This document shows, one piece after another, positions 1 through 64,000 of a stretch of DNA of 64,000 nucleotides; position 1 is the first letter of the stretch; each line of letters starts with the position of its first letter. Under the pieces are notes generated by a model. The model ran no database searches. It was not told where the DNA came from and was given only the letters and a program-made list of their open reading frames with translations. This DNA comes from a cyanobacterium endosymbiont of Epithemia clementina EcSB. GTDB taxonomy: Bacteria > Cyanobacteriota > Cyanobacteriia > Cyanobacteriales > Microcystaceae. Location: the NCBI RefSeq assembly GCF_029919255.1, contig NZ_CP123991.1:2023833-2087832 (forward strand), given 5' to 3'. The translations under genes were made by a program, and so were the position numbers.

Positions 1-693
1 TCTCTTCCGTCATAAGGGAGTGGTTCTATGCTTTCTGTTGCTTTCTAACCTCCAAGGAAACGATTGAAAAACTATAACTGACTTGAACATACTTTGTTAG
101 TTATTAGATTGATTGGTCTTATTGTTAATCTTTATGATTGTAGTGGGAAGATCTCATTGAGTACAGCTTCATTTTTTATGTTGCTTTAGTTTCATCTATC
201 CAAATAAAAATTTCTATAAAAGAATTGTAAAATACATTGTATGTGTCGGCTCTTTTAGGAAAAGAAATTTGCCCATGTCATGATTACAGAAGTTATGTCT
301 GGGCCATAACCCTACAAAATTAAAATGGAGACTAAGTGCAATACTTTTGGAAAACATAGTAGACATAAACTTCATAAAAAAGCAGTAGAAGCTTGTTATG
401 CTTATTCGAGCATTTGAAGAAAAGCCAAATAAATTGATATATCTTATGAAAAATATTGAGGTTTCTTGACTTAGTTTGATAATTTAGTAGTTAATAACTT
501 CTAAAATCTTACTTTGCAGCTTAACCATTGCCTTGCTTTATATCTGTAACTATGATCGAAGATCTGGGACAGTCTTTTGAGAAGTAGCTAAGTTAGAAGT
601 TAAAATTTCTTTTTGATTTTCCCGTCTTCTTCTCTTCCAATTCCTAATCTTGGGTTTAAAATTAACTGAGTTAGTGTAATTCCTATTAGCAAC
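1..693. other. Non-coding stretch at window start
   Basis: AT-rich DNA without a supportable gene. All frames are broken by stops, and a 71-codon minus-strand frame that runs into the following gene shows no recognisable motif. It may hold remnants of a lost gene, but I cannot name one. Confidence 0.5.
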
Positions 694-1827
694 ATGACAA
701 AACAACCCATTAAACCCTTTTATTTTGATATTACAGAAGATGAAATTGAGTTCTTTGCCGAACAATCTAAAACAATTCTTAAATCCGGTAAACTGATCTT
801 AGGGGAGAATACCTTAGAATTTGAAAAAGCCTTTGCTAGATATGTAGGGACAAAATACGCGATCGCTGTTAATAGTGGTTCTTCAGGATTAGAAATTCTC
901 CTACGTCTCAAAAAAGCTGAAAATACGACGTTATTAGTTCCGACCAATACTAATTTCGCTACTGTTGCTGCTGTCGTTCGTCTAGGGGGACAGGTTCAAT
1001 ACCTCGATATGGACGAAACAACCTTTGCCCCATCTTTACAGATGGTACAAGAAGCTGTAGAAAAAGGTGCAACTCCTAAAATTTCTGGGGTACTTTGGGT
1101 ACATATTGGTGGAGTTATTTCTCCAGAATTTCCCCATATTATTGAATATTGTCGTGAAAAAGGACTTTTCGTCCTTGAAGATACAGCCCACGCTCATGGA
1201 AGTCAAATTAATGGAGTAAAGGCAGGAAATTTAGGAGATGGCGCGGCGTTTTCGTTTTTTCCGACGAAAGTAATGACAACTTTTGAAGGAGGGATGATCA
1301 CCTTAAATGATGAGGAGGAAGATTATATTGCGCGATCACTAAGAAACCAAGGAAAACGGGGAATGGACTTTGGAGGATTACATACAGATTTTGGCAATAG
1401 TACCCGTATGACAGAAATTCACGCAGTTTTAGGTCGAATTCACCTGGCTAAATTGCCCCAAATGTTAGCTAGACGACAAAAATGTTATCAGTTAATTACT
1501 GCCCCTTTACGGGAAGCAGGGCTCAAATTTGTGTCTACAGATCACATGGATAATGCCAGTCAATATAAATTAATTGTTCATGTTCCTGACGGAAAAACAG
1601 CTCAGGAAATTAAAGCTGCATTAGCCGAAGAAAATATCTTTTTAGGGGGAACAGTTTACGAAATTCCCTGTCATCTACAACCAGTTTTTAAAGGAGTTTG
1701 TGACGGTCAAAATTTCCCTCGTGCTGAATATTGGTGTCCTAAACATATTTGTCCCCCGTTAACGTCGGGAATGACAGAAAAAGAAGCTCAAATTGTAGGA
1801 GAAGCGTTAGTTAAACAGTTAATTTAG
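694..1827 (+). CDS. DegT/DnrJ/EryC1/StrS-family PLP-dependent aminotransferase
   Basis: A 377-residue fold-type I PLP enzyme of the sugar aminotransferase family, which transfers an amino group to keto-sugars for surface polysaccharides or glycosylated metabolites. Visible hallmarks are the cofactor-binding NSGSSGLEILL segment (about residues 60-70), EDTAHAHG with Asp163 that pairs with the pyridine nitrogen, and FFPTKVMTTFEGG, where Lys192 is the Schiff-base lysine. Length is typical and the frame is intact. It stands alone between two non-coding stretches, so its substrate cannot be read from neighbours; the sugar-nucleotide epimerase and polysaccharide exporter at 62-64 kb are too far away to call a pathway. 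A HIP1 octamer lies at 859-866. Family is certain, exact sugar unknown. Confidence 0.85.
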   Translation: MTKQPIKPFYFDITEDEIEFFAEQSKTILKSGKLILGENTLEFEKAFARYVGTKYAIAVNSGSSGLEILLRLKKAENTTLLVPTNTNFATVAAVVRLGGQVQYLDMDETTFAPSLQMVQEAVEKGATPKISGVLWVHIGGVISPEFPHIIEYCREKGLFVLEDTAHAHGSQINGVKAGNLGDGAAFSFFPTKVMTTFEGGMITLNDEEEDYIARSLRNQGKRGMDFGGLHTDFGNSTRMTEIHAVLGRIHLAKLPQMLARRQKCYQLITAPLREAGLKFVSTDHMDNASQYKLIVHVPDGKTAQEIKAALAEENIFLGGTVYEIPCHLQPVFKGVCDGQNFPRAEYWCPKHICPPLTSGMTEKEAQIVGEALVKQLI

Positions 1828-2526
1828 TAGATTAAAGTTAATCTAGGTAGGATGGATTACGGTGCGGATAAAAGTATTAGTTTTTATCAAAAACTTATTC
1901 CTAATCCATCTCCCTAACAGTTATAGCTAACCTTAAATAACTATTGTTATCTTAGACACATTATGTGTATAGAATAACACATCTAAAATGAATTCTCCTA
2001 AACTCCTTTTCTCATTACAATTATTATTGTTAGTTATAAAATAATCTTTAGATGCTGCTATTGGTACTACTGATTATATCAGCCTTCTACTTTTTATATG
2101 TAAAGACCTTGTTTTATATATGAAAAGAACAAGTAATGAGCACAACTTACTAAGTCTTTAATTGCTCTTAAATTAGCTTAACATTAATCTAATTTTGATA
2201 AGTATTGAAAGAATTGGATTTTTGAATAACTGCTGAGGTAGGCACTCACTCCCAACATCTATAATAATTAGGTAATATTTTTAAGCCTAAACCAACTATT
2301 ATCTGAACAAGCTATTCTGCCCGACTGATTGTCCATACCTAACCTATCTCAAAAATCTTCTTTCTATTTATGGTCAAAATCTAGGTTAGAATCGCTTCAT
2401 GCTGTTCTTTAATAACTATTTAAGTCTTGATTGTTAGCGGTTATTTTTTGATAAAATTATCAACATATTTAACTCAGATGATTAAGATATTGAGAATAAT
2501 AACTGTGCTTTTAAACTTCTTCGAAC
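1828..2526. other. Non-coding stretch with a mobile-element end
   Basis: About 700 bases without a gene. It contains a weak inverted repeat near 1849-1912 (ggatggatta paired with taatccatc) that could serve as a terminator for the aminotransferase gene. At about 2433-2530 there is a diverged copy of the terminal sequence also seen at 43690-43800. Otherwise nothing recognisable. Confidence 0.5.
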
Positions 2527-2530
2527 TCAC
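2433..2530 (-). repeat. Solo, diverged end of the dispersed IS982-associated repeat
   Basis: The stretch can be aligned by eye with 43690-43800: both carry a gtta-type block, then a shared core tattgagaataataa, then a similar c-t-rich tail ending in a(c/t)acg. In this copy there is no recognisable transposase next to it, so it is best read as a solo end left after decay. Confidence 0.45.
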
Positions 2531-3216
2531 GTTAAATAAAAAGCAACAATTGCACTACTTAAAGGAACTGTTAAATTATCAAGTCCCCATTTAGAAAATG
2601 CTTCCAATCCTGTTGCTATAACGGAAACTAATAAAGAAGTTATAAGAATTAAATTAATAGACTCTCCTGTAAAAAATAAAATAATACTGGTAACAAAAAA
2701 ACTCACGCCCATCATTGTTAGTGAGCCTTCCCAACTTTTTTTGATTCCCAAAATTTGATAAGGGTGTCGACCAAATCTTTTACCAATAATTGCTGCCATT
2801 CCATCTCCCCAGGCCATTATTAAAATGCCAATAGCAGTATATTGAGGTTTATTTACTATCCAAAACCAATAGGTTAAAATCCCAATACTCACCGCATAAA
2901 AAAATGTTCCTAAGCTTTTACGCTCCACACTATTAATGCTAGGAAGAATCGGTAAAAAATAAGAAATTAGCGCAATGAAGCTAGCAATCAATGAGGCAAC
3001 TAACAATAACCATGGCGGCAGTTTAAACCACCAAGCAATTAAAATGACATTACCAGAACCAATGTGAACAACTTTACGGGTAAACTCGGCATCAGCACCC
3101 GTTAAACGGTTCATTCTTTCAGCTAGACCAATTATAGTTCCTAAATAAATTAGGACCAAACTTAGGGGATACCAGACAGATGAAAGAAGTTCCAATTTAG
3201 GGAGTAATTTAGACAA
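2527..3216 (-). CDS. Phytol/polyprenol (diacylglycerol) kinase family membrane protein
   Basis: A 229-residue polytopic membrane protein of the CTP-dependent polyprenol/phytol kinase family (VTE5/dolichol kinase-like). About six hydrophobic segments are visible. The family segments are the early VVHIGSGNVILIAW region, the MAWGDGMAAIIGKRFGRHPY core (about residues 134-153) and KKSWEGS shortly after. In plants and cyanobacteria such kinases phosphorylate phytol released from chlorophyll, feeding tocopherol synthesis or re-esterification. The frame opens with TTG; no better ATG gives the full first helix. It is divergent from the crtD gene with about 100 bases between them. Which alcohol it uses cannot be read from sequence. 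Confidence 0.75.
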   Translation of the reverse strand: MSKLLPKLELLSSVWYPLSLVLIYLGTIIGLAERMNRLTGADAEFTRKVVHIGSGNVILIAWWFKLPPWLLLVASLIASFIALISYFLPILPSINSVERKSLGTFFYAVSIGILTYWFWIVNKPQYTAIGILIMAWGDGMAAIIGKRFGRHPYQILGIKKSWEGSLTMMGVSFFVTSIILFFTGESINLILITSLLVSVIATGLEAFSKWGLDNLTVPLSSAIVAFYLT

Positions 3217-3275
3217 AGACGTGAGATAAATTTGACCGATTAACTAATTGTAGTTTGCCCATCGGATTAAAACGC

Positions 3276-3281
3276 TACAAT
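3276..3281 (+). promoter_or_regulatory. Possible -10 box for the carotenoid desaturase gene
   Basis: TACAAT lies 40 bases upstream of the crtD start in the short intergenic gap. The matching upstream TTGCCC is 15 bases away, shorter than ideal, so the assignment is tentative. Confidence 0.3.
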
Positions 3282-3320
3282 AATCAAGCAATAATATTAA
3301 GAAATGTAAATTAAATAACC

Positions 3321-4826
3321 ATGTCACACTCCATTATTGTTATCGGTGCTGGAATTGGAGGATTAACCGCAGGGGCATTACTCGCCTGTCGTGGTTATGA
3401 TGTAACTGTCTATGAACAAGCAAGGGTTCCTGGCGGGTGCGCATCCACCTTCAAACGGCGGGGGTTTAACTTTGATGTAGGAGCGACTCAAGTGGCAGGA
3501 TTAGAACCTGGAGGCATTCATCAACGAATTTTTGCTGAATTGGGGATAGATATTCCCCCTGCTACTCCGTGTGATCCAGCTTGTGCCGTGTTTTTACCAC
3601 GGGAAACTGAACCCATTCAAGTATGGCGAGATCCTAAGAAATGGCAAGTTGAAAGACAAAAACAATTCCCAGGAAGTGAACCTTTTTGGCAATTGATGGC
3701 TAAATTATTTCGTGCTAGTTGGAACTTTCAAGGACGAGAGCCAGTGCTACCTCCTCGCAACATCTGGGATCTCTGGCAGTTAATTTCTGCACTGCGGTTA
3801 GACACTTTTGTCACTGTTCCCTTTGCTTTGATGACAGTGGGGGATGTCTTACGCTTGTATGGGTTAGCCAATGATCAACGCCTTAAAACTTTTCTGGACT
3901 TGCAATTAAAGCTTTATTCTCAGGTGAATGCTGATGAAACTGCTTTGTTATATGCAGCCACTGTCTTAGCGGTTTCCCAAGCTCCGCAAGGCTTGTATCA
4001 TTTTCAGGGTAGTATGCAAGTGTTAAGTGATTGCCTAGTAGAAGCATTGGAAAAACATGGGGGAAAACTGAAACTTGGCTACAGTATCGAACAAATTCAC
4101 CCCCAGAATAATCGCGTTAAACAGGTCACTATCCGTCATCAGAAAACTGGAGAAACCAGCACAGAAACCGCTGATCATGTCGTTGCTAATGTTACGATTC
4201 AAAATCTCATCAAGTTATTAGATATTTCCTCGTCTCTCTTCTGGAAACTTTATCAAAATCGCACAGAAAAACTACCTCGACCATCAGGGGCATTTGTCGT
4301 TTATTTAGGGGTTGATCGTCAGGCCATTCCAGATAACTGTTCTTCCCATTTACAATTTCTTTATGATGATAATCAACCCATTAGTGAAAATAATTCTTTG
4401 TTTATTTCAGTAAGTGAACCGGGGGATGGACGTGCTCCCAATGGAAAAGCTACCATCATTGCTTCATCCTTTACTGACCCTCAAATTTGGTTTCATAAAA
4501 CCCCAGAAGCCTATCAGGCTCTAAAACAACAATATACTTCAGAAGCGATTGTCCGTTTAAGTTCCTATTTTTATCTTACTCCAGATACTCTTATTCACCA
4601 AGAAGCCGCGACGCCTTGCACATTTGCTCGATTTACCGCTAGAGATAAAGGTATTGTTGGGGGTGTTGGTCAGCGTGTCTCTACTTTTGGACCTTTTGGC
4701 ATCGCAACCCGAACTCCGTTAAATAATCTTTGGTTAGTAGGAGATTCTACTCATCCAGGGGAAGGAACTGCAGGGGTTAGCTATTCAGCTTTAACCGTTG
4801 TCCGACAAATCGAGATGAGTGAGTAA
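3321..4826 (+). CDS. crtD: CrtD-type carotenoid desaturase (C-3',4' desaturase)
   Basis: A 501-residue FAD-dependent phytoene-desaturase-superfamily enzyme. The N terminus carries the dinucleotide-binding fingerprint VIGAGIGGLTAGALLA followed by the acidic YEQ, then PGGCASTFKRRGFNFDVGAT. The C terminus has the FAD-closing LWLVGDSTHPGEGTAGVSYS (about residues 472-491). The GGCASTFKRRGF and DVGATQVAGLEPGG wording, from memory, fits cyanobacterial CrtD (Synechocystis Slr1293 type) better than CrtH/CrtISO, which has GGSAGYFQREGY there. CrtD desaturates the end of monocyclic carotenes on the way to myxoxanthophyll. The frame is complete. CrtH-type isomerase is the main alternative. Confidence 0.75.
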   Translation: MSHSIIVIGAGIGGLTAGALLACRGYDVTVYEQARVPGGCASTFKRRGFNFDVGATQVAGLEPGGIHQRIFAELGIDIPPATPCDPACAVFLPRETEPIQVWRDPKKWQVERQKQFPGSEPFWQLMAKLFRASWNFQGREPVLPPRNIWDLWQLISALRLDTFVTVPFALMTVGDVLRLYGLANDQRLKTFLDLQLKLYSQVNADETALLYAATVLAVSQAPQGLYHFQGSMQVLSDCLVEALEKHGGKLKLGYSIEQIHPQNNRVKQVTIRHQKTGETSTETADHVVANVTIQNLIKLLDISSSLFWKLYQNRTEKLPRPSGAFVVYLGVDRQAIPDNCSSHLQFLYDDNQPISENNSLFISVSEPGDGRAPNGKATIIASSFTDPQIWFHKTPEAYQALKQQYTSEAIVRLSSYFYLTPDTLIHQEAATPCTFARFTARDKGIVGGVGQRVSTFGPFGIATRTPLNNLWLVGDSTHPGEGTAGVSYSALTVVRQIEMSE

Positions 4827-4892
4827 TTCCTTTTCCTTGTAGGGAAGTGTAGGGATACAAGGGAAATAAAGAAAGAACTTTTGTCTTATGCC

Positions 4893-5702
4893 TTACTTCA
4901 TTGAAGATGTATTGGATAGACGAGGATTGGTTTTATTTGAACTTGTCGGGTTATGACTGTGGAGATTCACTTGTGTGCCAATCGGTGGTGCCGCCGGAGA
5001 TGTCGACGGGGAGTCGTGAAGTACCTCTGGGTTGAATCGATAGCCAACGTTACGAACCGTTTGAATGAGACTCGGTTGTCTAGGGTCAGTTTCAATTTTC
5101 TTTCGTAGGGAAAGAACATGAGTATCAATTGTTCGCGGATTATCAATAGCTTCAGGCCAAGCTCGTTGTAGCAGTTCTGAACGACTCAAGGGATTCCCTT
5201 CTGCTTGAGCTAGAACATATAACAAACTGAATTCCTGGGGAGTTAGGTCAACAAAATCTCCTCGGTACTGGACTCGACGCTGAACTAAATCAATTTTTAA
5301 ATCCCCATAGTCGAGATATAGGGGAGCAGAAGCCACCCGTAAACGTCTAATTAGGGCTTCAACCCGAGCCATAAACTCTTGCATACCAAAGGGCTTGGTT
5401 AGATAGTCATCGGCTCCGGAGTTAAGTCCTTTAACAATATCCTTTTCACTAGTACGAGCAGATAGAATTAGAATGAGGGATTGTCGTTGATTATGTAACC
5501 ATTGACACAATTCAATGCCATCTCCATCAGGCAAATCAGAGTCGAGGATAACTAAGGACGGCAAACGATGGACAAAAGCATGACGAGCTTGTTGGAGATT
5601 TGCCCATTGCTGAGCCATATAACCCGCTTGCTGTAAGTGCCAACCCAAAAGCGATCGCAGATGAGGATTTCCCTCAACGATAGCAATATAAATCAGATTC
5701 AC
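4893..5702 (-). CDS. nrrA: OmpR-type response regulator, NrrA/Rre37-like
   Basis: A 269-residue protein: receiver (about 5-120), then winged-helix DNA-binding domain (about 130-230; LTPQEFSLLYVLA, TIDTHVLSLRKKI, VRNVGYRF), then a Ser/Thr/Pro-rich tail. Phospho-acceptor Asp54 in LVILDSDLPDGDG and the switch lysine in YLTKPF are present. The acidic pocket reads EG at residues 10-11 rather than two acids. The IVEGNPHLRSLL opening recalls Synechocystis Sll1330 (Rre37) and NrrA of heterocyst formers, which are NtcA-controlled regulators of glycogen breakdown and sugar metabolism. A near-ideal NtcA promoter upstream supports this. The start is GTG. A different OmpR-class regulator remains possible. 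Confidence 0.7.
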   Translation of the reverse strand: MNLIYIAIVEGNPHLRSLLGWHLQQAGYMAQQWANLQQARHAFVHRLPSLVILDSDLPDGDGIELCQWLHNQRQSLILILSARTSEKDIVKGLNSGADDYLTKPFGMQEFMARVEALIRRLRVASAPLYLDYGDLKIDLVQRRVQYRGDFVDLTPQEFSLLYVLAQAEGNPLSRSELLQRAWPEAIDNPRTIDTHVLSLRKKIETDPRQPSLIQTVRNVGYRFNPEVLHDSPSTSPAAPPIGTQVNLHSHNPTSSNKTNPRLSNTSSMK

Positions 5703-5735
5703 CTTAGTTTGATTCCCTATAAAATAAACACCATT

Positions 5736-5777
5736 AGGCTAACAGAGCTAATGTCAAGAATTTGTAACATCTGTTAC
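5736..5777 (-). promoter_or_regulatory. Class II NtcA-activated promoter of the response regulator gene
   Basis: On the minus strand GTAACAGATGTTAC (5764-5777) matches the NtcA consensus GTA-N8-TAC, and the half sites form a perfect dyad. Exactly 22 bases downstream is TAGCCT (5736-5741), which fits TAN3T. Spacing of about 22 between site and -10 box is the established class II NtcA architecture. The start codon follows 33 bases after the -10 box. Confidence 0.75.
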
Positions 5778-5990
5778 GACATTTTCATCCGGTCCCTAAG
5801 AAAATCTTAAGAATTACTCAAGATTATTTTTTTTGATTTCAGGATACATATTTAATTAACAGCAAAATTAAAAAAATAAAGCGGTTACAATAAGATTAAT
5901 GCTCAATTGTGGAAAGTCTTCAATAATAATTGATAGGGCTTTCTCCGATGTTTACTAAATTCCTATAAACCCTCTCTATGTCATTTCTTC

Positions 5991-6236
5991 ATGCTTCAAG
6001 ATACTCAAGCGATTCGTTATTATCAAAAGCTAACTGACAGTATGGTGGACTTATGGCATCGAGGTGGTCGCTTTGACGAAGTCCAATCTTACATGGATGG
6101 ATATCTAGCCTGTTTACGTCACTCTAGTACCCTCGAAGCTCACTTAGTTTACCGTTTGGAGGAAGAGGCGTGGCGTTTTTTACGCGATCCCTCTAACTTT
6201 GGAATGTCACTACAAACTAAACCTGATTACTATTAA
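5991..6236 (+). CDS. DUF6761 family protein
   Basis: An 81-residue soluble protein with the wording of a small cyanobacterium-specific family (DUF6761): IRYYQKLTDSMVDLWHRGGR, then SYMDGYLACLRHS, then VYRLEEEAWRFLRD. It is predicted all-helical and has no catalytic motif I can point to. The function is unknown. The gene converges with grxD, and a shared terminator lies between them. Confidence 0.7.
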   Translation: MLQDTQAIRYYQKLTDSMVDLWHRGGRFDEVQSYMDGYLACLRHSSTLEAHLVYRLEEEAWRFLRDPSNFGMSLQTKPDYY

Positions 6237-6246
6237 TTCCATAAAT

Positions 6247-6300
6247 CAAAAACTAAGGGAAAAGAGATTGTTATAAATTTTCGTTTCCCCTTAGTCTTTG
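6247..6300. terminator. Bidirectional terminator between the DUF6761 gene and grxD
   Basis: Arms around ctaaggg and ccccttag pair through about 14 positions with two mismatches, leaving an A-rich side on the left and a T-rich side on the right. This suits termination of both convergent genes. Confidence 0.6.
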
Positions 6301-6302
6301 AT

Positions 6303-6626
6303 TTAAGAAGCTAAGGCTAATTCAACTATTTGCTGCAATTCACCATTTTGATACATTTCAATCATGATGTCGCAACCGCCAACAAATTCCCCATTAATAT
6401 AGACTTGAGGAATAGTTGGCCAATTAGAATATTCTTTAATTCCTTCGCGAATGTCATGGTCTGCGAGAACATCAACCGTCTCATAAGAAACCCCTAGGGT
6501 ATTAAGAATTTGAACAACATTGTTAGAGAATCCACACTGGGGCATCAACTTAGCTCCCTTCATAAAAACTAAGATTTTGTGGCTGTTGATTAACTGATCA
6601 AGACGATTCTTAAGTTCTGGTGTCAT
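6303..6626 (-). CDS. grxD: Monothiol CGFS glutaredoxin
   Basis: A 107-residue Grx4/GrxD-type glutaredoxin. The active-site motif is CGFS in [11 protein letters not shown], with the glutathione-binding lysine in FMKG upstream, then the [19 protein letters not shown] segment holding the cis-Pro and the GG-C-D glutathione contacts. Such proteins carry a bridging [2Fe-2S] cluster with glutathione and work with BolA, which is the next gene on the same strand 122 bases upstream. An in-frame upstream ATG would add eight residues; the chosen start (MTPELKNRL) matches the family length. Confidence 0.9.
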
Positions 6627-6748
6627 AAACACTCCAAAAATAAATGACAAATTTTGACGGTGAAGATATAGATAGTAAACTAATCAATGATGAGATTAAA
6701 CAATGGAAGTTAATCCTAATTGCCGTTTATTCTAGCTTAGACTCTAAG

Positions 6749-7009
6749 TTAGACAACTGATTGTGCCGTTTCCCAAGTTTGGGGGGTGTAAGTTTTTAAA
6801 GCTAGGGCGTGAATAGCTTCTGAGTCTAGGGCCTCTTGGAGCGCGCTGTACACCAATTGATGTTGCTTGACTCTGGTTTTTCCTTCAAATTCAGCTGAAA
6901 CAACCAAGGCTTCTAAATGATCTCCTCCCCCTTTTATATCTCTAATTACTATTTGAGCATCGGGGAGTCGCTCTTTAATCATAGCTTCAACTTGTTCAAG
7001 TCCAATCAT
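6749..7009 (-). CDS. BolA/IbaG-family protein
   Basis: An 86-residue BolA-fold protein. It starts [18 protein letters not shown] and shows the helix-turn [13 protein letters not shown], whose histidine is the usual cluster ligand shared with a CGFS glutaredoxin, and ends [13 protein letters not shown], the family's C-terminal signature. It lies immediately upstream of grxD on the same strand, the classic partnership in iron-sulfur trafficking and iron sensing. The family is clear. Whether it acts as BolA proper or IbaG-like cannot be decided. Confidence 0.85.
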
Positions 7010-7185
7010 TGAGGATTCCTTAACGATTATTTATTACCGACACTATCATTATAGTGACTTAATTCTTGCTGTTTTATCTGTGACTAAATGTCATGTTTTC
7101 TTGATTAATAGGTTCATAACAAAGTGGAGATTACGAGTGCATGATTATTCTTCTCTTAATCAATTATCAAAAGTTAATCGACTAG

Positions 7186-7470
7186 TTAAGCAGTTTTTGC
7201 TAATTGATTGAGTCGAATTGTTTGTAAAGTTTTAAGAATATAGTCTCGCCCACAAAATTTATAAATATGATACAAAGTCGATCCTTGATCAAAAAGAATT
7301 AAGGTAGGAAGATTTCTAATACGATTGGAACTAGTTTCTGCTAAATTTTTTTAGCATTGAAACTAAAAAGTTTTACAGGATCCCTATTTTGATTGGACTT
7401 TATACTCTAGGGATAAGACTGAATGAGATAAGCAACATCAGGGAGCTCAAAATTAGAGAAGAATAGGTTG
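7186..7470 (-). pseudogene. Remnant of a thioredoxin-fold protein
   Basis: Reading the minus strand, about 50 codons remain open at the C-terminal end: RNLPTLILFDQG, then FCGRDYILKTLQTIRLNQ, closing with a stop at 7186-7188. NLPTLILFDQG has the cis-proline loop of a thioredoxin fold, and the following helix is typical of its C terminus. Further upstream the frame is interrupted by stops and shifts near 7345, and no CxxC can be recovered. It lies between bolA and the next broken gene, so the locus is decaying as a block. The exact family is not known. Confidence 0.55.
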
Positions 7471-7768
7471 AGAAGTAGGTTGGGTAGTAAATTGGGGAAA
7501 GTCCGAAATAAGTTTAGGAAAATTCTTATTGCTAACTAACAGCATAATCAATAAGGGATAATTTATCTGATTTTTATTTTATATACCGTGCATAATAGTA
7601 CATCTAATTATAATAAACTGACAAAGAGAATTCAAATCTCTGATATTTCTTGTAGAATACACCAGCTAAATTAAAGTCCAGATAATACTTTCACGCCGTG
7701 AGTTCACGAATAATCTCTAATGAGATTGGGTTTACTTCCCCACAACTTTGTTAGAGATTCTCACTCAG

Positions 7769-8250
7769 CTAGTAAGTTGACTTAATCACTCGTTTAGGAC
7801 TCGAAGCAATCAAAACAAGTTCCTCAGATAAACCAGTAAACAATTGCTGACTTAGAAGATGGTCACCTAACAAAATTACGGATTTCCCCTTTTTTTGGGT
7901 TAACACGATCTCGGAAGTTGTTCCTAATTTCATGCCACAGGCAATCACTACATCTCAAAAAATAACACTAATATTGTGCGCAGCATTCCTTAAGTCAATT
8001 ATAATTGCGATATCAACTGCAACTGCAATATCATCGGCATTATAAGGAAGAATTCCGATGGTTAAACTTTCCAGTTCTTTGGTTCCTTGACTACTACATT
8101 CATGACTCCGACGTTTCTTCTTCCTGTTAATAATACCCATACCTATTGAGCAATTAATTTTTCTAATTGATAGACACTTTTTGGATCAATAGAGGTTGCG
8201 TTCTCCCCAGGTGCCATTAAACTATTTATAATTTTTCTTGGGTCGACACA
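7769..8250 (-). pseudogene. Broken TIGR00725-type Rossmann protein gene
   Basis: Pieces of one protein can be read on the minus strand in different frames. First comes MAPGENATSIDPKSVYQLEK (from 8217), an in-frame stop, then VWVLLTGRRNVGVM. After a shift come LTIGILPYNADDIAVAVDIA and DLRNAAHNISV, another stop, then DVVIACGMKLGTTSEIVL and VILLGDHL, ending at 7769-7771. The order matches the TIGR00725 family (LOG/lysine-decarboxylase-like nucleotide-binding fold), including the LTGGRNxGVM and GxGTxSE loops. At least two stops and one frameshift rule out a working product. Confidence 0.8.
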
Positions 8251-8340
8251 AGAGTTAATTAAGTAGATGGATGTAGTTAAACGAATAAATACAGAAAAAA
8301 GGCGTAAGGGTTAAGAAAATTGTTAAAATCCTAATTGTCC

Positions 8341-11300
8341 CTATATTTGTTCAATCGCTCCTTCTGCATGATGAACAATAGCTCGTAATTTTTTTAAAGT
8401 TTCTTTCTCTACAGTTTGCCATAATCCCCTTAAATTTGCTTCTAATAACCTTTCGGCCATGTCCCGTAAAGCCCAAGGATTTTTTTTATAAATAAACTGT
8501 TGAACCGTTTCATCTAATAAATAAGCTTGAGCCACTCCTTCATACATAAAATCTTCTACACACCTAGCCGTAGCGTCATAAGCAAATAAATAGTCAACTG
8601 TAGCTGCCATTTCAAATGCTCCTTTGTAGCCATGACGCATCACACCGGCAATCCATTTAGGATTAATAACACGGGAACGGTAAACTCTAGCTATTTCTTC
8701 TTTTAATAACCTAACTTTAGGATTAGATGAGATAGAATTATCTCCAAAATACGTCTCAGGATTTTTATTGGTTAATGATCTAACAGTAACAGTTAGTCCT
8801 CCTTGAAATTGATAATAGTCATCAGAGTCTAATAAGTCATGTTCCCGATTATCTTGATTATGTAAGACAATTTGTAACTGTTTCAAGCGTTTTTCAAATA
8901 CTTCTGGAACCCCATGACCGATGCCATCTTTATCATAAGCATAGCAACTCCAATTCAAATAGGCTTTTGCTAAATCTGCGTCATCTTTCCAATTTTGAGC
9001 CTCAATTAACCCTTGCAACCCTGCCCCATATGCTCCAGGCTTTGAGCTAAATATTCGATATTGAGCCTTTAGTTTGGCTTTATCTTCGGTCAACCCTTTT
9101 TTTTCCCAAAAAACTTTATCTTCTTTAACTTGGGCAGCTAAGGGATTAATTTCTTTTTCTTCTTTTAGGTCTGACACTCCACTTATCGCATTGTACATCA
9201 ATTGTAGAAGGTTGGGAAAGCTATCTCTGAAAAAGCCCGATACCCGAACCGTTACATCTATACGTGGTCTTCCTAAGACTGATGGACTAAGGATTTCATA
9301 GCCTACAACCCGACGAGATAACCCATCCCAAATTGGTTGAACACCCAATAAAGCAAACACTTGCGCTACATCATCTCCTCCAGTTCGCATAGTAGAAGTC
9401 CCCCAGATAGAAATCGCTAAAGTTTTGGGATATTCTCCATGTTCTTGAGTGTAGCGTTCAATAACTGTTTCTGCAGCTTTTTTTCCAATATTGTAAGCAG
9501 TTTCAGTAGGAATAGCACGGATGTCGACTGAGTAGAAGTTACGACCAGTGGGGAGAACGTCTGGCCGTCCTCTGGTTGGCGCGCCAGCAGCTCCACTAGG
9601 AATGTATTCGCCGTTAAGTCCTTTAAGAAGATTAGTAATTTCTTGAGGGGTTTGGTAAAGGGATGGCAGGAGACGAGTTTGTATCCATTGAAGTTCGGTT
9701 CGAGTGGCGTTGAGGGTACAAGAAATAGGCGTTTGGGGAGTGAGAATAAGAGAATCAATGATTTCGCTCGCGTAGGTTTCTAGAACTTCTGTAGCTTGTC
9801 CAGTAGTACGACATTGTTTTAGTTTTAGGCACAGATGTGGAGGCGCCGAGGGAGAAAAAGAGGGGGGATAAAATGGGGTTGTGGGAGAAGTGGTTAGGGG
9901 GAAGAAGTTGAGATCTAAGTCTTGAGCGATCGCGGTGGTTAATCCTAGGCGATTGAGGTCAGGAAAACGTGCAATGGCTAGGGTTAATCCTGTGAGTTGA
10001 GGGCGTCGGGGGCATTGTCCAAAAATGTGTAGACCATCCCGAATTTGGGCTTCTTTTAATTCACATAAATAGCCGTCTGCAAGGGTTAGAAATTGGCTTA
10101 AAGTGTTGGTGGTTAAGTCAATACCTAGATCTTGATTGAGACAAGTTTCGTTGATCAGTTGAGTGATGCGATCACTGATAATTTTTAGGCGAGAGGGATT
10201 GAGAGTTTGAGCTTCATAATATTCATCAATTAGGGTTTCAAGTTTTTCTAAGTCCCCATAGAGTTCAGCGCGGGTTAAAGGAGGAGTTAAATGATCTAAA
10301 ATAACAGCCTGGGAACGACGTTTTGCTTGAGACCCTTCTCCTGGATCATTAACAATAAATGGATAAAAGTTAGGAAGTGTTCCTAGAGTTATTTCGGGAT
10401 AACAATTAGCAGAAAGAGCTAGACTCTTTCCAGGCAGCCATTCTAGGTTACCATGTTTGCCAAAATGAATAATAGCTGAGGCATTAAAATGATGTTTTAA
10501 CCAATGATAATAGGCTAAATAATGAGGCGTAGGTTCTAAATCAGGAGCGTGATAATTTAAACTAGGGTCTAAATCATACCCCCTCGAAGGTTGAATGCCA
10601 ACAAAAATGTTTCCCAATTGAATACCAGGAACATGAAAGGATGAGATAGATTGGGATTGATAAAAAGTTTTCCAACGTTGCTCAATCTGGGTCTGAATTG
10701 AATGAGGTAAGGTTTGAAAATAAGTACAATAGTCTGATTTAGAAAGGGATTGATAAATTGGTCTTAATTCTTTTCCCTCGGGATCATTAGTAACTCCAGT
10801 GGTTAACCGTTCGATTAATTTATCCTCTGTTTCTGGTATATCTATAACCTGATATCCAGCTTTTTTTAATGCCTTCAAGGTTTCGAGGCAACTTGCCGGA
10901 GTATCTAACCCCACTCCATTGGCAATTCGACCATTTTTATTAGGATAATTAGCGAGAATTAAGGCAATTTTTCTTTCAGCGATAGGAGTAGTTTTTAACC
11001 GTATCCAATTCTGAGTTAAGTCAGCGACAAAATTAATGCGATCACCGATAGGTTGATAAATCACAACATCGGTTTCTAAGTCTTTATTCCAAGCTTGAAC
11101 CGATTTGAAAGAAACTGCGCGGGTTATAATTCTACCATCCACTTCAGGAAGGGCAACATTCATCGCAACATCACGGGGGTTTAATCCTTGATAACTCGAT
11201 TGCCACTGTTCAAAAGTACCCCCACTTAAAATTACCTGTAGGACGGGAAGATTCAAATTTTTCCATAGATTTAAATTATCAATGTTTCCTGAGTCAGAAT

Positions 11301-12114
11301 TTATTTTAGCTAAAGAGAAGCTGGTAGTATTCAGAATTAATTGAATTGGGTTATTTTTAAATTGTTTAAAATAGTCAATCAGTTTTCCTTGAACTTCCAG
11401 ATCTCGTAAAGAAGAAACAAAGATTGGCCAAGAAGTTAAGCCCCTTTTTGCTAAGGCTTGACAAAGATTATCAATAACGAGTAAATTACCTGCTAAATAA
11501 TTAGAACGATAAAAAAGTAAGGCAAGATTAGGATAAGAATTAAGGGAAGTCTTATCTAAATCTTGCCAAGAGTATAGACCAAACTTAGGAACGGGTTGGG
11601 GAGTGGGAGGATGATAGGATGTTTTTTGATAAATATCACAGATAAATTTTAGAGCATTTACCCAGTTTTCTATGCCCCCTTCAGTTAAATACCGCCATAA
11701 TTGGTTACTGTGACTTAAAGAAACTGTCGAGTGACTCATTAAGTCAGGATCAGGGTGATCATCGCCTGGTAGAATAAAGAGATGAATCTTTAGAGAAATT
11801 GCTATTTCTTTAACGACTTCTAATCCATAAGACCAATAAGACCGACCTCCCAATAATCGTAAAACAATAACCTTAGCTTGGGACAATACTGTGTCAGCAT
11901 AGCTGTCGATACTCAGTTGTTGTTGTAATTGTAGAAGATTAACGGCCCGTATTGCGGGGAAATTAGTCGGTAAATGCTTAATAGCATAGGCCAGGGTTTG
12001 AATATCTGTATCGGCTGCACTAAGGAAAATAATCGGAGCCGGGTTTTGTTCAACAAAGATTACACCTTCGTTATCAGGATTCCAGCCTCCTGGGGTAGCA
12101 GCAATTCGATGCAT
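8341..12114 (-). CDS. cobN: Cobaltochelatase subunit CobN
   Basis: A 1257-residue large chelatase subunit of the CobN/ChlH/BchH family, which binds the corrin or porphyrin ring and inserts metal with an AAA+ partner. The N terminus MHRIAATPGGWNP, the QPSRGYDLDPSLNYHAPDLE and HFGKHGNLEWLPGKS segments, and YIPSGAAGAPTRGRPDVLPTG in the C-terminal half are CobN-typical. ChlH proteins are longer and start differently. The reading frame is uninterrupted over 3.8 kb, so cobalamin synthesis is under selection here although neighbours upstream are broken. Cyanobacteria generally lack dedicated CobST, and the AAA+ partners may be shared with Mg-chelatase (established idea, not visible here). The gene is divergent from a histidine kinase gene. 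Confidence 0.9.
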   Translation of the reverse strand: MHRIAATPGGWNPDNEGVIFVEQNPAPIIFLSAADTDIQTLAYAIKHLPTNFPAIRAVNLLQLQQQLSIDSYADTVLSQAKVIVLRLLGGRSYWSYGLEVVKEIAISLKIHLFILPGDDHPDPDLMSHSTVSLSHSNQLWRYLTEGGIENWVNALKFICDIYQKTSYHPPTPQPVPKFGLYSWQDLDKTSLNSYPNLALLFYRSNYLAGNLLVIDNLCQALAKRGLTSWPIFVSSLRDLEVQGKLIDYFKQFKNNPIQLILNTTSFSLAKINSDSGNIDNLNLWKNLNLPVLQVILSGGTFEQWQSSYQGLNPRDVAMNVALPEVDGRIITRAVSFKSVQAWNKDLETDVVIYQPIGDRINFVADLTQNWIRLKTTPIAERKIALILANYPNKNGRIANGVGLDTPASCLETLKALKKAGYQVIDIPETEDKLIERLTTGVTNDPEGKELRPIYQSLSKSDYCTYFQTLPHSIQTQIEQRWKTFYQSQSISSFHVPGIQLGNIFVGIQPSRGYDLDPSLNYHAPDLEPTPHYLAYYHWLKHHFNASAIIHFGKHGNLEWLPGKSLALSANCYPEITLGTLPNFYPFIVNDPGEGSQAKRRSQAVILDHLTPPLTRAELYGDLEKLETLIDEYYEAQTLNPSRLKIISDRITQLINETCLNQDLGIDLTTNTLSQFLTLADGYLCELKEAQIRDGLHIFGQCPRRPQLTGLTLAIARFPDLNRLGLTTAIAQDLDLNFFPLTTSPTTPFYPPSFSPSAPPHLCLKLKQCRTTGQATEVLETYASEIIDSLILTPQTPISCTLNATRTELQWIQTRLLPSLYQTPQEITNLLKGLNGEYIPSGAAGAPTRGRPDVLPTGRNFYSVDIRAIPTETAYNIGKKAAETVIERYTQEHGEYPKTLAISIWGTSTMRTGGDDVAQVFALLGVQPIWDGLSRRVVGYEILSPSVLGRPRIDVTVRVSGFFRDSFPNLLQLMYNAISGVSDLKEEKEINPLAAQVKEDKVFWEKKGLTEDKAKLKAQYRIFSSKPGAYGAGLQGLIEAQNWKDDADLAKAYLNWSCYAYDKDGIGHGVPEVFEKRLKQLQIVLHNQDNREHDLLDSDDYYQFQGGLTVTVRSLTNKNPETYFGDNSISSNPKVRLLKEEIARVYRSRVINPKWIAGVMRHGYKGAFEMAATVDYLFAYDATARCVEDFMYEGVAQAYLLDETVQQFIYKKNPWALRDMAERLLEANLRGLWQTVEKETLKKLRAIVHHAEGAIEQI

Positions 12115-12224
12115 TGAAACTCCTTATCTTTAAAAATTATTAGGTTTCAGGTATGGCGTAGGGAATTAGGTAGATTCTAGATCAATGGTTTTACCTGCGT
12201 TGTCTCTAACTGTCTCCAAGATTA

Positions 12225-14516
12225 ATGACTCGTTTTCAAGTCTCTATGTTACGCCGAACTCTATCCATTAGAGTGTTTGAAGAACTAGGTTCTCTCTGGC
12301 GACAACTTGCAGCAATGGAGGGAATAAATGGAACATTAATTACACAGGAGATGATCCTAGCAGAAATTCCTAATCTTGACAGGAGTTTAGCGCAAGAACA
12401 TTTTTCCTTATTACTATCTTCTGAATTGAGTCTTTTATTACGGGGAACCTTTGATACCACCACCTTATGTTATCAGGCAAGTATTATTTGGGATCGACAG
12501 ATGATTGCAGATTTTATTAATGATCTCAAACAAAATCTTGCCCCCTCATTTATTTTATGGGAGCTTCTCACGCAATTTTCTTTGAGTCAACAGATTTCAT
12601 CGAGTTTCCTAGAAAAGATCTTTATCACCCAATTATTCGATATTTTAGCCCCAGATTCCATCAATGATTCTCAAAAAATTTATAGAGCTCCTGATTTTGA
12701 TAAACTAGAGGATACTCTGCGGCAGAAAATTGCCCAGGAACGATTACTAAACCAAATCATTGTTCAAATTCACCAAAATTTAGATTTATCAAGTATTCTA
12801 GAAACGGCAGTTAGAGAACTCAGAAGTTTTCTTCAAGTTGATAGGTCAGTTATTTATGAATTTGGTTATGACAAATCCGATCATTCGTCAGATATTAAGT
12901 CCAATCAAAATTGGGGGTGTGTCACCTACGAATCTAAACTTTTTACTAGAATTCCCTCTCTTTTAAATGTTACTGCTGAAGATAATTGTTTTTTCTATAT
13001 TTTTAGCTATCAGGAAAAGTCTCGTCGAGGTTCGATTCTAGCTATAGAAGACGTAGATCAAGCTTGCTCTTCATCATTTTGTCTAACACAATTTTTCGAA
13101 AAATATTGGATAAAGTCTGAGTTAATTGCCCCTATTCTTGTTGAAGAGACACTTTGGGGGCTACTAATCGTTCATCAATGTTTTGAAAAAAGACAGTGGT
13201 TTGATAGTGAAAAAAACTTTTTAGGACAAATTGGAGAACATTTGGCGGTCGCTATTTATCAAGCTCAATTATATACCCAAGTTCAAGAACAAAAGAAAAC
13301 TTTTGAACAGCGAGTTGTTGAAAGAACAAAAGAACTTCGAGATGCTTTATTAGCATCCCAAGCAGCGAACCACTCTAAAAGTGAATTTTTAGGGAATATG
13401 AGTCATGAATTACGGACTCCCTTAACCTGTATCATTGGATTGTCAGGAACATTGTTACATTGGTCAGGAGAAAATAAATCGTTCCCTTTACATAAACAAA
13501 GACAATATCTTCAGACTATTCAAGATAGTGGAAAACATCTGTTAGAAATAATTAATGAAATACTAGAATTTTCTAAGCTAGAAGCTGGTAAATATGTTTT
13601 ATCTATTCAAGAATCTAACTTAGAAAGTGTAGCGAAAATTGCCTATCAAAAATTTAAAAAAGAAGCTAATCGGAGAAATATTAAATTAGTTTTAGAATTA
13701 AAAGTAGAAGGTCAAGAAGAAAATCAGTTTTTTACCGATCCTGAAAGACTACAACAAATTCTTTATCATTTATTGAATAATGCCTTAAAATTTACATCGG
13801 AGGGAGGAACAGTTACCTTAAGGATTTGGCGGGAAGGAAATCAAGGGAGTTTTCAAGTAGAAGATACGGGAATTGGAATTGCTGAAAACCAAATTCCTCT
13901 CTTATTCGAATCATTTCAACAGTTGGAAACCTCTCGGCAACGTACTTATGGAGGAACTGGACTAGGGTTAGCTTTAACTAAACAATTAGTTGAACTTCAT
14001 GGAGGAACAATTGAGGTGGAATCTATTTTAGAAAAAGGATCAATCTTTACAGTTAGGCTGCCAAATCAACCCCAACGCCAACTTAAATTATCTGGAAAAT
14101 TAAAGCGTGATCAATTATTTTTTAAAGGGAATAGAAATATTGTTTTGATTGAAAGCAATGAAGAAATTGCCACATTGGTAGGAGAACTATTAACGGCAGC
14201 TAATTATCAATTTATTTGGTTGATAGATAGTGCTACTGCAGTTAAGACCATTGAACTTTTGGAGCCAACTGCTGTTATCTTAGATCAAGATTTGACCGAT
14301 GCTTATCAGATTAGCGACACCCTTAAACAGTTACCGAATACTAAATCAATCAAAGTTTTGTTACTGAGCCATCAAATATCCTCAACAGATTGGACAGATA
14401 TTTCTCAAAGGGGAATTGATGATTATCTATTAAAACCTATTCAACCTAATCTTTTGTTAAAAAGAATTAATGCTTTAATGTCTAATGAAAATAATGAGGA
14501 AGATGAGTCAATATAA
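12225..14516 (+). CDS. GAF-domain hybrid sensor histidine kinase
   Basis: A 763-residue cytoplasmic kinase. An N-terminal helical region of unknown type (about 1-165) is followed by a GAF domain (about 190-345; LETAVRELRSFLQVDRSVIYEF ... HLAVAIYQAQL). A coiled coil (about 346-385) leads to HisKA with His394 in MSHELRTPL. Next is the ATPase domain: N box LNNALKFTSEGG (about 516-527), G1 DTGIGIAENQ and G2 GGTGLGLAL. A C-terminal receiver-like domain carries LDQDLTD (about 686). The GAF lacks an obvious chromophore-binding cysteine context, so a light role is not supported. There are no transmembrane segments. The partner response regulator is not adjacent. Confidence 0.85.
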   Translation: MTRFQVSMLRRTLSIRVFEELGSLWRQLAAMEGINGTLITQEMILAEIPNLDRSLAQEHFSLLLSSELSLLLRGTFDTTTLCYQASIIWDRQMIADFINDLKQNLAPSFILWELLTQFSLSQQISSSFLEKIFITQLFDILAPDSINDSQKIYRAPDFDKLEDTLRQKIAQERLLNQIIVQIHQNLDLSSILETAVRELRSFLQVDRSVIYEFGYDKSDHSSDIKSNQNWGCVTYESKLFTRIPSLLNVTAEDNCFFYIFSYQEKSRRGSILAIEDVDQACSSSFCLTQFFEKYWIKSELIAPILVEETLWGLLIVHQCFEKRQWFDSEKNFLGQIGEHLAVAIYQAQLYTQVQEQKKTFEQRVVERTKELRDALLASQAANHSKSEFLGNMSHELRTPLTCIIGLSGTLLHWSGENKSFPLHKQRQYLQTIQDSGKHLLEIINEILEFSKLEAGKYVLSIQESNLESVAKIAYQKFKKEANRRNIKLVLELKVEGQEENQFFTDPERLQQILYHLLNNALKFTSEGGTVTLRIWREGNQGSFQVEDTGIGIAENQIPLLFESFQQLETSRQRTYGGTGLGLALTKQLVELHGGTIEVESILEKGSIFTVRLPNQPQRQLKLSGKLKRDQLFFKGNRNIVLIESNEEIATLVGELLTAANYQFIWLIDSATAVKTIELLEPTAVILDQDLTDAYQISDTLKQLPNTKSIKVLLLSHQISSTDWTDISQRGIDDYLLKPIQPNLLLKRINALMSNENNEEDESI

Positions 14517-14879
14517 GTTGTTATTTTTTTATATATATATCATCTATATATAAAATATTTAGTCACTATTATCATTTGTAAAAGCAATTTAATATATAAA
14601 CAATGTAGCTTATCTCTCCTCTTATTTTAATTATTTCCATATTTCTCAATATTTACTCTGTAAAATTTTTGATTAGTGGCTTTAGATTTAATTTTGAAAC
14701 AACCAAGAATTTTTGATAATTAATTATCATGTTAAATAATTTTATTAATCGATTTAATATTGGTAATTGTTGTTGGTTTACTAAGTTTTAGTTGCACTTT
14801 AGGTTTTAAAATCCTAAAAATTAGTAAGTAATATCAACATATAAAATAACTAAAAAAACTTCAGTGAACAAAAAAAAAT
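14517..14879. other. Non-coding AT-rich gap
   Basis: About 360 bases of very AT-rich sequence, including a tatata run near 14530-14550. No gene or convincing regulatory site was seen; the nanE start is preceded by an A-rich stretch without a clear ribosome binding site. Confidence 0.5.
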
Positions 14880-15551
14880 ATGAAAATACCTCAGTCTAGT
14901 CTTATTGTTTCCTGTCAGTCTCCTATAGATTCTCCCTTACATGACCCAGAAATTATAGCAGCTATAGCTAAGGCTTCTATTAATCAAGGAGCAAAAGGCA
15001 TTAGAGTTGATACTCCATCCCATGTTAAAGCTGTTCGAAGATTATTGCCGAATATCCCAATTATTGGTTTGTGGAAACGTTACTATCAAGGGTATGATAT
15101 TTACATTACTCCTTGTTTCTCCGATGCGGTAGAAATTGCTAACGCAGGGGCTAATATTATTGCTATTGATGCAACCCTCCGAAACCGTCCTCAAGGAGAA
15201 ACTATGGTGAATTTGATTCAGAAAATTCATCAAGAATTAGGGACATTAGTCATGGCTGATGTGGATACTATCGAAAATGCGCTCGCTTCAAGTAAAGCAG
15301 GGGCAGACTATGTAGGAACTACACTTTATGGATATACTAGAGAGACAGAAAGTTTTTCTCCTCCTGGGTATTCTTTATTGCAAGAAATGGTTGAACAATT
15401 AGATATTCCTATTATTTGTGAAGGAGGAATTAGTAACCCTCAGGACGCAAAAAAAGCTTTAGAATATGGAGCTCATAGTGTTGTTGTCGGGACAGCTATT
15501 ACAGGGATCGATTTAAAAGTTAAAGCCTTTAATTCTGTTTTCATTAATTAA
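14880..15551 (+). CDS. nanE: Putative N-acetylmannosamine-6-phosphate 2-epimerase
   Basis: A 223-residue TIM-barrel protein of the NanE family, which interconverts ManNAc-6-phosphate and GlcNAc-6-phosphate. Recognisable pieces are SLIVSCQSPIDSPLHDP at the start, IPIIGLWKR with the catalytic lysine, IAIDATLRNRP, MADVDTIENALAS, DYVGTTLYGYT, and the phosphate-binding end IICEGGISNPQDAKKALE plus GAHSVVVGTAIT. Length matches the family. No sialic-acid or ManNAc kinase genes lie nearby, so it probably serves amino-sugar recycling. An RDD protein gene follows 32 bases later and may be co-transcribed. Confidence 0.88.
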   Translation: MKIPQSSLIVSCQSPIDSPLHDPEIIAAIAKASINQGAKGIRVDTPSHVKAVRRLLPNIPIIGLWKRYYQGYDIYITPCFSDAVEIANAGANIIAIDATLRNRPQGETMVNLIQKIHQELGTLVMADVDTIENALASSKAGADYVGTTLYGYTRETESFSPPGYSLLQEMVEQLDIPIICEGGISNPQDAKKALEYGAHSVVVGTAITGIDLKVKAFNSVFIN

Positions 15552-15583
15552 TTAAATATTAAATTTTTAACTGATTTTAAATT

Positions 15584-16150
15584 ATGTATTCCGATAATAA
15601 ATCAGCTATTTATCGAAGGTTCCCTAAAGTTCCTCTTGATCGTAGGGCTTTTGCTTTTGTCCTAGACTTTTTGACCATTTGGTTTATCAGTTCGTTTTTT
15701 CGAGGGATTTTACAAGGACTCATTTTTGTTATTTGTTGGCTAACATCACGGGTTATTTTAGTAGAAAAAAATCAGGGGCAAAGTTTAGGAAGTTGGGCGT
15801 TTGACATGAAAGTAATTGATGTCCAGTTCAGTAAAATTCCAGGGTTAATTGAATTGGCCAAACGGGAAGGTATTTTAGGCGTTGTAGCTTTATTGGCAAT
15901 GATCGGAATGAGGATGAGTTTTCGTAACGGTTTATCAATGTTGTTATTAACAATGCCCTTATTAGTAGATTGTGGAATAGCCCTTGGAGATCAAGAGTTA
16001 AATCAAGCATTTCATGATCAAATAGCTGGTACGATTGTAGTACAAACTAATCGAGGATTTTCTTTAGATTTACGCTTAAAAAAACTTCAGTCTATCATCA
16101 AAGGTAAGATCAGAAGTTCTCAAGATAGAGATAAGTATAGAGATGATTGA
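15584..16150 (+). CDS. RDD family membrane protein
   Basis: A 188-residue membrane protein of the RDD family (named for Arg-Asp-Asp). It begins with PLDRRAFAFVLDFLTIWFIS, where the family's charged pair precedes the first helix. A second helix follows at RGILQGLIFVICWL and a third near VVALLAMIGMRMSF. QGQSLGSWAFDMKVID is the typical cytoplasmic loop, and ELNQAFHDQIAGTIVV the typical end of the domain. The function of RDD proteins is mostly unknown; some affect ion or compatible-solute exchange. It probably shares a transcript with nanE and converges on jag with a terminator between. Confidence 0.75.
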   Translation: MYSDNKSAIYRRFPKVPLDRRAFAFVLDFLTIWFISSFFRGILQGLIFVICWLTSRVILVEKNQGQSLGSWAFDMKVIDVQFSKIPGLIELAKREGILGVVALLAMIGMRMSFRNGLSMLLLTMPLLVDCGIALGDQELNQAFHDQIAGTIVVQTNRGFSLDLRLKKLQSIIKGKIRSSQDRDKYRDD

Positions 16151-16191
16151 AAACAGAAAATACAGCAGCAGACAAATATATTCAAAAACAA

Positions 16192-16209
16192 AGTCCGCAA
16201 AAGCGGACT
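16192..16209. terminator. Bidirectional terminator between the RDD gene and jag
   Basis: A perfect 7-bp GC-rich stem (agtccgc/gcggact) with an AAAA loop lies between the stop codons of two convergent genes. T-tracts are weak on both sides. Confidence 0.55.
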
Positions 16210-16243
16210 GATGAATCTAGAATATTATTAACTAATAAACAAC

Positions 16244-16732
16244 TTATCGAAGTTTGACCACTAATCGCCTATCAGGTTCTTGTCCACGACTTTCTGTTTC
16301 CACATCTTCCACATCCTTCAATAAAGTGTGAATTTGACGGCGTTCTGCCGATGAGAGGGGGGACATTTCTACCTCCCGTCCGGTCTGTCGTACTTGTTGA
16401 ACCACCTCCTGCGCCCAGGTGACAAGTTCCTCCTGACGCTTGAGACGATAGCCATTGAGTTCAACCGTATATCTCTGTTGTTCTCTGGGTTCAACACTCA
16501 AATTAATGAGGGTATTAGCTAGATATTGAATCGCATCTATCCCTGCTCCTTGTTCCCTTAAGAGGATATTAGTCTGTTGGGGAGTCAGCTGAGTTTTATC
16601 AATCGTCAGCCAGGATTCGGGGGACTCATCAGAGTGACTTTTCTTGTCTTGAACCTTAACTTGTGCTGTTAACCCCATTAATGTTAATAGGGTTTCGAGC
16701 CAAGCTTTACCTGAGTGGACTTCTCGCTCCAT
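16244..16732 (-). CDS. jag: Jag/KhpB-like R3H-domain RNA-binding protein
   Basis: About 162 residues in the SpoIIIJ-associated (Jag, KhpB) family. A KH-like middle region contains REQGAGIDAIQYLANTLINL, and a C-terminal R3H domain carries the R..IH..L pattern (SSAERRQIHTLLKD) and ends with EPDRRLVVKL. These proteins bind RNA and influence envelope and division genes. The open frame extends 38 codons further upstream into the yidC gene, but that segment is a lysine-rich shadow of the yidC tail. The start at MEREVHSGKAWLE is therefore preferred. It follows yidC with a 34-base gap in the conserved rpmH-rnpA-PH-yidC-jag order. Confidence 0.85.
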   Translation of the reverse strand: MEREVHSGKAWLETLLTLMGLTAQVKVQDKKSHSDESPESWLTIDKTQLTPQQTNILLREQGAGIDAIQYLANTLINLSVEPREQQRYTVELNGYRLKRQEELVTWAQEVVQQVRQTGREVEMSPLSSAERRQIHTLLKDVEDVETESRGQEPDRRLVVKLR

Positions 16733-16766
16733 CTTGACAATTTGTAACCTATTGTTAACTAACAAA

Positions 16767-17900
16767 TTAAGACGTTTTCTTTTTAGAGCTTTTTTTCTCA
16801 AAGGGAAGAGCTTCTTGGATTTTTTCAGCTTTTTCTTGCTGTGCAACCAATTTTTGTAGGTTCTCTGGTAGAGGTTCTCGCATCAAAATGACCGTTTGTA
16901 GGGTCTGGAAAACATTGGCCACAACAATATACATCAACACCCCTGCCGGTAGAGGAAAAAAGAGAAACATTCCACTAAAAATTACGGGAGTAATTTTATT
17001 CACCGCCTGTTGCTGTTGCGCTCCTCCGCCTGAAGAACCGGATAATTCTTGATTTAGATAAATACTAACACCAAAGAACAAAACCATGGCTAGGATGTCT
17101 AAGTTGATAGTTCCATCATCCCCCATAACGCCAACTCGTCCTAAAGCTTCAATAAATAAGAAACCTGTCTTGGCAGCAATCCCCGGAATAGTGGCTTGGA
17201 TAGTTACTTCCCCAGGGGCCAAAGCCTCTATCGTTCCATCTTCGTTTATTTTAACTCGTTCTGAGCCTTTTATAACTTCAAAAGTTGGCTCAATGTCGCT
17301 TTCAGGGGTTTCAGCGAGCAATTTCATAAGAGACTGACCTTCAGTCGTTTGAAATTGAACTCTAGTTGTTTCCCCAACAGCTAATTTAGTCCCTCCAGGT
17401 AATAAAGCCGTAATGGGGTAATGAAGAGCATCGCTAATGTAGATGTTACTAGGTTTCGTCGTAAAAGGTTGAGGTACAACACGCTCAATTTGTTCGCTAG
17501 GCAGAATTTGGAGATCAACTGCATAGTTAATGTCGGCAAATGGCGATCCCCGTAGGGTGGCAAATAAAGCAAAGAGAATGGGCATTTGTAGCAACAAGGG
17601 TAAACAACCCGCTAAAGGGTTGCCAAACTCCTGCATCACCTTTCCCATTTCTTCTTGTTGTTTCGCAGGATCGTCTTTGTAGCGTCGCTGAATTTCTTCT
17701 TGTCGTTCTTTCATTAGGGGCTGAGTAATCTTCATTTTTCGCATATTGCGAATTTGCCCAGCACTCAAGGGGTACAGTCCAAAGCGAATTACTAGGGTTA
17801 AGGCAATAATCGCAAAACCGTAGCTAGGCACAATCCCGTAGAAGAAATCCAGGATTGGCAGCATAATGTTTGTGGAAATAAATCCGACACCAAAGTCCAT
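16767..17900 (-). CDS. yidC: Membrane protein insertase YidC/Oxa1/Alb3
   Basis: A 377-residue insertase. The first helix lies near [20 protein letters not shown], then [15 protein letters not shown] begins the cytoplasmic hairpin with its coiled [41 protein letters not shown] is the conserved second core helix. A luminal/periplasmic insert of about 100 residues, with a small beta-rich repeat (about 150-250), precedes the last helices, as is normal for cyanobacterial YidC. The tail is lysine-rich (KKSSKKK), which helps ribosome binding. It inserts plasma-membrane and, in photosynthetic relatives, thylakoid proteins. The frame is intact, in operon order with rnpA upstream and jag downstream. 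Confidence 0.93.
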
Positions 17901-18074
17901 TCGTCTTAATCCAAGCGGTCTCGCTGTAGGGTTATCTGTAGTTTACTTTACCGAATATTGGTAATAAAGGAAGAGGTTAAGGAGCCTCTGACCTGGTCTA
18001 ATTTTAAAATCTATCTGCTGATAATTGCTTCAACAGAGTTTCCTGTCTTAGTCACAACTTTTTCAGCCATATAA

Positions 18075-18422
18075 TCATAACTTATAGTCATAAGCCTTAC
18101 GCAAGTCAAGAACTGACCTCAACTCCAGACGAATTTTATCTCGGAGTGTAACAAGAATTTCATCCAATAGTTTGATTGTTCCCCGTGGGATTTTAACTGT
18201 GTTGGTGATTTCGTCATAGACAATGTCGATATGATCGCATCTCATCCAACCATCTGTGACTGAAATCTGATGATTTGTAATGCAGTAACGTAACCAAATA
18301 GCTCTGACTATAGCCCCAACCTTTAGAGGGAAGCAAGTAACTGCAAATCCTAATAAAATATTAATGATAAAGTCCCCAATATGAGGACCTTCTTCATAAA
18401 AGGTATTCTCTCGTATGTCCAT
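18075..18422 (-). CDS. PH-domain (bPH-like) protein between rnpA and yidC
   Basis: A 115-residue protein with one hydrophobic segment (IINILLGFAVTCFPLKVGAI) followed by a beta-rich stretch (RYCITNHQISVTDGWM ... IDIVYDEITNTVKI) of the bacterial PH-like type. Its place between rnpA and yidC is conserved in cyanobacteria and points to a role in membrane protein biogenesis, though none is proven. Its first codons overlap the end of rnpA by 29 bases, suggesting coupled translation. The predicted domain order is sound; the biochemical role is unknown. Confidence 0.7.
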   Translation of the reverse strand: MDIRENTFYEEGPHIGDFIINILLGFAVTCFPLKVGAIVRAIWLRYCITNHQISVTDGWMRCDHIDIVYDEITNTVKIPRGTIKLLDEILVTLRDKIRLELRSVLDLRKAYDYKL

Positions 18423-18777
18423 AGACGATATCAGATTTAATTAACAACTGCTTTAATTCTCGCAAAAAATACTCATAATTGCACTCACTTTGACTATGCC
18501 GCACTGTAATTACTACTTTTAATCCAGGGGAAACTATGGGAAGCAAGGAGCTAATTGCTGCCTTAATCTGCCGTTTGAGACGGTTGCGAACCACCGCCTT
18601 TTTACTAATTTTTTGGCTAACAGAGACACCAAACTGAGTTGGGATCGGGGTCATAGTTTGATGGTCTTTTGATAGTACTCTCATCAAAAGATGAGAACTT
18701 TTATAATGTTGGCCCCGTTTATAAACAGCTTGGAAATCTTTGGGTTTCTTTAGCCGATGAACTTTAGGTAATCCCAC
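18394..18777 (-). CDS. rnpA: Ribonuclease P protein component
   Basis: A 127-residue RnpA, the protein subunit of the tRNA 5'-processing ribozyme. The conserved core is FGVSVSQKISKKAVVRNRLKRQIKAAI (about 48-74), whose RNRxKRxxR helix contacts the catalytic RNA. It opens with VHRLKKPKDFQAVYKRGQ, the typical N-terminal cleft region. The start codon is GTG. It lies just downstream of rpmH, as in most bacteria, and overlaps the following PH-protein gene. The rnpB RNA gene is not in this window. Confidence 0.93.
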   Translation of the reverse strand: MGLPKVHRLKKPKDFQAVYKRGQHYKSSHLLMRVLSKDHQTMTPIPTQFGVSVSQKISKKAVVRNRLKRQIKAAISSLLPIVSPGLKVVITVRHSQSECNYEYFLRELKQLLIKSDIVYGHTREYLL

Positions 18778-18889
18778 TATGTTAACTGGTTAGAATTGGG
18801 TTAACAATAACTTATACGACAACCCGCGACGTTTAATTTTGATCTAACGTCGAATACTTTAACCTCTTTTGGAATAAGAGTGACAAGGG

Positions 18890-19027
18890 TTAAACAGACA
18901 ACCTGTATCGTCCTTTTTTTCTTCTAGCCTGAATCACATTACGACCGTTTTGAGTTCGCATCCGCACACGAAAGCCTGATTTTCTCTTTTGCTTTCGATT
19001 GGTTCCTCCTAGGGTACGCTGAGTCAC
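18890..19027 (-). CDS. rpmH: 50S ribosomal protein L34
   Basis: A 45-residue L34 with a GTG start. The protein begins [20 protein letters not shown] and continues [20 protein letters not shown] to end YRLSV. This is the complete, highly basic L34 sequence of the length expected in cyanobacteria. It heads the rpmH-rnpA-PH-yidC-jag cluster, 112 bases upstream of rnpA. Confidence 0.95.
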
Positions 19028-19346
19028 AAATTTATTCCTCCGACAACGCTACCGTTTACTTGACGCCTTATAAAGACACGGCCTCCCATTTTATCTTTAA
19101 AAGCTAGAGAAGTAAAGACTCGGGAAGTGATTTTTTAACCTACATTCAGTTTAATTGCTTAACATAGGTGAGGTGCAATGACAATCTTAGACCTCACCCT
19201 AAAAATTATCTGTTCTTCCACTGAACTTATGGAGGAATTAACCTCTTTTAGAAAATTATGAATTATACATCAGAAAATCTAACGATTTACTACAATAATT
19301 CTGAGAATTAGACGTTGGCTATGGTAACACTTAATTTCAATTTAAT
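19028..19346. other. Intergenic region upstream of rpmH
   Basis: About 320 bases holding the presumed rpmH promoter. A hairpin at 19167-19198 (8-bp stem ggtgaggt/acctcacc, 16-base loop) lies between nth and rpmH. No DnaA-box cluster or origin signature was seen even though rpmH-rnpA is often near oriC. Confidence 0.5.
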
Positions 19347-20003
19347 CTATCTATCTACCACAGAAGGACATAAATGAGCCAATTGACAATCAAGACAATT
19401 TGGTTTTCTAGCACGACAAGTTGCCCGACCATGATAAATGATACGAATTGAAAAATTTTCCCAATCATGTTGAGGCAATAGCTTCATTAAATCTCTTTCA
19501 ATCTTTACAGGATTCGTCTCTTTCGTCAGTTCTAAACGTCTACTTAAACGCTTAACGTGGGTGTCTACTGTAACGCCTAGGTTAAGTCCGAACCCGTGTG
19601 CTAAAACTACGTTTGCAGTTTTACGAGCAACTCCTGGTAGACTCAGTAACTCTTCCATTTTTTGAGGAACTTTTCCATCAAATTCTTGAACGATTTTCTG
19701 ACAGGAACCTTGAATATTTTTAGCTTTATTTCGATAAAATCCTGTCGGACGTATCAATGCTTCTAATTCTTCTCGATCTGCCTGAGCTAAGGATGATGCA
19801 TCAGGAAACTTTAAAAATAAATTGGGAGTAACTTTATTTACTCTTTCGTCAGTGCACTGTGCCGATAGAATCGTGGCAATCAAAAGCTGCACAGGGGAGT
19901 CATAAACCAAACTACAAGTGGCATCGGGATAAATATGTTTCAGAAGAGTTAATATTCCTAATGCTCGCTGTTTTTTGTTTCTCCCTTTGTGCTGAATGCT
20001 CAT
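19347..20003 (-). CDS. nth: Endonuclease III (DNA glycosylase/AP lyase)
   Basis: A 218-residue base-excision repair enzyme removing oxidised pyrimidines. The helix-hairpin-helix with catalytic lysine is LPGVARKTANVV (Lys128), and the catalytic aspartate is in VDTHVKR (Asp147). The [4Fe-4S] loop is C-x6-C-x2-C-x5-C with Cys196, 203, 206 and 212. All key residues are present and length is typical. It lies 43 bases downstream of rseP on the same strand, possibly co-transcribed. A working base-excision enzyme is worth noting, because many strongly reduced symbionts lose repair genes. Confidence 0.93.
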   Translation of the reverse strand: MSIQHKGRNKKQRALGILTLLKHIYPDATCSLVYDSPVQLLIATILSAQCTDERVNKVTPNLFLKFPDASSLAQADREELEALIRPTGFYRNKAKNIQGSCQKIVQEFDGKVPQKMEELLSLPGVARKTANVVLAHGFGLNLGVTVDTHVKRLSRRLELTKETNPVKIERDLMKLLPQHDWENFSIRIIYHGRATCRARKPNCLDCQLAHLCPSVVDR

Positions 20004-20046
20004 GTTTTTATCTAAATAATTACAATCAAACTTGCTAAAATAACTC

Positions 20047-21105
20047 TTAGAAAAAGGCTAAGTTAACAGTATCGCGAACAACAAGGAATAATCCTAAACT
20101 AAGGAGTAAAACTAACCCTGTTTGCATGATGCCTTCTTGCAATCTATTCGGTAAAGGTTTTCCTCGTAGTCCTTCTACCATTAAAAAAATTAATTGACCG
20201 CCATCAAGAGCAGGTAAAGGTAGAATATTGATAATAGCTAAGTTAATGCTAATTAGCGCGCCAAATTGGAAGAGATTTCCCGCATTATTTTGGGCAATAT
20301 TAGCACCGTACTCGACGATTTTGACTGGACCTGCTATCTGTTTAGCGTTTTCTTGAAAATTACTCACAAGTTGCCAAAATCCTTTAGCAGTTAGAGTCAC
20401 TAAATCTTGAAAAGCATCCGCACTGTAAGCAAACGCATCAAAAAGTCCTTGAGACTTTTTCAAGTGTATATTAGGAATTAGTCCTACCCCAATTTTTCCT
20501 TGACCTTGGTCATTAGATTTTGGGGTAACAGTAACAGATAAAGTTTTGTCATCCCGTTCAATCGTAAAATGAAGAGGTTGATTGGGAGAGTTTTGGATTT
20601 TTTCAATAAAGAAGTCAGTCGCTTCGGGGAAGTCATCTAAGGGAGTGTTGTTAACTTTAAGGATGATGTCTCCCGATTTCATTCCTGCTTCCATTGCTGC
20701 GGATGCGGGTTCAATAGTAGGAACAGCTAGTCCAGATTGAATATCTTGAATACCAACAGTAGCGACTTGCGCCACTAGAAGAAAATAAGCTAAAACCAGA
20801 TTAGCAATTACCCCTGCACTGATAACAATGGCCCGGTCAAATACGGGACGGTTACGAAGTAAATTGGGGTCATCTAGGGGAATTTCACTATTGAGATCAT
20901 CATCGGGGAATCCTACATACCCCCCCAAAGGAAAAGCACGAATAGCGTATTCGGTTTCAGTCCCTTGATATTTGACGAGACTTGGACCAAAACCGATAGA
21001 AAAGCGGTTAACTCTGATTCCTTGGAATCTTGCGGCGGCAAAATGACCTAATTCATGAACGACAATTAATAACGCTAAAACTGTGATCGCTGCCAATACT
21101 GACAT
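20047..21105 (-). CDS. rseP: RseP-type site-2 metalloprotease
   Basis: A 352-residue M50 intramembrane zinc protease. HELGH at residues 17-21 supplies the zinc-binding histidines and catalytic glutamate. LPLPALDGG near residue 299 supplies the third ligand in the usual ND-like position. A PDZ domain occupies about 115-200 (VPTIEPASAAMEAGMKSGDIIL). Four hydrophobic segments are visible. Such proteases cut membrane-anchored regulators after a first cleavage, releasing sigma-factor signals. The gene is complete and followed by nth. Confidence 0.9.
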   Translation of the reverse strand: MSVLAAITVLALLIVVHELGHFAAARFQGIRVNRFSIGFGPSLVKYQGTETEYAIRAFPLGGYVGFPDDDLNSEIPLDDPNLLRNRPVFDRAIVISAGVIANLVLAYFLLVAQVATVGIQDIQSGLAVPTIEPASAAMEAGMKSGDIILKVNNTPLDDFPEATDFFIEKIQNSPNQPLHFTIERDDKTLSVTVTPKSNDQGQGKIGVGLIPNIHLKKSQGLFDAFAYSADAFQDLVTLTAKGFWQLVSNFQENAKQIAGPVKIVEYGANIAQNNAGNLFQFGALISINLAIINILPLPALDGGQLIFLMVEGLRGKPLPNRLQEGIMQTGLVLLLSLGLFLVVRDTVNLAFF

Positions 21106-23773
21106 AGTTTCTAGACTAAACAGATAATATTAACTTTTTTCATTGTAGTGTACTTGGTGTGGTGGGGAACACTCGAACAAAGGAAGCAACGAAAGTAGGG
21201 TGGGCAAAGCATAGTTAAGATCGGATAATCAAAGTACCGCCCATCCTACAAGACTAATCCCAATAAGAATTGAACTTCAATATCTCAATATTAATTCGAT
21301 GTAATAATTTAATTTTTTGCTTTATATTAAGTAATCACCAAAAAACACTGGTATCGTTTTTATTTTAAAAATAAAGGACCTACTAAAGAATTATTCTTTT
21401 ACCTTTGATACCTACCATAGGACTTTCTATAATATTTATTATGCAGTTATTTATTTTGTTTTTGTTGTCGTAATACGATATAAGCGGATATCAAACCTAA
21501 TATTTGTAGATTGATTACACAGGAATTAGATTTTAAATAAATTTAAATTCAATAAATCATAAATATGTACTTTACATCTCATTTTTTATAGATTTATTGG
21601 GATAAGTAAAAAATTTTTTGATTTATATTAAAGTAATTTACTTTATCTAAAAAACTATTATTTTAATTTAGATTATTGACTTGTGTTTAGAAAAAAAATA
21701 AATTCTTATCAGATTTTATAGTAATTAAGGTTGTCATTATACAACTCTATTACATAATCAAGGGATACTAATAGAAAATATATAATACTAAATTATTAAA
21801 TTTAAATTCAAATCTTTTACATAATCTACTAATTTTAGTTAGATAAAATTTGGCTTTTATTTTGAATAAATAGTTAATCTGAATAAATAAAAAAACAGTT
21901 AATAACAGTAATTATTAGATGATAGTCTGTTTAAAAATTAAAATAACATAATTTAGAATTTAAAAAAATATCAAATTTAACTCGCAATAAAAAATATTGT
22001 AAGCAACAAGGAAAGCATATATTTAATGTCAAAAAACAAGATATTAGAAAATCAAATAAATTGCAAAATTGGTTTAATATTCAGTAAATAGATTTTAAAT
22101 AACTAGTCATTAAGAAAAAAAATATAAGACAAAAAGATGGATATGGCAAGTTAGAAAAGTCAATATTAAAATTTATATATATTTTTAAAAAGCAGATATT
22201 TAGAAAATTTGCAAATATTTAGGAATTATCTTGTCTATAAAGAATATGTAATTAAGTAAAAAAGTTTTTGAAAAAGAAGTTTTTATACACATATTTATAA
22301 TCTTCTATATAAAATATTTCTCTAGAATTAGAAAAAAGTATTTCTATGTAGTTAATACAATAAATACAAACTAATATTTTAATTTTTAAAATATAGAGAC
22401 AATAAATATATGCTTTACGTTTGTTAATATCTATTTACTCGAATGTATTAGATGATTTTCTATGGAAATTATCTAATACATTCCCATATATTTATTTCAA
22501 AGCATGTGCTACCTGTTTTAAACAAGCTTTATTAAAATAACTAACTATTTTAAGTATCTAAATATAGACAAACACATTTTCTTAATAAAAAATAAAAAAA
22601 TAAATAAGCTATTAAATTAGACTCATAAGTTGATTTTTTATCGGAAGATAAGTAAAAAAAACTCGAGATCAATAAAAAAGTTAGTCAACTTAAATTTAAT
22701 ACTAAATAAAAAACTAAATATTTTTGTGGCGATCACTTTTAAAACTAAAATATACATCAGCATAGTGCTTCTTATTTATGTCCAACTATAGCAAGACGCA
22801 AAAACGTTAAGTAAGCTTTGAAAGTAGTGTCTACACATTCTCTAACGGCTTAGACTTTAGATAATATTTTCTGATTCAAGTTTTTACAACAAACTATTAA
22901 TTCTTAATTTTGTTTAGCTCTGGAGAGTCAGGGAGAAAATATTATAGTTGACGTCCAGTTCATTATATTTTCTTTTCTAAAAGCTTTTCCCTATAGAAAT
23001 TAGTTTTATCTAAAATAATGATCTCTTCCGGTTCCCATTGAATAGTTAAGTTTTAAGATAATCAAACTTTACATAAATCTCTATGACAACCAATTAATAA
23101 TTGGAATAGTAATTTTTTTTATTTTGATGATAGACTATTTTGTTTTTATATTTTCTAACTTAAAATATTTCTTATATAAGACTATTACCATATAGATGGT
23201 TTATCCGGTTATTAAATCTAACTTCATCTACATCTAGCCTTCTGTTAAGAGAAATTTTCTCTAGTTTTTTCTGCAATACTTCTTTTCTGAGTTTATTAGA
23301 TTTATTGGCAATCTCCTTTTTACTTGCTGTTTTAAGCATATATTTAAAATATTTCAAGTATTAGAACTAATTTTAAACAAATAAAATTGCCTTTTTTGTA
23401 CTGCCTAAATGACTTTTTGGCGTAGATTTGAACTATAAGTAGCTAGCACAAAGTGCAGCACTATTTTTGCTATTTTGTTACTGTCTTATGGACAGGAAAC
23501 TATTCTAATCTTTTTGCGTAGTGCTATACTGAGACTGTGTCTGCTAAATGAGTAGCTAATAACTCGCAAAACTCTTATTATGACTCTGTTTATTACAATG
23601 TATAGCTAGGCTAAAAGAGTCTAATCAATTGAGTTAAGCACTAATCTGTCTAACCTTCTCTAAAATAGAGAGTTAATTTTTATAGCTTATTTGAGTAATA
23701 AAGTTACTTGCAAAGTAGTACGTTATATTTGACATTTTGTCTTAATTTCTGATTACCGATTTCTTAATCACTT
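21106..23773. other. 2.7-kb AT-rich gene desert
   Basis: Only a hairpin at 21195-21249 (11-bp stem with one G-U pair, gtagggtgggc with gcccatcctac) and a hairpin at 22441-22483 (perfect 13-bp stem gaatgtattagat, 17-base loop) stand out. From about 21300 to 23400 the sequence is extremely AT-rich with stops in all frames. A 61-codon minus-strand frame at 23172-23357 has no recognisable motif. The block from 23400 to 23540 is richer in GC and could be a relic RNA or gene, but I cannot identify it. Confidence 0.55.
22441..22483. repeat. Perfect 13-bp stem-loop
   Basis: Arms 22441-22453 and 22471-22483 are exact reverse complements around a 17-base loop, far from any gene. It may be a surviving terminator of a lost gene. 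Confidence 0.6.
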
Positions 23774-24820
23774 ATGACTGATTTTAACCTAACTTGTCCG
23801 ATCCCCTTAGATCAATATCCTCAAGTCTTACTTGCTCATGGAGGAGGGGGAAAATTGATGCAGCAGTTGCTTGAAAAGATGATTTTTCCTGTCTTTAATA
23901 TGACTCAAAATACTCCTCCACATGACTCTGCTGTTTTTGATTTAAACGCTAATAAAATTGCTTTTACTACCGACTCCTACGTTATTCATCCTCTATTTTT
24001 TCCTGGGGGAGATATTGGTAGTTTAGCTATTAACGGAACTGTCAATGATTTAGCTATGAGTGGGGCGCGTCCTCTTTATCTTAGTGTGGGGTTTATCTTA
24101 GAAGAAGGACTGCCGATGGAAATCCTTTGGAAGGTTGTTCAGTCTCTACAGAATTCTGCTCAAACTGCTCAAGTTGAGATCATCACTGGAGATACTAAAG
24201 TAGTTGATCGAGGAAAAGGAGATGGGGTATTTATCAATACCGCAGGGGTCGGTATAATCGAACATGATCAAATAATTGCAGCCCAAAGTGTTCAACCAGG
24301 AGATGCTATCCTGCTCAGTGGAGATTTAGGCCGCCATGGTATCGCGATTATGGCAGTAAGAGAGGGGCTGGAATTTGAAACGACCATTGAAAGTGACTGC
24401 GCTCCTCTAAATTCTGTTGTTTTAGCTATGTTAGAGTCCAAGGCAAACATTCATTGCCTACGAGATCTTACCCGTGGCGGCTTAGCCAGTGCCCTAAATG
24501 AAATTGCAATGGGTGCAGGGGTTATTCTTAATATTCAAGAAAACGCTATTCCGGTACGTGAAGATGTCCAGGGGGCGTGTGAAATATTAGGGTTTGATCC
24601 CCTCTATGTGGCTAATGAAGGTCGGTTTGTGGCGTTTATTCCTCAAGACTCTGTAGATACTGCTATGAAAATTATGAGAGCACATCAGCAAGATCCCTGC
24701 ATTATTGGTCAAGTTACAGGAAGAGGACCAGGCATGGGGTTAGTTACTTTAGAGAGTAAAATTGGAGCCAGTCGTATCGTTGATATGTTAAGCGGAGAGC
24801 AATTGCCCAGAATCTGTTAA
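23774..24820 (+). CDS. hypE: [NiFe]-hydrogenase maturation protein HypE
   Basis: A 348-residue AIR-synthase-like protein that receives a carbamoyl group from HypF and dehydrates it to the thiocyanate used as cyanide ligand for the NiFe active site. Diagnostic pieces are [54 protein letters not shown] and the glycine-rich [14 protein letters not shown]. The C terminus is PRIC, whose final cysteine carries the thiocyanate, so the protein is complete and functional by that criterion. No other hyp or hydrogenase gene lies in the window. Retention suggests an uptake or bidirectional hydrogenase elsewhere, useful beside nitrogenase. Confidence 0.93.
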
Positions 24821-24909
24821 TATCCTGAGCATGCGAGCAGGGGCGTTCTCGAAGAGTGTCAACGTCTACGGTTATTCGCCCCAAACCCTTTGATATATTA
24901 ACGGACAAC

Positions 24910-25311
24910 CTAACATAAGACAGGAGATTTTTTCGTTTCTTCGGTTGCTATTTCTGCGGCCATTGCTGCCAATGGGGGGACAGACTTGGCAGAGAAACTG
25001 CGTCTTTGTCTAAAGTTTCTACGAGAACTCTTCGGCGATGGGCTGTCCATGGTGAAGTTATAGGCTTTCCAGTTGCTTTCGTGACTCCATTGAGAGTCAT
25101 CTGTCACTACCAAAACTGCTCCAGAAATCAGTGAATCACAAGCCATTGCTTGAATACAAAACTGAGTCCAAGGAGAGCGCAAAAGAAAAACAGGAACTTG
25201 CTTCCCATTAGCACTACCATTGGTATAACCAATCAAAAAACGACCTTCTTCAATGAACGGTCCGAGTTGCGGATATTGTTCGAGGAGACGGAGGATTGCT
25301 TGGGAAGCCAT
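24910..25311 (-). CDS. Conserved cyanobacterial hypothetical protein
   Basis: A 133-residue protein I cannot assign. It starts MASQAILRLLEQYPQLGPFI. The middle is compact and probably folded (RFLIGYTNGSANGKQVPVFL and CDSLISGAVLVVTDD). The C-terminal third is basic and low-complexity (SPKSSRRNFRQRRSFSAKS), likely disordered. No signal peptide or membrane helix is seen. The frame is intact with a normal ATG in a region where neutral frames break quickly, which argues for a real gene. Confidence 0.6.
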   Translation of the reverse strand: MASQAILRLLEQYPQLGPFIEEGRFLIGYTNGSANGKQVPVFLLRSPWTQFCIQAMACDSLISGAVLVVTDDSQWSHESNWKAYNFTMDSPSPKSSRRNFRQRRSFSAKSVPPLAAMAAEIATEETKKSPVLC

Positions 25312-25538
25312 AGATTAATATCACTAATTTAACTCAGAAGAGCGACCACAACGATGCTTACACAACTTCTTGACCATAAGGATAGAAAAATTTGTCCACC
25401 AAAGTTAGTATCAAATGTTACGGAATTACCATTTTTTATTTCAATGTCATGTAAATTTGATATAATTGTCTCCTATTAAGATTAAATTAACGTAGTTGAT
25501 CACTTTTTGTTAAAAAAACCTTAAATTACTATTTTTTT

Positions 25539-26240
25539 TTAACTGGCTGGTACTTTCTTGACTGGACTTACTTTTGCCTTATATAGCAAATTTTTCCCAT
25601 GACGATAGCCAATGTAACGAATTATGACAGTTTCTCCAGGTTCAACATAACCACTTCCTTCTAATAATTGATGACATAGAGGATCATAGGGAACTTTTTC
25701 TCCTACTACTGCAATTGTTTCAACGTTCCATTGTTTAAGTAACTCGATAATCGGTTTAACTAGAGGTAATAGTTTCACGGCAGAGAGTTGAGGATTTTTT
25801 TTTGCAATCATCGCTGCCGTTGGCCATTGTAAAAGCCAAGATTCTAGGGCTTCTAAACTAGATTTTTGAAAGTTTTTTTCTAGGGTTTCTTTTTCTCCGT
25901 TTAATTGCTGTCGCAATTGTTGATATTCTTGTCTAACTTTCTCTAAGTCTGATAGATTAAGGGCTTGAGTTTCAAGTTTGGGAAGGCTTAAGGAGTCCAA
26001 CAAAGATTGATCTCCACAAAATTCACTCAGTAATTGTTCGATGGGAACTTTCAACACGTTGGATAATCTTAATAGATTTTCAATAGACATTTTAGGCAGT
26101 AAACCCACTAGGAGGCGATTTAACTGCCATTGGGAAACCTTAGAAATTTCGGTCAACTGACTAAAATCAGATATTTGCGCTTGCTGCATTAACTGCAACA
26201 ACTTGTGGTGATTGGCTTGATAAGTTGTTGATTGTTTCAT
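25539..26240 (-). CDS. HTH protein with GrpE-like C-terminal domain
   Basis: A 233-residue two-part protein. An N-terminal Cro/XRE-type helix-turn-helix (about 10-75: ISDFSQLTEISKVSQWQLNR, LPKMSIENLLRLSNVLKVPI) is followed by a coiled coil (about 95-130). A C-terminal half resembles GrpE: KLLPLVKPIIELLKQWNVET, YDPLCHQLLEGSG, then EPGETVIIRYIGYRHGKNLL. GrpE proteins are DnaK nucleotide-exchange factors with the same order of coiled coil and beta-wing. The combination suggests a regulator that senses or recruits DnaK, but the function is inferred. Intact frame, standing alone. Confidence 0.65.
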   Translation of the reverse strand: MKQSTTYQANHHKLLQLMQQAQISDFSQLTEISKVSQWQLNRLLVGLLPKMSIENLLRLSNVLKVPIEQLLSEFCGDQSLLDSLSLPKLETQALNLSDLEKVRQEYQQLRQQLNGEKETLEKNFQKSSLEALESWLLQWPTAAMIAKKNPQLSAVKLLPLVKPIIELLKQWNVETIAVVGEKVPYDPLCHQLLEGSGYVEPGETVIIRYIGYRHGKNLLYKAKVSPVKKVPAS

Positions 26241-26588
26241 AAAAGACTAAGATTTTTAGATAAATAACGTTTCTTTTTTTCCTACTCTCAATATTTTTTC
26301 ACCGGATCAACTAATTCTTTGAATAACGACCATTTTGAGTTTACCCTAACTTTGCCTGTGTGTCTTGTCTCTAGCTCATAGATTTTGACTTGTAACATCT
26401 TGGGACAAACCGTATCATTGGTCACAAAATTAATGTTAGCAAGTTACAACACCAATACAAATTGAGTAGTTCTTTCTTACTGAAATCAAATGCTAAAAAC
26501 CCATATTTTTAAGTTCTATCGTGAGGTAGTAAAGCCCGCGCTGTAAGCTTATGCAACTTATCGGGAAGAATATCACGGTTAACCGCTA
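26241..26588. other. Intergenic gap
   Basis: About 350 bases between two minus-strand genes. It should hold the terminator of the upstream gene and the promoter of the HTH-GrpE gene, but no motif is clear. Confidence 0.4.
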
Positions 26589-27638
26589 TCATTCAGTCAT
26601 CATTCTCAAACGGACTATTTTTTCCCCCGCATCATCTAGTTGCACCTCAATAACTTCACTGTTTAAAGATTCCAGGCAAGTTAACATTGATCGTAAGTTA
26701 GGATTACTCGCTCCCGTATCCACATACAGCCGATCAGCCAGACTCCCTATTCGCTTCCAAGTGGTATAGAGTTTCACTACGGTTTGTTCAAGTTGGGTGG
26801 CTTGTTTGACCAAATCAGCAGTCGTACTCAAACAATTCAATCTTAATGCCTCTTCTAACGCCATTTCTAGGTCAATTGAGCGATTTTTAAGGGTTTGTAC
26901 TTGGGCGGCCGCATCGAGATATTTTGCCAAATTTCGTGCTTCTGAAGTGAGAAGTTTAACAGTATTAACATCGGGACTTTCGGCAACTTCCTTTTGAATT
27001 ACGTTGAGGTGGCTATCGGGTAACTTTTCCATTTCTTTAACTAAAGGGACTAAATTACGGACGGGTATAATTCCCTCGGAAGCTTTCTCTTTGACTTTAT
27101 CTGGAAGTAATTCTGAACTCATAGCTGTCCATTGATCAGAGAGTTGTTTAACTTCTCGTCGGGTGATGTGATCACCATTTTGGGCAGCTTCACTAACCAA
27201 TTTTTGCACTTCAGGATCAGATTTAGCTGTTTCGATAAATGCCCGTTTACTAAAATTATTGATGGAGTTGGGATTCAGCTGTCCTTCTGCCAACAGGGTA
27301 TCTGCACTATTAGCAAGTTGAATGAGAGCATAAGCTTGACTTTTAGTGATTTCTCTTTGTTTAAGCCAATTGAGAAATCCTGTCCCTCGGCCGTCTCCAC
27401 CTTTTTTTTCACGATCACGGATAGCCCGTAAAATACGCCCCCGCCAAATATCGGTTTGTAAGTCAAAGTGATCACAAACCTTCCAGACAGCATCTAGCTG
27501 TTGCTGAAAGTCCAGATCCTGAATGGCTTCGTCTTCAGGATCTGGGAGCTGGAAGTTAAATCCTATAGGGGTTTCGAGGGCATCGATAATTTTATCAGGA
27601 GAAGAAGGAACAGCGCTCATATCGATTTTAGGTGTCAC
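26589..27638 (-). CDS. Cyanobacterial hypothetical protein, largely helical
   Basis: A 349-residue soluble protein not assigned to a known function. Several helical segments are predicted, with a heptad-rich region at about 235-300 (LAKYLDAAAQVQTLKNRSID, then LVKQATQLEQTVVKLYTTWK). The middle part (GFLNWLKQREITKSQAYALI ... ITRREVKQLSDQW) looks like helix-turn-helix material of the kind seen in ParB-like or plasmid partition proteins, but no full domain can be claimed. The first codon is GTG; an ATG six codons on (MSAVPSSPDK) is an equally good start. The frame is intact. Confidence 0.6.
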   Translation of the reverse strand: MTPKIDMSAVPSSPDKIIDALETPIGFNFQLPDPEDEAIQDLDFQQQLDAVWKVCDHFDLQTDIWRGRILRAIRDREKKGGDGRGTGFLNWLKQREITKSQAYALIQLANSADTLLAEGQLNPNSINNFSKRAFIETAKSDPEVQKLVSEAAQNGDHITRREVKQLSDQWTAMSSELLPDKVKEKASEGIIPVRNLVPLVKEMEKLPDSHLNVIQKEVAESPDVNTVKLLTSEARNLAKYLDAAAQVQTLKNRSIDLEMALEEALRLNCLSTTADLVKQATQLEQTVVKLYTTWKRIGSLADRLYVDTGASNPNLRSMLTCLESLNSEVIEVQLDDAGEKIVRLRMMTE

Positions 27639-27774
27639 TGATTCAGTTGTTTATGAGTGGAATCATGATAATTGAGTTTTAGAGTCCTTTATCATATCAT
27701 CTGAGTTGAGAGTTATTGGCATTTCGTTAAATTATTGACTAATTGTAATGTGAGTTTGATGAGATTAAAAAATA

Positions 27775-27860
27775 TGGTCGTTATTCTTAATATCTAAGTT
27801 AAAATACTATAAAGTTGATGATTATCTAAAATGGTAACCGCCAAGAATCAAGACTAATCT
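27775..27860 (+). repeat. End sequence of the dispersed repeat, copy at 27.8 kb
   Basis: The stretch aligns by eye with 41505-41585 in the same orientation: attcttaatatctaagtt against attctcaatatttaagtc, then taaagttgatgattat against taaagttaatgattat, then aaatggtaac. The reverse complement of 43690-43780 carries the same blocks. Confidence 0.6.
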
Positions 27861-28239
27861 TTCTTTCAAAATAGAAAAAGTCAAAGATAGCTTACTTTTT
27901 AAAAACTTCTCTTTGTCTCAGGGTTTAAAAAGTAATATCTATTAGTCAGCAAAAAAGTGAATAAAACAGTGTTGAGTATTTTTGTTTCTTAAACATTTAA
28001 TATTAATAATATTTTTTTCTAGTTGTTAACTATTTCAATATAAAAATACTTTTTGTATTAATTGCTGTTAATTTATTCGACATATCTTTTTGTTTTTTTT
28101 TAAAAGTTTATTTATGTTACTTATAATTAACCTAAAATTTCATAATTAAGCCCAGTAATATATAATTATATGTAGTCTAAATTACTAATATTATTTTAAA
28201 TAATTTTTGATCCATACAACTAAGCATTTAAAAATTAAG

Positions 28240-28345
28240 TATACTTTACTCTAAAATAGATGGCAGATTCACATCAGAGTAGAATCGATAAAATTAGTTC
28301 CTGTAATTTATCCTTTGTGAGTTTGTCTAAAACAGCACAACAACA
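28240..28345 (-). pseudogene. IS982-family transposase remnant
   Basis: On the minus strand one frame reads ITGTNFIDSTLM, a stop, then ICH. This matches the IS982 catalytic core (GISFIDSTxIxVCHNxR) with the first catalytic aspartate kept. The rest is too eroded to follow. The same core is found in two more copies at 32.5 and 43.3 kb, also on the minus strand. Confidence 0.7.
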
Positions 28346-28774
28346 TCATTCTCAGGTCACAAGTTCCGCAAATCGACAATAGCTAACTATATAGAGAAGG
28401 TCTAAAATATGAAAATAAATAAATATTTATTGTAATCGTTACAAAACAAGAAAATATTAAACTATAATAAATAACAACTGAGTAATTTTTTAATCATCAT
28501 AAATAAGTTTTAGTTGCTACTCTAAATCAAACCATAAACATTGAACTAATCAATTCAATTAAAAGTTACATGGAATGTTTAATAAATCAATAGTATAAAA
28601 ATACTGCCTGCCAAAATTTATTTTTCACTATACATGCTTATCTCACTTTATCTTTCTCCTATCTACGGTTTTCGGTTTTTCCCTGTACCAAGTCTCTCAG
28701 TATTGGAAGTTATTAGCCACTAAATTTATTAGACTCAGTCTAGAAGAGCTGTTATTTCCATAATACATAAAAAT

Positions 28775-28830
28775 TCAAATATTTAGTTAGGTGTATTTCA
28801 GTCCTGAAATACACCTAACTAAATATTTGA
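28775..28830. terminator. 27-bp perfect stem-loop after the transglycosylase gene
   Basis: Arms 28775-28801 and 28804-28830 are exact reverse complements with a 2-base centre. The structure lies 40 bases beyond the stop codon of the minus-strand transglycosylase gene. The stem is unusually long and free of mismatches for a terminator. Confidence 0.7.
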
Positions 28831-28870
28831 AGGTTAACTCAGAAAAAGTTCTTTGGAAAATACTTAAATT

Positions 28871-31069
28871 TTATTTTCGAAGAAACTTTCTCTGAGTTTT
28901 CTGGACTAACAATTTGGCAATCTCAGGATTATAAATCCGAAGATAATTCCAGTAATTGCCAAATACAGATTCTACATAACTTTTTGTTTCTTGGAAGGGT
29001 ATTTTTTCTACAAATACATCAGGATCACTAACCTGATATCTTCTTCTCCATTTTGAAACATTGCCAGGACCAGCATTGTAACTAGCAATAGCTAATAACG
29101 AATTATTACTATAGGTCTCATGGGTGTGGTTTAAATACCAAGTTCCTAAATTAACATTGTCATTAGGATTGCTCAAAGAATAGTCTTTCAGGGCTATTTT
29201 ATTAGCTACCCATTTACCTGTTGTTGGCATCACTTGCATTAATCCTTTTGCTCCCACTGGCGAGGTAATTTCTGGTTCAAAACGGGATTCTTGACGGATT
29301 AAAGAGGTGATTAACAAAGGATTAATTTTACGTTTTTGAGACCAATCAATGATAGTCTTATAGAAAGGAAAAGGAAAAAGTGCATGCCAATATTCTGGGG
29401 TTTCTCTAAGTTTTTGTAATTGAGTTTTTGATTCAGGTCCGTCTTTATTTTGAAGACTCCAAACTTGATTAATTCCTTGTAGGTTTTTTCCTTGTACGAG
29501 TTTCAGTAAAGCATCAGTAAAAGATTCATTGACACTTAATTGAGAGCGATCATTCATTTCCGCTTTAAATAAAGTGATAGCATCTTCGTCTTGTCCTAGA
29601 CGATAGAGTTCTTTGAACATGTCCGAACCTGCCGGAGGAACCGAACGGATATCAGGTTTAGCGACGGTGGGTAAGGTTTGACGTATGGTATTAAAATTTC
29701 CCACATTCCAGCCTAACTGAACTGCTGATCGCCAAGCATAGTAAGACTGAGGATGATGAGAAACAGCGTATTCAAAAGCGGTTTTAGCATCCTGTGATCG
29801 CCCCAACTGTTGCGCCCATTTACCTACCCAAAAGGCCGCTTTGGGAGCGAGGGAACTGTTAGGATTATTACTGGTGATAGGTTGCGCCCAAGTCCAGGCT
29901 TTGAGGACATCTCCCTGCTCAGCAGCCGTTTTTGCCACACTCCAACGATATTTAGCGGTTGCGTCGGACTTAGGATGTTGAACTAGTAAGGTTTCTCTAC
30001 TTTTAGCTGCCTCAGCTTTGCGCCCTATACCATCTAATAATTTGGCTTTTTCTAATAAAGCATCGCCCGCTTCATCAGGAAATTGTTTAATAATTTGGTC
30101 AAAGTAGCTAATGGCGGCTCCAGATTGAGATAGTCTGGCGAGTCGTTTCAGGGCTATTGCTGTTTCCGGAGCCTTAGGAAACTCTAATAATAAGCGTTGA
30201 TAGCCTGCCTTTACCTCATTTTCACTATCACTGTTGGGTTGAATCTGTTGTCCCCTAGCAATGCGATAGAGATTTTGAGGAGTAGCCGGGGCTTTTTTGT
30301 AAGCTTGGGCGGCTTTATTATAGTCGTTAGTTGTCCAATAGCCATCAGCGATCACTTGCCAGTTTTCGGGAGTTAATTGACTAGCATAGTCTTGAACTAA
30401 GCGATCACGGATCGGGTTAGTTTTAGTGGTATTGGCATCATATTTAGCCAATAGAATTAACAATTGAGGTTGTTCCGGGTTTTCTTGAAAACGTTGATGG
30501 ATAATCTTTTGAGTACTGGGATGTTGAGGAAATTTTTCAATCGCCTGCTCCCAATATTGGGAATCATATTTTCCTAATTTGTAGAGTGCTTCTGCGGCAA
30601 CCAAAACATCGGGATAAGTTTCAACCAGCATTTTCCAGGCTTTTTGAGCTTTATCTATTTCATTGGTAAGTTCATAACCCCGTCCCCGTTTGAGGAGGAT
30701 ATAAGGAATTAGGACAGGATATTCTTTGTCTAATCCTTCAAGTTGACGTAAAGCCGGGCCACCTTCATACTTTTGAAGTAAATCAATCGCCAATAAATAA
30801 CGACCGCGACTGCGTTCTAAAGAGAGAGTATCAGACTCAGCAATTTCTTGCAGTTTTTGCTGTCTTTGTTCTGAGGAAATCTCGGCTAAAGTCAGGACAA
30901 TAGAGGGTTTATTAGGATCTTCTTTGAGAGCTTCTTCAATCTGTGTTTGTTGCCTTTGCTCGAACCATTCTACTGTTTTAGGAACTAGGAGAATGGTTCC
31001 AACGATGGTGATTCCTAGAATTCCTAAACCAACAAAGAGGAAGTTTTTTTGTTTGAGTGACTTGAGCAT
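28871..31069 (-). CDS. Soluble-type lytic murein transglycosylase with TPR region
   Basis: A 732-residue Slt-like enzyme anchored by an N-terminal helix (FLFVGLGILGITIVGTILLV). A long superhelical region of tetratricopeptide-like repeats spans about 50-560. The C-terminal SLT domain carries SLIRQESRFEPEI with catalytic Glu594, then GAKGLMQVMPTTGKWVA and LAIASYNAGPGNVSKW. It cleaves peptidoglycan glycan strands to 1,6-anhydro ends, working in the periplasm during growth and recycling. Domain order and motifs match Slt70-type enzymes. It is complete and stands alone, with a strong hairpin after it. Confidence 0.9.
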   Translation of the reverse strand: MLKSLKQKNFLFVGLGILGITIVGTILLVPKTVEWFEQRQQTQIEEALKEDPNKPSIVLTLAEISSEQRQQKLQEIAESDTLSLERSRGRYLLAIDLLQKYEGGPALRQLEGLDKEYPVLIPYILLKRGRGYELTNEIDKAQKAWKMLVETYPDVLVAAEALYKLGKYDSQYWEQAIEKFPQHPSTQKIIHQRFQENPEQPQLLILLAKYDANTTKTNPIRDRLVQDYASQLTPENWQVIADGYWTTNDYNKAAQAYKKAPATPQNLYRIARGQQIQPNSDSENEVKAGYQRLLLEFPKAPETAIALKRLARLSQSGAAISYFDQIIKQFPDEAGDALLEKAKLLDGIGRKAEAAKSRETLLVQHPKSDATAKYRWSVAKTAAEQGDVLKAWTWAQPITSNNPNSSLAPKAAFWVGKWAQQLGRSQDAKTAFEYAVSHHPQSYYAWRSAVQLGWNVGNFNTIRQTLPTVAKPDIRSVPPAGSDMFKELYRLGQDEDAITLFKAEMNDRSQLSVNESFTDALLKLVQGKNLQGINQVWSLQNKDGPESKTQLQKLRETPEYWHALFPFPFYKTIIDWSQKRKINPLLITSLIRQESRFEPEITSPVGAKGLMQVMPTTGKWVANKIALKDYSLSNPNDNVNLGTWYLNHTHETYSNNSLLAIASYNAGPGNVSKWRRRYQVSDPDVFVEKIPFQETKSYVESVFGNYWNYLRIYNPEIAKLLVQKTQRKFLRK

Positions 31070-31203
31070 TCCATTCCCCGAACAACAGTTAAATATATAT
31101 TATTAACCCTTATTGGTTTATTTGGGGACGTTTGCATAGAGATTATCTATCTATTATTGCCGTGCATCTCTCAATGAGATCACCGAGTTTTGTTTATTTA
31201 AAG

Positions 31204-31277
31204 ACCCACTATTCTCAGTAACTCTGTTCAGTTACTGGGAATAGTGGGTAGAGAACGGACTGTCATCAGTTCTCTAC
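31204..31277. repeat. Tandem stem-loops upstream of the transglycosylase gene
   Basis: The first has arms 31204-31223 and 31230-31249 (20 pairs including one G-T position, 6-base loop). The second has arms 31248-31256 and 31269-31277 (9 perfect pairs, 12-base loop). They overlap by two bases, so they could be alternative structures. Confidence 0.6.
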
Positions 31278-32149
31278 AGGCTTTTTATCTGCGTTCCCGA
31301 TAAAAGTTTTACAGGATATTTTCTGGAGTTTAAAAGTAAATTGGGCGATTATACCGCGTATCTTCACAAAACTGTTAAGCCAGAAAATCTCTACTTTCAG
31401 TACAACACTATTGAAGGCTAACCCTTACAGTTTGCCCATACTTAGAATCTGGGACAGACTTTGTTTTGGGATACTTATAATTAATTCCCGGGTAATTGAA
31501 GTACTGTCTGAAAACATAAAGTGATCCTTAAAAATGTAGAAACCTGATAAAATAGAGGAGATTTTTAGAATAAAAGACAGTCATAAAAATCTCTACAAAG
31601 AGATGAACAAGTATAAGTCATTTGAGCTCTATATTTAGTGTTTAACCGCTAAATTTTAACATTAAGGCTGCAATTCTTAATCTAAGATGTTTTTAGTGCT
31701 TTGCCAACTTTTATTAAGTTAGCCTTAATGAAGGCTAAAGAGTTTATCTTTGCTTTATTTTAGAGTTTTTTAACTAAAATCTGCCTTATCTTCTAATAGA
31801 TTTTATCTTTATTAAACAATTTTAAGTTACTGTAGTGTATAGTGAGCACTTTATCTATTTCGACAGTTAATATTTGATATTATTCATTAATATATAACTC
31901 CTATAGTGGATAACATTTAAGTAGAAATTATATCAAGGTTCAGTACTTAGTAAATATGAGTATTTTAGTATTAGAAACTATAATTATTATTTTTAATAAA
32001 TAAGTTTAAAAATGATAGAATTGACGATTCTATTGACTAGTAAATGTAGAATTTTATAAGTATTTTAAATACATAATAAAAGGTAATTTAAAATTAATTT
32101 TCTATTTATTTTTTTTAAAAAATAGGTAAATTTAGATAAAAAAATGACA

Positions 32150-32850
32150 AGATAGTTGCAAACACTTTGATTTCTCGAATATCAAATATGAAATATAGTT
32201 TTACGTTGATCGTCAATCATTTCACCAATCGGGTTCACTAAATTTTTGTTTCATCTTCTGTTGATGATTAGTAATTAATTGAAGTGCCTGTTAATAAAGC
32301 TTTTTAGAGAGTTATTAAGCTAGATATTATTCGGTAAATTATTTACTTCATGATATATTATGTTACCTCAGAAACAGGTTTAGAGTCATCTATGTTACCG
32401 GTAATTAATTTAAAAATTAATGATTTGCCGTGGTGGTTTATGATCAAGTGTGGTTAATTTCAATTCCTAATGTTACCTTTAAAAATTTTGGTCTTATTCA
32501 ATTAGATTTTTATAATTTGGTGTACTCTACTGAGAGTTTAATGAAAGACTCCTATCGGAGCAAAATCGATGAAACTAATTTCTGTAATTTCTCTTTTGTA
32601 GATTAGCAAAAAAACGACAAAGTAATTTGATTAAAAATTTAAATATTTTGGACAATAAAAAGATTAATTATAATGGTCATAACTTTCCCTCTTATCAAAT
32701 GATATTTACATCGTTTTTCCTCAGAAATACTGTCAATTGAAGAACAGGATAACAATGCTATTCAAGTCTTTGATAGAAGTTATTTAGATTACAAAATACT
32801 TCGATTTGGCCTATGTTAATTATAAACCCTATATTCAGGATAATCCTAAC
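32150..32850 (-). pseudogene. IS982-family transposase remnant
   Basis: Minus-strand pieces come in the right order for an IS982 transposase. IEVFCNLNNFYQRLE near 32800 corresponds to the N-terminal VFCxIDDFC region. IYKREITEISFIDFAPIGVF (32534-32600) is the catalytic core with the first Asp retained. NHHGKSLIFKLITGNIDDSK (about 32360-32450) is the mid-domain with the second aspartate pair. Several stops and shifts separate the pieces. The downstream end near 32150 aligns with 41700-41760. Confidence 0.8.
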
Positions 32851-32961
32851 GCTGATCATAACCATTAACTTCTCTATGTTAATCAAAGCTTTATCTCTTC
32901 CATTTATTTTTAGGAGAAAATAGAAAGTCACTACGCTCTGTCTAATTGTTATCTTATAAAA

Positions 32962-33700
32962 ATGTCTTATGTCGAAGAATTAGCCCCCTTTGATCTTATT
33001 AAGTTAACTAATTTAGAATGGCGCATTGCTCTCCCTGCCGAAACCCATCGCCAGAAAGTTAGACAGGCTGAAGCGGTCGGAGTCCAGTTTACAGAAGTAG
33101 TGGAAAATGGGCAACGGGTGGCGGTGTTTAAGTTTGATATCCTCACAGAACATACTCGTTGTATTTTTGGCTAGAAAGTAATAATGGAAGTATTCAGTCT
33201 CAAGTATAGTCTGCCCAAAACTTTGAGAATATACCAGAATTTCTCCTGGACTATGGCGAAGTTATCTTTATTGATGATGACAAGTTAGCCATGGAGACTG
33301 ATATGATCAAAAGGGCTACTGCTGAGACGGCTGAACGAAAAACTAATCTCCCCTGAAAAGTTTATAGTACTTGCAACTATGCCTACAATTACTTTTTCTA
33401 TGGCATTAAACTCCATATTGATAACCCTAATATTGCCTTGAGACGGGGGATAAATCCATCAGGTAAATATGCGTTTACTTGTATTGTTCCGACTCGATGG
33501 AATTGCCTGTCGTACGATGAGAAGTTATAAGTGTCCGGCTTGTCGTCTAACTCGCAATCTTCCCTTAACACCCGATTATAATTATGTTCGGCTTGATTTT
33601 TATATTCCCAGTATTGGTTGGTTGTCCATGGTATCTAACCCTGACAATGTTAACGAAAGTGGCTCCTATTCAACGCGATTTTTTATGGAATTGTCTTAGC
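32962..33700 (+). pseudogene. Frameshifted gene of unknown family
   Basis: An open 70-codon start (MSYVEELAPFDLIKLTNLEW ... VAVFKFDILTEHTR) breaks at 33172. One frame over, the protein continues as WLESNNGSIQSQV, a stop, then ENIPEFLLDYGEVIFIDDDK and ETDMIKRATAETAERKTNLP. After another stop come YFFYGIKLHIDNPNIALRRG and CIVPTRWNCLSYDEK. A third frame then stays open to 33699. The coherent composition indicates one former gene of about 240 codons. I do not recognise the family. A perfect 21-bp hairpin follows directly. Confidence 0.65.
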
Positions 33701-33731
33701 ATCTCTGCATGATGCTAAGACAATTCCATAA
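33683..33731. terminator. 21-bp perfect stem-loop after the broken gene
   Basis: Arms 33683-33703 and 33711-33731 are exact reverse complements with a 7-base loop (tctgcat). The hairpin overlaps the end of the broken gene and probably was its terminator. Confidence 0.65.
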
Positions 33732-34481
33732 GACGGTTAATTAGGAATAGAGTGTCCCTAAACAAACAACAGGTTTCTTTTTAGAATTTAGCTATCAATC
33801 ATGTTTGCTTTTTGATTTTAGATGAGTGAAATCCAGCCAAATTATAAAAAGAAAGAAGATGGGTAGTAAGCTATTGTGAATGTAAACTACTTATTTTAGG
33901 GTTACGGTACGAATATAAAAGCTGTTTTTTCCATTTTGCTAAGCTAAACTCACGGATTGGGACTGTTTCTTACTTATCAAGCAGTATTAACTAACTATTG
34001 AGATGATGAACAGCTGAGGTGACAGATTAGAAGTTTATCTTAAAAATTTTCATAATGGCTAAATAGTTGCATATACATAAGCAACACTATGCTAGCCTGC
34101 ATTGCAGGCGTGGAAGTAGTCATCGCAAATCGGTACCGAAAAGTTTTGGTATAGTTGGTTATAAGAACTTTGATTAACGAGTTTTGTTTCCTCATTATAA
34201 GGGTCTTTTTCAAATCTAAGTAGGAGAAAACTTTGTTTAAGCTAAGTAAAGTTCGAAAAGTTTCTAGGAGAACAAAAGATAGAGCTAGTGCAATTAAACT
34301 CTCAGCAGTGGGGTCAAAGGTGCAGAAAATTGCCATTTTATTTATCTAAATTGGGCTTCCTCGACAGTTCGTACAACAATTATTCTGAGCGTTTTGATGT
34401 TATTCAGAATAAATATGATCTTAATTAAGAATTAAGGGGTTGCCAATATTTCTTAAAGTTACTGTATAGTCGATAGCACTA

Positions 34482-34525
34482 CTAGCGATCATTATCGTAT
34501 TGGAAATGGCGATAATGATCGCTAG
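34482..34525. repeat. Perfect 16-bp stem-loop
   Basis: Arms 34482-34497 and 34510-34525 (ctagcgatcattatcg and its complement) with a 12-base loop. There is no intact gene within 1.5 kb. Confidence 0.6.
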
Positions 34526-35403
34526 CGTTAGTGCAAATTCGCGTGAATAAAATAATTCTTTCCAAGACTAACTCAACACGTTTCCAATGCGCTCATAAAT
34601 TTGAGACCCATGAGTGTAAATAACAATGAAGACCCTAATTAAGTTAGTAATGGTATTTCCCCTCTAAAGGTGACTAACATACCAATTGACATCGGAACTT
34701 CTTGGAAAGCTGAAGAATTAAATCCTGGTAACTAAGGAAAGATAATAGCGGTAGCAAAGGCTAAAATGAGAAAAAAACAAGTTTATAAGTTTATTTTCCA
34801 AAATTCCGATAAAATTCTGTAATAGAAATATTTTCATCCTCTATTACTCTAAAAATGTCTGACAGAGTTGGAGTTTATAGTAGGTAACGATAGCAGTAAC
34901 AATAATAATCGATGGGTTAAGTATATCATTAACCGAACCAATCTTAACCATGCTAATTACTCGATAAAAAAATGGAAAACCCCAGAATCAAAAGAATATC
35001 AAAGTAAAGCATAGTTAAGATGACTAACTAGCAAAGAATTTTAAAGAACTTAAATTAGAATGATTTATTCTTGAGTAGCAGTAAAAATTTGGAAATTTTA
35101 AATCATATATATGATAAAGTAGAAACCTACGCCGATAAATAACAATACTATTTATCTTAGAAGATAAATAATGCAATCTCTCAAAGAGAAAATACTATTA
35201 TTAAATAGATGATTTTCAGCATTTTAACCTGGTTGCTTGTCGTTTTTTTCAAGAATCAAGAGTACTCTATTAGAGTTTTTACAAATTTTTATTGGCTTAC
35301 TCTTTTATCAGTTTATTACTAAAATAAATATCGATTTATATGAAAACTACAATTATATTTATATAATTCTTTGTCAGTCAATAATATTCAAATATCAACA
35401 CCT

Positions 35404-35429
35404 TTAATTAATTAATTAATTAATTAATT
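35404..35429. repeat. TTAA tandem repeat
   Basis: About six and a half units of the tetranucleotide ttaa in a row. It is probably slippage in neutral AT-rich DNA. Confidence 0.8.
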
Positions 35430-35984
35430 TTAATAAAATAATAATTCGCAAATATTTTTGAATAAAACCTAGCTATTTTTGGTAGATAAAATTTTTAAAA
35501 AAATTACTATAAATAGTCTCTCTATTAAGAACTACGGAATACTCTAATGATTTATTCTATTTTACTCAAACATTTTCTTTTTTTTGTTTTTGACAAATTA
35601 CTCTGAGCTTTTATAGTTGTCACTTATTAACAACGATAAAAGCCGCTAAAAATATTCAAGTTTTTTTCATTATTAGATTTTATCTATCAAATACCAAATT
35701 GTATAAAACGGACAATTAGTAATTAGTTACTTTTGACGTTTTTTATGGCTAAATAAAATATATTTTTAAAAAATGACTTCAATAAGTAACTAAATTGTAG
35801 GTATATTTATTAAGCTAATGTTTTGTACTTCTTTAAAAAAGAGAATGCTTACATACTTCAATTTAACCATTTTTTTACTATTTAGTTTTATTTCACTGAT
35901 AAAAAAACTAAATTAGATGTAACATTTATGTACAAAATAATAAATTGGATTAGTAGTTGTATAAACTCAATTTATTAAGAGATA

Positions 35985-36026
35985 ATCCACTTAAATAAAC
36001 TTTTAAAAAAGCTCATTTAAGTGGAT
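35985..36026. repeat. 12-bp stem-loop in non-coding DNA
   Basis: Arms atccacttaaat (35985-35996) and its exact complement (36015-36026) with an 18-base AT-rich loop; no gene is adjacent. Confidence 0.5.
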
Positions 36027-36649
36027 ATTAAAAAGCAATTTATCCATTTTTAATATATTTTTTTTGTAAAATCAAGGTACATTTGCCAAACAAAAAATTG
36101 ACAGAACTACTCTATAAACTACTTGTATTAACATATTTTCTATAAAAAAACATGTTAATATTACCTTTTTTCTCAAAAAAACAGTCTTTTGAATAACTCA
36201 AGATAACTAAAAAGGAAAAACCTAATCGTTAAGTGAGAACGAACATAAACTCAACTCTACTTGAGAGGGTTTTTGATTTTCTATTATCATCACCTTCGTC
36301 TCTTATCAGTCAAGCTATAAATTTTGCGGGATGATTCCTTGTCTTTTACGGAGTCTGTCACTATAGAAGCCCTCGTTCTTCTAAGCGTTTCAATAAACAA
36401 CAGCTCACACCATGATTCACGCTTATACAAATACTCATAGAGGATTTTAGTTATTGCTTCAAGCCATAACCATGGACAGATTAACTTAGTAAAAAATTGG
36501 GAGTGGCTAACTCCAACATTGCAACATAACACTAATATAGTGGAAAATAGCAAAGAATATCCATAAAAATTGGCTATTAGTAAAAGTTAATCTAAATAAC
36601 TTCCCCTAAGTCTCCTGCAAAAACTAATTCCCACACCTATTCTAGAAAG

Positions 36650-38119
36650 ATGTCTAATCCCAAGCAATTTATTCCAAAATTAAGGCGTTGGCCTATGATT
36701 TTGAGTTTACTCTTATTCTTTATGGGAGGAGGGTTAGGGATGAAGTTGTGGCTTACCAGTCGGGGAACCCAAGAAAACCTAGAGTCTTTAGCGGCTCAAC
36801 TTCCCACACCCGTTAAATTGCTTACCCTTACCCAAAAAACAATTCAAGATACCTCAAAAGTTATCGGAACTATTGAAGCTAGGGATGCGGTTGTCATTAA
36901 ACCGGAAATAGAGGGAAGAATTAGTCAAATTTTAGTTCAAGAAGGTGATTATGTTCAACAAGGACAATTAATTATCGACTTAGATAGCAGCAACTGGCAT
37001 GCAGAATTACTTGAAGTTAAAGCCCAATTAGCTAGAGAAAAAGCGCGATTAGCAGAACTGCAAGCAGGGAACCGTTCCGAAGATCTTGCCGAAGCTAGAG
37101 CTAGTCTTCAAGAAGCTGAGGTTCGTTTGGCTAATGCCCAAGGAGGAGCCAGACCTGAGGAAATCGCTCAAGCCCAAGCTCAACTCGAAGAAGCCGAAGC
37201 CAAAGCACAATTAGCTCAACAACGAGTTAAACGATATGATAATCTTCAAAAAGAAGGGGCTATTTCCACCGATGAATTTCAAGAATACACTACTGAAGCC
37301 CGTAGCACCAAAGCCGAAGTTGAACAAGCTAAAGGTCGTTTGGCTCAACTGATCGAAAATCGTCAATCTGATATTAATCAATTAGCTGCGGTGGTGGAAC
37401 GACACAAGCAAAATTTAAGAAGACTTAAACGGGGAGCGAGATTAGAAGTAATCGCCCAAGCTGAAGCCGATGTAGCAGAAAACTTGGCACGAGTAAGAAT
37501 TGCCGAAGTTAACGTCAATAAAACCAGAATTATTGCTCCTATATCCGGCATAATTGGGGAGATACCAGTTAAAGTAGGGGACTATATAAAACAAGGGGAT
37601 ATCTTCACCACCTTAACCGCCAATAAGATTGTAGAACTCAATTTATCTATTCCCCTAGAAAAAGTTCCTCAACTACAATTAGGCTTACCAGTAGAAATTT
37701 TAGATCTTTCGAGAAAACCAACCTTAAAAGGTCGAATTAGCTTTATTTCTCCCTATGTAACTGCTAATTCTCAATTAATTTTAGCAAAAGCAACTTTTAA
37801 TAACATTCAACAAAACTTACTTAACCATCAATTTATTGAAGCTAGAATAATTTGGAACAAACGCCCTGGTTTATTAATTCCCGCAAACGCTGTGTCTCAT
37901 TTGGGGGCACAAACCTTTGTTTTTGTTGCTCAGGTTGATGAATCTTTTAAGTCTGATAAGCCTAAATTAGTCGCTAAACAAAGACAAGTTATCCTTGGTA
38001 GTTTACAAGGTAATAACTATCAGGTACTCAATGGACTTAAAGCTGGAGAAAAAATTATCACCGCCGGAATTCTTCGATTAAGAGACGGGGCCGTTATTCA
38101 ACCCTTAGATAGCAAATAG
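36650..38119 (+). CDS. RND efflux periplasmic adaptor (membrane fusion protein)
   Basis: A 489-residue HlyD/AcrA-family adaptor. An N-terminal anchor helix (MILSLLLFFMGGGLGMKLWL) leads to the first half of the lipoyl domain (GRISQILVQEGDYVQQGQLI). A long alpha-helical hairpin (about 125-275) contains an internal repeat of the type GNRSEDLAEARASLQEAE. The second lipoyl half is ISGIIGEIPVKVGDYIKQGD, followed by beta-barrel and membrane-proximal domains ending near LKAGEKIITAGILRLRDG. It bridges the inner-membrane pump encoded 93 bases downstream to an outer-membrane TolC-type channel. The hairpin is longer than in AcrA, as in cyanobacterial relatives. Confidence 0.88.
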   Translation: MSNPKQFIPKLRRWPMILSLLLFFMGGGLGMKLWLTSRGTQENLESLAAQLPTPVKLLTLTQKTIQDTSKVIGTIEARDAVVIKPEIEGRISQILVQEGDYVQQGQLIIDLDSSNWHAELLEVKAQLAREKARLAELQAGNRSEDLAEARASLQEAEVRLANAQGGARPEEIAQAQAQLEEAEAKAQLAQQRVKRYDNLQKEGAISTDEFQEYTTEARSTKAEVEQAKGRLAQLIENRQSDINQLAAVVERHKQNLRRLKRGARLEVIAQAEADVAENLARVRIAEVNVNKTRIIAPISGIIGEIPVKVGDYIKQGDIFTTLTANKIVELNLSIPLEKVPQLQLGLPVEILDLSRKPTLKGRISFISPYVTANSQLILAKATFNNIQQNLLNHQFIEARIIWNKRPGLLIPANAVSHLGAQTFVFVAQVDESFKSDKPKLVAKQRQVILGSLQGNNYQVLNGLKAGEKIITAGILRLRDGAVIQPLDSK

Positions 38120-38212
38120 ATAGCGAAAGTGAATAATTAATAGTTGATATTCGTCTATGCTAACCAGTTAATTTTCTGCCTCTAATCCTCTGCTTTTGAG
38201 CCAAACAATCTT

Positions 38213-41200
38213 ATGTTTGTTAACTTTTTTATTAAACGCCCTGTTTTTTCTACTGTTTGCGCCTTAATTATTTTCTTGGTGGGAAGTATTAGCTTGTTCA
38301 ACTTACCCATAGAAAGGTTCCCCGATATTAGCCCCACTAAAATCCAAGTTCGTGCTACCTATAGTGGTGCCAATGCTGAAGTTGTAGAAAATGCTGTTAC
38401 CAGTATTTTGGAAAGACAAATAAATGGGGTTGAAGGTCTTAAGTATTTAACCTCAAGTAGTAGTAATAGTGGCACTAGCAATATTACCGCTGTTTTTAAT
38501 CGTAAAAAGGATAAAGATTTAGCAGCAGTTGATGTTCAAAATCAAGTCTCAATCGTTCAATCTCGACTCCCTGAAGATGTTCAACGTACAGGTATACAAG
38601 TCACTAAAGATTCTAATAATCTTTTATTGGGAGTTGGATTATTCAGTGATAACAATCAATACAATAATATTTTTATAAGTAACTACACTGATCGCTATTT
38701 AGTAGACTCCCTCAAACGTCTCAATGGAGTAGGGAATGTCCGCATTTTTGGGGAACGTCGCTATTCCATGCGTTTATGGCTTGATCCTGTCCGTTTAGCT
38801 GGTCGAGGACTCACCACCCAAGATGTAGTTGATGCCTTATCAAAGCAAAATTTACAAGTAGGGGTAGGGAAAATTGGGGGTGAACCAGCCCCTCCTGGTC
38901 AGGAATACCAACTTGATTTACGAGCAGTTAGCCAACTCAAAAATCCTGAAGAATTTAATGACTTATTGCTAAAAACTGATGAAAATGGTGCATTAATTCG
39001 TTTTAAAGACGTAGGACGAGCACAATTAGGGGCAGAAGATTACGGCTCTTTTCTGAGATTTCGAGGACAATCTGCAGTAGGAATAGGAATTTATCCGTCT
39101 ACAGGGGCAAATGCTCTAGAGGTCGCCAAAAAAGTTAAAACAGAAATGAATAGATTGGCAACATTTTTTCCCCCAGGTTTACAATACACTATCGCTTTTG
39201 ACACTACTCAGTTTATAGAAGAGTCCTTAGCTGAAGTAGTTAAAACGATGTTAATAGCAGTAATTTTGGTAATCCTTGTCATTCTCTTATTTCTCCAAAA
39301 TTGGCGAACAACTTTAATTCCTGCCCTAACTATTCCCCTGGCGTTAATTGGAACCTTTGCTTTTGTTAAAGTTTTTGATTTTTCTATTAACAGTTTGACT
39401 CTATTCGGCCTTACCTTAGCGACAGGCATTGTAGTAGACGATGCCATTATCGTCGTTGAACAAATTAGCAAGTATATTGAGGATGAAGATGTGCCACCTC
39501 AAAAGGCGGCAAGTAAGGCTATGGGAGAATTATCAGGGGCAGTCATCGTCACATCCTTAGTGTTAATGGCGGTATTTGTACCGGTGGCTTTCTTTTCTGG
39601 GACAACAGGGGCATTATATCGACAGTTTGCTTTAACCATCGCCTTCTCTATCGTCATCTCTACTTTTTTAGCCTTAACTTTGACCCCTTCTTTATGCGGT
39701 TTAATCTTGCGCCGAGGACAAGGATTTTCAGGATGGGTTGGGGCAATTTTTGCGGGATTTAATCGTATTTTAGATTGGGTTACAGTAAGATATCGGCGAT
39801 TACTGTTACGACTCTCTCATCTCAAAAGTCTCGTAGTTGGAGTATTTATTCTTTTAATTGGAGTGACGACTTGGCTTTACTTTTATATCCCTACCTCCTT
39901 TATACCAGACGAAGACCAGGGCTACTTTATCACCCTTATTCAAGGGACTGAAGGGGTATCTCTACAATATACTAGCAAGGTAATTAGCAAAATTGAAAAA
40001 ATTATTTTAGCTCAACCTGAAGTGCAAGCTACCTTTACTCTGGGGGGATTTTCCTTTAGTGGCAATAGTACTAATTCAGGGGTTATTTTTAGTCCTCTCA
40101 AACCCTTTGCCGAACGTAAAGGTCCTAAACATTCTGCCCAAACAGTAATCGGCAGACTCTGGGGGGCTTTTTCTCAAATTCCTGAAGCTCAAATTATTCC
40201 GATTAATCCACCAGCTATCCAGGGTTTAGGCAATTTTGGGGGATTTACTTTTCAATTACAGGATCTTGGCGGTAGTGACAATTTAAACGATTTGGTCGGG
40301 GTGATGATACAGTTTCTAGAACAGGCTAACCAAAAACCAGATTTGACTAGAGTTTTTAGTCGTTTTTCTACCAATACACCTCAGTTATTAATTGAAATTA
40401 ACCGAAATAAAGCACACTCTCTTCAAGTCTCTATTGATGATATTTTTAGCACTCTACAAACTGCTTTGGGTTCCCGTTATGTCAATGATTTTAGCTTACA
40501 ACAAAGAACCTATCGAGTGTATGTGCAATCTGACCAGCAATTCCGGTCAAATCCTGACGATGTTAAACAACTTTACGTTCGTTCAGCTACTAATCAAATG
40601 ATTCCTCTGTCGAATTTAGTTACTATTACTCCGAGTACTGGGGCACAAACCATCTCTCACTATAATTTATATCGTTCGGTAGAAATCAATGGATCGGCTA
40701 CCTCTGGAGTAAGTTCAGGACAAGCTATTAAAACCATGGAAAATACAGCGAAACAAGTTCTTCCCCAAGGGTTCGGATATGAATGGTCAGGAACTTCTTT
40801 AGAAGAGATAGAATCAGGAGGATTAGCCCCGACCATTTTCAGCTTAGGATTACTCTTTGTATTTTTAGTTTTAGCGGCCCAGTACGAAAATTATGTCGAT
40901 CCTTTGATTATTATCTTATCCGTTCCTTTGGCAATATTGGGAGCATTAACAGCTCAATGGTTACGGGGACTTTCTAATGATGTTTACTGTCAAATTGGAT
41001 TAGTGATGTTGATTGGATTAGCCAGTAAAAATGCAATTCTAATTGTAGAATTTGCTAACCGATTACGCGATCAAGGATTATCTATTGTTAAAGCGGCAGT
41101 TGAAGCAGCACAGGAGCGATTAAGACCGATTTTAATGACAGCTTGTTCAACTTTATTAGGAACTTTTCCTCTAGTAGTTGCCACGGGAGCAGGTTCTGGT

Positions 41201-41332
41201 AGTCGTCAATCTTTAGGAACAGCAGTTTTTGGCGGAATGTTAATTGCTTCTTTTTTGAGTTTATTTTTAGTTCCTATTCTCTATATAGTTATCAAAATAG
41301 GAATTGAAGAATTTTTATCTCACAAACAATAA
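38213..41332 (+). CDS. RND-family multidrug efflux permease (AcrB/HAE1 type)
   Basis: A 1039-residue proton-driven inner-membrane pump. It begins with FFIKRPVFSTVCALIIFLVG, the typical first helix. Two large periplasmic loops follow, and the proton relay helix carries ATGIVVDDAIIVVE with paired aspartates (about residue 404). The second half has GLASKNAILIVEFANRLRDQ and RPILMTACSTLLGTFPLV. Twelve hydrophobic segments are expected. Substrate range cannot be told from sequence. It forms an operon with the adaptor gene; an outer-membrane channel gene is not in the window. Confidence 0.92.
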   Translation: MFVNFFIKRPVFSTVCALIIFLVGSISLFNLPIERFPDISPTKIQVRATYSGANAEVVENAVTSILERQINGVEGLKYLTSSSSNSGTSNITAVFNRKKDKDLAAVDVQNQVSIVQSRLPEDVQRTGIQVTKDSNNLLLGVGLFSDNNQYNNIFISNYTDRYLVDSLKRLNGVGNVRIFGERRYSMRLWLDPVRLAGRGLTTQDVVDALSKQNLQVGVGKIGGEPAPPGQEYQLDLRAVSQLKNPEEFNDLLLKTDENGALIRFKDVGRAQLGAEDYGSFLRFRGQSAVGIGIYPSTGANALEVAKKVKTEMNRLATFFPPGLQYTIAFDTTQFIEESLAEVVKTMLIAVILVILVILLFLQNWRTTLIPALTIPLALIGTFAFVKVFDFSINSLTLFGLTLATGIVVDDAIIVVEQISKYIEDEDVPPQKAASKAMGELSGAVIVTSLVLMAVFVPVAFFSGTTGALYRQFALTIAFSIVISTFLALTLTPSLCGLILRRGQGFSGWVGAIFAGFNRILDWVTVRYRRLLLRLSHLKSLVVGVFILLIGVTTWLYFYIPTSFIPDEDQGYFITLIQGTEGVSLQYTSKVISKIEKIILAQPEVQATFTLGGFSFSGNSTNSGVIFSPLKPFAERKGPKHSAQTVIGRLWGAFSQIPEAQIIPINPPAIQGLGNFGGFTFQLQDLGGSDNLNDLVGVMIQFLEQANQKPDLTRVFSRFSTNTPQLLIEINRNKAHSLQVSIDDIFSTLQTALGSRYVNDFSLQQRTYRVYVQSDQQFRSNPDDVKQLYVRSATNQMIPLSNLVTITPSTGAQTISHYNLYRSVEINGSATSGVSSGQAIKTMENTAKQVLPQGFGYEWSGTSLEEIESGGLAPTIFSLGLLFVFLVLAAQYENYVDPLIIILSVPLAILGALTAQWLRGLSNDVYCQIGLVMLIGLASKNAILIVEFANRLRDQGLSIVKAAVEAAQERLRPILMTACSTLLGTFPLVVATGAGSGSRQSLGTAVFGGMLIASFLSLFLVPILYIVIKIGIEEFLSHKQ

Positions 41333-41504
41333 ATATTAAGTAGGTAGTGCTTACCGATTGGATTCAACCCTTTTCTGTCAGACTGGGATAACATACTGAT
41401 TTGTCGTTAACTAAATGCTTTCTTTAAAATAACCAAGAGTGATATAAAAAAGATATAGTACTACGCATTTTTGTAACCTGAGTACAACGAAATTTTAAAA
41501 CATA

Positions 41505-41585
41505 ATTTTTATTCTCAATATTTAAGTCAAAACACGATAAAGTTAATGATTATTTGAAATGGTAACTGCCAACACTAAAAATTGT
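41505..41585 (+). repeat. End sequence of the dispersed repeat, left copy
   Basis: Matches the reverse complement of 43690-43780 over about 70 bases (attctcaatatttaagt, then aaatggtaactg), giving inverted ends that enclose 2.2 kb containing the IS982 remnant. A direct copy lies at 27775-27860. Confidence 0.6.
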
Positions 41586-42080
41586 AATTTGTTTTAAAAC
41601 AGCAGGAGCTCAAGGCTAGCTTATCTTTTAACCCTAAATCAAGGTATGATTTTTCCGGTAAATATATACAAGTAATCAGTTGGACAAAAAGGTAAAAAAA
41701 GTTCCAAACACTTTGATTTCTTAAATGTTTAATTTAGTCGTTAATCGTTTAAATCAAAGAAAGTTTACGAAGTAACTTCATGGTCATACCGAACTGATGA
41801 TGTAGATTTAACTAGTAAAATGCCAAGTCAAGAAACTTTAAGTTGAAAATTGACAAAATTTCTGAATCAATAAGTTATTTTTTTGATAAACTGCAATTTA
41901 TTATTAATATCTTCTACTATTTCTTGAGTTGTTCTTTAGCAAGAAGAAATGATTACACACCTAATTATACTAAAGCTTTTGGGATGCAATGAATCAGCCT
42001 TATGACACCAATAAGCTAACTTCAATAGTTATGAAATCGAGCTTTAACTCGTATTAAAAATTGATATAGATTACTATTTT

Positions 42081-42120
42081 AAATAACACATCTATAAAGA
42101 TAGCTATAGATGTGTTATTT
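42081..42120. repeat. Perfect 16-bp stem-loop
   Basis: Arms 42081-42096 and 42105-42120 pair exactly around an 8-base loop; it stands in gene-free DNA. Confidence 0.6.
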
Positions 42121-42422
42121 CCTTAGTTTAATTTATTTATACTGAACAATAATGTATTTATTTTTATTTAGCTATAAGATTTTATTGCAAATAAGTAGTT
42201 TTTACTAATAAATTATTTTTTTTATTCTTTGAATTTATGATTTATATTTAATTGTTTAACTGAGTATTTAATAATTAAATAGCAACAAACTTATATTTTT
42301 TTTGACATTTAATATTACTTTTTTAAGGTTATTTTTTTAAAAAAACTTGCAGCTATTTTTCCTATTCCCATAATTTTTACGTTTATTTTATTCTATAAAT
42401 AGACTAACAATACATAACAGAT

Positions 42423-42464
42423 TTATTATCATTTAATTACATAGATGTAATTAAATGATAATAA
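42423..42464. repeat. Perfect 19-bp stem-loop
   Basis: Arms 42423-42441 and 42446-42464 are exact complements with a tetraloop (taga). No gene is adjacent. Confidence 0.65.
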
Positions 42465-43059
42465 TTTCAATATCTTAAGTTTTTTGATTTTAATTATTTA
42501 GTTGCATTTTTTATGCTTGTTTTTATTATTTTTTTACGCACTCCATGTATGTTAGCTATGTTTTTACTGTCATCATTTAATAATTTTTGTTTTTAGCTTT
42601 TGGTATATATTATTTTCTAAAATATAGCTATTTTGTTTTTTTATATTAATTACATCTCATTTGAGAACGATTTATCTTTAGGCAGACAGTTTTTTATCCT
42701 TACAGCAAATCTATCATAATTAATTTATTTTTTGATCAAAGTTACTGCTGGTTAAATCACAATAAATATAAGTTATTGTTGGAGCTATTTTTAGGAATTA
42801 AATTATTAATATTTAAGCCTAAATCTGGTAATGGCTAATAGTAAGTATTTCTAAATTTTAAATCTTATATATTCAACTAAATTTAATATTTAATGCAATT
42901 AGTATAAATCAAGCAAAAGTACTGAGTTTAAACTTTTTAAAAATGCTGGCTATTATATTATTTATATAATGATTATTATTCTCGGTAAATCTAGGATTAG
43001 TAATCGTACTTTGTTTTTATATTTTATATTTTTACATGTCAGGTTTCATAGAAATAATT

Positions 43060-43660
43060 TTATCAATTAGTTTCACTAAGTTTTGCTTTATCTTTTCTTA
43101 TAAAGAGTTATTGAACAATATATCCTTGGTGTCCAAATAACTTTTCAATTAAATCTTGCGTAAATTTAGTAATAGATTTACCATCATCTATTTTGACTAG
43201 AGTTAATTTAAAAGTGAATAATTCACGGCGGTCGTTATTAAATTTGGTCTAAATATTTAATGCCATCTCACAAAATTATAGCCATATCCAACTAGTCCTT
43301 AAAAAACTAGATTTGCTCTACTGCAAACCTGATGACAGACTCCTATTAAAGTAGAATCAGTAAAACTAATTCCTGTAACTTCTTCTTTGTAAATTTGCAA
43401 AAAACAGCATAGTAACATCACTGTCCAGGGCATAAGTCTAGAAAACGATTCTAGTTAGACTAGATTATAAAATGCTGTTTACAATGAGAAAGAACCTGTA
43501 ATGAATCAAATTATTTGAAGGCTCAATATCCTGACACAAGAATGGAATCTTTTTTCTCCAATAAATGCTGTCAGTCAAGGAATAGAATGATAACATGGAA
43601 GCGACCTTAGACCATAAAATATTTCGGTAAGATCAAGACGATACTTTATATTGATGGCAC
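43060..43660 (-). pseudogene. IS982-family transposase remnant
   Basis: On the minus strand an N-terminal fragment around 43650 (AVFIEIWCHQYK) is followed by LQIYKEEVTGISFTDSTLIG and VCHQ (about 43330-43420), the IS982 catalytic core. The open segment NDRRELFTFKLTLVKIDDGK then ITKFTQDLIEKLFGHQGYI (about 43110-43235) matches the mid-domain including the DD pair and GDKGY-like motif. Stops lie between the segments. It is the best-preserved of the three copies. Confidence 0.82.
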
Positions 43661-43689
43661 CAAATCTCAATAAATACTGCTGCTAGCAT

Positions 43690-43800
43690 GGAGTTATTAT
43701 TGACAGTTACCATTTTAAACAATCGTCGACATCGTTACATTCTAACTTAAATATTGAGAATAATAATAGTGTGTTTCAATCTCCTCAAATTTACGTCCCT
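43690..43800 (-). repeat. End sequence of the dispersed repeat, right copy
   Basis: Inverted counterpart of 41505-41585. It lies just upstream of the N-terminal end of the IS982 remnant and aligns with the solo end at 2433-2530 through the core tattgagaataataa. Confidence 0.6.
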
Positions 43801-43880
43801 AGTGAGGATACTTTTCTATTTAGACGTTCTCTTTTACCAAATTCTATACTTCAAATTCTAAAATCTTATATTTTTTTTTG

Positions 43881-43906
43881 CCAAAAAAAGAGGGGATTAC
43901 CCCTCG
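43881..43906 (-). terminator. Intrinsic terminator of rpsA
   Basis: On the minus strand gaggggtaatcccctc forms a 6-bp GC-rich stem with a 4-base loop, followed directly by seven T residues. It starts 33 bases after the rpsA stop codon. This is a canonical rho-independent terminator. Confidence 0.88.
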
Positions 43907-43938
43907 GTCACTGATGTTGAGCACAATTATAATTTCAA

Positions 43939-44940
43939 TTACTGTTCACTTGCAGTAGTGGCTAATTCCTCTTCTGATTCTGAAGCTGACGGAATATCTA
44001 ACTCTTCCTCTTGAGCTTCAGGTTCTGTTTTTCCCTCCGCTTCAGCTATGAGTTTTTGGCGATATTTCTCAGCCATTTCTTCTGCTTTTTCAAAAACTAA
44101 ATCCCGATCTTTCAGCATATCACCAGGTTCGGGTTCAAGTTGCTTGGTCGATAAAGAAATTCGACCCCTTTCTGCATCTAAGTCAATGATCATGACTTTG
44201 AGTGAATCATTGACCCCAAAGACGCTGTGGGGGGTATCGATATGATCATGGGAAATTTCAGAAATGTGCAGCAGCCCACTAACTCCCCCAATGTCGATAA
44301 ATGCCCCATAGGGTTTGATTCCACGAACTGAGCCCACTACCACTTGACCCACTTCTAAACCGTTCATTTTACGCTCAACCAGCGCACGACGATGGCTCAA
44401 TACCAGACGGTTGCGCTCTTCATCGACTTCTAAAAACTTTAATGGCAGGTCTTCACCAACCAAATCTTCCTTAGCTTCGCGGGTGCTGATGTGAGAGCCT
44501 GGGATAAACCCTCTTAACCCCTCAATGCGTACCAACGCGCCCCCTCGGTTTGTAGCAAAAACATTAGAGCGCACGGTGGCATCTTCGGCTTGTAGTTGGC
44601 GAACTCTTTCCCAAGCTCGCATATACTCAATCCTACGGATAGAAAGAGTTAACTGTCCATCTTCGTTTTCATCGGTCAGGATGAAAAATTCCCGTGTTTC
44701 ATTCGATTGAAGAACGTCTTCAGGATCGTCAACTCGGTTGATCGACATTTCTTGAATGGGGATGTAAGCAGCAGTTTTCGCACCAATATCGATGAGCGCA
44801 CCTCTCGGTTCCATACTGAAAACTGTCCCAGGAACAATGTCTCCGGGATTAAAATGGTAGTCGTATTTATCGAGAAGTGCCGCAAAATCCTCGTGAGTGA
44901 AGCCAATATCTTGAGTAGCTGTTGTTTTCTGAGTTACCAT
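43939..44940 (-). CDS. rpsA: 30S ribosomal protein S1 (short cyanobacterial form)
   Basis: A 333-residue S1 with three OB-fold S1 repeats, the normal length for cyanobacteria and chloroplasts (E. coli S1 has six). The repeats start near residues 34 (NPGDIVPGTVFSMEPRGALI), 120 (GALVRIEGLRGFIPGSH) and 197 (VGQVVVGSVRGIKPYGAFID). The last is the best conserved and ends with GRISLSTKQLE. An acidic tail of Glu, Ala and Ser follows. S1 helps mRNAs dock on the 30S subunit. It has a clear terminator downstream and a non-coding gap upstream where a TnpB-like remnant sits. Confidence 0.92.
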   Translation of the reverse strand: MVTQKTTATQDIGFTHEDFAALLDKYDYHFNPGDIVPGTVFSMEPRGALIDIGAKTAAYIPIQEMSINRVDDPEDVLQSNETREFFILTDENEDGQLTLSIRRIEYMRAWERVRQLQAEDATVRSNVFATNRGGALVRIEGLRGFIPGSHISTREAKEDLVGEDLPLKFLEVDEERNRLVLSHRRALVERKMNGLEVGQVVVGSVRGIKPYGAFIDIGGVSGLLHISEISHDHIDTPHSVFGVNDSLKVMIIDLDAERGRISLSTKQLEPEPGDMLKDRDLVFEKAEEMAEKYRQKLIAEAEGKTEPEAQEEELDIPSASESEEELATTASEQ

Positions 44941-45568
44941 GTACCTTAGGTTATCCTATGCCTGATCTCCAATAAATGTTAGTTTTTGTTTTAGTGTACA
45001 GTTTCTAACTTTTAGGGATTTATAGTTGATAAAAACATCATCGAATATGAGATGCTTTTGTTTTGTCGGTTTTACCCGAACAGGATGAACTATAACACCC
45101 CTAACCCCTAATATTGAGCCATTGGGGATTAGTTTCATCATAATTTCCAAAGAGTCATAAAAGTCTATACTGAGCAGATCACCACTATACCTTATGGATT
45201 GAGTGGAGAAGAAAATGGCTATGACGGGACACCTTTTTGCCAATACGGTTCTCTTAGACTTATGCCTTGAGAACGATTAGACGATGGAGTCGGTCTAATC
45301 CATTAATGTTTACAGAAATAGACCCCTGATTCTGAAGTGCTCCAGAATTAGCACAGCCGAAGGCTCCGCCATGCGGACGCTATATCTGAAGCTTCCCAGG
45401 CTCACCTCGCAATGGTTTGATATGATTCACCATTTACCGAAGTGATGTCATGCTCGACGTACTATTTTTTATCTAGCCGCCCCTAAATGAGCACCTCCCA
45501 TGAGCGTAAGTTTCCGTACTCCCTACGGTACATCTTCAATCTTAGCATTGTTTTTATTTAACCGGCTT
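44941..45568. other. Intergenic region between rpsA and nrdR
   Basis: About 630 bases. It holds the rpsA promoter region and a hairpin at 45275-45300 (8-bp stem gattagac/gtctaatc). The block at about 45330-45545, much richer in GC than surrounding non-coding DNA, looks like the end of an IS605-type element. A 95-codon minus-strand frame at 44956-45243 has no family resemblance. Confidence 0.5.
45330..45545 (-). mobile_element. Possible 3' remnant of an IS200/IS605 TnpB element
   Basis: On the minus strand CTVGSTETYAHGRCSFRGG followed by a stop and NSTSSMTSLR resembles the variable C-terminal tail of TnpB proteins (STVGHTGxxAxGD...). Beyond the stop comes a GC-rich, structured stretch (around tccgcatggcggagcc at 45370-45390) where such elements end and where a guide RNA scaffold would be encoded. 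The body of TnpB is gone. The identification rests on a weak tail match plus composition. Confidence 0.4.
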
Positions 45569-46108
45569 CTAAGAGGGAGTCATAATAGAAGATGAGGAAG
45601 TGCTTTTATCAGCAGTATTATGATTGTTTTCTGACCAAAGGGTTTCTGACTGGGGTTTTTGTTCCCGAAATTGCTTTAGAGTGGACACAAAATCTTTAAT
45701 GCCTTGAAAGCGACCATAGACAGATGCAAAGCGAATATATGCTACTTCATTTTCTTGACGAAGGTAATCTAACACTAATTGACCAATTTCTTGGCTAGTT
45801 ACTTCCCGTCGAGGACGCTGCTGCAATTGAGCCTCGATCTCGTCAACAATCGATTCTAGTCTGTGATGGGAGATTCCTGTTTTCTCACAAGCCCGCACCA
45901 TCCCTCGCAATAATTTAGAATGATCGAAGGATTCTTTTTTCCCATCGTGTTTGATCACAATGATGGGAACGAACTCTACTCGTTCGTAAGTTGTAAAACG
46001 ATGTTTGCAACTTAAACACTCACGACGACGACGAATACTTTGTCCCCCTTCAGAGGAGCGAGATTCTAAAACACGACTATTTATGTGTTGACAGTAAGGA
46101 CATTGCAT
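45569..46108 (-). CDS. nrdR: Transcriptional repressor NrdR
   Basis: A 179-residue repressor of ribonucleotide reductase genes that reads the dATP/ATP ratio. The zinc ribbon uses Cys3, Cys6, Cys31 and Cys34 (MQCPYCQ ... [16 protein letters not shown]), and the ATP-cone follows at about 47-137 ([20 protein letters not shown]). The frame and length are normal. In relatives psbT and psbB lie next to nrdR; here a broken psbT follows at 46291-46384 and psbB is missing. Confidence 0.93.
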
Positions 46109-46290
46109 GGAACTGTTCGTAATAACGGATATTGAATGAACAATAAGCTAGCCAACGGTACAGTAACAAATGAACAATCCAAGCAGAACGAGCTATGCTG
46201 ATATCTGTCTTCTATAGAAAGGAAGAAAGAAAACAGGGACTCAGAGGTATATTAACAGCAGTTGATTCTGACAGAATAGATAACTGAAAT

Positions 46291-46384
46291 TTATTTTTCA
46301 ATACGAGGGGGTGCCCGAAAGGCGATAGTAAAAAAGAATAAAGCTATAGCTATAGCAAGAACCATAATAAGCAGCACTTTTCAT
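46291..46384 (-). pseudogene. psbT: psbT (photosystem II protein T), 2-nt deletion
   Basis: Starting at 46384 the minus strand reads MKSAAY. Two bases are then missing from codon 7, and the other frame continues VLAIAIALFFFTIAFRAPP and RIEK to a stop at 46291. With the two bases restored it is exactly 31 residues and aligns along its whole length with PsbT (Synechocystis form recalled as MESVAYILVLTMALAVLFFA and so on). The conserved REPP is RAPP here. As it stands translation ends in a nonsense frame. PsbT is a single-helix subunit at the PSII dimer interface, normally co-transcribed behind psbB, which is absent. Confidence 0.88.
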
Positions 46385-46448
46385 TTTATTGGTTTTCTAA
46401 AATTGCCTGCGTTCCCAGTGTATCAAAAAAGTTGAGTATTTTGGCTCA

Positions 46449-46496
46449 AAAAAATAGAGGTCAAGAGAAATATATTTCTCTTGACCTCTATTTTTT
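46449..46496. terminator. 48-base perfect palindrome
   Basis: The two halves (46449-46472 and 46473-46496) are exact reverse complements with no loop, bounded by A- and T-runs. It lies upstream of the broken psbT on the minus strand, where psbB would have ended. Confidence 0.6.
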
Positions 46497-46520
46497 GGGA
46501 TAAATTTTTCCCAACAAAAA

Positions 46521-46561
46521 ACAACACAACAGTATTGGACAAGGCAATACTGTTGTGTTGT
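46521..46561. repeat. Perfect 17-bp stem-loop
   Basis: Arms 46521-46537 and 46545-46561 pair exactly around a 7-base loop (gacaagg). It is only 25 bases from the preceding palindrome. Confidence 0.65.
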
Positions 46562-46676
46562 AATAGTGATATTGCTACTTTATTTTTCAATATCCTTCAA
46601 TTAAACTTAAAAAGCTTGAAACATCAACATTGTTGTAAAAAGTACCAACGATTAATAGAATCTTAAAAGATTTGAT

Positions 46677-46715
46677 TTCAGTCTTTTGGTTGGCAATGCC
46701 AACCAAAAGACTGAA
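46677..46715 (-). terminator. 18-bp stem-loop terminator of the FAD oxidoreductase gene
   Basis: Arms 46677-46694 and 46698-46715 are exact complements with a 3-base loop. It lies 16 bases after the stop codon of the minus-strand gene. Confidence 0.75.
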
Positions 46716-46731
46716 AAGCTAACTATCTATT

Positions 46732-48816
46732 CTAATGAGCATCAGATAACAAAGTCTGAGGAAAAGTAGTAGGATTTCCTTTCATTTCAAGTCTTTGACG
46801 CAATTCCTGTAACAAAGGTTCGTGATCAGGTAAATTGTCCACAAACTCATAAGGTAAAGTATTGCGTTCTAAAGCCAAATTGGCTAAATTTCCAGCAGCT
46901 GCTCCTACAGACCATTCAAACCCATGTACCCGATAAGCTGCTGCCGCAATATGGCTCGTAGCAATACTTTTTCCAGCCACAATTAAATTATCTATTTTTT
47001 GGGGAATCATTGATCGTAGGGGAATTTGAGCTGGATGAGATCCTCCGTGGGCAATGCGTACGTCTTGGCGCTCGCGGTTACTAGGTCTTTCGGGGGGGGA
47101 AAATGCCATACAGGGATGGAAATCAATCATGTAGTTAACAATTCCTACTGAATCATCATAAACGGTTGCATGGGTACGCTGAGTAACTAGATAAGAAGGA
47201 TTAATACTAATATTGACCATTTTTGATTCTAACTTGGCAATGGTGTCCCGAACATCCTTATACATGGGACGGGGTAAATTAGTTCGGTAAAAATCTTGCC
47301 AATAATCTTTTGTCGAAATATCAATTTCGTTAATGCTAAACCCATCTTTGTGCTCAACAGAAGGTCGCCCAATAATGCGCCTTCCTTCCCGGATATAAGG
47401 GTATTTAGACAACCCGTGGGCAGTTCCCATAGGCGAATCTAACCCCTTTAAAAATCGATGGTTAGGATGGGGTTTTTTGACTCCATATCCGAGGCGTGAG
47501 TCAGTGGTTCCTGCCACCAACCAGTAGTAAAAACCTTTGGCTAATTCTTCCCCTTTTCTCAGGGTTTCTTGACGTAATCCCCCTTTCCATCCCCCAGGTT
47601 GTAGTTGTCCACTGTCTTGTAATTGATTACGGGTATAAACTAAGTTGTCATAACGAGTCCCAGGGCGATAATCATTACCCCATAACCAATTTTGCATGGA
47701 TATATCTCCTGGAGTGGGACGGTTAACAGTCATCCGTCCAGCGCGAATAGGTTTTCCTTTTTCGGGACTCCAAATGCGTCGATAGGTGAAGATTAAATCG
47801 AAATAAGCTAGTTTCCGATTGGAATCGTAACCGTAATAGGGAGCATACTGCTCATAAAAATTTGGTTTATATTGAGGTTGGGGTTCCTTGGTATGTTCCA
47901 TAGCAAAGGTATAGGTAAACCCTTGTGTGCAATAGGGATCACCTTGCTCGTTGGGGGCTGAAGGGTTGAGATGGGAACGAGGATCTAACCCAACCCGATA
48001 GGGAATGTCTGCTAAAGCAACAATTTCTCCTGTTTCTGTAGCTTCGATGACAAACCAATCAGCTTTTTGGGATGGATTTTGAGATTTAGGAACAAAACGA
48101 ACAATCTTTTTAGTTAACCGTTGAGAATTTTGATAGCTATAAGCGTCGTCTATGATAGCAGATAGGGGTTCATGGTTGAGGGGAGGAGTTCCAATCGCAT
48201 TGTTGTGTTGAATAGCGACGGCTTGTTGGATCTGTTTTCCATCTTTACTCAATTCTAAGTCTTTAATAACTGTTGCGGGGAACCATCTGAGCTGTCCTCT
48301 TCCTAGGCGTTCAGCTTCTTTTAACTGTCGGTACATTATGTTATGTCCATCCTTGGGGAGAAAACAGCTTTCACTTACCCAACAGTCTCCAGGGTTGAGG
48401 GTTCCGTAACCACTAGTGATCGCGTTTCGTAGCTGTTGATATCCCTTAGGAAAAAGCTGTAATGATCGCTGTTTTTTGCCTTCATCGAGGGCGGAGTTTC
48501 CCTGAGATGATATTTGTCCTCCTACCCAGTCGGAAATATCCGTCAGACATACTGTTCGTCCCCCTAATAAGGATTCATAGGCGGTGGCTGCCCCTGCGAG
48601 TCCTCCTCCAACAATCAGTAAATCACAGCTTATGGTTTCATCGGGGTCACGAGGTGATGCGGCGATCGCTGGTACAGTTGATAAAACTGATTGTCCACAG
48701 AGAACACTTAAGAATAAAGACACTACAATACCCTGTAGTCCTTTATTTTTGCTGTCTTTTCCTTGCTGAAAACATCTTGACCTTAGTGATTGCGTTCGGT
48801 TACTTTTCCCCATCAT
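46732..48816 (-). CDS. Exported FAD-dependent oxidoreductase
   Basis: A 694-residue protein with an N-terminal export signal (basic start, hydrophobic VVSLFLSVLCGQSVLS, cleavage near AIAAS at about 54). The FAD fingerprint is CDLLIVGGGLAGAATAYESL (about 64-83). Near the C terminus DNLIVAGKSIATSHIAAAAY and RVHGFEWSVGAAAGNLA match the end of the FAD_oxidored family (PF12831), which includes enzymes of unknown substrate. The second ATG (residue 2) is equally possible as start. It is complete. An 18-bp hairpin follows. The substrate cannot be told. Confidence 0.8.
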   Translation of the reverse strand: MMGKSNRTQSLRSRCFQQGKDSKNKGLQGIVVSLFLSVLCGQSVLSTVPAIAASPRDPDETISCDLLIVGGGLAGAATAYESLLGGRTVCLTDISDWVGGQISSQGNSALDEGKKQRSLQLFPKGYQQLRNAITSGYGTLNPGDCWVSESCFLPKDGHNIMYRQLKEAERLGRGQLRWFPATVIKDLELSKDGKQIQQAVAIQHNNAIGTPPLNHEPLSAIIDDAYSYQNSQRLTKKIVRFVPKSQNPSQKADWFVIEATETGEIVALADIPYRVGLDPRSHLNPSAPNEQGDPYCTQGFTYTFAMEHTKEPQPQYKPNFYEQYAPYYGYDSNRKLAYFDLIFTYRRIWSPEKGKPIRAGRMTVNRPTPGDISMQNWLWGNDYRPGTRYDNLVYTRNQLQDSGQLQPGGWKGGLRQETLRKGEELAKGFYYWLVAGTTDSRLGYGVKKPHPNHRFLKGLDSPMGTAHGLSKYPYIREGRRIIGRPSVEHKDGFSINEIDISTKDYWQDFYRTNLPRPMYKDVRDTIAKLESKMVNISINPSYLVTQRTHATVYDDSVGIVNYMIDFHPCMAFSPPERPSNRERQDVRIAHGGSHPAQIPLRSMIPQKIDNLIVAGKSIATSHIAAAAYRVHGFEWSVGAAAGNLANLALERNTLPYEFVDNLPDHEPLLQELRQRLEMKGNPTTFPQTLLSDAH

Positions 48817-49039
48817 TAGATGCTGCTACTTATTTAAGGAGTTTGAAAAGGCGTGAAACAACAGTAATTTCTAAGCATTACTGTCCCTTGAGTCTAGAAA
48901 AAGTAACAGAAAATATCGAGATCTTTAATGTTTTTTCTAGATTTTGATTGAATCTAAGATAGATTAATATATGTTTTTAAAAATTTGTATGCTAACTTCA
49001 GTTTCCATATTAACTTTATTGACTTTTATTCTTTTTTAA

Positions 49040-49992
49040 GTTACGGATAAAACTCTTTTTTATAATGAAAGCTTGTTGCTTTAAGTACTGCGAGGTTATG
49101 ATTATCAAGTTTATAAAGAAACCACTAATTATCCCAAAGGTAATTATTGTTATTTGGATCAAAGTCTAAGGTAGAATACATTCATTACTTGGTTAGAATT
49201 TTGTCCTTTTTAGACTTAGTGTTATATAATGGTAGTTGATAACTCCCAAATAACTTATCATAAATTTATTCTATGAGCACAAGAACTTAATTCTTATAAA
49301 AATTTAGTTCTTAAAATTTTGAAACCCTTGCAAAGTAAAACTTACAGCTTTTATTTGTTATTATTTTGTCATAGCTAGTCTAGAAGAGCTTTTTTCTTAA
49401 AAGACGCTTGCAAAGGATTAATTTTTAAAAAATAATGTTGCTAAAAATACAATAAGTTAAATTAAGGCTAGTCTATCGTTTTGCTTAATTTAACTTATTG
49501 ATTTTACTGGTGAATATTTGTCCCTTTTAGAATCCAAAGATTGGGATAGAGAATTAACTAAACATATTCTTGAATCTTTGGCTAAATTCAATTAAAACAC
49601 TCAGGCACAAGTTTTGTTTCTATATGAGCTTATACCTATGGTAGTTCTGGCTGAATTTATATATTTATCAAAATAGCTATACTCTTGTTAGATTTTTAAT
49701 TTTTTAAAAAAAATCTTTCTAAATCACTTTCCAAACAATTTCTTAAACAATCTTTTTATACTTGTGATTCTATCAATCAAATCCATCTTTCATTTTGTCG
49801 TCAACTGTTGTTACCATTACTTCAATGTCCGGAAATCCAGAAATGTTATCATTGTGGTCGCATACAGTTACCATCACCGGTAATAAATTAATTTTTGAGA
49901 AAAGACACGGACTCAATATCTGAGCCGTCTGTCCTCCCGTTGCCAACAAAAGATAATAATTCTCCGTCAGAATACTATGTTCAACAATAACT
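49040..49992 (+). pseudogene. Broken gene of unknown family, convergent with txlA
   Basis: Plus-strand segments read like one protein. First RGYDYQVYKETTNYPKGNYC then YLDQSLR, a stop, NTFITWLEFCPF, stops, then DNSQITYHKFIL, a stop and AQELNSYKNLVLKILKPLQS, all in one frame. After a shift come TGEYLSLLESKDWDRELTKH then ILESLAKFN. Finally SKSLSKQFLKQSFYTCDSIN, QIHLSFCRQLLLPLLQCPEI, QKCYHCGRIQLPSPVIN, a stop and SISEPSVLPLPTKDNNSPSE. The composition is protein-like and mainly damaged by stops. I do not recognise the family. The 76-codon minus-strand frame at 49773-50003 is its shadow. Confidence 0.6.
49450..49500. repeat. Perfect 17-bp stem-loop inside the broken gene region
   Basis: Arms 49450-49466 and 49484-49500 are exact complements with a 17-base loop. 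It separates the two better preserved segments of the pseudogene, so it may have arisen or been inserted after inactivation. Confidence 0.6.
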
Positions 49993-49999
49993 GTCATAT

Positions 50000-50587
50000 T
50001 CAACTGTTAATTTCTAAGTTTATAACTTCTTGATTCACCTGCGGTCCATGACTACGGGCATCACTTTGACCTGATGAGGGGGTATTAACAGGAACATTGA
50101 AGATTGATGTTTGACCGGTAGAGGCGGCATAGGGTAAGGTTTTGTGAGCAAGAAGAGCATCTAAATTAGCTTTCATCACTGACGACGGTTGTTTTCCAAT
50201 GGTCTGGGCAGTCACTTCTCCTTCACCATTGAGAAAAACAAAATGAGGAATTCCATTGACCCGATAGCGTAGAATTTCGGGCAACCATTTGTTATTGTCT
50301 ACGTTAAGCATGACAAAATTTACAGAATCAGCATATTTTTGTTTTATTTCTGCTAAATCTGAAGCCATGGCTTGACAACTGGTACACCAGTTAGCATAGA
50401 ATTCGGTCAATGTGGGCTTTCCATTATTATAAGCTACTGTTAGGGGAACAGACTGTTCAGCTTGTACTTCTAAAGACATATAATTAGCTTGAGTTTGAAA
50501 CCCAAAAAAAATAGCTGCACTAAGAGCGATCCCAACAAAAGCAATTAAAAAATTCCTAACTCGACCGACATTATTGATTTCAGACAT
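50000..50587 (-). CDS. txlA: TxlA/HCF164-type thioredoxin-like protein
   Basis: A 195-residue membrane-anchored thioredoxin. The N-terminal helix (FLIAFVGIALSAAIFFGF) is followed by the redox motif WCTSC (Cys68, Cys71) and cis-proline NGIPHFVFLNGEGEV. The C-terminal tail after the fold is polar. In cyanobacteria and chloroplasts HCF164/TxlA faces the thylakoid lumen, passes reducing power from CcdA and is needed for cytochrome b6f assembly. Its survival could mean cytochrome complexes are still made for respiration. It is complete and not in an operon. Confidence 0.8.
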   Translation of the reverse strand: MSEINNVGRVRNFLIAFVGIALSAAIFFGFQTQANYMSLEVQAEQSVPLTVAYNNGKPTLTEFYANWCTSCQAMASDLAEIKQKYADSVNFVMLNVDNNKWLPEILRYRVNGIPHFVFLNGEGEVTAQTIGKQPSSVMKANLDALLAHKTLPYAASTGQTSIFNVPVNTPSSGQSDARSHGPQVNQEVINLEINS

Positions 50588-50631
50588 AGTCTTCTTAGAT
50601 AACTTAACTTATGAGTGATTCTTTGTTTTAT

Positions 50632-50683
50632 AAATAGCTCGTTATCTTATTTTACTCTCGTAGGATAAGATAACGAGCTATTT
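50632..50683. repeat. Perfect 18-bp stem-loop between divergent genes
   Basis: Arms 50632-50649 and 50666-50683 are exact complements with a 16-base loop. Because both flanking genes point away from it, it is not a terminator of either. Confidence 0.65.
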
Positions 50684-50827
50684 GATCAGTTGAGTTATGA
50701 TGAGATAACGCGAATAAATAAAAATTAAAGACAAACAAAATAGCCAAAAAAATTGATCAAAGATTATCTATACTGAAGAAAATAAGATTATAAGTTAAGT
50801 AAATCTATAAAAACGCCCAAATATATA

Positions 50828-51232
50828 ATGAAAAAACGAGTGACCCTTACATTTCCCCGGCGAACAGTTCAGATGCCAGTGACTTACCGTCTCGCTAAGG
50901 ATTTTAACATTGCGGCTAATATTATTCGCGCCCAAGTTGCCCCTGATCAAGTAGGAAAATTAGTTTTAGAATTATTAGGGGATATCGATGCGATCGAAGC
51001 AGCGCTCGAATGGATGAGAGCGCAAGAAATTGGAGTTTCTTTAGCCAGTCGGGAAATTATTATTGATGAAGACAGTTGTGTAGACTGCGGTTTGTGTACT
51101 GGGGTCTGTCCTACTCAAGCTTTAACCCTCGAGCCTCAGACATTTCACTTAACGTTTAAGCGATCACGCTGTGTCGTTTGTGAACAATGCCTCCCTGCCT
51201 GTCCAGTTCAGGCCATTTCTACAAATTTTTAG
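50828..51232 (+). CDS. NIL-domain 2[4Fe-4S] ferredoxin-like protein
   Basis: A 134-residue protein. The N-terminal NIL domain (about 1-75; KRVTLTFPRRTVQMPVTYRL ... VGKLVLELLGD) is followed by two 4Fe-4S motifs with Cys84, 87, 90, 94 and Cys115, 118, 121, 125. The NIL domain is otherwise found in methionine ABC transporters. In cyanobacteria the fusion is common and presumed to carry electrons, possibly linked to sulfur metabolism. The next genes make siroheme for sulfite and nitrite reductases, which supports that idea. All eight cysteines are present. Confidence 0.85.
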   Translation: MKKRVTLTFPRRTVQMPVTYRLAKDFNIAANIIRAQVAPDQVGKLVLELLGDIDAIEAALEWMRAQEIGVSLASREIIIDEDSCVDCGLCTGVCPTQALTLEPQTFHLTFKRSRCVVCEQCLPACPVQAISTNF

Positions 51233-51343
51233 TTACGCTAAATAATAGGATTTATTTACAAACTGTTGACTTTAATTAGAAAATTAACCGCTGTGATCGT
51301 TCAAGATAATTACGGGAAGTTTCTTAGTTTATATAAATCCATA

Positions 51344-52162
51344 ATGACCTCAGCTTATCTTCTCGTTACTCACGGCAGCCGAGCTCCTCGTCCTCAGATT
51401 GCTGTCGAACAACTAGCTCATATAGTTAAACAACAGTTAAGTCTAAAACAACTGATAAAGATTTCTCGGTCTTTCTCGACTAAAAATGGGACAGTTGAAA
51501 ACTCTGTGAGAGGATCAACGGCTCTACTCCAATCTATCTCTTCACCACTTATCGAAACTGCTCCTTTAGAACTAACTTCCCTGTCCTTGAGTCAGAGGAT
51601 TCAACAATTGGGGGAGAAGGCTAAAATCCAAGGCATTCAAAATCTTAAGATTATCCCATTGTTTTTACTGCCCGGGGTTCACGTTAGGGAAGATATACCT
51701 GAGGAGGTGGCGATCGCCCAACAGCATCTAGGGAAAACCATGGACTTAGAAGTGATGCCCTATCTTGGTAGCCATTATTGTAGGCTAACCTTCTTCTTAT
51801 CCCGTCAATTCGAAGAGGCTGCTACTATTGGGAAAATTCTGATAGCTCATGGAAGTCGCTATGGAGGAGGTAATCAACCCATTGAGGCCATCGCTCACCA
51901 TCTACAAGCACTGCCAGCTTACTGGTCTGTCTCACCGAGTTTAACTGACCCAGTTAACATTCTAGTTGAGCAGGGAAAGAAAAGTATCACCATCGTACCT
52001 TATTTTCTGTTTGCAGGGAGAATCACCACAGCCATTGCCCAACAAGTTAAACAATTACAGTCAACTGTACCTCAGATTAAACTTCAGATGGGCAGTCCTT
52101 TGGGAGCTACCCCCGAGTTAGCCGGATTGATTGTAGAGATAATCCAAGCAAATCTAGGTTAA
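51344..52162 (+). CDS. sirB: Sirohydrochlorin chelatase (CbiX/SirB family)
   Basis: A protein of about 272 residues in the class II chelatase family. It opens MTSAYLLVTHGSRAPRPQIA, where the histidine binds metal, and a second, related half has KILIAHGSRYGGGNQPIEAI and ITIVPYFLFAGRIT. It inserts iron into sirohydrochlorin to make siroheme, or cobalt towards cobalamin. The cobA gene immediately downstream makes the precursor. The open frame extends 26 codons upstream from a TTG, but the ATG at 51344 fits the family start. Confidence 0.85.
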   Translation: MTSAYLLVTHGSRAPRPQIAVEQLAHIVKQQLSLKQLIKISRSFSTKNGTVENSVRGSTALLQSISSPLIETAPLELTSLSLSQRIQQLGEKAKIQGIQNLKIIPLFLLPGVHVREDIPEEVAIAQQHLGKTMDLEVMPYLGSHYCRLTFFLSRQFEEAATIGKILIAHGSRYGGGNQPIEAIAHHLQALPAYWSVSPSLTDPVNILVEQGKKSITIVPYFLFAGRITTAIAQQVKQLQSTVPQIKLQMGSPLGATPELAGLIVEIIQANLG

Positions 52163-52203
52163 TTACCCGAATATTTTGTTTCAATACACCAGAATTTAAA
52201 AGA

Positions 52204-52983
52204 ATGACTAACAGCCCCCGCCAACCTTGTTTAGGAAAAGTGTACTTAGTCGGAGCGGGTCCTGGTGATCCTGGACTAATAACGCTTAAAGGAAAAACCC
52301 TCCTTGAACACGCTGATGTTGTCGTTTATGATGCGCTGGTTAGTCCTCCGATCCTGGCTATGATTAGTAATCGCGCTGAGAAAATCCATGCTGGAAAACG
52401 GCGGGGTCGTCACTCAAAATTACAAGAAGAAACGACCCGTCTTTTAATTGAAAAAGCCTATACCCATGCGGTTGTGGTGAGACTAAAAGGGGGCGATCCC
52501 TTCATTTTTGGTCGGGGAGGGGAAGAAATGGAAGATTTAATTCAAGGTGGGGTTCCTGTTGAGGTAGTTCCGGGGATTACCGCAGGGGTCGCTGCACCGG
52601 CCTATGTGGGAATTCCTGTGACTCATCGGGAGTATAGTTCTTCAGTCACCTTTGTTACTGGCCATGAAGCGGTAGGAAAGTATCGTCCTCAAGTAAATTG
52701 GTCCGCCATTGCCCAAGGTTCAGAAACAATCGTAATCTATATGGGCATCTATAATTTACCCAAGATAGTGGCGCGATTACAAGCAGGAGGCTTAGGTTCT
52801 GACACCCCAATTGCCTTGATTCGTTGGGGAACTCAACCCGAACAAACAGAATTAATCGGGACATTAGGAACCATTATCGAGCAAATTCAACAAACACAAA
52901 TTGGAGCTCCAACAATCGCTCTCATTGGTCAAATCGTTAATCTTCATTCAGTTTTATCCCATTCCCGTCCTAGTTATTTATAG
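52204..52983 (+). CDS. cobA: Uroporphyrinogen-III C-methyltransferase
   Basis: A 259-residue SAM-dependent enzyme converting uroporphyrinogen III to precorrin-2. The family pattern is complete: VYLVGAGPGDPGLITLKG, DVVVYDALVSP, HAGKRRGRHS, RLKGGDPFIFGRGGEE, PGITAGVAAPAYVGIPVTHR. With sirB it forms a two-gene route to siroheme, the cofactor of nitrite and sulfite reductases, and also feeds cobalamin synthesis (cobN lies at 8-12 kb). Forty bases separate it from sirB. Confidence 0.92.
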   Translation: MTNSPRQPCLGKVYLVGAGPGDPGLITLKGKTLLEHADVVVYDALVSPPILAMISNRAEKIHAGKRRGRHSKLQEETTRLLIEKAYTHAVVVRLKGGDPFIFGRGGEEMEDLIQGGVPVEVVPGITAGVAAPAYVGIPVTHREYSSSVTFVTGHEAVGKYRPQVNWSAIAQGSETIVIYMGIYNLPKIVARLQAGGLGSDTPIALIRWGTQPEQTELIGTLGTIIEQIQQTQIGAPTIALIGQIVNLHSVLSHSRPSYL

Positions 52984-53102
52984 TAATTGTTAAGGACATC
53001 TAAGTCTTTTCCTCGATCTCAGTGGTTGGATATTACGGAATTCAGAAAATGAATGGTATTATAATAGACTGCAACCACAACCTTAATAAATATTTCTGTG
53101 CG

Positions 53103-53372
53103 ATGAGTTTAACAGCTAATGAAAAACAGGAGCTGATGAGTTCCTACCAGGTCCATGAGACCGATACAGGTTCTCCTGATTTACAAGTTGCTTTACTAAC
53201 GAAGCGAATCAGTCAATTAACCGGACATCTACAAAAAAATCCTAAGGATCATGCTTCTCGTCGAGGACTCCTAAAAATGATTGGTCGTCGTAGACGGTTG
53301 CTTGCCTACATCAATAGCAAAGATACAAACCGTTATCAAGCTCTCATTAAAAGCTTGGGAATCCGTCGCTAG
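53103..53372 (+). CDS. rpsO: 30S ribosomal protein S15
   Basis: An 89-residue S15: [73 protein letters not shown]. This is full-length. An in-frame upstream TTG would add 27 non-conserved residues, so the ATG at 53103 is taken. In relatives the next gene encodes a PAM68-like assembly factor, here a pseudogene 130 bases downstream. Confidence 0.95.
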
Positions 53373-54184
53373 ATTAAGCTCTCTTTATGACTTATCAAGC
53401 ATCTTCTAGAAGACTAAAGGACAAGAAGTATGTCCTTAAACTGTTCTAAAGACATACTTCATAACTTCTCATTGAACGACTTTCTTAAGTTTCAAAAAGA
53501 CCTATAGCTTCTAAATCTGCCCAAAATTATTTACCCTTTGAACCTCGCCAAAAAAAGAGGAAATTTTTTGAAACTTCCTCAACTTAGGGGTCAACTTCTT
53601 CGCCAGATCTCTCACTAACTCTCCATAAAATTCAAAAGATGCCGGCTTCAAGGCAATTCCTGATAATGTCAGTCGACAGATAATGTGACGAACGGCTTTT
53701 CTTCTGAAATTCCCACAACTTTAGGAATTTCCTCATTTTAATTTTTTATTGGCTCGTCAGCTATAACCGGCTCGATATTCCCACCGTAGTTGTTGGTACA
53801 GTGAGTTTGGGGTTCTTTGGGTTAAGGGTCTTGGGATTGAGCTACGGCATCTTTATCGACTTCTTAGGGTAAACCATAGAGAATGGGTAGTTGGTGGCGA
53901 TAGCAAGATTTGACCACGAATTTTGTTCGCACTGTCAATGCTTGGCGTGTGGAATATAGTTGTGTTTAAATTGATGCTAAAAGAGGTGGGTTTTGTATGA
54001 TCGTTCAACGATAGAAGACTGTAACATATTTATAGTGTCGTAGTGATAACTGAGGTTATTAGGATTCTTTTGTCTTTAGCACGAAAGCATAAATGTACTT
54101 CGTGCGACGCGATAAATTTACTAAACTAACATTAATTCAAGCACCAAAAAGGAAATATTTACTGACACCTTGAGGAATACAGCA
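53373..54184. other. Region between rpsO and aroF
   Basis: About 800 bases. Most of it (53504-53959) is the PAM68-like pseudogene. The last 200 bases should hold the aroF promoter. Confidence 0.6.
53504..53959 (+). pseudogene. PAM68-family photosystem II assembly factor, inactivated
   Basis: The former start codon is ATA instead of ATG: ASKSAQNYLPFEPRQKKRKF begins at 53504 and carries the LPFEPxxKKRK opening typical of PAM68. After stops and shifts, VSRQIM and PQL correspond to the VSRRMxRRxA and GIPTxLG region. The second hydrophobic part is well preserved: SYNRLDIPTVVVGTVSLGFF, then GLRVLGLSYGIF. The C-terminal part has further stops. PAM68 (Synechocystis Sll0933, recalled as next to rps15) helps early PSII assembly. 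With start lost and several stops it cannot be functional. Confidence 0.82.
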
Positions 54185-55243
54185 ATGATCATTGTTATGA
54201 AATCAGGTTCTCCAGAAGCTGAAATTGAACGCATTATTGAAGAAGTCAAACAGCTCAACTTGACCCCGGAAAAAATTACAGGTGCTCAACAAGTTGTGAT
54301 TGGCTTGGTGGGAGAAACAGCTACTCTTGAACTTTCTCGCATTGAAGAATTAAGTCTTTGGATTCAACAAGTGTTACGAGTCGGTAAACCTTTCAAACGG
54401 GCGAGTCTCGAATTTCGCCATGGCCATCATAGTGAAGTGTTGGTTAATACCCCTAATGGAGTAATAACCTTTGGTAAAAATCATCCTGTAGTGGTGGTTG
54501 CCGGTCCATGTTCTGTGGAAAATGAAGAAATGATCATCGGAACTGCTATGCAAGTTAAGGCTGCAGGAGCGAAGTTTTTGCGAGGAGGAGCTTATAAGCC
54601 TCGGACTTCTCCTTATGCCTTTCAAGGTCATGGAGAGAGCGCCCTAGGATTATTGGCAGCCGCGCGAGAAGCTAGTGGACTCGGAATCATTACCGAAGTT
54701 ATGGACACTGCCGATGTGGATAAGGTAGCCGAAGTCGCTGATGTTGTGCAAGTTGGAGCTAGAAATATGCAGAACTTCGCTCTCCTAAAAAAAGTTGGTT
54801 CTCAGGATAAACCTGTGTTATTGAAGCGAGCAATGGCGGCTACTATCGATGATTGGTTAATGGCAGCTGAGTATGTTTTAGCAGCAGGAAATAGTAATAT
54901 TATTCTCTGTGAACGAGGAATTCGTACTTTTGAGCATAAATATACCCGTAATACTTTAGACTTGTCAGCTATTCCGGTGTTACGGTCTTTAACCCATCTG
55001 CCGATAATGATTGATCCGAGTCATGGAACTGGAAAATCAGACTATGTGCCGTCCATGGCGGCTGCGGCAATCGCGGCCGGGACAGATTCTTTGATGATTG
55101 AAGTTCATCCTAACCCGGCTAAGGCTTTATCTGATGGTCCCCAATCTTTAACTCCAGAAAGATTTGACCGCTTGATGCAGGAGTTGTCCGTAATGGGCAA
55201 TACAGTGGGTCGTTGGAATAAACCTAAAGTCGTTGTTGGCTAA
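54185..55243 (+). CDS. aroF: 3-deoxy-7-phosphoheptulonate synthase
   Basis: A 352-residue type I-beta DAHP synthase, joining phosphoenolpyruvate and erythrose 4-phosphate as the first shikimate step. An N-terminal ferredoxin-like regulatory domain (about 1-75; [20 protein letters not shown]) precedes the barrel. Signatures are [59 protein letters not shown] and [14 protein letters not shown] with metal-binding residues. The ATG at 54185 is preferred to an in-frame TTG five codons earlier. It supplies aromatic amino acids and quinones. Confidence 0.93.
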
Positions 55244-55281
55244 TAACTCAAATAACTCACGGATGAATTATCCATTTCTAT

Positions 55282-55327
55282 GAAGGCAAAGTAGGGGCTA
55301 ACGACCATCAGTCCCTACTTTGCCTTC
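55282..55327 (+). terminator. 15-bp stem-loop after aroF
   Basis: Arms gaaggcaaagtaggg (55282-55296) and its exact complement (55313-55327) lie 39 bases past the aroF stop; the 16-base loop is unpaired. No clear T-tract follows. Confidence 0.6.
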
Positions 55328-55406
55328 AATTGAGAGTATAGTGTAGTGCCACTAAGAATCTCATCCGCTTATACAGTAAGGTAGTTTATCTAAAAATAGT
55401 TAAGTA

Positions 55407-56165
55407 TTAAACACTTGAAATAAGTTGTAATATTCTAGAGGGATCTTCTAACTCTCCAATGATTCGCCTCACCGGTTCAGGCCAAACACGAATAAGAGTT
55501 GGTGTGGCTGAAATGTGATGAGTTTCGGCTTGGTCTAGGTGTTTAGAAATATCAATAACTTTAAGGGTATAAGGATGTTCTAATTCTTTTTCGAGCAACC
55601 TATGAATAATTTCTAAGGTTTGTTTTGTCGTGGTGCTATTTCCCGCTACAAAAAGACGCAAAATATATCCTTGATTAATTGTTGTATGATCTGTCTCATC
55701 TGATACAGAAAAAACTAACTGATGTTGGGACTCTTGGTTGCGATAATGGTCCCAAGACACAATCAAATCATGATTGTCCCACAGTTGAGGAAATTCGTCT
55801 CTATAGGTTTCTAAGATAATTGGGTTACAAGCTTCCTCTTGCCAGGTTGCTATCTGCCAAGTTAAGTCAGTCATTCCAAAGACGGAATTCAATAGGGGTT
55901 GATATCGTCTTAGGGGTGGATAAAGTTCAGCAACGGTTTTAACCTTGCCGTCTGTCTTAGAAAACCAACAATCAATGGTAGCTGTATAACCAGGAATTAA
56001 AAAATGAGGAGGTTCAGGTAAATACAATAATTCCTGCAAAGCTACACATAAATGAGAGTGCCATTTAACTTGCTTTGTGCGATCACAACAATAAATTAGA
56101 TCTCCGCCGGGGGTGAAAAGGGCAATGCCTTTAAAAAATTCTATTGGAACGACAGGAGTCATCAT
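55407..56165 (-). CDS. Protein with C-terminal KaiB-like domain
   Basis: About 252 residues. The N-terminal two thirds (IEFFKGIALFTPGGDLIYCC ... WDHYRNQESQHQLVF) are a cyanobacterial region of unknown fold. The C-terminal part, about 85 residues, is KaiB/thioredoxin-like: YILRLFVAGNSTTTKQTLEI, HPYTLKVIDISKHLDQAETH, ISATPTLIRVWPEPVRRIIG. KaiB and the N-terminal domain of the clock kinase SasA share this fold, so it may contact clock or other regulatory partners. A TTG 15 codons upstream is the alternative start. The frame is intact. Confidence 0.7.
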   Translation of the reverse strand: MMTPVVPIEFFKGIALFTPGGDLIYCCDRTKQVKWHSHLCVALQELLYLPEPPHFLIPGYTATIDCWFSKTDGKVKTVAELYPPLRRYQPLLNSVFGMTDLTWQIATWQEEACNPIILETYRDEFPQLWDNHDLIVSWDHYRNQESQHQLVFSVSDETDHTTINQGYILRLFVAGNSTTTKQTLEIIHRLLEKELEHPYTLKVIDISKHLDQAETHHISATPTLIRVWPEPVRRIIGELEDPSRILQLISSV

Positions 56166-56210
56166 AGAGTTAGAAGTTCCTGGGTCAAAATTGTTAAATT
56201 TTGACAACAA

Positions 56211-57250
56211 AGTAAAGATAAAGATGGTAGTAAACTATCAACTCTATTCTATCGAATAGATGATTTTGCATCCTCATCCTGTTGAGTAATACTCACTCAA
56301 CATTTTAAGTCGTAACATTATGACTATTTTATTAGGAATGGAGGCGTCCTCTAAGGCTATATCTTCAGTGATTTGCCTTTCTTTATAGAGATTAAACAAA
56401 AACTAATTACTGGTAGTTATGCCATCATATCATCACCCCTTTATTAATTCTGTAATTTTGTCATGTTTACCTTAAATGATGTAGTTTTTGAAAGTTTCCG
56501 TATTGAGCAAAATATCATGGTGAACAGCTATACATTCTCAATGGATTTCTCCTACAGCTTCACAGAGTATCCCATAATCCTATTAATCGAAATTTGTTCC
56601 ATCGATAAACTATTACACTATTGAGGAAACCCATTCTAGATGTATGGCAATTTTCTCCACCCTATTGCTGATAATCTAATCCCACTAGCTCTATATTTTC
56701 TTCTTTGAAAAACTTTTTGAGCTTTACTCAACTAAAATTTAAGATACCTTACTGCTACAACTTGAAGAACACTCTTAAACGGATAGACGACATTAGTTAA
56801 TCAGAGTCCTATACTTTGGGTTCTGTTCATGGCGATCATTTTTAAACTTGTAATAGATATTCCACTTACTCAAGTATCTTCCTGGTTTCTTAGAAAATAA
56901 CTGGTTTACATTAAGAAATATAAACACTTCATCAATTTTTTATTAATTTTTTTTTAAGTAACTTTTGAGTGAGTCAATTTTTTTTGTGGGAGATCGATCA
57001 CTTAGAGTACAGATCAACTTCTATACTGATTCTGTCTGAATTAGAATATTGAGATTAATCGATATCAATTGTATATTTTGAAACTTCAAGATTGTTTTTC
57101 TGCAATAAATCTCAATACCTACCACATAAAACAACCTAAAAATGTAAATTTTCTTTTCAAGATGCTCATTTTTTCCCCAGTTTATCTATACTGAATCTCA
57201 AGCACTATATTTCAAAATAGTTTTACTAATTTACTCTGGAGGAAAGTCTT
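56211..57250. other. 1-kb non-coding stretch
   Basis: No gene can be supported. Short segments, for example a plus-strand open run around 56515-56590, suggest gene remains but no family is recognisable. The end near 57238-57245 carries a strong ribosome binding site (ggaggaaa) for the next gene. Confidence 0.5.
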
Positions 57251-57625
57251 ATGGAAATCACACAAAGGTCAAGTTTTGGGAGACATTATTCGTTAACTTT
57301 TGTTAAAAGTTTTTTGATATGGAGTTTTACTCTGACAGTTTGTTTGTTGGTGGTGGGATTTCCTTTGATTGTCTTAATGGCAACCGTGGGAGCATTAGGG
57401 TCGGTAATCCTACAGTCTGTGTTACCTGTTAGTGCAGTTTTACTGGTAGCTGGTTCTCTGATTGGAGCTAATCTATTAGCTATTCTTTTAGGAGCAGCTA
57501 TCTTGACATTGAAAGGGGTTCATCCTCAAGAAGTCAGCTGGCTCAGATGGCTGCATGGCGAAGCCAGACCGTCTCATAGTTCAGTGTATGCTTCTTGTCC
57601 TTTAACCTGTAATGTCGTTGATTAA
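57251..57625 (+). CDS. Small two-helix membrane protein
   Basis: A 124-residue protein with two or three hydrophobic helices: SFLIWSFTLTVCLLVVGFPL then IVLMATVGALGSVIL, and VLLVAGSLIGANLLAILLGA. The C-terminal tail (HPQEVSWLRWLHGE ... YASCPLTC) is soluble and contains two cysteines. No family is recognised. A near-perfect ribosome binding site (ggaggaaag) six bases before the ATG supports translation. It stands alone, with a terminator downstream. Confidence 0.65.
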   Translation: MEITQRSSFGRHYSLTFVKSFLIWSFTLTVCLLVVGFPLIVLMATVGALGSVILQSVLPVSAVLLVAGSLIGANLLAILLGAAILTLKGVHPQEVSWLRWLHGEARPSHSSVYASCPLTCNVVD

Positions 57626-57664
57626 GGGTTAGAATCCTATCGGATAGTCTTTAGATAGTAATTA

Positions 57665-57700
57665 GCCTAACTGAACGTATTTGTCATACGTCAGTTAGGC
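57665..57700. terminator. Terminator downstream of the small membrane protein gene
   Basis: gcctaactga pairs with tcagttaggc, and the inner acgta/tacg extends the stem with one bulge. It lies 40 bases past the stop. The T-rich end (ccggtttttc) is further right. Confidence 0.55.
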
Positions 57701-57752
57701 CCGGCGGATACCGGTTTTTCTGTGTCTTTTTCAATATTCAATGTTTATTATC

Positions 57753-58571
57753 TTAACTATCATTACCGCGAGATAGCATGTCCTTATACCCTAAAGAAAT
57801 ACTCTTGGGGGGCAAGTTAATCTGTGTTTTAGCTCCTGGAGATTGTAAACGCACCTGCAATTCTCCTCGGGGTGTTACGCCAACGATTGTTCCCTTAATA
57901 CCTTCAACTTCTACAGAATGCCCTAAGCTATCAAGCAATTCAAGATAGTTGTTTAATAAATGACCGCAGCCTTGCTCAAGATAGTATTGATAACCACTAA
58001 AAATTCCGGTGAGGGTAATAGCCGCAAGTTTTTCTAAACAGGAAATAGAACAAAACTCTTGAGTTTTACCCCAAGATTGTAAAGTAATTCCTATTGGGGG
58101 GACAGTGTTAGACCAATTGATTCCCACCCCAATCACTGCATGGGTAATATACCCATTACGGACACGGATTTCAGTTTTGATTCCCCCTAATTTCCGACCT
58201 TCGAGAATGAGATCATTCGGCCACTTTAATTTGACGGAGATCTGATGTTTCTGTAAAAGATCAGCAATACCCCAGGCACTCAATAGGGTCAGATGGAAAG
58301 CATTCTTAACCGAAATCTGTGGAGCAATAGCAACAGATAGATAAAGTCCCCCAGGAGGAGATTGCCAAGTACGTCCCCATTGTCCCCGTCCTGCAGTTTG
58401 CTCAGAGGCGATCACCACAATTGGCAGATTGTCTTCTAGCTTTAGAAATTCCCAAAGAATTTCATTGGTCGAAGGAATTTTTTTGAAGCAATAGAGATTC
58501 TGTGGTAAAAAATGGGAAGTACTTGATAGTTGGATGAGTTCTTTGTATAGTTTATCTTGATTGATAGCCAT
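57753..58571 (-). CDS. birA: Biotin-[acetyl-CoA-carboxylase] ligase, class I
   Basis: About 272 residues, without the DNA-binding domain of E. coli BirA (class I). Motifs: ASEQTAGRGQWGRTWQSPPG (biotinyl-AMP loop), GGLYLSVAI, LKWPNDLILEGRKLGGIKTE. The C-terminal small domain includes EGIKGTIVGVTPRGELQV. It attaches biotin to the acetyl-CoA carboxylase carrier for fatty-acid synthesis. The open frame runs 89 codons further upstream over the pgeF start, which is implausible; MAINQDKLYKELIQ at 58571 is preferred. Divergent from pgeF. Confidence 0.9.
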   Translation of the reverse strand: MAINQDKLYKELIQLSSTSHFLPQNLYCFKKIPSTNEILWEFLKLEDNLPIVVIASEQTAGRGQWGRTWQSPPGGLYLSVAIAPQISVKNAFHLTLLSAWGIADLLQKHQISVKLKWPNDLILEGRKLGGIKTEIRVRNGYITHAVIGVGINWSNTVPPIGITLQSWGKTQEFCSISCLEKLAAITLTGIFSGYQYYLEQGCGHLLNNYLELLDSLGHSVEVEGIKGTIVGVTPRGELQVRLQSPGAKTQINLPPKSISLGYKDMLSRGNDS

Positions 58572-58654
58572 GGAATTGTCCAATCTCAATATAACAGTTC
58601 TAACTTCTGTAATTTGATAAAATTGACCCAAGATCAAAAATTGAGGTAATAGCT

Positions 58655-59482
58655 GTGGTGTCTTCCTTAAGAGGTGATCGCCAAACCCAAACCCCCACTT
58701 GGCAATGGCAACAATGGGATGGCCTCCCCTATTTAACTTGTACTTTGCTCCAAGATTGGAAACATGGCTTTTTAACCCAACAGTTTTACCCCCGTCTTCC
58801 TGAAGATTTAACAAAAGTTTTGCACCCAAAAGCAACAACCTATCGGGTTAAGCAGGTTCATGGCCGTCGGGTGTTAACTCCAAGAGAAATTGAGACACAA
58901 ATGACAACAGGGACTCTAGAAGAGCCCTTTCCCTCTGCTGACGGATTAATCACTGATGATAGTAATCAAGCTATTTGGGTTGCTAGTGCTGATTGTACCC
59001 CCGTGTTAGTTGGAGATATTAAGACTCACCGAGTAGCAGCTATTCATGCAGGATGGCGAGGCACTGCACAGCGCATTGTTCCTGAAGCCATCGCTTGTTT
59101 TCAACATTTTGGGAGTACCTTAGAGCATCTCCGCATTGCCATGGGGCCAGCTATCTCAGGGAAAGTTTATCAAGTCTCGGAACAGGTAGCAGCCGAAGTG
59201 GGGTCAAGTCTATTCAAAAAAGAAGAAACAAACAGTCCCCAAGAAATTTTAGAAGCTTTACGCACTATGTTTAACTCTCCAATCTTACCTGATCCAAAAC
59301 CTGGACGGGTGAGGCTAGATGTACGACGGGTTAACGAGTTGCAGTTATACAAATTAGGGGTTAGGAAAGACCAAATAGCGATCGCTCCTCATTGTACCTA
59401 TCAAGAACCCGATGATTTCTTTTCCTATCGACGGACTAAACAAAAGAAGGTCCAATGGTCAGGAATTGTTTGTGGGGACTAG
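58655..59482 (+). CDS. pgeF: Peptidoglycan editing factor PgeF (laccase-domain family)
   Basis: A 275-residue DUF152/YfiH-family zinc protein. Signatures are KQVHGRRVL, ADGLITDDSNQAIWVASADC, TPVLVGD and HAGWRGTAQRIVPEAI, where His and Cys bind zinc. The last part ends IAPHCTYQEPDDFFSYRRTK. Members cleave misincorporated muropeptide residues or act as purine nucleoside phosphorylases. The start is GTG (two in a row; the first is chosen); no ATG is available. Divergent from birA by 83 bases. Confidence 0.88.
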   Translation: MVSSLRGDRQTQTPTWQWQQWDGLPYLTCTLLQDWKHGFLTQQFYPRLPEDLTKVLHPKATTYRVKQVHGRRVLTPREIETQMTTGTLEEPFPSADGLITDDSNQAIWVASADCTPVLVGDIKTHRVAAIHAGWRGTAQRIVPEAIACFQHFGSTLEHLRIAMGPAISGKVYQVSEQVAAEVGSSLFKKEETNSPQEILEALRTMFNSPILPDPKPGRVRLDVRRVNELQLYKLGVRKDQIAIAPHCTYQEPDDFFSYRRTKQKKVQWSGIVCGD

Positions 59483-59560
59483 CTGAAATAATAAAATTGT
59501 GAAGACTTTCTGGTATTACTTCGTCTGTTGTAAAAGGCGAGTAAAAAAGATTTTAGTCAC

Positions 59561-60541
59561 TTAAACCCTTCCACGACCTAACGCTAACCCCGTAACCAAC
59601 ATTCCTAAAACCAGAAATGGTTGTGCGCTAGATTGATATTTGACATCATTTTGCAGAGTATCTCTCAGAAAATACACATCTTGGAGGGTAATTTGAGGAA
59701 TCACTAACAATAACAATATGGCCGCATAGAGGTTTTGATGGATATAGATTAGATAGCCAGCAACCCCGACTTGAAAGACATCAATCATAATCACACAAAT
59801 CCAAGCTGCCGTATTTATTCCGAACATAACCGGGAGGGACTTTAACCCTAGCTGACGATCACCCTCGATACTCTTAAAATCATTAACGACCGCAATGCCC
59901 AAACCTACCAAACTATAGAACATGGTTAGGACCACAATTGTCCAATTTAACTCTCCGAATAAAGCGTGACCAGCCCACCAAGGTAAAGCGATGTAACTTG
60001 CACCAAGGGCATAATTTCCTAACCAGCCATTTTGTTTCAATTTTAAGGGAGGGGCTGAGTAGATATAAGCCACAAGTGCGCCTCCTAGGGTCAAAGAAAA
60101 CATCGTGGGGAACTTATGACCTGCCCAGATATCTAAAGCGTATCCTAGGACTAATCCTACCCCTAATAACACTAAAATTTGAGTGACTACTTGAGGAACA
60201 GAAATTGCCCCTGACGGAATGGGACGATAGGGTTCATTAATGACATCGATTTCGCGGTCATAAAAATCATTGGTAGTTTGAGTGTAGCCAGCCATCAATG
60301 GTCCTGAAAGCAACATGCAAGTGGCTATTTTAAGGACGTTTTCAAGCGTCCAGACATATTTTCCTGACGAGGCTGCGCCACAGACTACGCCCCAAATCAG
60401 GGGAATCCAGGTGATCGGTTTCATCAATTGCAGTCGTAATTTCCAAATCGATGTTTCCCCGGGAGCTGCCCCCTTCATCCCTAGTAGTTGACGGGTGTTC
60501 TTCCTCTCATCTTCAGTATCAGATATAGAAAATTCAGACAT
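59561..60541 (-). CDS. chlG: Chlorophyll synthase (UbiA family)
   Basis: A 326-residue prenyltransferase that esterifies chlorophyllide with phytyl/geranylgeranyl diphosphate. The first aspartate motif NDFYDREIDVINEPYRPIPS (about 91-110) is the ChlG-specific form of the UbiA NDxxD motif. The second region is AVVNDFKSIEGDRQLGLKSL (about 226-245). Eight or nine hydrophobic helices are present. The N terminus (MSEFSISDTEDERKNTRQLL) is soluble. An ATG two codons after the track's TTG is used. The frame is undamaged, remarkable beside broken PSII genes. A sequence alone cannot show whether it is active. Confidence 0.93.
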   Translation of the reverse strand: MSEFSISDTEDERKNTRQLLGMKGAAPGETSIWKLRLQLMKPITWIPLIWGVVCGAASSGKYVWTLENVLKIATCMLLSGPLMAGYTQTTNDFYDREIDVINEPYRPIPSGAISVPQVVTQILVLLGVGLVLGYALDIWAGHKFPTMFSLTLGGALVAYIYSAPPLKLKQNGWLGNYALGASYIALPWWAGHALFGELNWTIVVLTMFYSLVGLGIAVVNDFKSIEGDRQLGLKSLPVMFGINTAAWICVIMIDVFQVGVAGYLIYIHQNLYAAILLLLVIPQITLQDVYFLRDTLQNDVKYQSSAQPFLVLGMLVTGLALGRGRV

Positions 60542-60596
60542 AAGCAATTATGAATCAATACAATGGCATTTAATAATGAATTCACTAAGAAACTGA

Positions 60597-60625
60597 CCAT
60601 GGGCGTATCTGGAATACGCCCATGG
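60597..60625. terminator. 12-bp stem-loop between the Get3-like gene and chlG
   Basis: Arms ccatgggcgtat (60597-60608) and its exact complement (60614-60625) with a 5-base loop, directly after the stop of the Get3-like gene. It probably ends or attenuates that transcript before chlG. Confidence 0.65.
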
Positions 60626-60627
60626 AA

Positions 60628-61725
60628 TTAGAAAGAAATAATCAAATAGTGATTTTGGAATTTTGCACCCCTAACAGGTTGTCCCCGTAAAGGCACAGGC
60701 AGGTCAATGTTTCGCCTTTGGTCTCCTGCTTCAATGGTAATTTCTGGCCCATATTGAGTCAGTTTAACTTGATTTTTATCGAATCCTGGTAAAAATACTC
60801 TAACTTCTCTAGAAACTGCATCGACCGTAATAGGTTGGGGGGGCATAGAATCAGCGAGAAAATCCGGTAAAGTATCCTGTAGAGATTGCAAATTTGTTCC
60901 TGTCAGTCTGGAAATAGATGTCACTGATAAAGGAGAGAATTCTTGGGACAGAGAATCACTAACTTGACCTTGATTAACCAAAACTCCTTTGACCATTAAC
61001 CCCACCTGTTGAGCACAACCCCAATAATATTTGGTTTGAGCGATCGCTAATTCATCATCAGTGGTCACTAAATAGCTTACCACACGGCTAGGATCAGCCA
61101 AAGCCTTTTTCCATTTCCCTAAGATATCATTGGCGCGATTAGTAGGTCCTTGAGTAAGATCATCGGCCGTCCAAGAGACATTTAAGATTGCACTAGTGAT
61201 TGGTTGAATAAAGGGGGAAAGTGTTTTCCCCACATCTGATTCTTTCAATACCTGAACAAATCGCCGTAGATACCAACTGAGAATTTCTGGAATTCCAAAC
61301 ATCCGTAGGGTACTTAGAGGGCTGTCACCGTCGTAGATAATAACATCGTACTTACCGCTTTGGTAATATTCCCATAGGGCATTGAGGGATAAAGCTCTAT
61401 CCATCCCTGGCAAAATACCCAATTCTTGACCATAGACATTTTTCAGAGTCGGCGACCGTAAATATTGGGATTCTAATTCTTTAACTTTTTCCCATCCTTT
61501 CTCTAACAGCAAAGTTGAGGATAACTTAACCGCAGTCAAATTAGGCGATACTTCTGTTGGGGAAGCATTCACAGGGGTCTCAAGTAGAGTGCTCAAAGTC
61601 GGTCCAGGGTTTTGTCCCACCAAGAGAACCCGTGACCCTAATTTGGATAGTTTTTGGGCAGTTGCGATCGACACTGAACTTTGATGACTATCGCCTTTAC
61701 CTAGAAAAGTCAAAATCAAAGTCAT
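60628..61725 (-). CDS. Get3/ArsA-like ATPase with HSP20-like C-terminus
   Basis: A 365-residue protein of the anion-transporting ATPase family. It begins MTLILTFLGKGDSHQSSVSI, the place of the deviant Walker A loop (GKGGVGKTT). Here the segment is GKGDSHQSS, so the signature glycine and lysine are replaced. A switch-like DVIIYDGDSPLSTLRM and a long C-terminal HSP20-like beta region (PITVDAVSREVRVFLPGFDK ... RGAKFQNHYLIISF) follow. Such proteins upstream of chlG are usual in cyanobacteria, with a suggested role in membrane protein or pigment-protein targeting. Reduced ATP binding is likely here or in the family as a whole. Confidence 0.75.
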   Translation of the reverse strand: MTLILTFLGKGDSHQSSVSIATAQKLSKLGSRVLLVGQNPGPTLSTLLETPVNASPTEVSPNLTAVKLSSTLLLEKGWEKVKELESQYLRSPTLKNVYGQELGILPGMDRALSLNALWEYYQSGKYDVIIYDGDSPLSTLRMFGIPEILSWYLRRFVQVLKESDVGKTLSPFIQPITSAILNVSWTADDLTQGPTNRANDILGKWKKALADPSRVVSYLVTTDDELAIAQTKYYWGCAQQVGLMVKGVLVNQGQVSDSLSQEFSPLSVTSISRLTGTNLQSLQDTLPDFLADSMPPQPITVDAVSREVRVFLPGFDKNQVKLTQYGPEITIEAGDQRRNIDLPVPLRGQPVRGAKFQNHYLIISF

Positions 61726-61751
61726 GGGAATTCCTAATTAATCTTTTTTGG

Positions 61752-61946
61752 TTATTCAACCGGTTTTAATTCATCTTCAAAGAACCAAACCGCAGTTTTA
61801 TCAGTAAACTGAACAATTGCCCCAATGCCACTACCATCAGTCATTTTAAAGTCCTTAACGGTTCCTTGTTGACCTAGTTTATTAACGATATCTTTGGATA
61901 CTCGATCCCGAAGACGGTAAACTTGAACTTTCTGCCCGATTTTCAT
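61752..61946 (-). CDS. DUF2862 family small protein
   Basis: A 64-residue basic protein: MKIGQKVQVYRLRDRVSKDI, then VNKLGQQGTVKDFKMTDGSG, then AIVQFTDKTAVWFFEDELKP. It forms one small beta barrel (SH3-like) of the DUF2862 family, found next to the Get3-like and chlG genes in many cyanobacteria. The function is unknown. The first available codon is GTG at 61952; the ATG two codons later is preferred. It lies 26 bases before the Get3-like gene, suggesting an operon. Confidence 0.75.
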   Translation of the reverse strand: MKIGQKVQVYRLRDRVSKDIVNKLGQQGTVKDFKMTDGSGIGAIVQFTDKTAVWFFEDELKPVE

Positions 61947-62123
61947 GTTCACTTAATTTCAATCAAAGTAATGAAACATTTCTTAGTTTAGCCGAATCCG
62001 GCCCTATGTTCATCTTAAAAAATCAGTTAAAATCTAGGTGTCTACTAATAAACGACTCGACAAAGGTCTTGACATTGAATACAATACCCCTTTAAATCAT
62101 GATTTATCATTCCGATTTCCATT

Positions 62124-62930
62124 ATGAGCTTATCGGCACAAGCTAGCCCGAAATGGTTGCCTCTGAGGCAATATCTAGAGCTACTCCATATTTTAGTTGA
62201 ACGCAATTTAAAAGGACGTTATCGAGGTTCGTTTTTAGGAGTCTATTGGTCGTTGCTCAACCCCTTGATCATGACAGGGCTTTATGCCGCAATTTTTGGG
62301 ACGGCTTTTGCCAGATACTATAATAATTCTACCTTAAACTATGTTCTGGCAGCGTTTACAGGGCTGATTGTGATTAACTTTTTCTCGGCAGCTACCAATC
62401 AGGCTCTAGGCAGTGTGGTAGGAAATGGGCCTTTGCTTAATAAAATCAGACTTCCTATCTCTATTTTTCCTGTCTCAATGATTGTGGCTAATATCTTTCA
62501 ATTTGTGATGGGTCCATTACCCTTATTAGCAATAGTCACTTTACTAATTAACAAAAATCCTATTAATGTGGTGGCGTTAGTATTTCCCCTAATTGCTTTA
62601 AGTCTAGTTTGTACGGGGGTCGGATTTTTAGTAAGTGCTTTATTTGTGTTCTTTCGAGATTTGCCTTATTTTTATGAGTTGATTTGTTTTGTACTTTGGA
62701 TCAGCTCGCCCGTATTCTATCCGGCCGAAATCGTTCCCACTAAGGTGAAATCCTTTTTACTACTAAATCCCTTAATTCCTATTATTGAAAGTATTCGTCA
62801 AATTTCTTTATCAGGGACTTTGCCTGATTTGATGTTAATTGGGCATTCATTTCTCAATGGAATTATTCTTTTAATGCTAGGGTGGACTTGTTTTCGTGCC
62901 TGGCAAAACCAATTTATGGACTTGCTCTAG
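62124..62930 (+). CDS. ABC-2 type polysaccharide export permease
   Basis: A 268-residue Wzm/KpsM-type permease with six hydrophobic helices. The N-terminal amphipathic segment LVERNLKGRYRGSFLGVYWS LL is typical, as is the C-terminal KSFLLLNPLIPIIESIRQIS LSG. It partners the ATP-binding protein that starts eight bases downstream, forming an exporter for an O-antigen- or capsule-like chain or a related lipid-linked sugar. Complete frame. It begins the last operon of the window. Confidence 0.88.
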   Translation: MSLSAQASPKWLPLRQYLELLHILVERNLKGRYRGSFLGVYWSLLNPLIMTGLYAAIFGTAFARYYNNSTLNYVLAAFTGLIVINFFSAATNQALGSVVGNGPLLNKIRLPISIFPVSMIVANIFQFVMGPLPLLAIVTLLINKNPINVVALVFPLIALSLVCTGVGFLVSALFVFFRDLPYFYELICFVLWISSPVFYPAEIVPTKVKSFLLLNPLIPIIESIRQISLSGTLPDLMLIGHSFLNGIILLMLGWTCFRAWQNQFMDLL

Positions 62931-62937
62931 AAATTAC

Positions 62938-64000
<1,063 letters not shown>

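Follow-up and report, generated by a model that had tools for sequence, protein, structure and literature searches.

The window analysed here, a stretch of 64,000 nucleotides from the spheroid body of Epithemia clementina (EcSB, whose genome is a single contig of 3,072,807 bases), carries an intact chlorophyll synthase gene (chlG), the remains of psbT and PAM68, and several open frames that served for comparison:

2527..3216, minus strand: open frame once called ‘phytol-kinase-like’, a name without library support
3321..4826, plus strand: crtD, carotenoid C-3',4' desaturase, open (TIGR02733, 772 bits, cut-off 549.7)
8341..12114, minus strand: cobN-type cobaltochelatase (the enzyme class of ChlH, for B12), intact, used as a control gene
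46140..46740, minus strand: psbT remnant, split between frames in a six-frame reading; its C-terminal piece matches PF01405 at 27.7 bits (cut-off 22.4)
53360..54130, plus strand: PAM68 remnant with stops and frame changes in a six-frame reading; one piece matches PF11947 at 42.8 bits (cut-off 25)
59561..60541, minus strand: chlG, chlorophyll synthase (UbiA family), intact, 326 amino acids, no stops

The chlG coordinates are those given by an ATG start (a TTG alternative lies at 60547). The encoded protein matches the NCBIfam equivalog model TIGR02056 at 574.8 bits (cut-off 436.45) over model positions 1-305 of 306, and carries both aspartate-rich prenyltransferase motifs, DFYDREID at residue 92 and DFKSIEGD at residue 221, which we take to be catalytic. 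An earlier sequence-only reading, which had described the frame as undamaged and its key residues as present, was thus correct on both points, as it was in calling psbT and PAM68 dead and in placing this genome at a particular stage of photosynthesis loss at which pigment genes are kept. The gene immediately upstream of chlG, likewise on the minus strand, encodes a Get3/ArsA-fold ATPase (60628-61725; NF050088, 565 bits; dN/dS 0.245 among bodies).

Four spheroid bodies were compared: those of E. clementina (G000), E. turgida (G002), E. pelagica (G003) and R. gibberula (G005), which form a monophyletic group with 100% support, sister to the free-living G001. Three genomes of 4.6-5.2 Mb (G001, G004 and G006, the last being Cyanothece PCC 8801) were taken as free-living, the assembly of G004 being 87% complete, and a genome of 1.44 Mb (G013) was taken as UCYN-A. 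The chlG gene was sought in EcSB and 28 relatives, and other families in eight genomes. Among the 80 loci listed, the nearest named relatives of EcSB ChlG are those of the R. gibberula endosymbiont (L002, 87%) and the E. pelagica endosymbiont (L003, 85%). The EcSB gene is, in these respects, an ordinary chlG in a setting that has already been described.

The protein has nevertheless changed at positions that seldom vary. Of the alignment columns, 168 show at least 98% conservation among 78 further cyanobacterial ChlG sequences. At these, ChlG of EcSB shows seven changes and those of the E. pelagica and R. gibberula bodies 13 each, compared with one in each free-living genus mate; leaving out each of the 78 in turn gives 0.54 changes on average and seven at most. 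In all three bodies ChlG is altered at residue 100 (A to V, beside the first aspartate-rich motif), at 212 and at 304 (A to S), and further changes cluster at 285-305; the changes at 100, 212 and 285-305 may be connected with the disappearance of phytyl diphosphate that followed the death of ChlP, described below.

Two other frames in the window had been grouped with chlG as undamaged pigment genes. The crtD frame is indeed open in EcSB and intact in all four bodies (dN/dS 0.194 over EcSB and the E. pelagica and R. gibberula bodies). The ‘phytol-kinase-like’ frame is likewise open, and intact in all four bodies (dN/dS 0.156 among the same three), so that part of the description stands; for the name, no supporting model was found in Pfam (E up to 10) or NCBIfam (E up to 1). 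Because both genes are intact in the E. turgida body, where chlG is wrecked, neither is tied to the chlorophyll pathway. A further protein of the window, with a C-terminal KaiB domain (55407-56210, minus strand), is intact in EcSB and in the E. pelagica and R. gibberula bodies, and is matched over 28% in the E. turgida body.

A retained pathway and a dead photosystem I

The genes that the sequence-only reading had singled out for checking, and others of the pathway, were found as follows. In EcSB and in the bodies of E. pelagica and R. gibberula, chlG, chlB, chlN, chlH, one acsF, chlM and also chlL (which adjoins chlN) are all open, so that, for the genes searched, EcSB retains an intact Mg-chelatase H subunit, ChlM, cyclase, DPOR and ChlG. 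Among the four, the pathway is wrecked in the E. turgida body alone: chlG, chlH, acsF and chlM survive there only as pieces with stops, and chlB/chlN as one broken remnant, while crtD, petB, petD and the nif genes are kept. Geranylgeranyl reductase (ChlP) is reduced to fragments in EcSB, several of them with stops, and to pieces in all four bodies; it is intact in G001, G006 and G013, and gave no match in the 87% complete G004. LPOR is broken in EcSB and in the E. turgida and R. gibberula bodies, intact in G001, G004, G006 and the E. pelagica body, and matched weakly in G013. The status of BciB, ChlI, ChlD, PsbA and PsbD is taken here from published work; sections of PMC5638926 and PMC12903740 report BciB, the 3,8-divinyl reductase, as missing.

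The same acsF paralogue is retained in all three pathway-keeping bodies (L186, L187, L188) and groups with L191, L192 and L183 and with L194 of UCYN-A, where it adjoins a radical-SAM frame resembling HemN; EcSB also holds a wreck of the other paralogue (G000:C1:2702557-2703423). The retained copy may be the micro-oxic form, ChlAII. The choice of isozyme is not relied on here as proof of a low-oxygen pathway, because LPOR of the E. pelagica body (L312, G003:C1:2180233-2181177; 490-494 bits, cut-off 331) is intact, and a statement that only dark or low-oxygen forms are kept would thus hold in two of the three bodies.

This inventory bears on the notion that ChlG is moonlighting, prenylating some other acceptor or serving as a membrane scaffold while no chlorophyll is made. 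Membership of the UbiA prenyltransferase family and the ChlG changes shared by three bodies (A100V and A304S, for example) are in its favour. The retention of chlH, chlM, acsF, chlL, chlN and chlB is left unexplained by it, and we consider it very improbable.

Equally, the genome speaks clearly on photosystem I (PSI). The psaA and psaB genes are intact in G001, G006 and G013 and partly split over contigs in G004; they are wrecked in the EcSB and R. gibberula bodies and gave no match in those of E. turgida and E. pelagica. In EcSB a remnant persists, shortened by deletion and bearing 19 stops within a single stretch of 370 codons, and an intact chlM follows it directly. Within this remnant (L317, 4116-6005) the front of psaA is fused to the middle of psaB, with the two matches overlapping at the joint, which looks like a deletion by recombination between two homologous genes. 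The earlier suggestion of a retained PSI, which would require chlorophyll as in UCYN-A, is refuted by this wreck and is almost certainly wrong for EcSB: nothing in its genome favours the idea. The UCYN-A-like G013 does keep psaA, psaB and chlP.

The psaB remnants of EcSB and R. gibberula, aligned to the intact psaB of G001, also allow the loss to be placed in time. Both have lost one base from a run of C and 15 bases in frame, and both have a stop at codon 431, read as TGA in one genome and as TAA in the other; psaB also ends at an identical point in the two, beyond which the same unrelated sequence follows (stops listed as shared past this breakpoint are not homologous and were left out of the count). 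A slip in a C run could arise twice; a common breakpoint is much less likely to. By these common lesions, PSI was dead before the lineages of EcSB and R. gibberula split, and the terminal branches leading to the two therefore postdate its death.

Selection after the loss of photosystem I

Rates of codon change were estimated by maximum likelihood with our own model of the GY94 type (F3x4), which ignores shifts in composition in the bodies. A test against dN/dS = 1 was made for seven of 13 genes, the values for the other six being estimates only. From the codon alignments were omitted nifN of G004 (a paralogue, 27.5% identity) and, for coverage below 85%, chlH and chlL of G004 and nifD of G001. 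As window controls, we used the 35 of 43 frames with orthologues at more than 85% coverage in the E. pelagica and R. gibberula bodies, a set that includes chlG and cobN.

For chlG, dN/dS is 0.272 in the bodies and 0.043 in free-living relatives, and equality is rejected (2dlnL 59.0), as is a value of 1 in the bodies (2dlnL 75.0); on the EcSB branch alone the rejection of 1 is weak (2dlnL 4.1). Measured by the yardstick that the sequence-only reading had proposed, chlG therefore falls in between, relaxed but not neutral. Over EcSB and the E. pelagica and R. gibberula bodies, the corresponding values are 0.084 for chlH, 0.090 for acsF, 0.096 for chlL, 0.107 for chlN and 0.133 for chlB, so that chlG (0.273) shows the weakest constraint among these six genes of the pathway; three of 34 other window genes exceed it in the same three genomes.

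The branches that postdate PSI death (EcSB and R. gibberula, in an alignment of five genomes with G004 left out) were then considered by themselves. There, five upstream chlorophyll genes give a dN/dS of 0.116 (2dlnL 669.2 against 1, 86.3 against free-living relatives) and chlG gives 0.367 (20.1 and 45.8), the two differing from one another with a 2dlnL of 25.7. Genes outside the pathway behave otherwise in the comparison with free-living relatives: nifK, nifE, nifN and petB jointly give 0.074 (408.7 against 1, 0.7 against free-living), and cobN gives 0.122 (248.7 and 0.0). Relaxation of the chlorophyll genes thus exceeds what is general in these genomes, although they remain far from neutral.

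Such values could in principle describe a pathway that is already useless and merely unbroken so far, as sections of PMC5638926 conclude for R. gibberula from raised dN, and as the sequence-only reading also allowed in supposing that pigment genes are just slower to decay. Several observations are of the kind expected from such decay: pathway-gene dN/dS is above that of free-living relatives, the E. turgida body has a wrecked pathway, and ChlP is dead in all four bodies and LPOR in three of the four. Against it, dN/dS after PSI death rejects 1 for the upstream genes and for chlG alike. Moreover, a single recent end of selection should give one neutral share of the branch, and the shares implied, about 8% for the upstream genes and about 34% for chlG, disagree; even the smaller predicts 3.2 + 4.2 = 7.4 stops in the five upstream genes of the two genomes, where none is seen. 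Simple slow decay is consequently disfavoured by the timing from psaB, by the dN/dS values and by the absence of stops, and we regard it as improbable. Because PSI was dead before the split and dN/dS after the split is below 1, selection outlasted PSI, and it very probably kept a working chlorophyll pathway. The further suggestion that chlorophyll-type products retain a role gains support from the same purifying selection.

What the product might be for is less easily decided. A regulatory role for chlorophyllide has been proposed in sections of PMC12903740: chlorophyllide or another intermediate would serve as a regulatory signal, acting by way of Scp/Hlip proteins or the tail of ferrochelatase to adjust the synthesis of heme and tetrapyrroles, and chlG would be a fading last step. 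The stronger constraint on the upstream genes than on chlG agrees with this published proposal, and one Hlip-like frame, with a stretch of the chlorophyll-binding type, is still open in EcSB. A merely fading chlG is harder to reconcile with its being intact in all three pathway-keeping bodies and rejecting neutrality there, and the presence of Hlip-like frames does not follow that of the pathway (a single one in EcSB, one with a stop in R. gibberula, no match in E. pelagica, in a search that also missed free-living G006, so that absence is weak evidence). On balance we find the regulatory explanation rather unlikely. For the same reasons (matches that do not follow the pathway, from a search that missed G006), small chlorophyll-binding proteins were set aside as a sink for chlorophyll.

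Cytochrome b6f as a possible destination, and known systems

The explanation that we tentatively prefer, while granting it somewhat less than an even chance as a complete chain, is that ChlG still functions as chlorophyll synthase, closing a pathway of low flux that selection kept after PSI was lost, and that its product would occupy the structural chlorophyll site of cytochrome b6f. Since ChlP is dead in all four bodies, the expected product is geranylgeranyl-chlorophyll, with ChlG presumably joining geranylgeranyl rather than phytyl to chlorophyllide; it would also be a 3,8-divinyl form if BciB is dead as published. The least certain step is the last, in which this product would fill the single such site of a complex that carries cyanobacterial respiration and that the spheroid body would need for powering nitrogenase and for protecting it. 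Cyanobacterial b6f serves both respiration and photosynthesis in the absence of a bc1 complex, and carries one chlorophyll (sections of PMC6616624), located where bc1 has helix H (sections of PMC12112970), and spheroid bodies are described as retaining respiratory chains and thylakoids without photosystems (sections of PMC11070190). The last source also describes isolated E. clementina bodies as colourless and without pigment fluorescence, which excludes much chlorophyll, though not one molecule per b6f.

All four bodies have intact PetB and PetD. The idea of b6f preceded the alignment of PetD; attention to particular residues came only with the alignment. PetD G136 and T137, which we take to hold the water on the magnesium of the b6f chlorophyll, are kept in EcSB and in the E. 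pelagica and R. gibberula bodies, and are replaced in the E. turgida body (G136A, T137I), two of 12 positions at which its PetD differs from six genus mates. A literature search found no paper on G136 and T137 as chlorophyll contacts. Among 77 other PetD sequences, 137 is T in all and 136 is G in 76 (one S), and 137 is the sole column changed in the E. turgida body among 64 that are otherwise invariant. These 77 comprise seven genus and UCYN-A sequences and 70 from a search of 194 genomes (the 30 best-scoring loci and 40 hand-picked rows, the lowest-scoring rows being unsampled; the bodies of E. adnata (CP076462) and R. gibba (CP067995), which are reported to retain at most a small part of the pathway, were absent from the search results). 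Solved PetD sequences read G-T at 136/137 in all five listed of the six matched, and our numbering agrees with the residues N118, F/Y124, V128 and A129 in PMC12112970.

That the sole body with a wrecked pathway carries G136A/T137I is a lead, drawn from an alignment, for the b6f proposal. A stricter form of it, in which the pathway is kept only to supply one geranylgeranyl-chlorophyll per b6f monomer and E. turgida has evolved a chlorophyll-free b6f with a remodelled PetD site, is possible but in our view doubtful. Several points count against b6f as the destination. The PetD change is found in one lineage only, and PetD of EcSB is itself quick (dN/dS 0.47, on few changes). The pathway is relaxed relative to free-living relatives and nif, petB and cobN are not, and chlG, as the most relaxed of the six genes, fits an upstream product better. 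The altered conserved columns of ChlG, the weak rejection of 1 on the EcSB branch and the colourless state of isolated bodies weigh on the same side. Finally, E. turgida b6f appears to do without home-made chlorophyll, since a conserved PetB (97.7% identical to that of R. gibberula, dN/dS 0.06, compared with 0.27 for its PetD) is kept beside a wrecked pathway.

If the pathway is kept to fill the b6f site, and one body has lost both, then evolution would have separated the structural role of chlorophyll from its photosynthetic role; the case would reveal which genes cannot be lost early by a nitrogen-fixing symbiont on its way to becoming an organelle, and would speak against viewing these chlorophyll genes as silent pseudogenes. 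We know of no established function for the non-photochemical chlorophyll in cytochrome b6f. By term search, b6f and PetD are absent from the main text of PMC12903740, and b6f from that of PMC5638926; in the library searched, none of the matches listed had a title or abstract opening with the b6f proposal.

The retention of chlorophyll genes without photosystems is itself already published (PMC5638926, PMC12903740). Sections of the former report nine of ten chlorophyll genes, including chlG, intact in the R. gibberula body without photosystems and with raised dN, and the R. gibberula genome compared here agrees for the genes searched; those genes are there deemed in effect pseudogenised, whereas here dN/dS rejects neutrality after PSI death. 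Sections of the latter report that RgSB, EcSB and EpSB keep all but three chlorophyll enzymes, with ChlP a pseudogene, and that EcSB has an almost complete pathway and a single Scp-like protein, both of which are seen here; Lpor is listed there as missing from all three bodies, whereas the E. pelagica body examined here has an intact LPOR. What is new is the dating of PSI death by shared psaB lesions, the continuation of selection on the pathway afterwards, and a testable proposal, involving b6f, for why the pathway is kept. UCYN-A, a diazotrophic endosymbiont of the same family, resembles EcSB in having chlG, chlH, chlB, chlN, chlL, acsF and chlM intact and differs in keeping psaA, psaB and ChlP. 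The E. turgida body, a sister-type body that likewise retains crtD, petB, petD and nif genes, differs from EcSB in its wrecked pathway and in the G136A/T137I substitutions of PetD.
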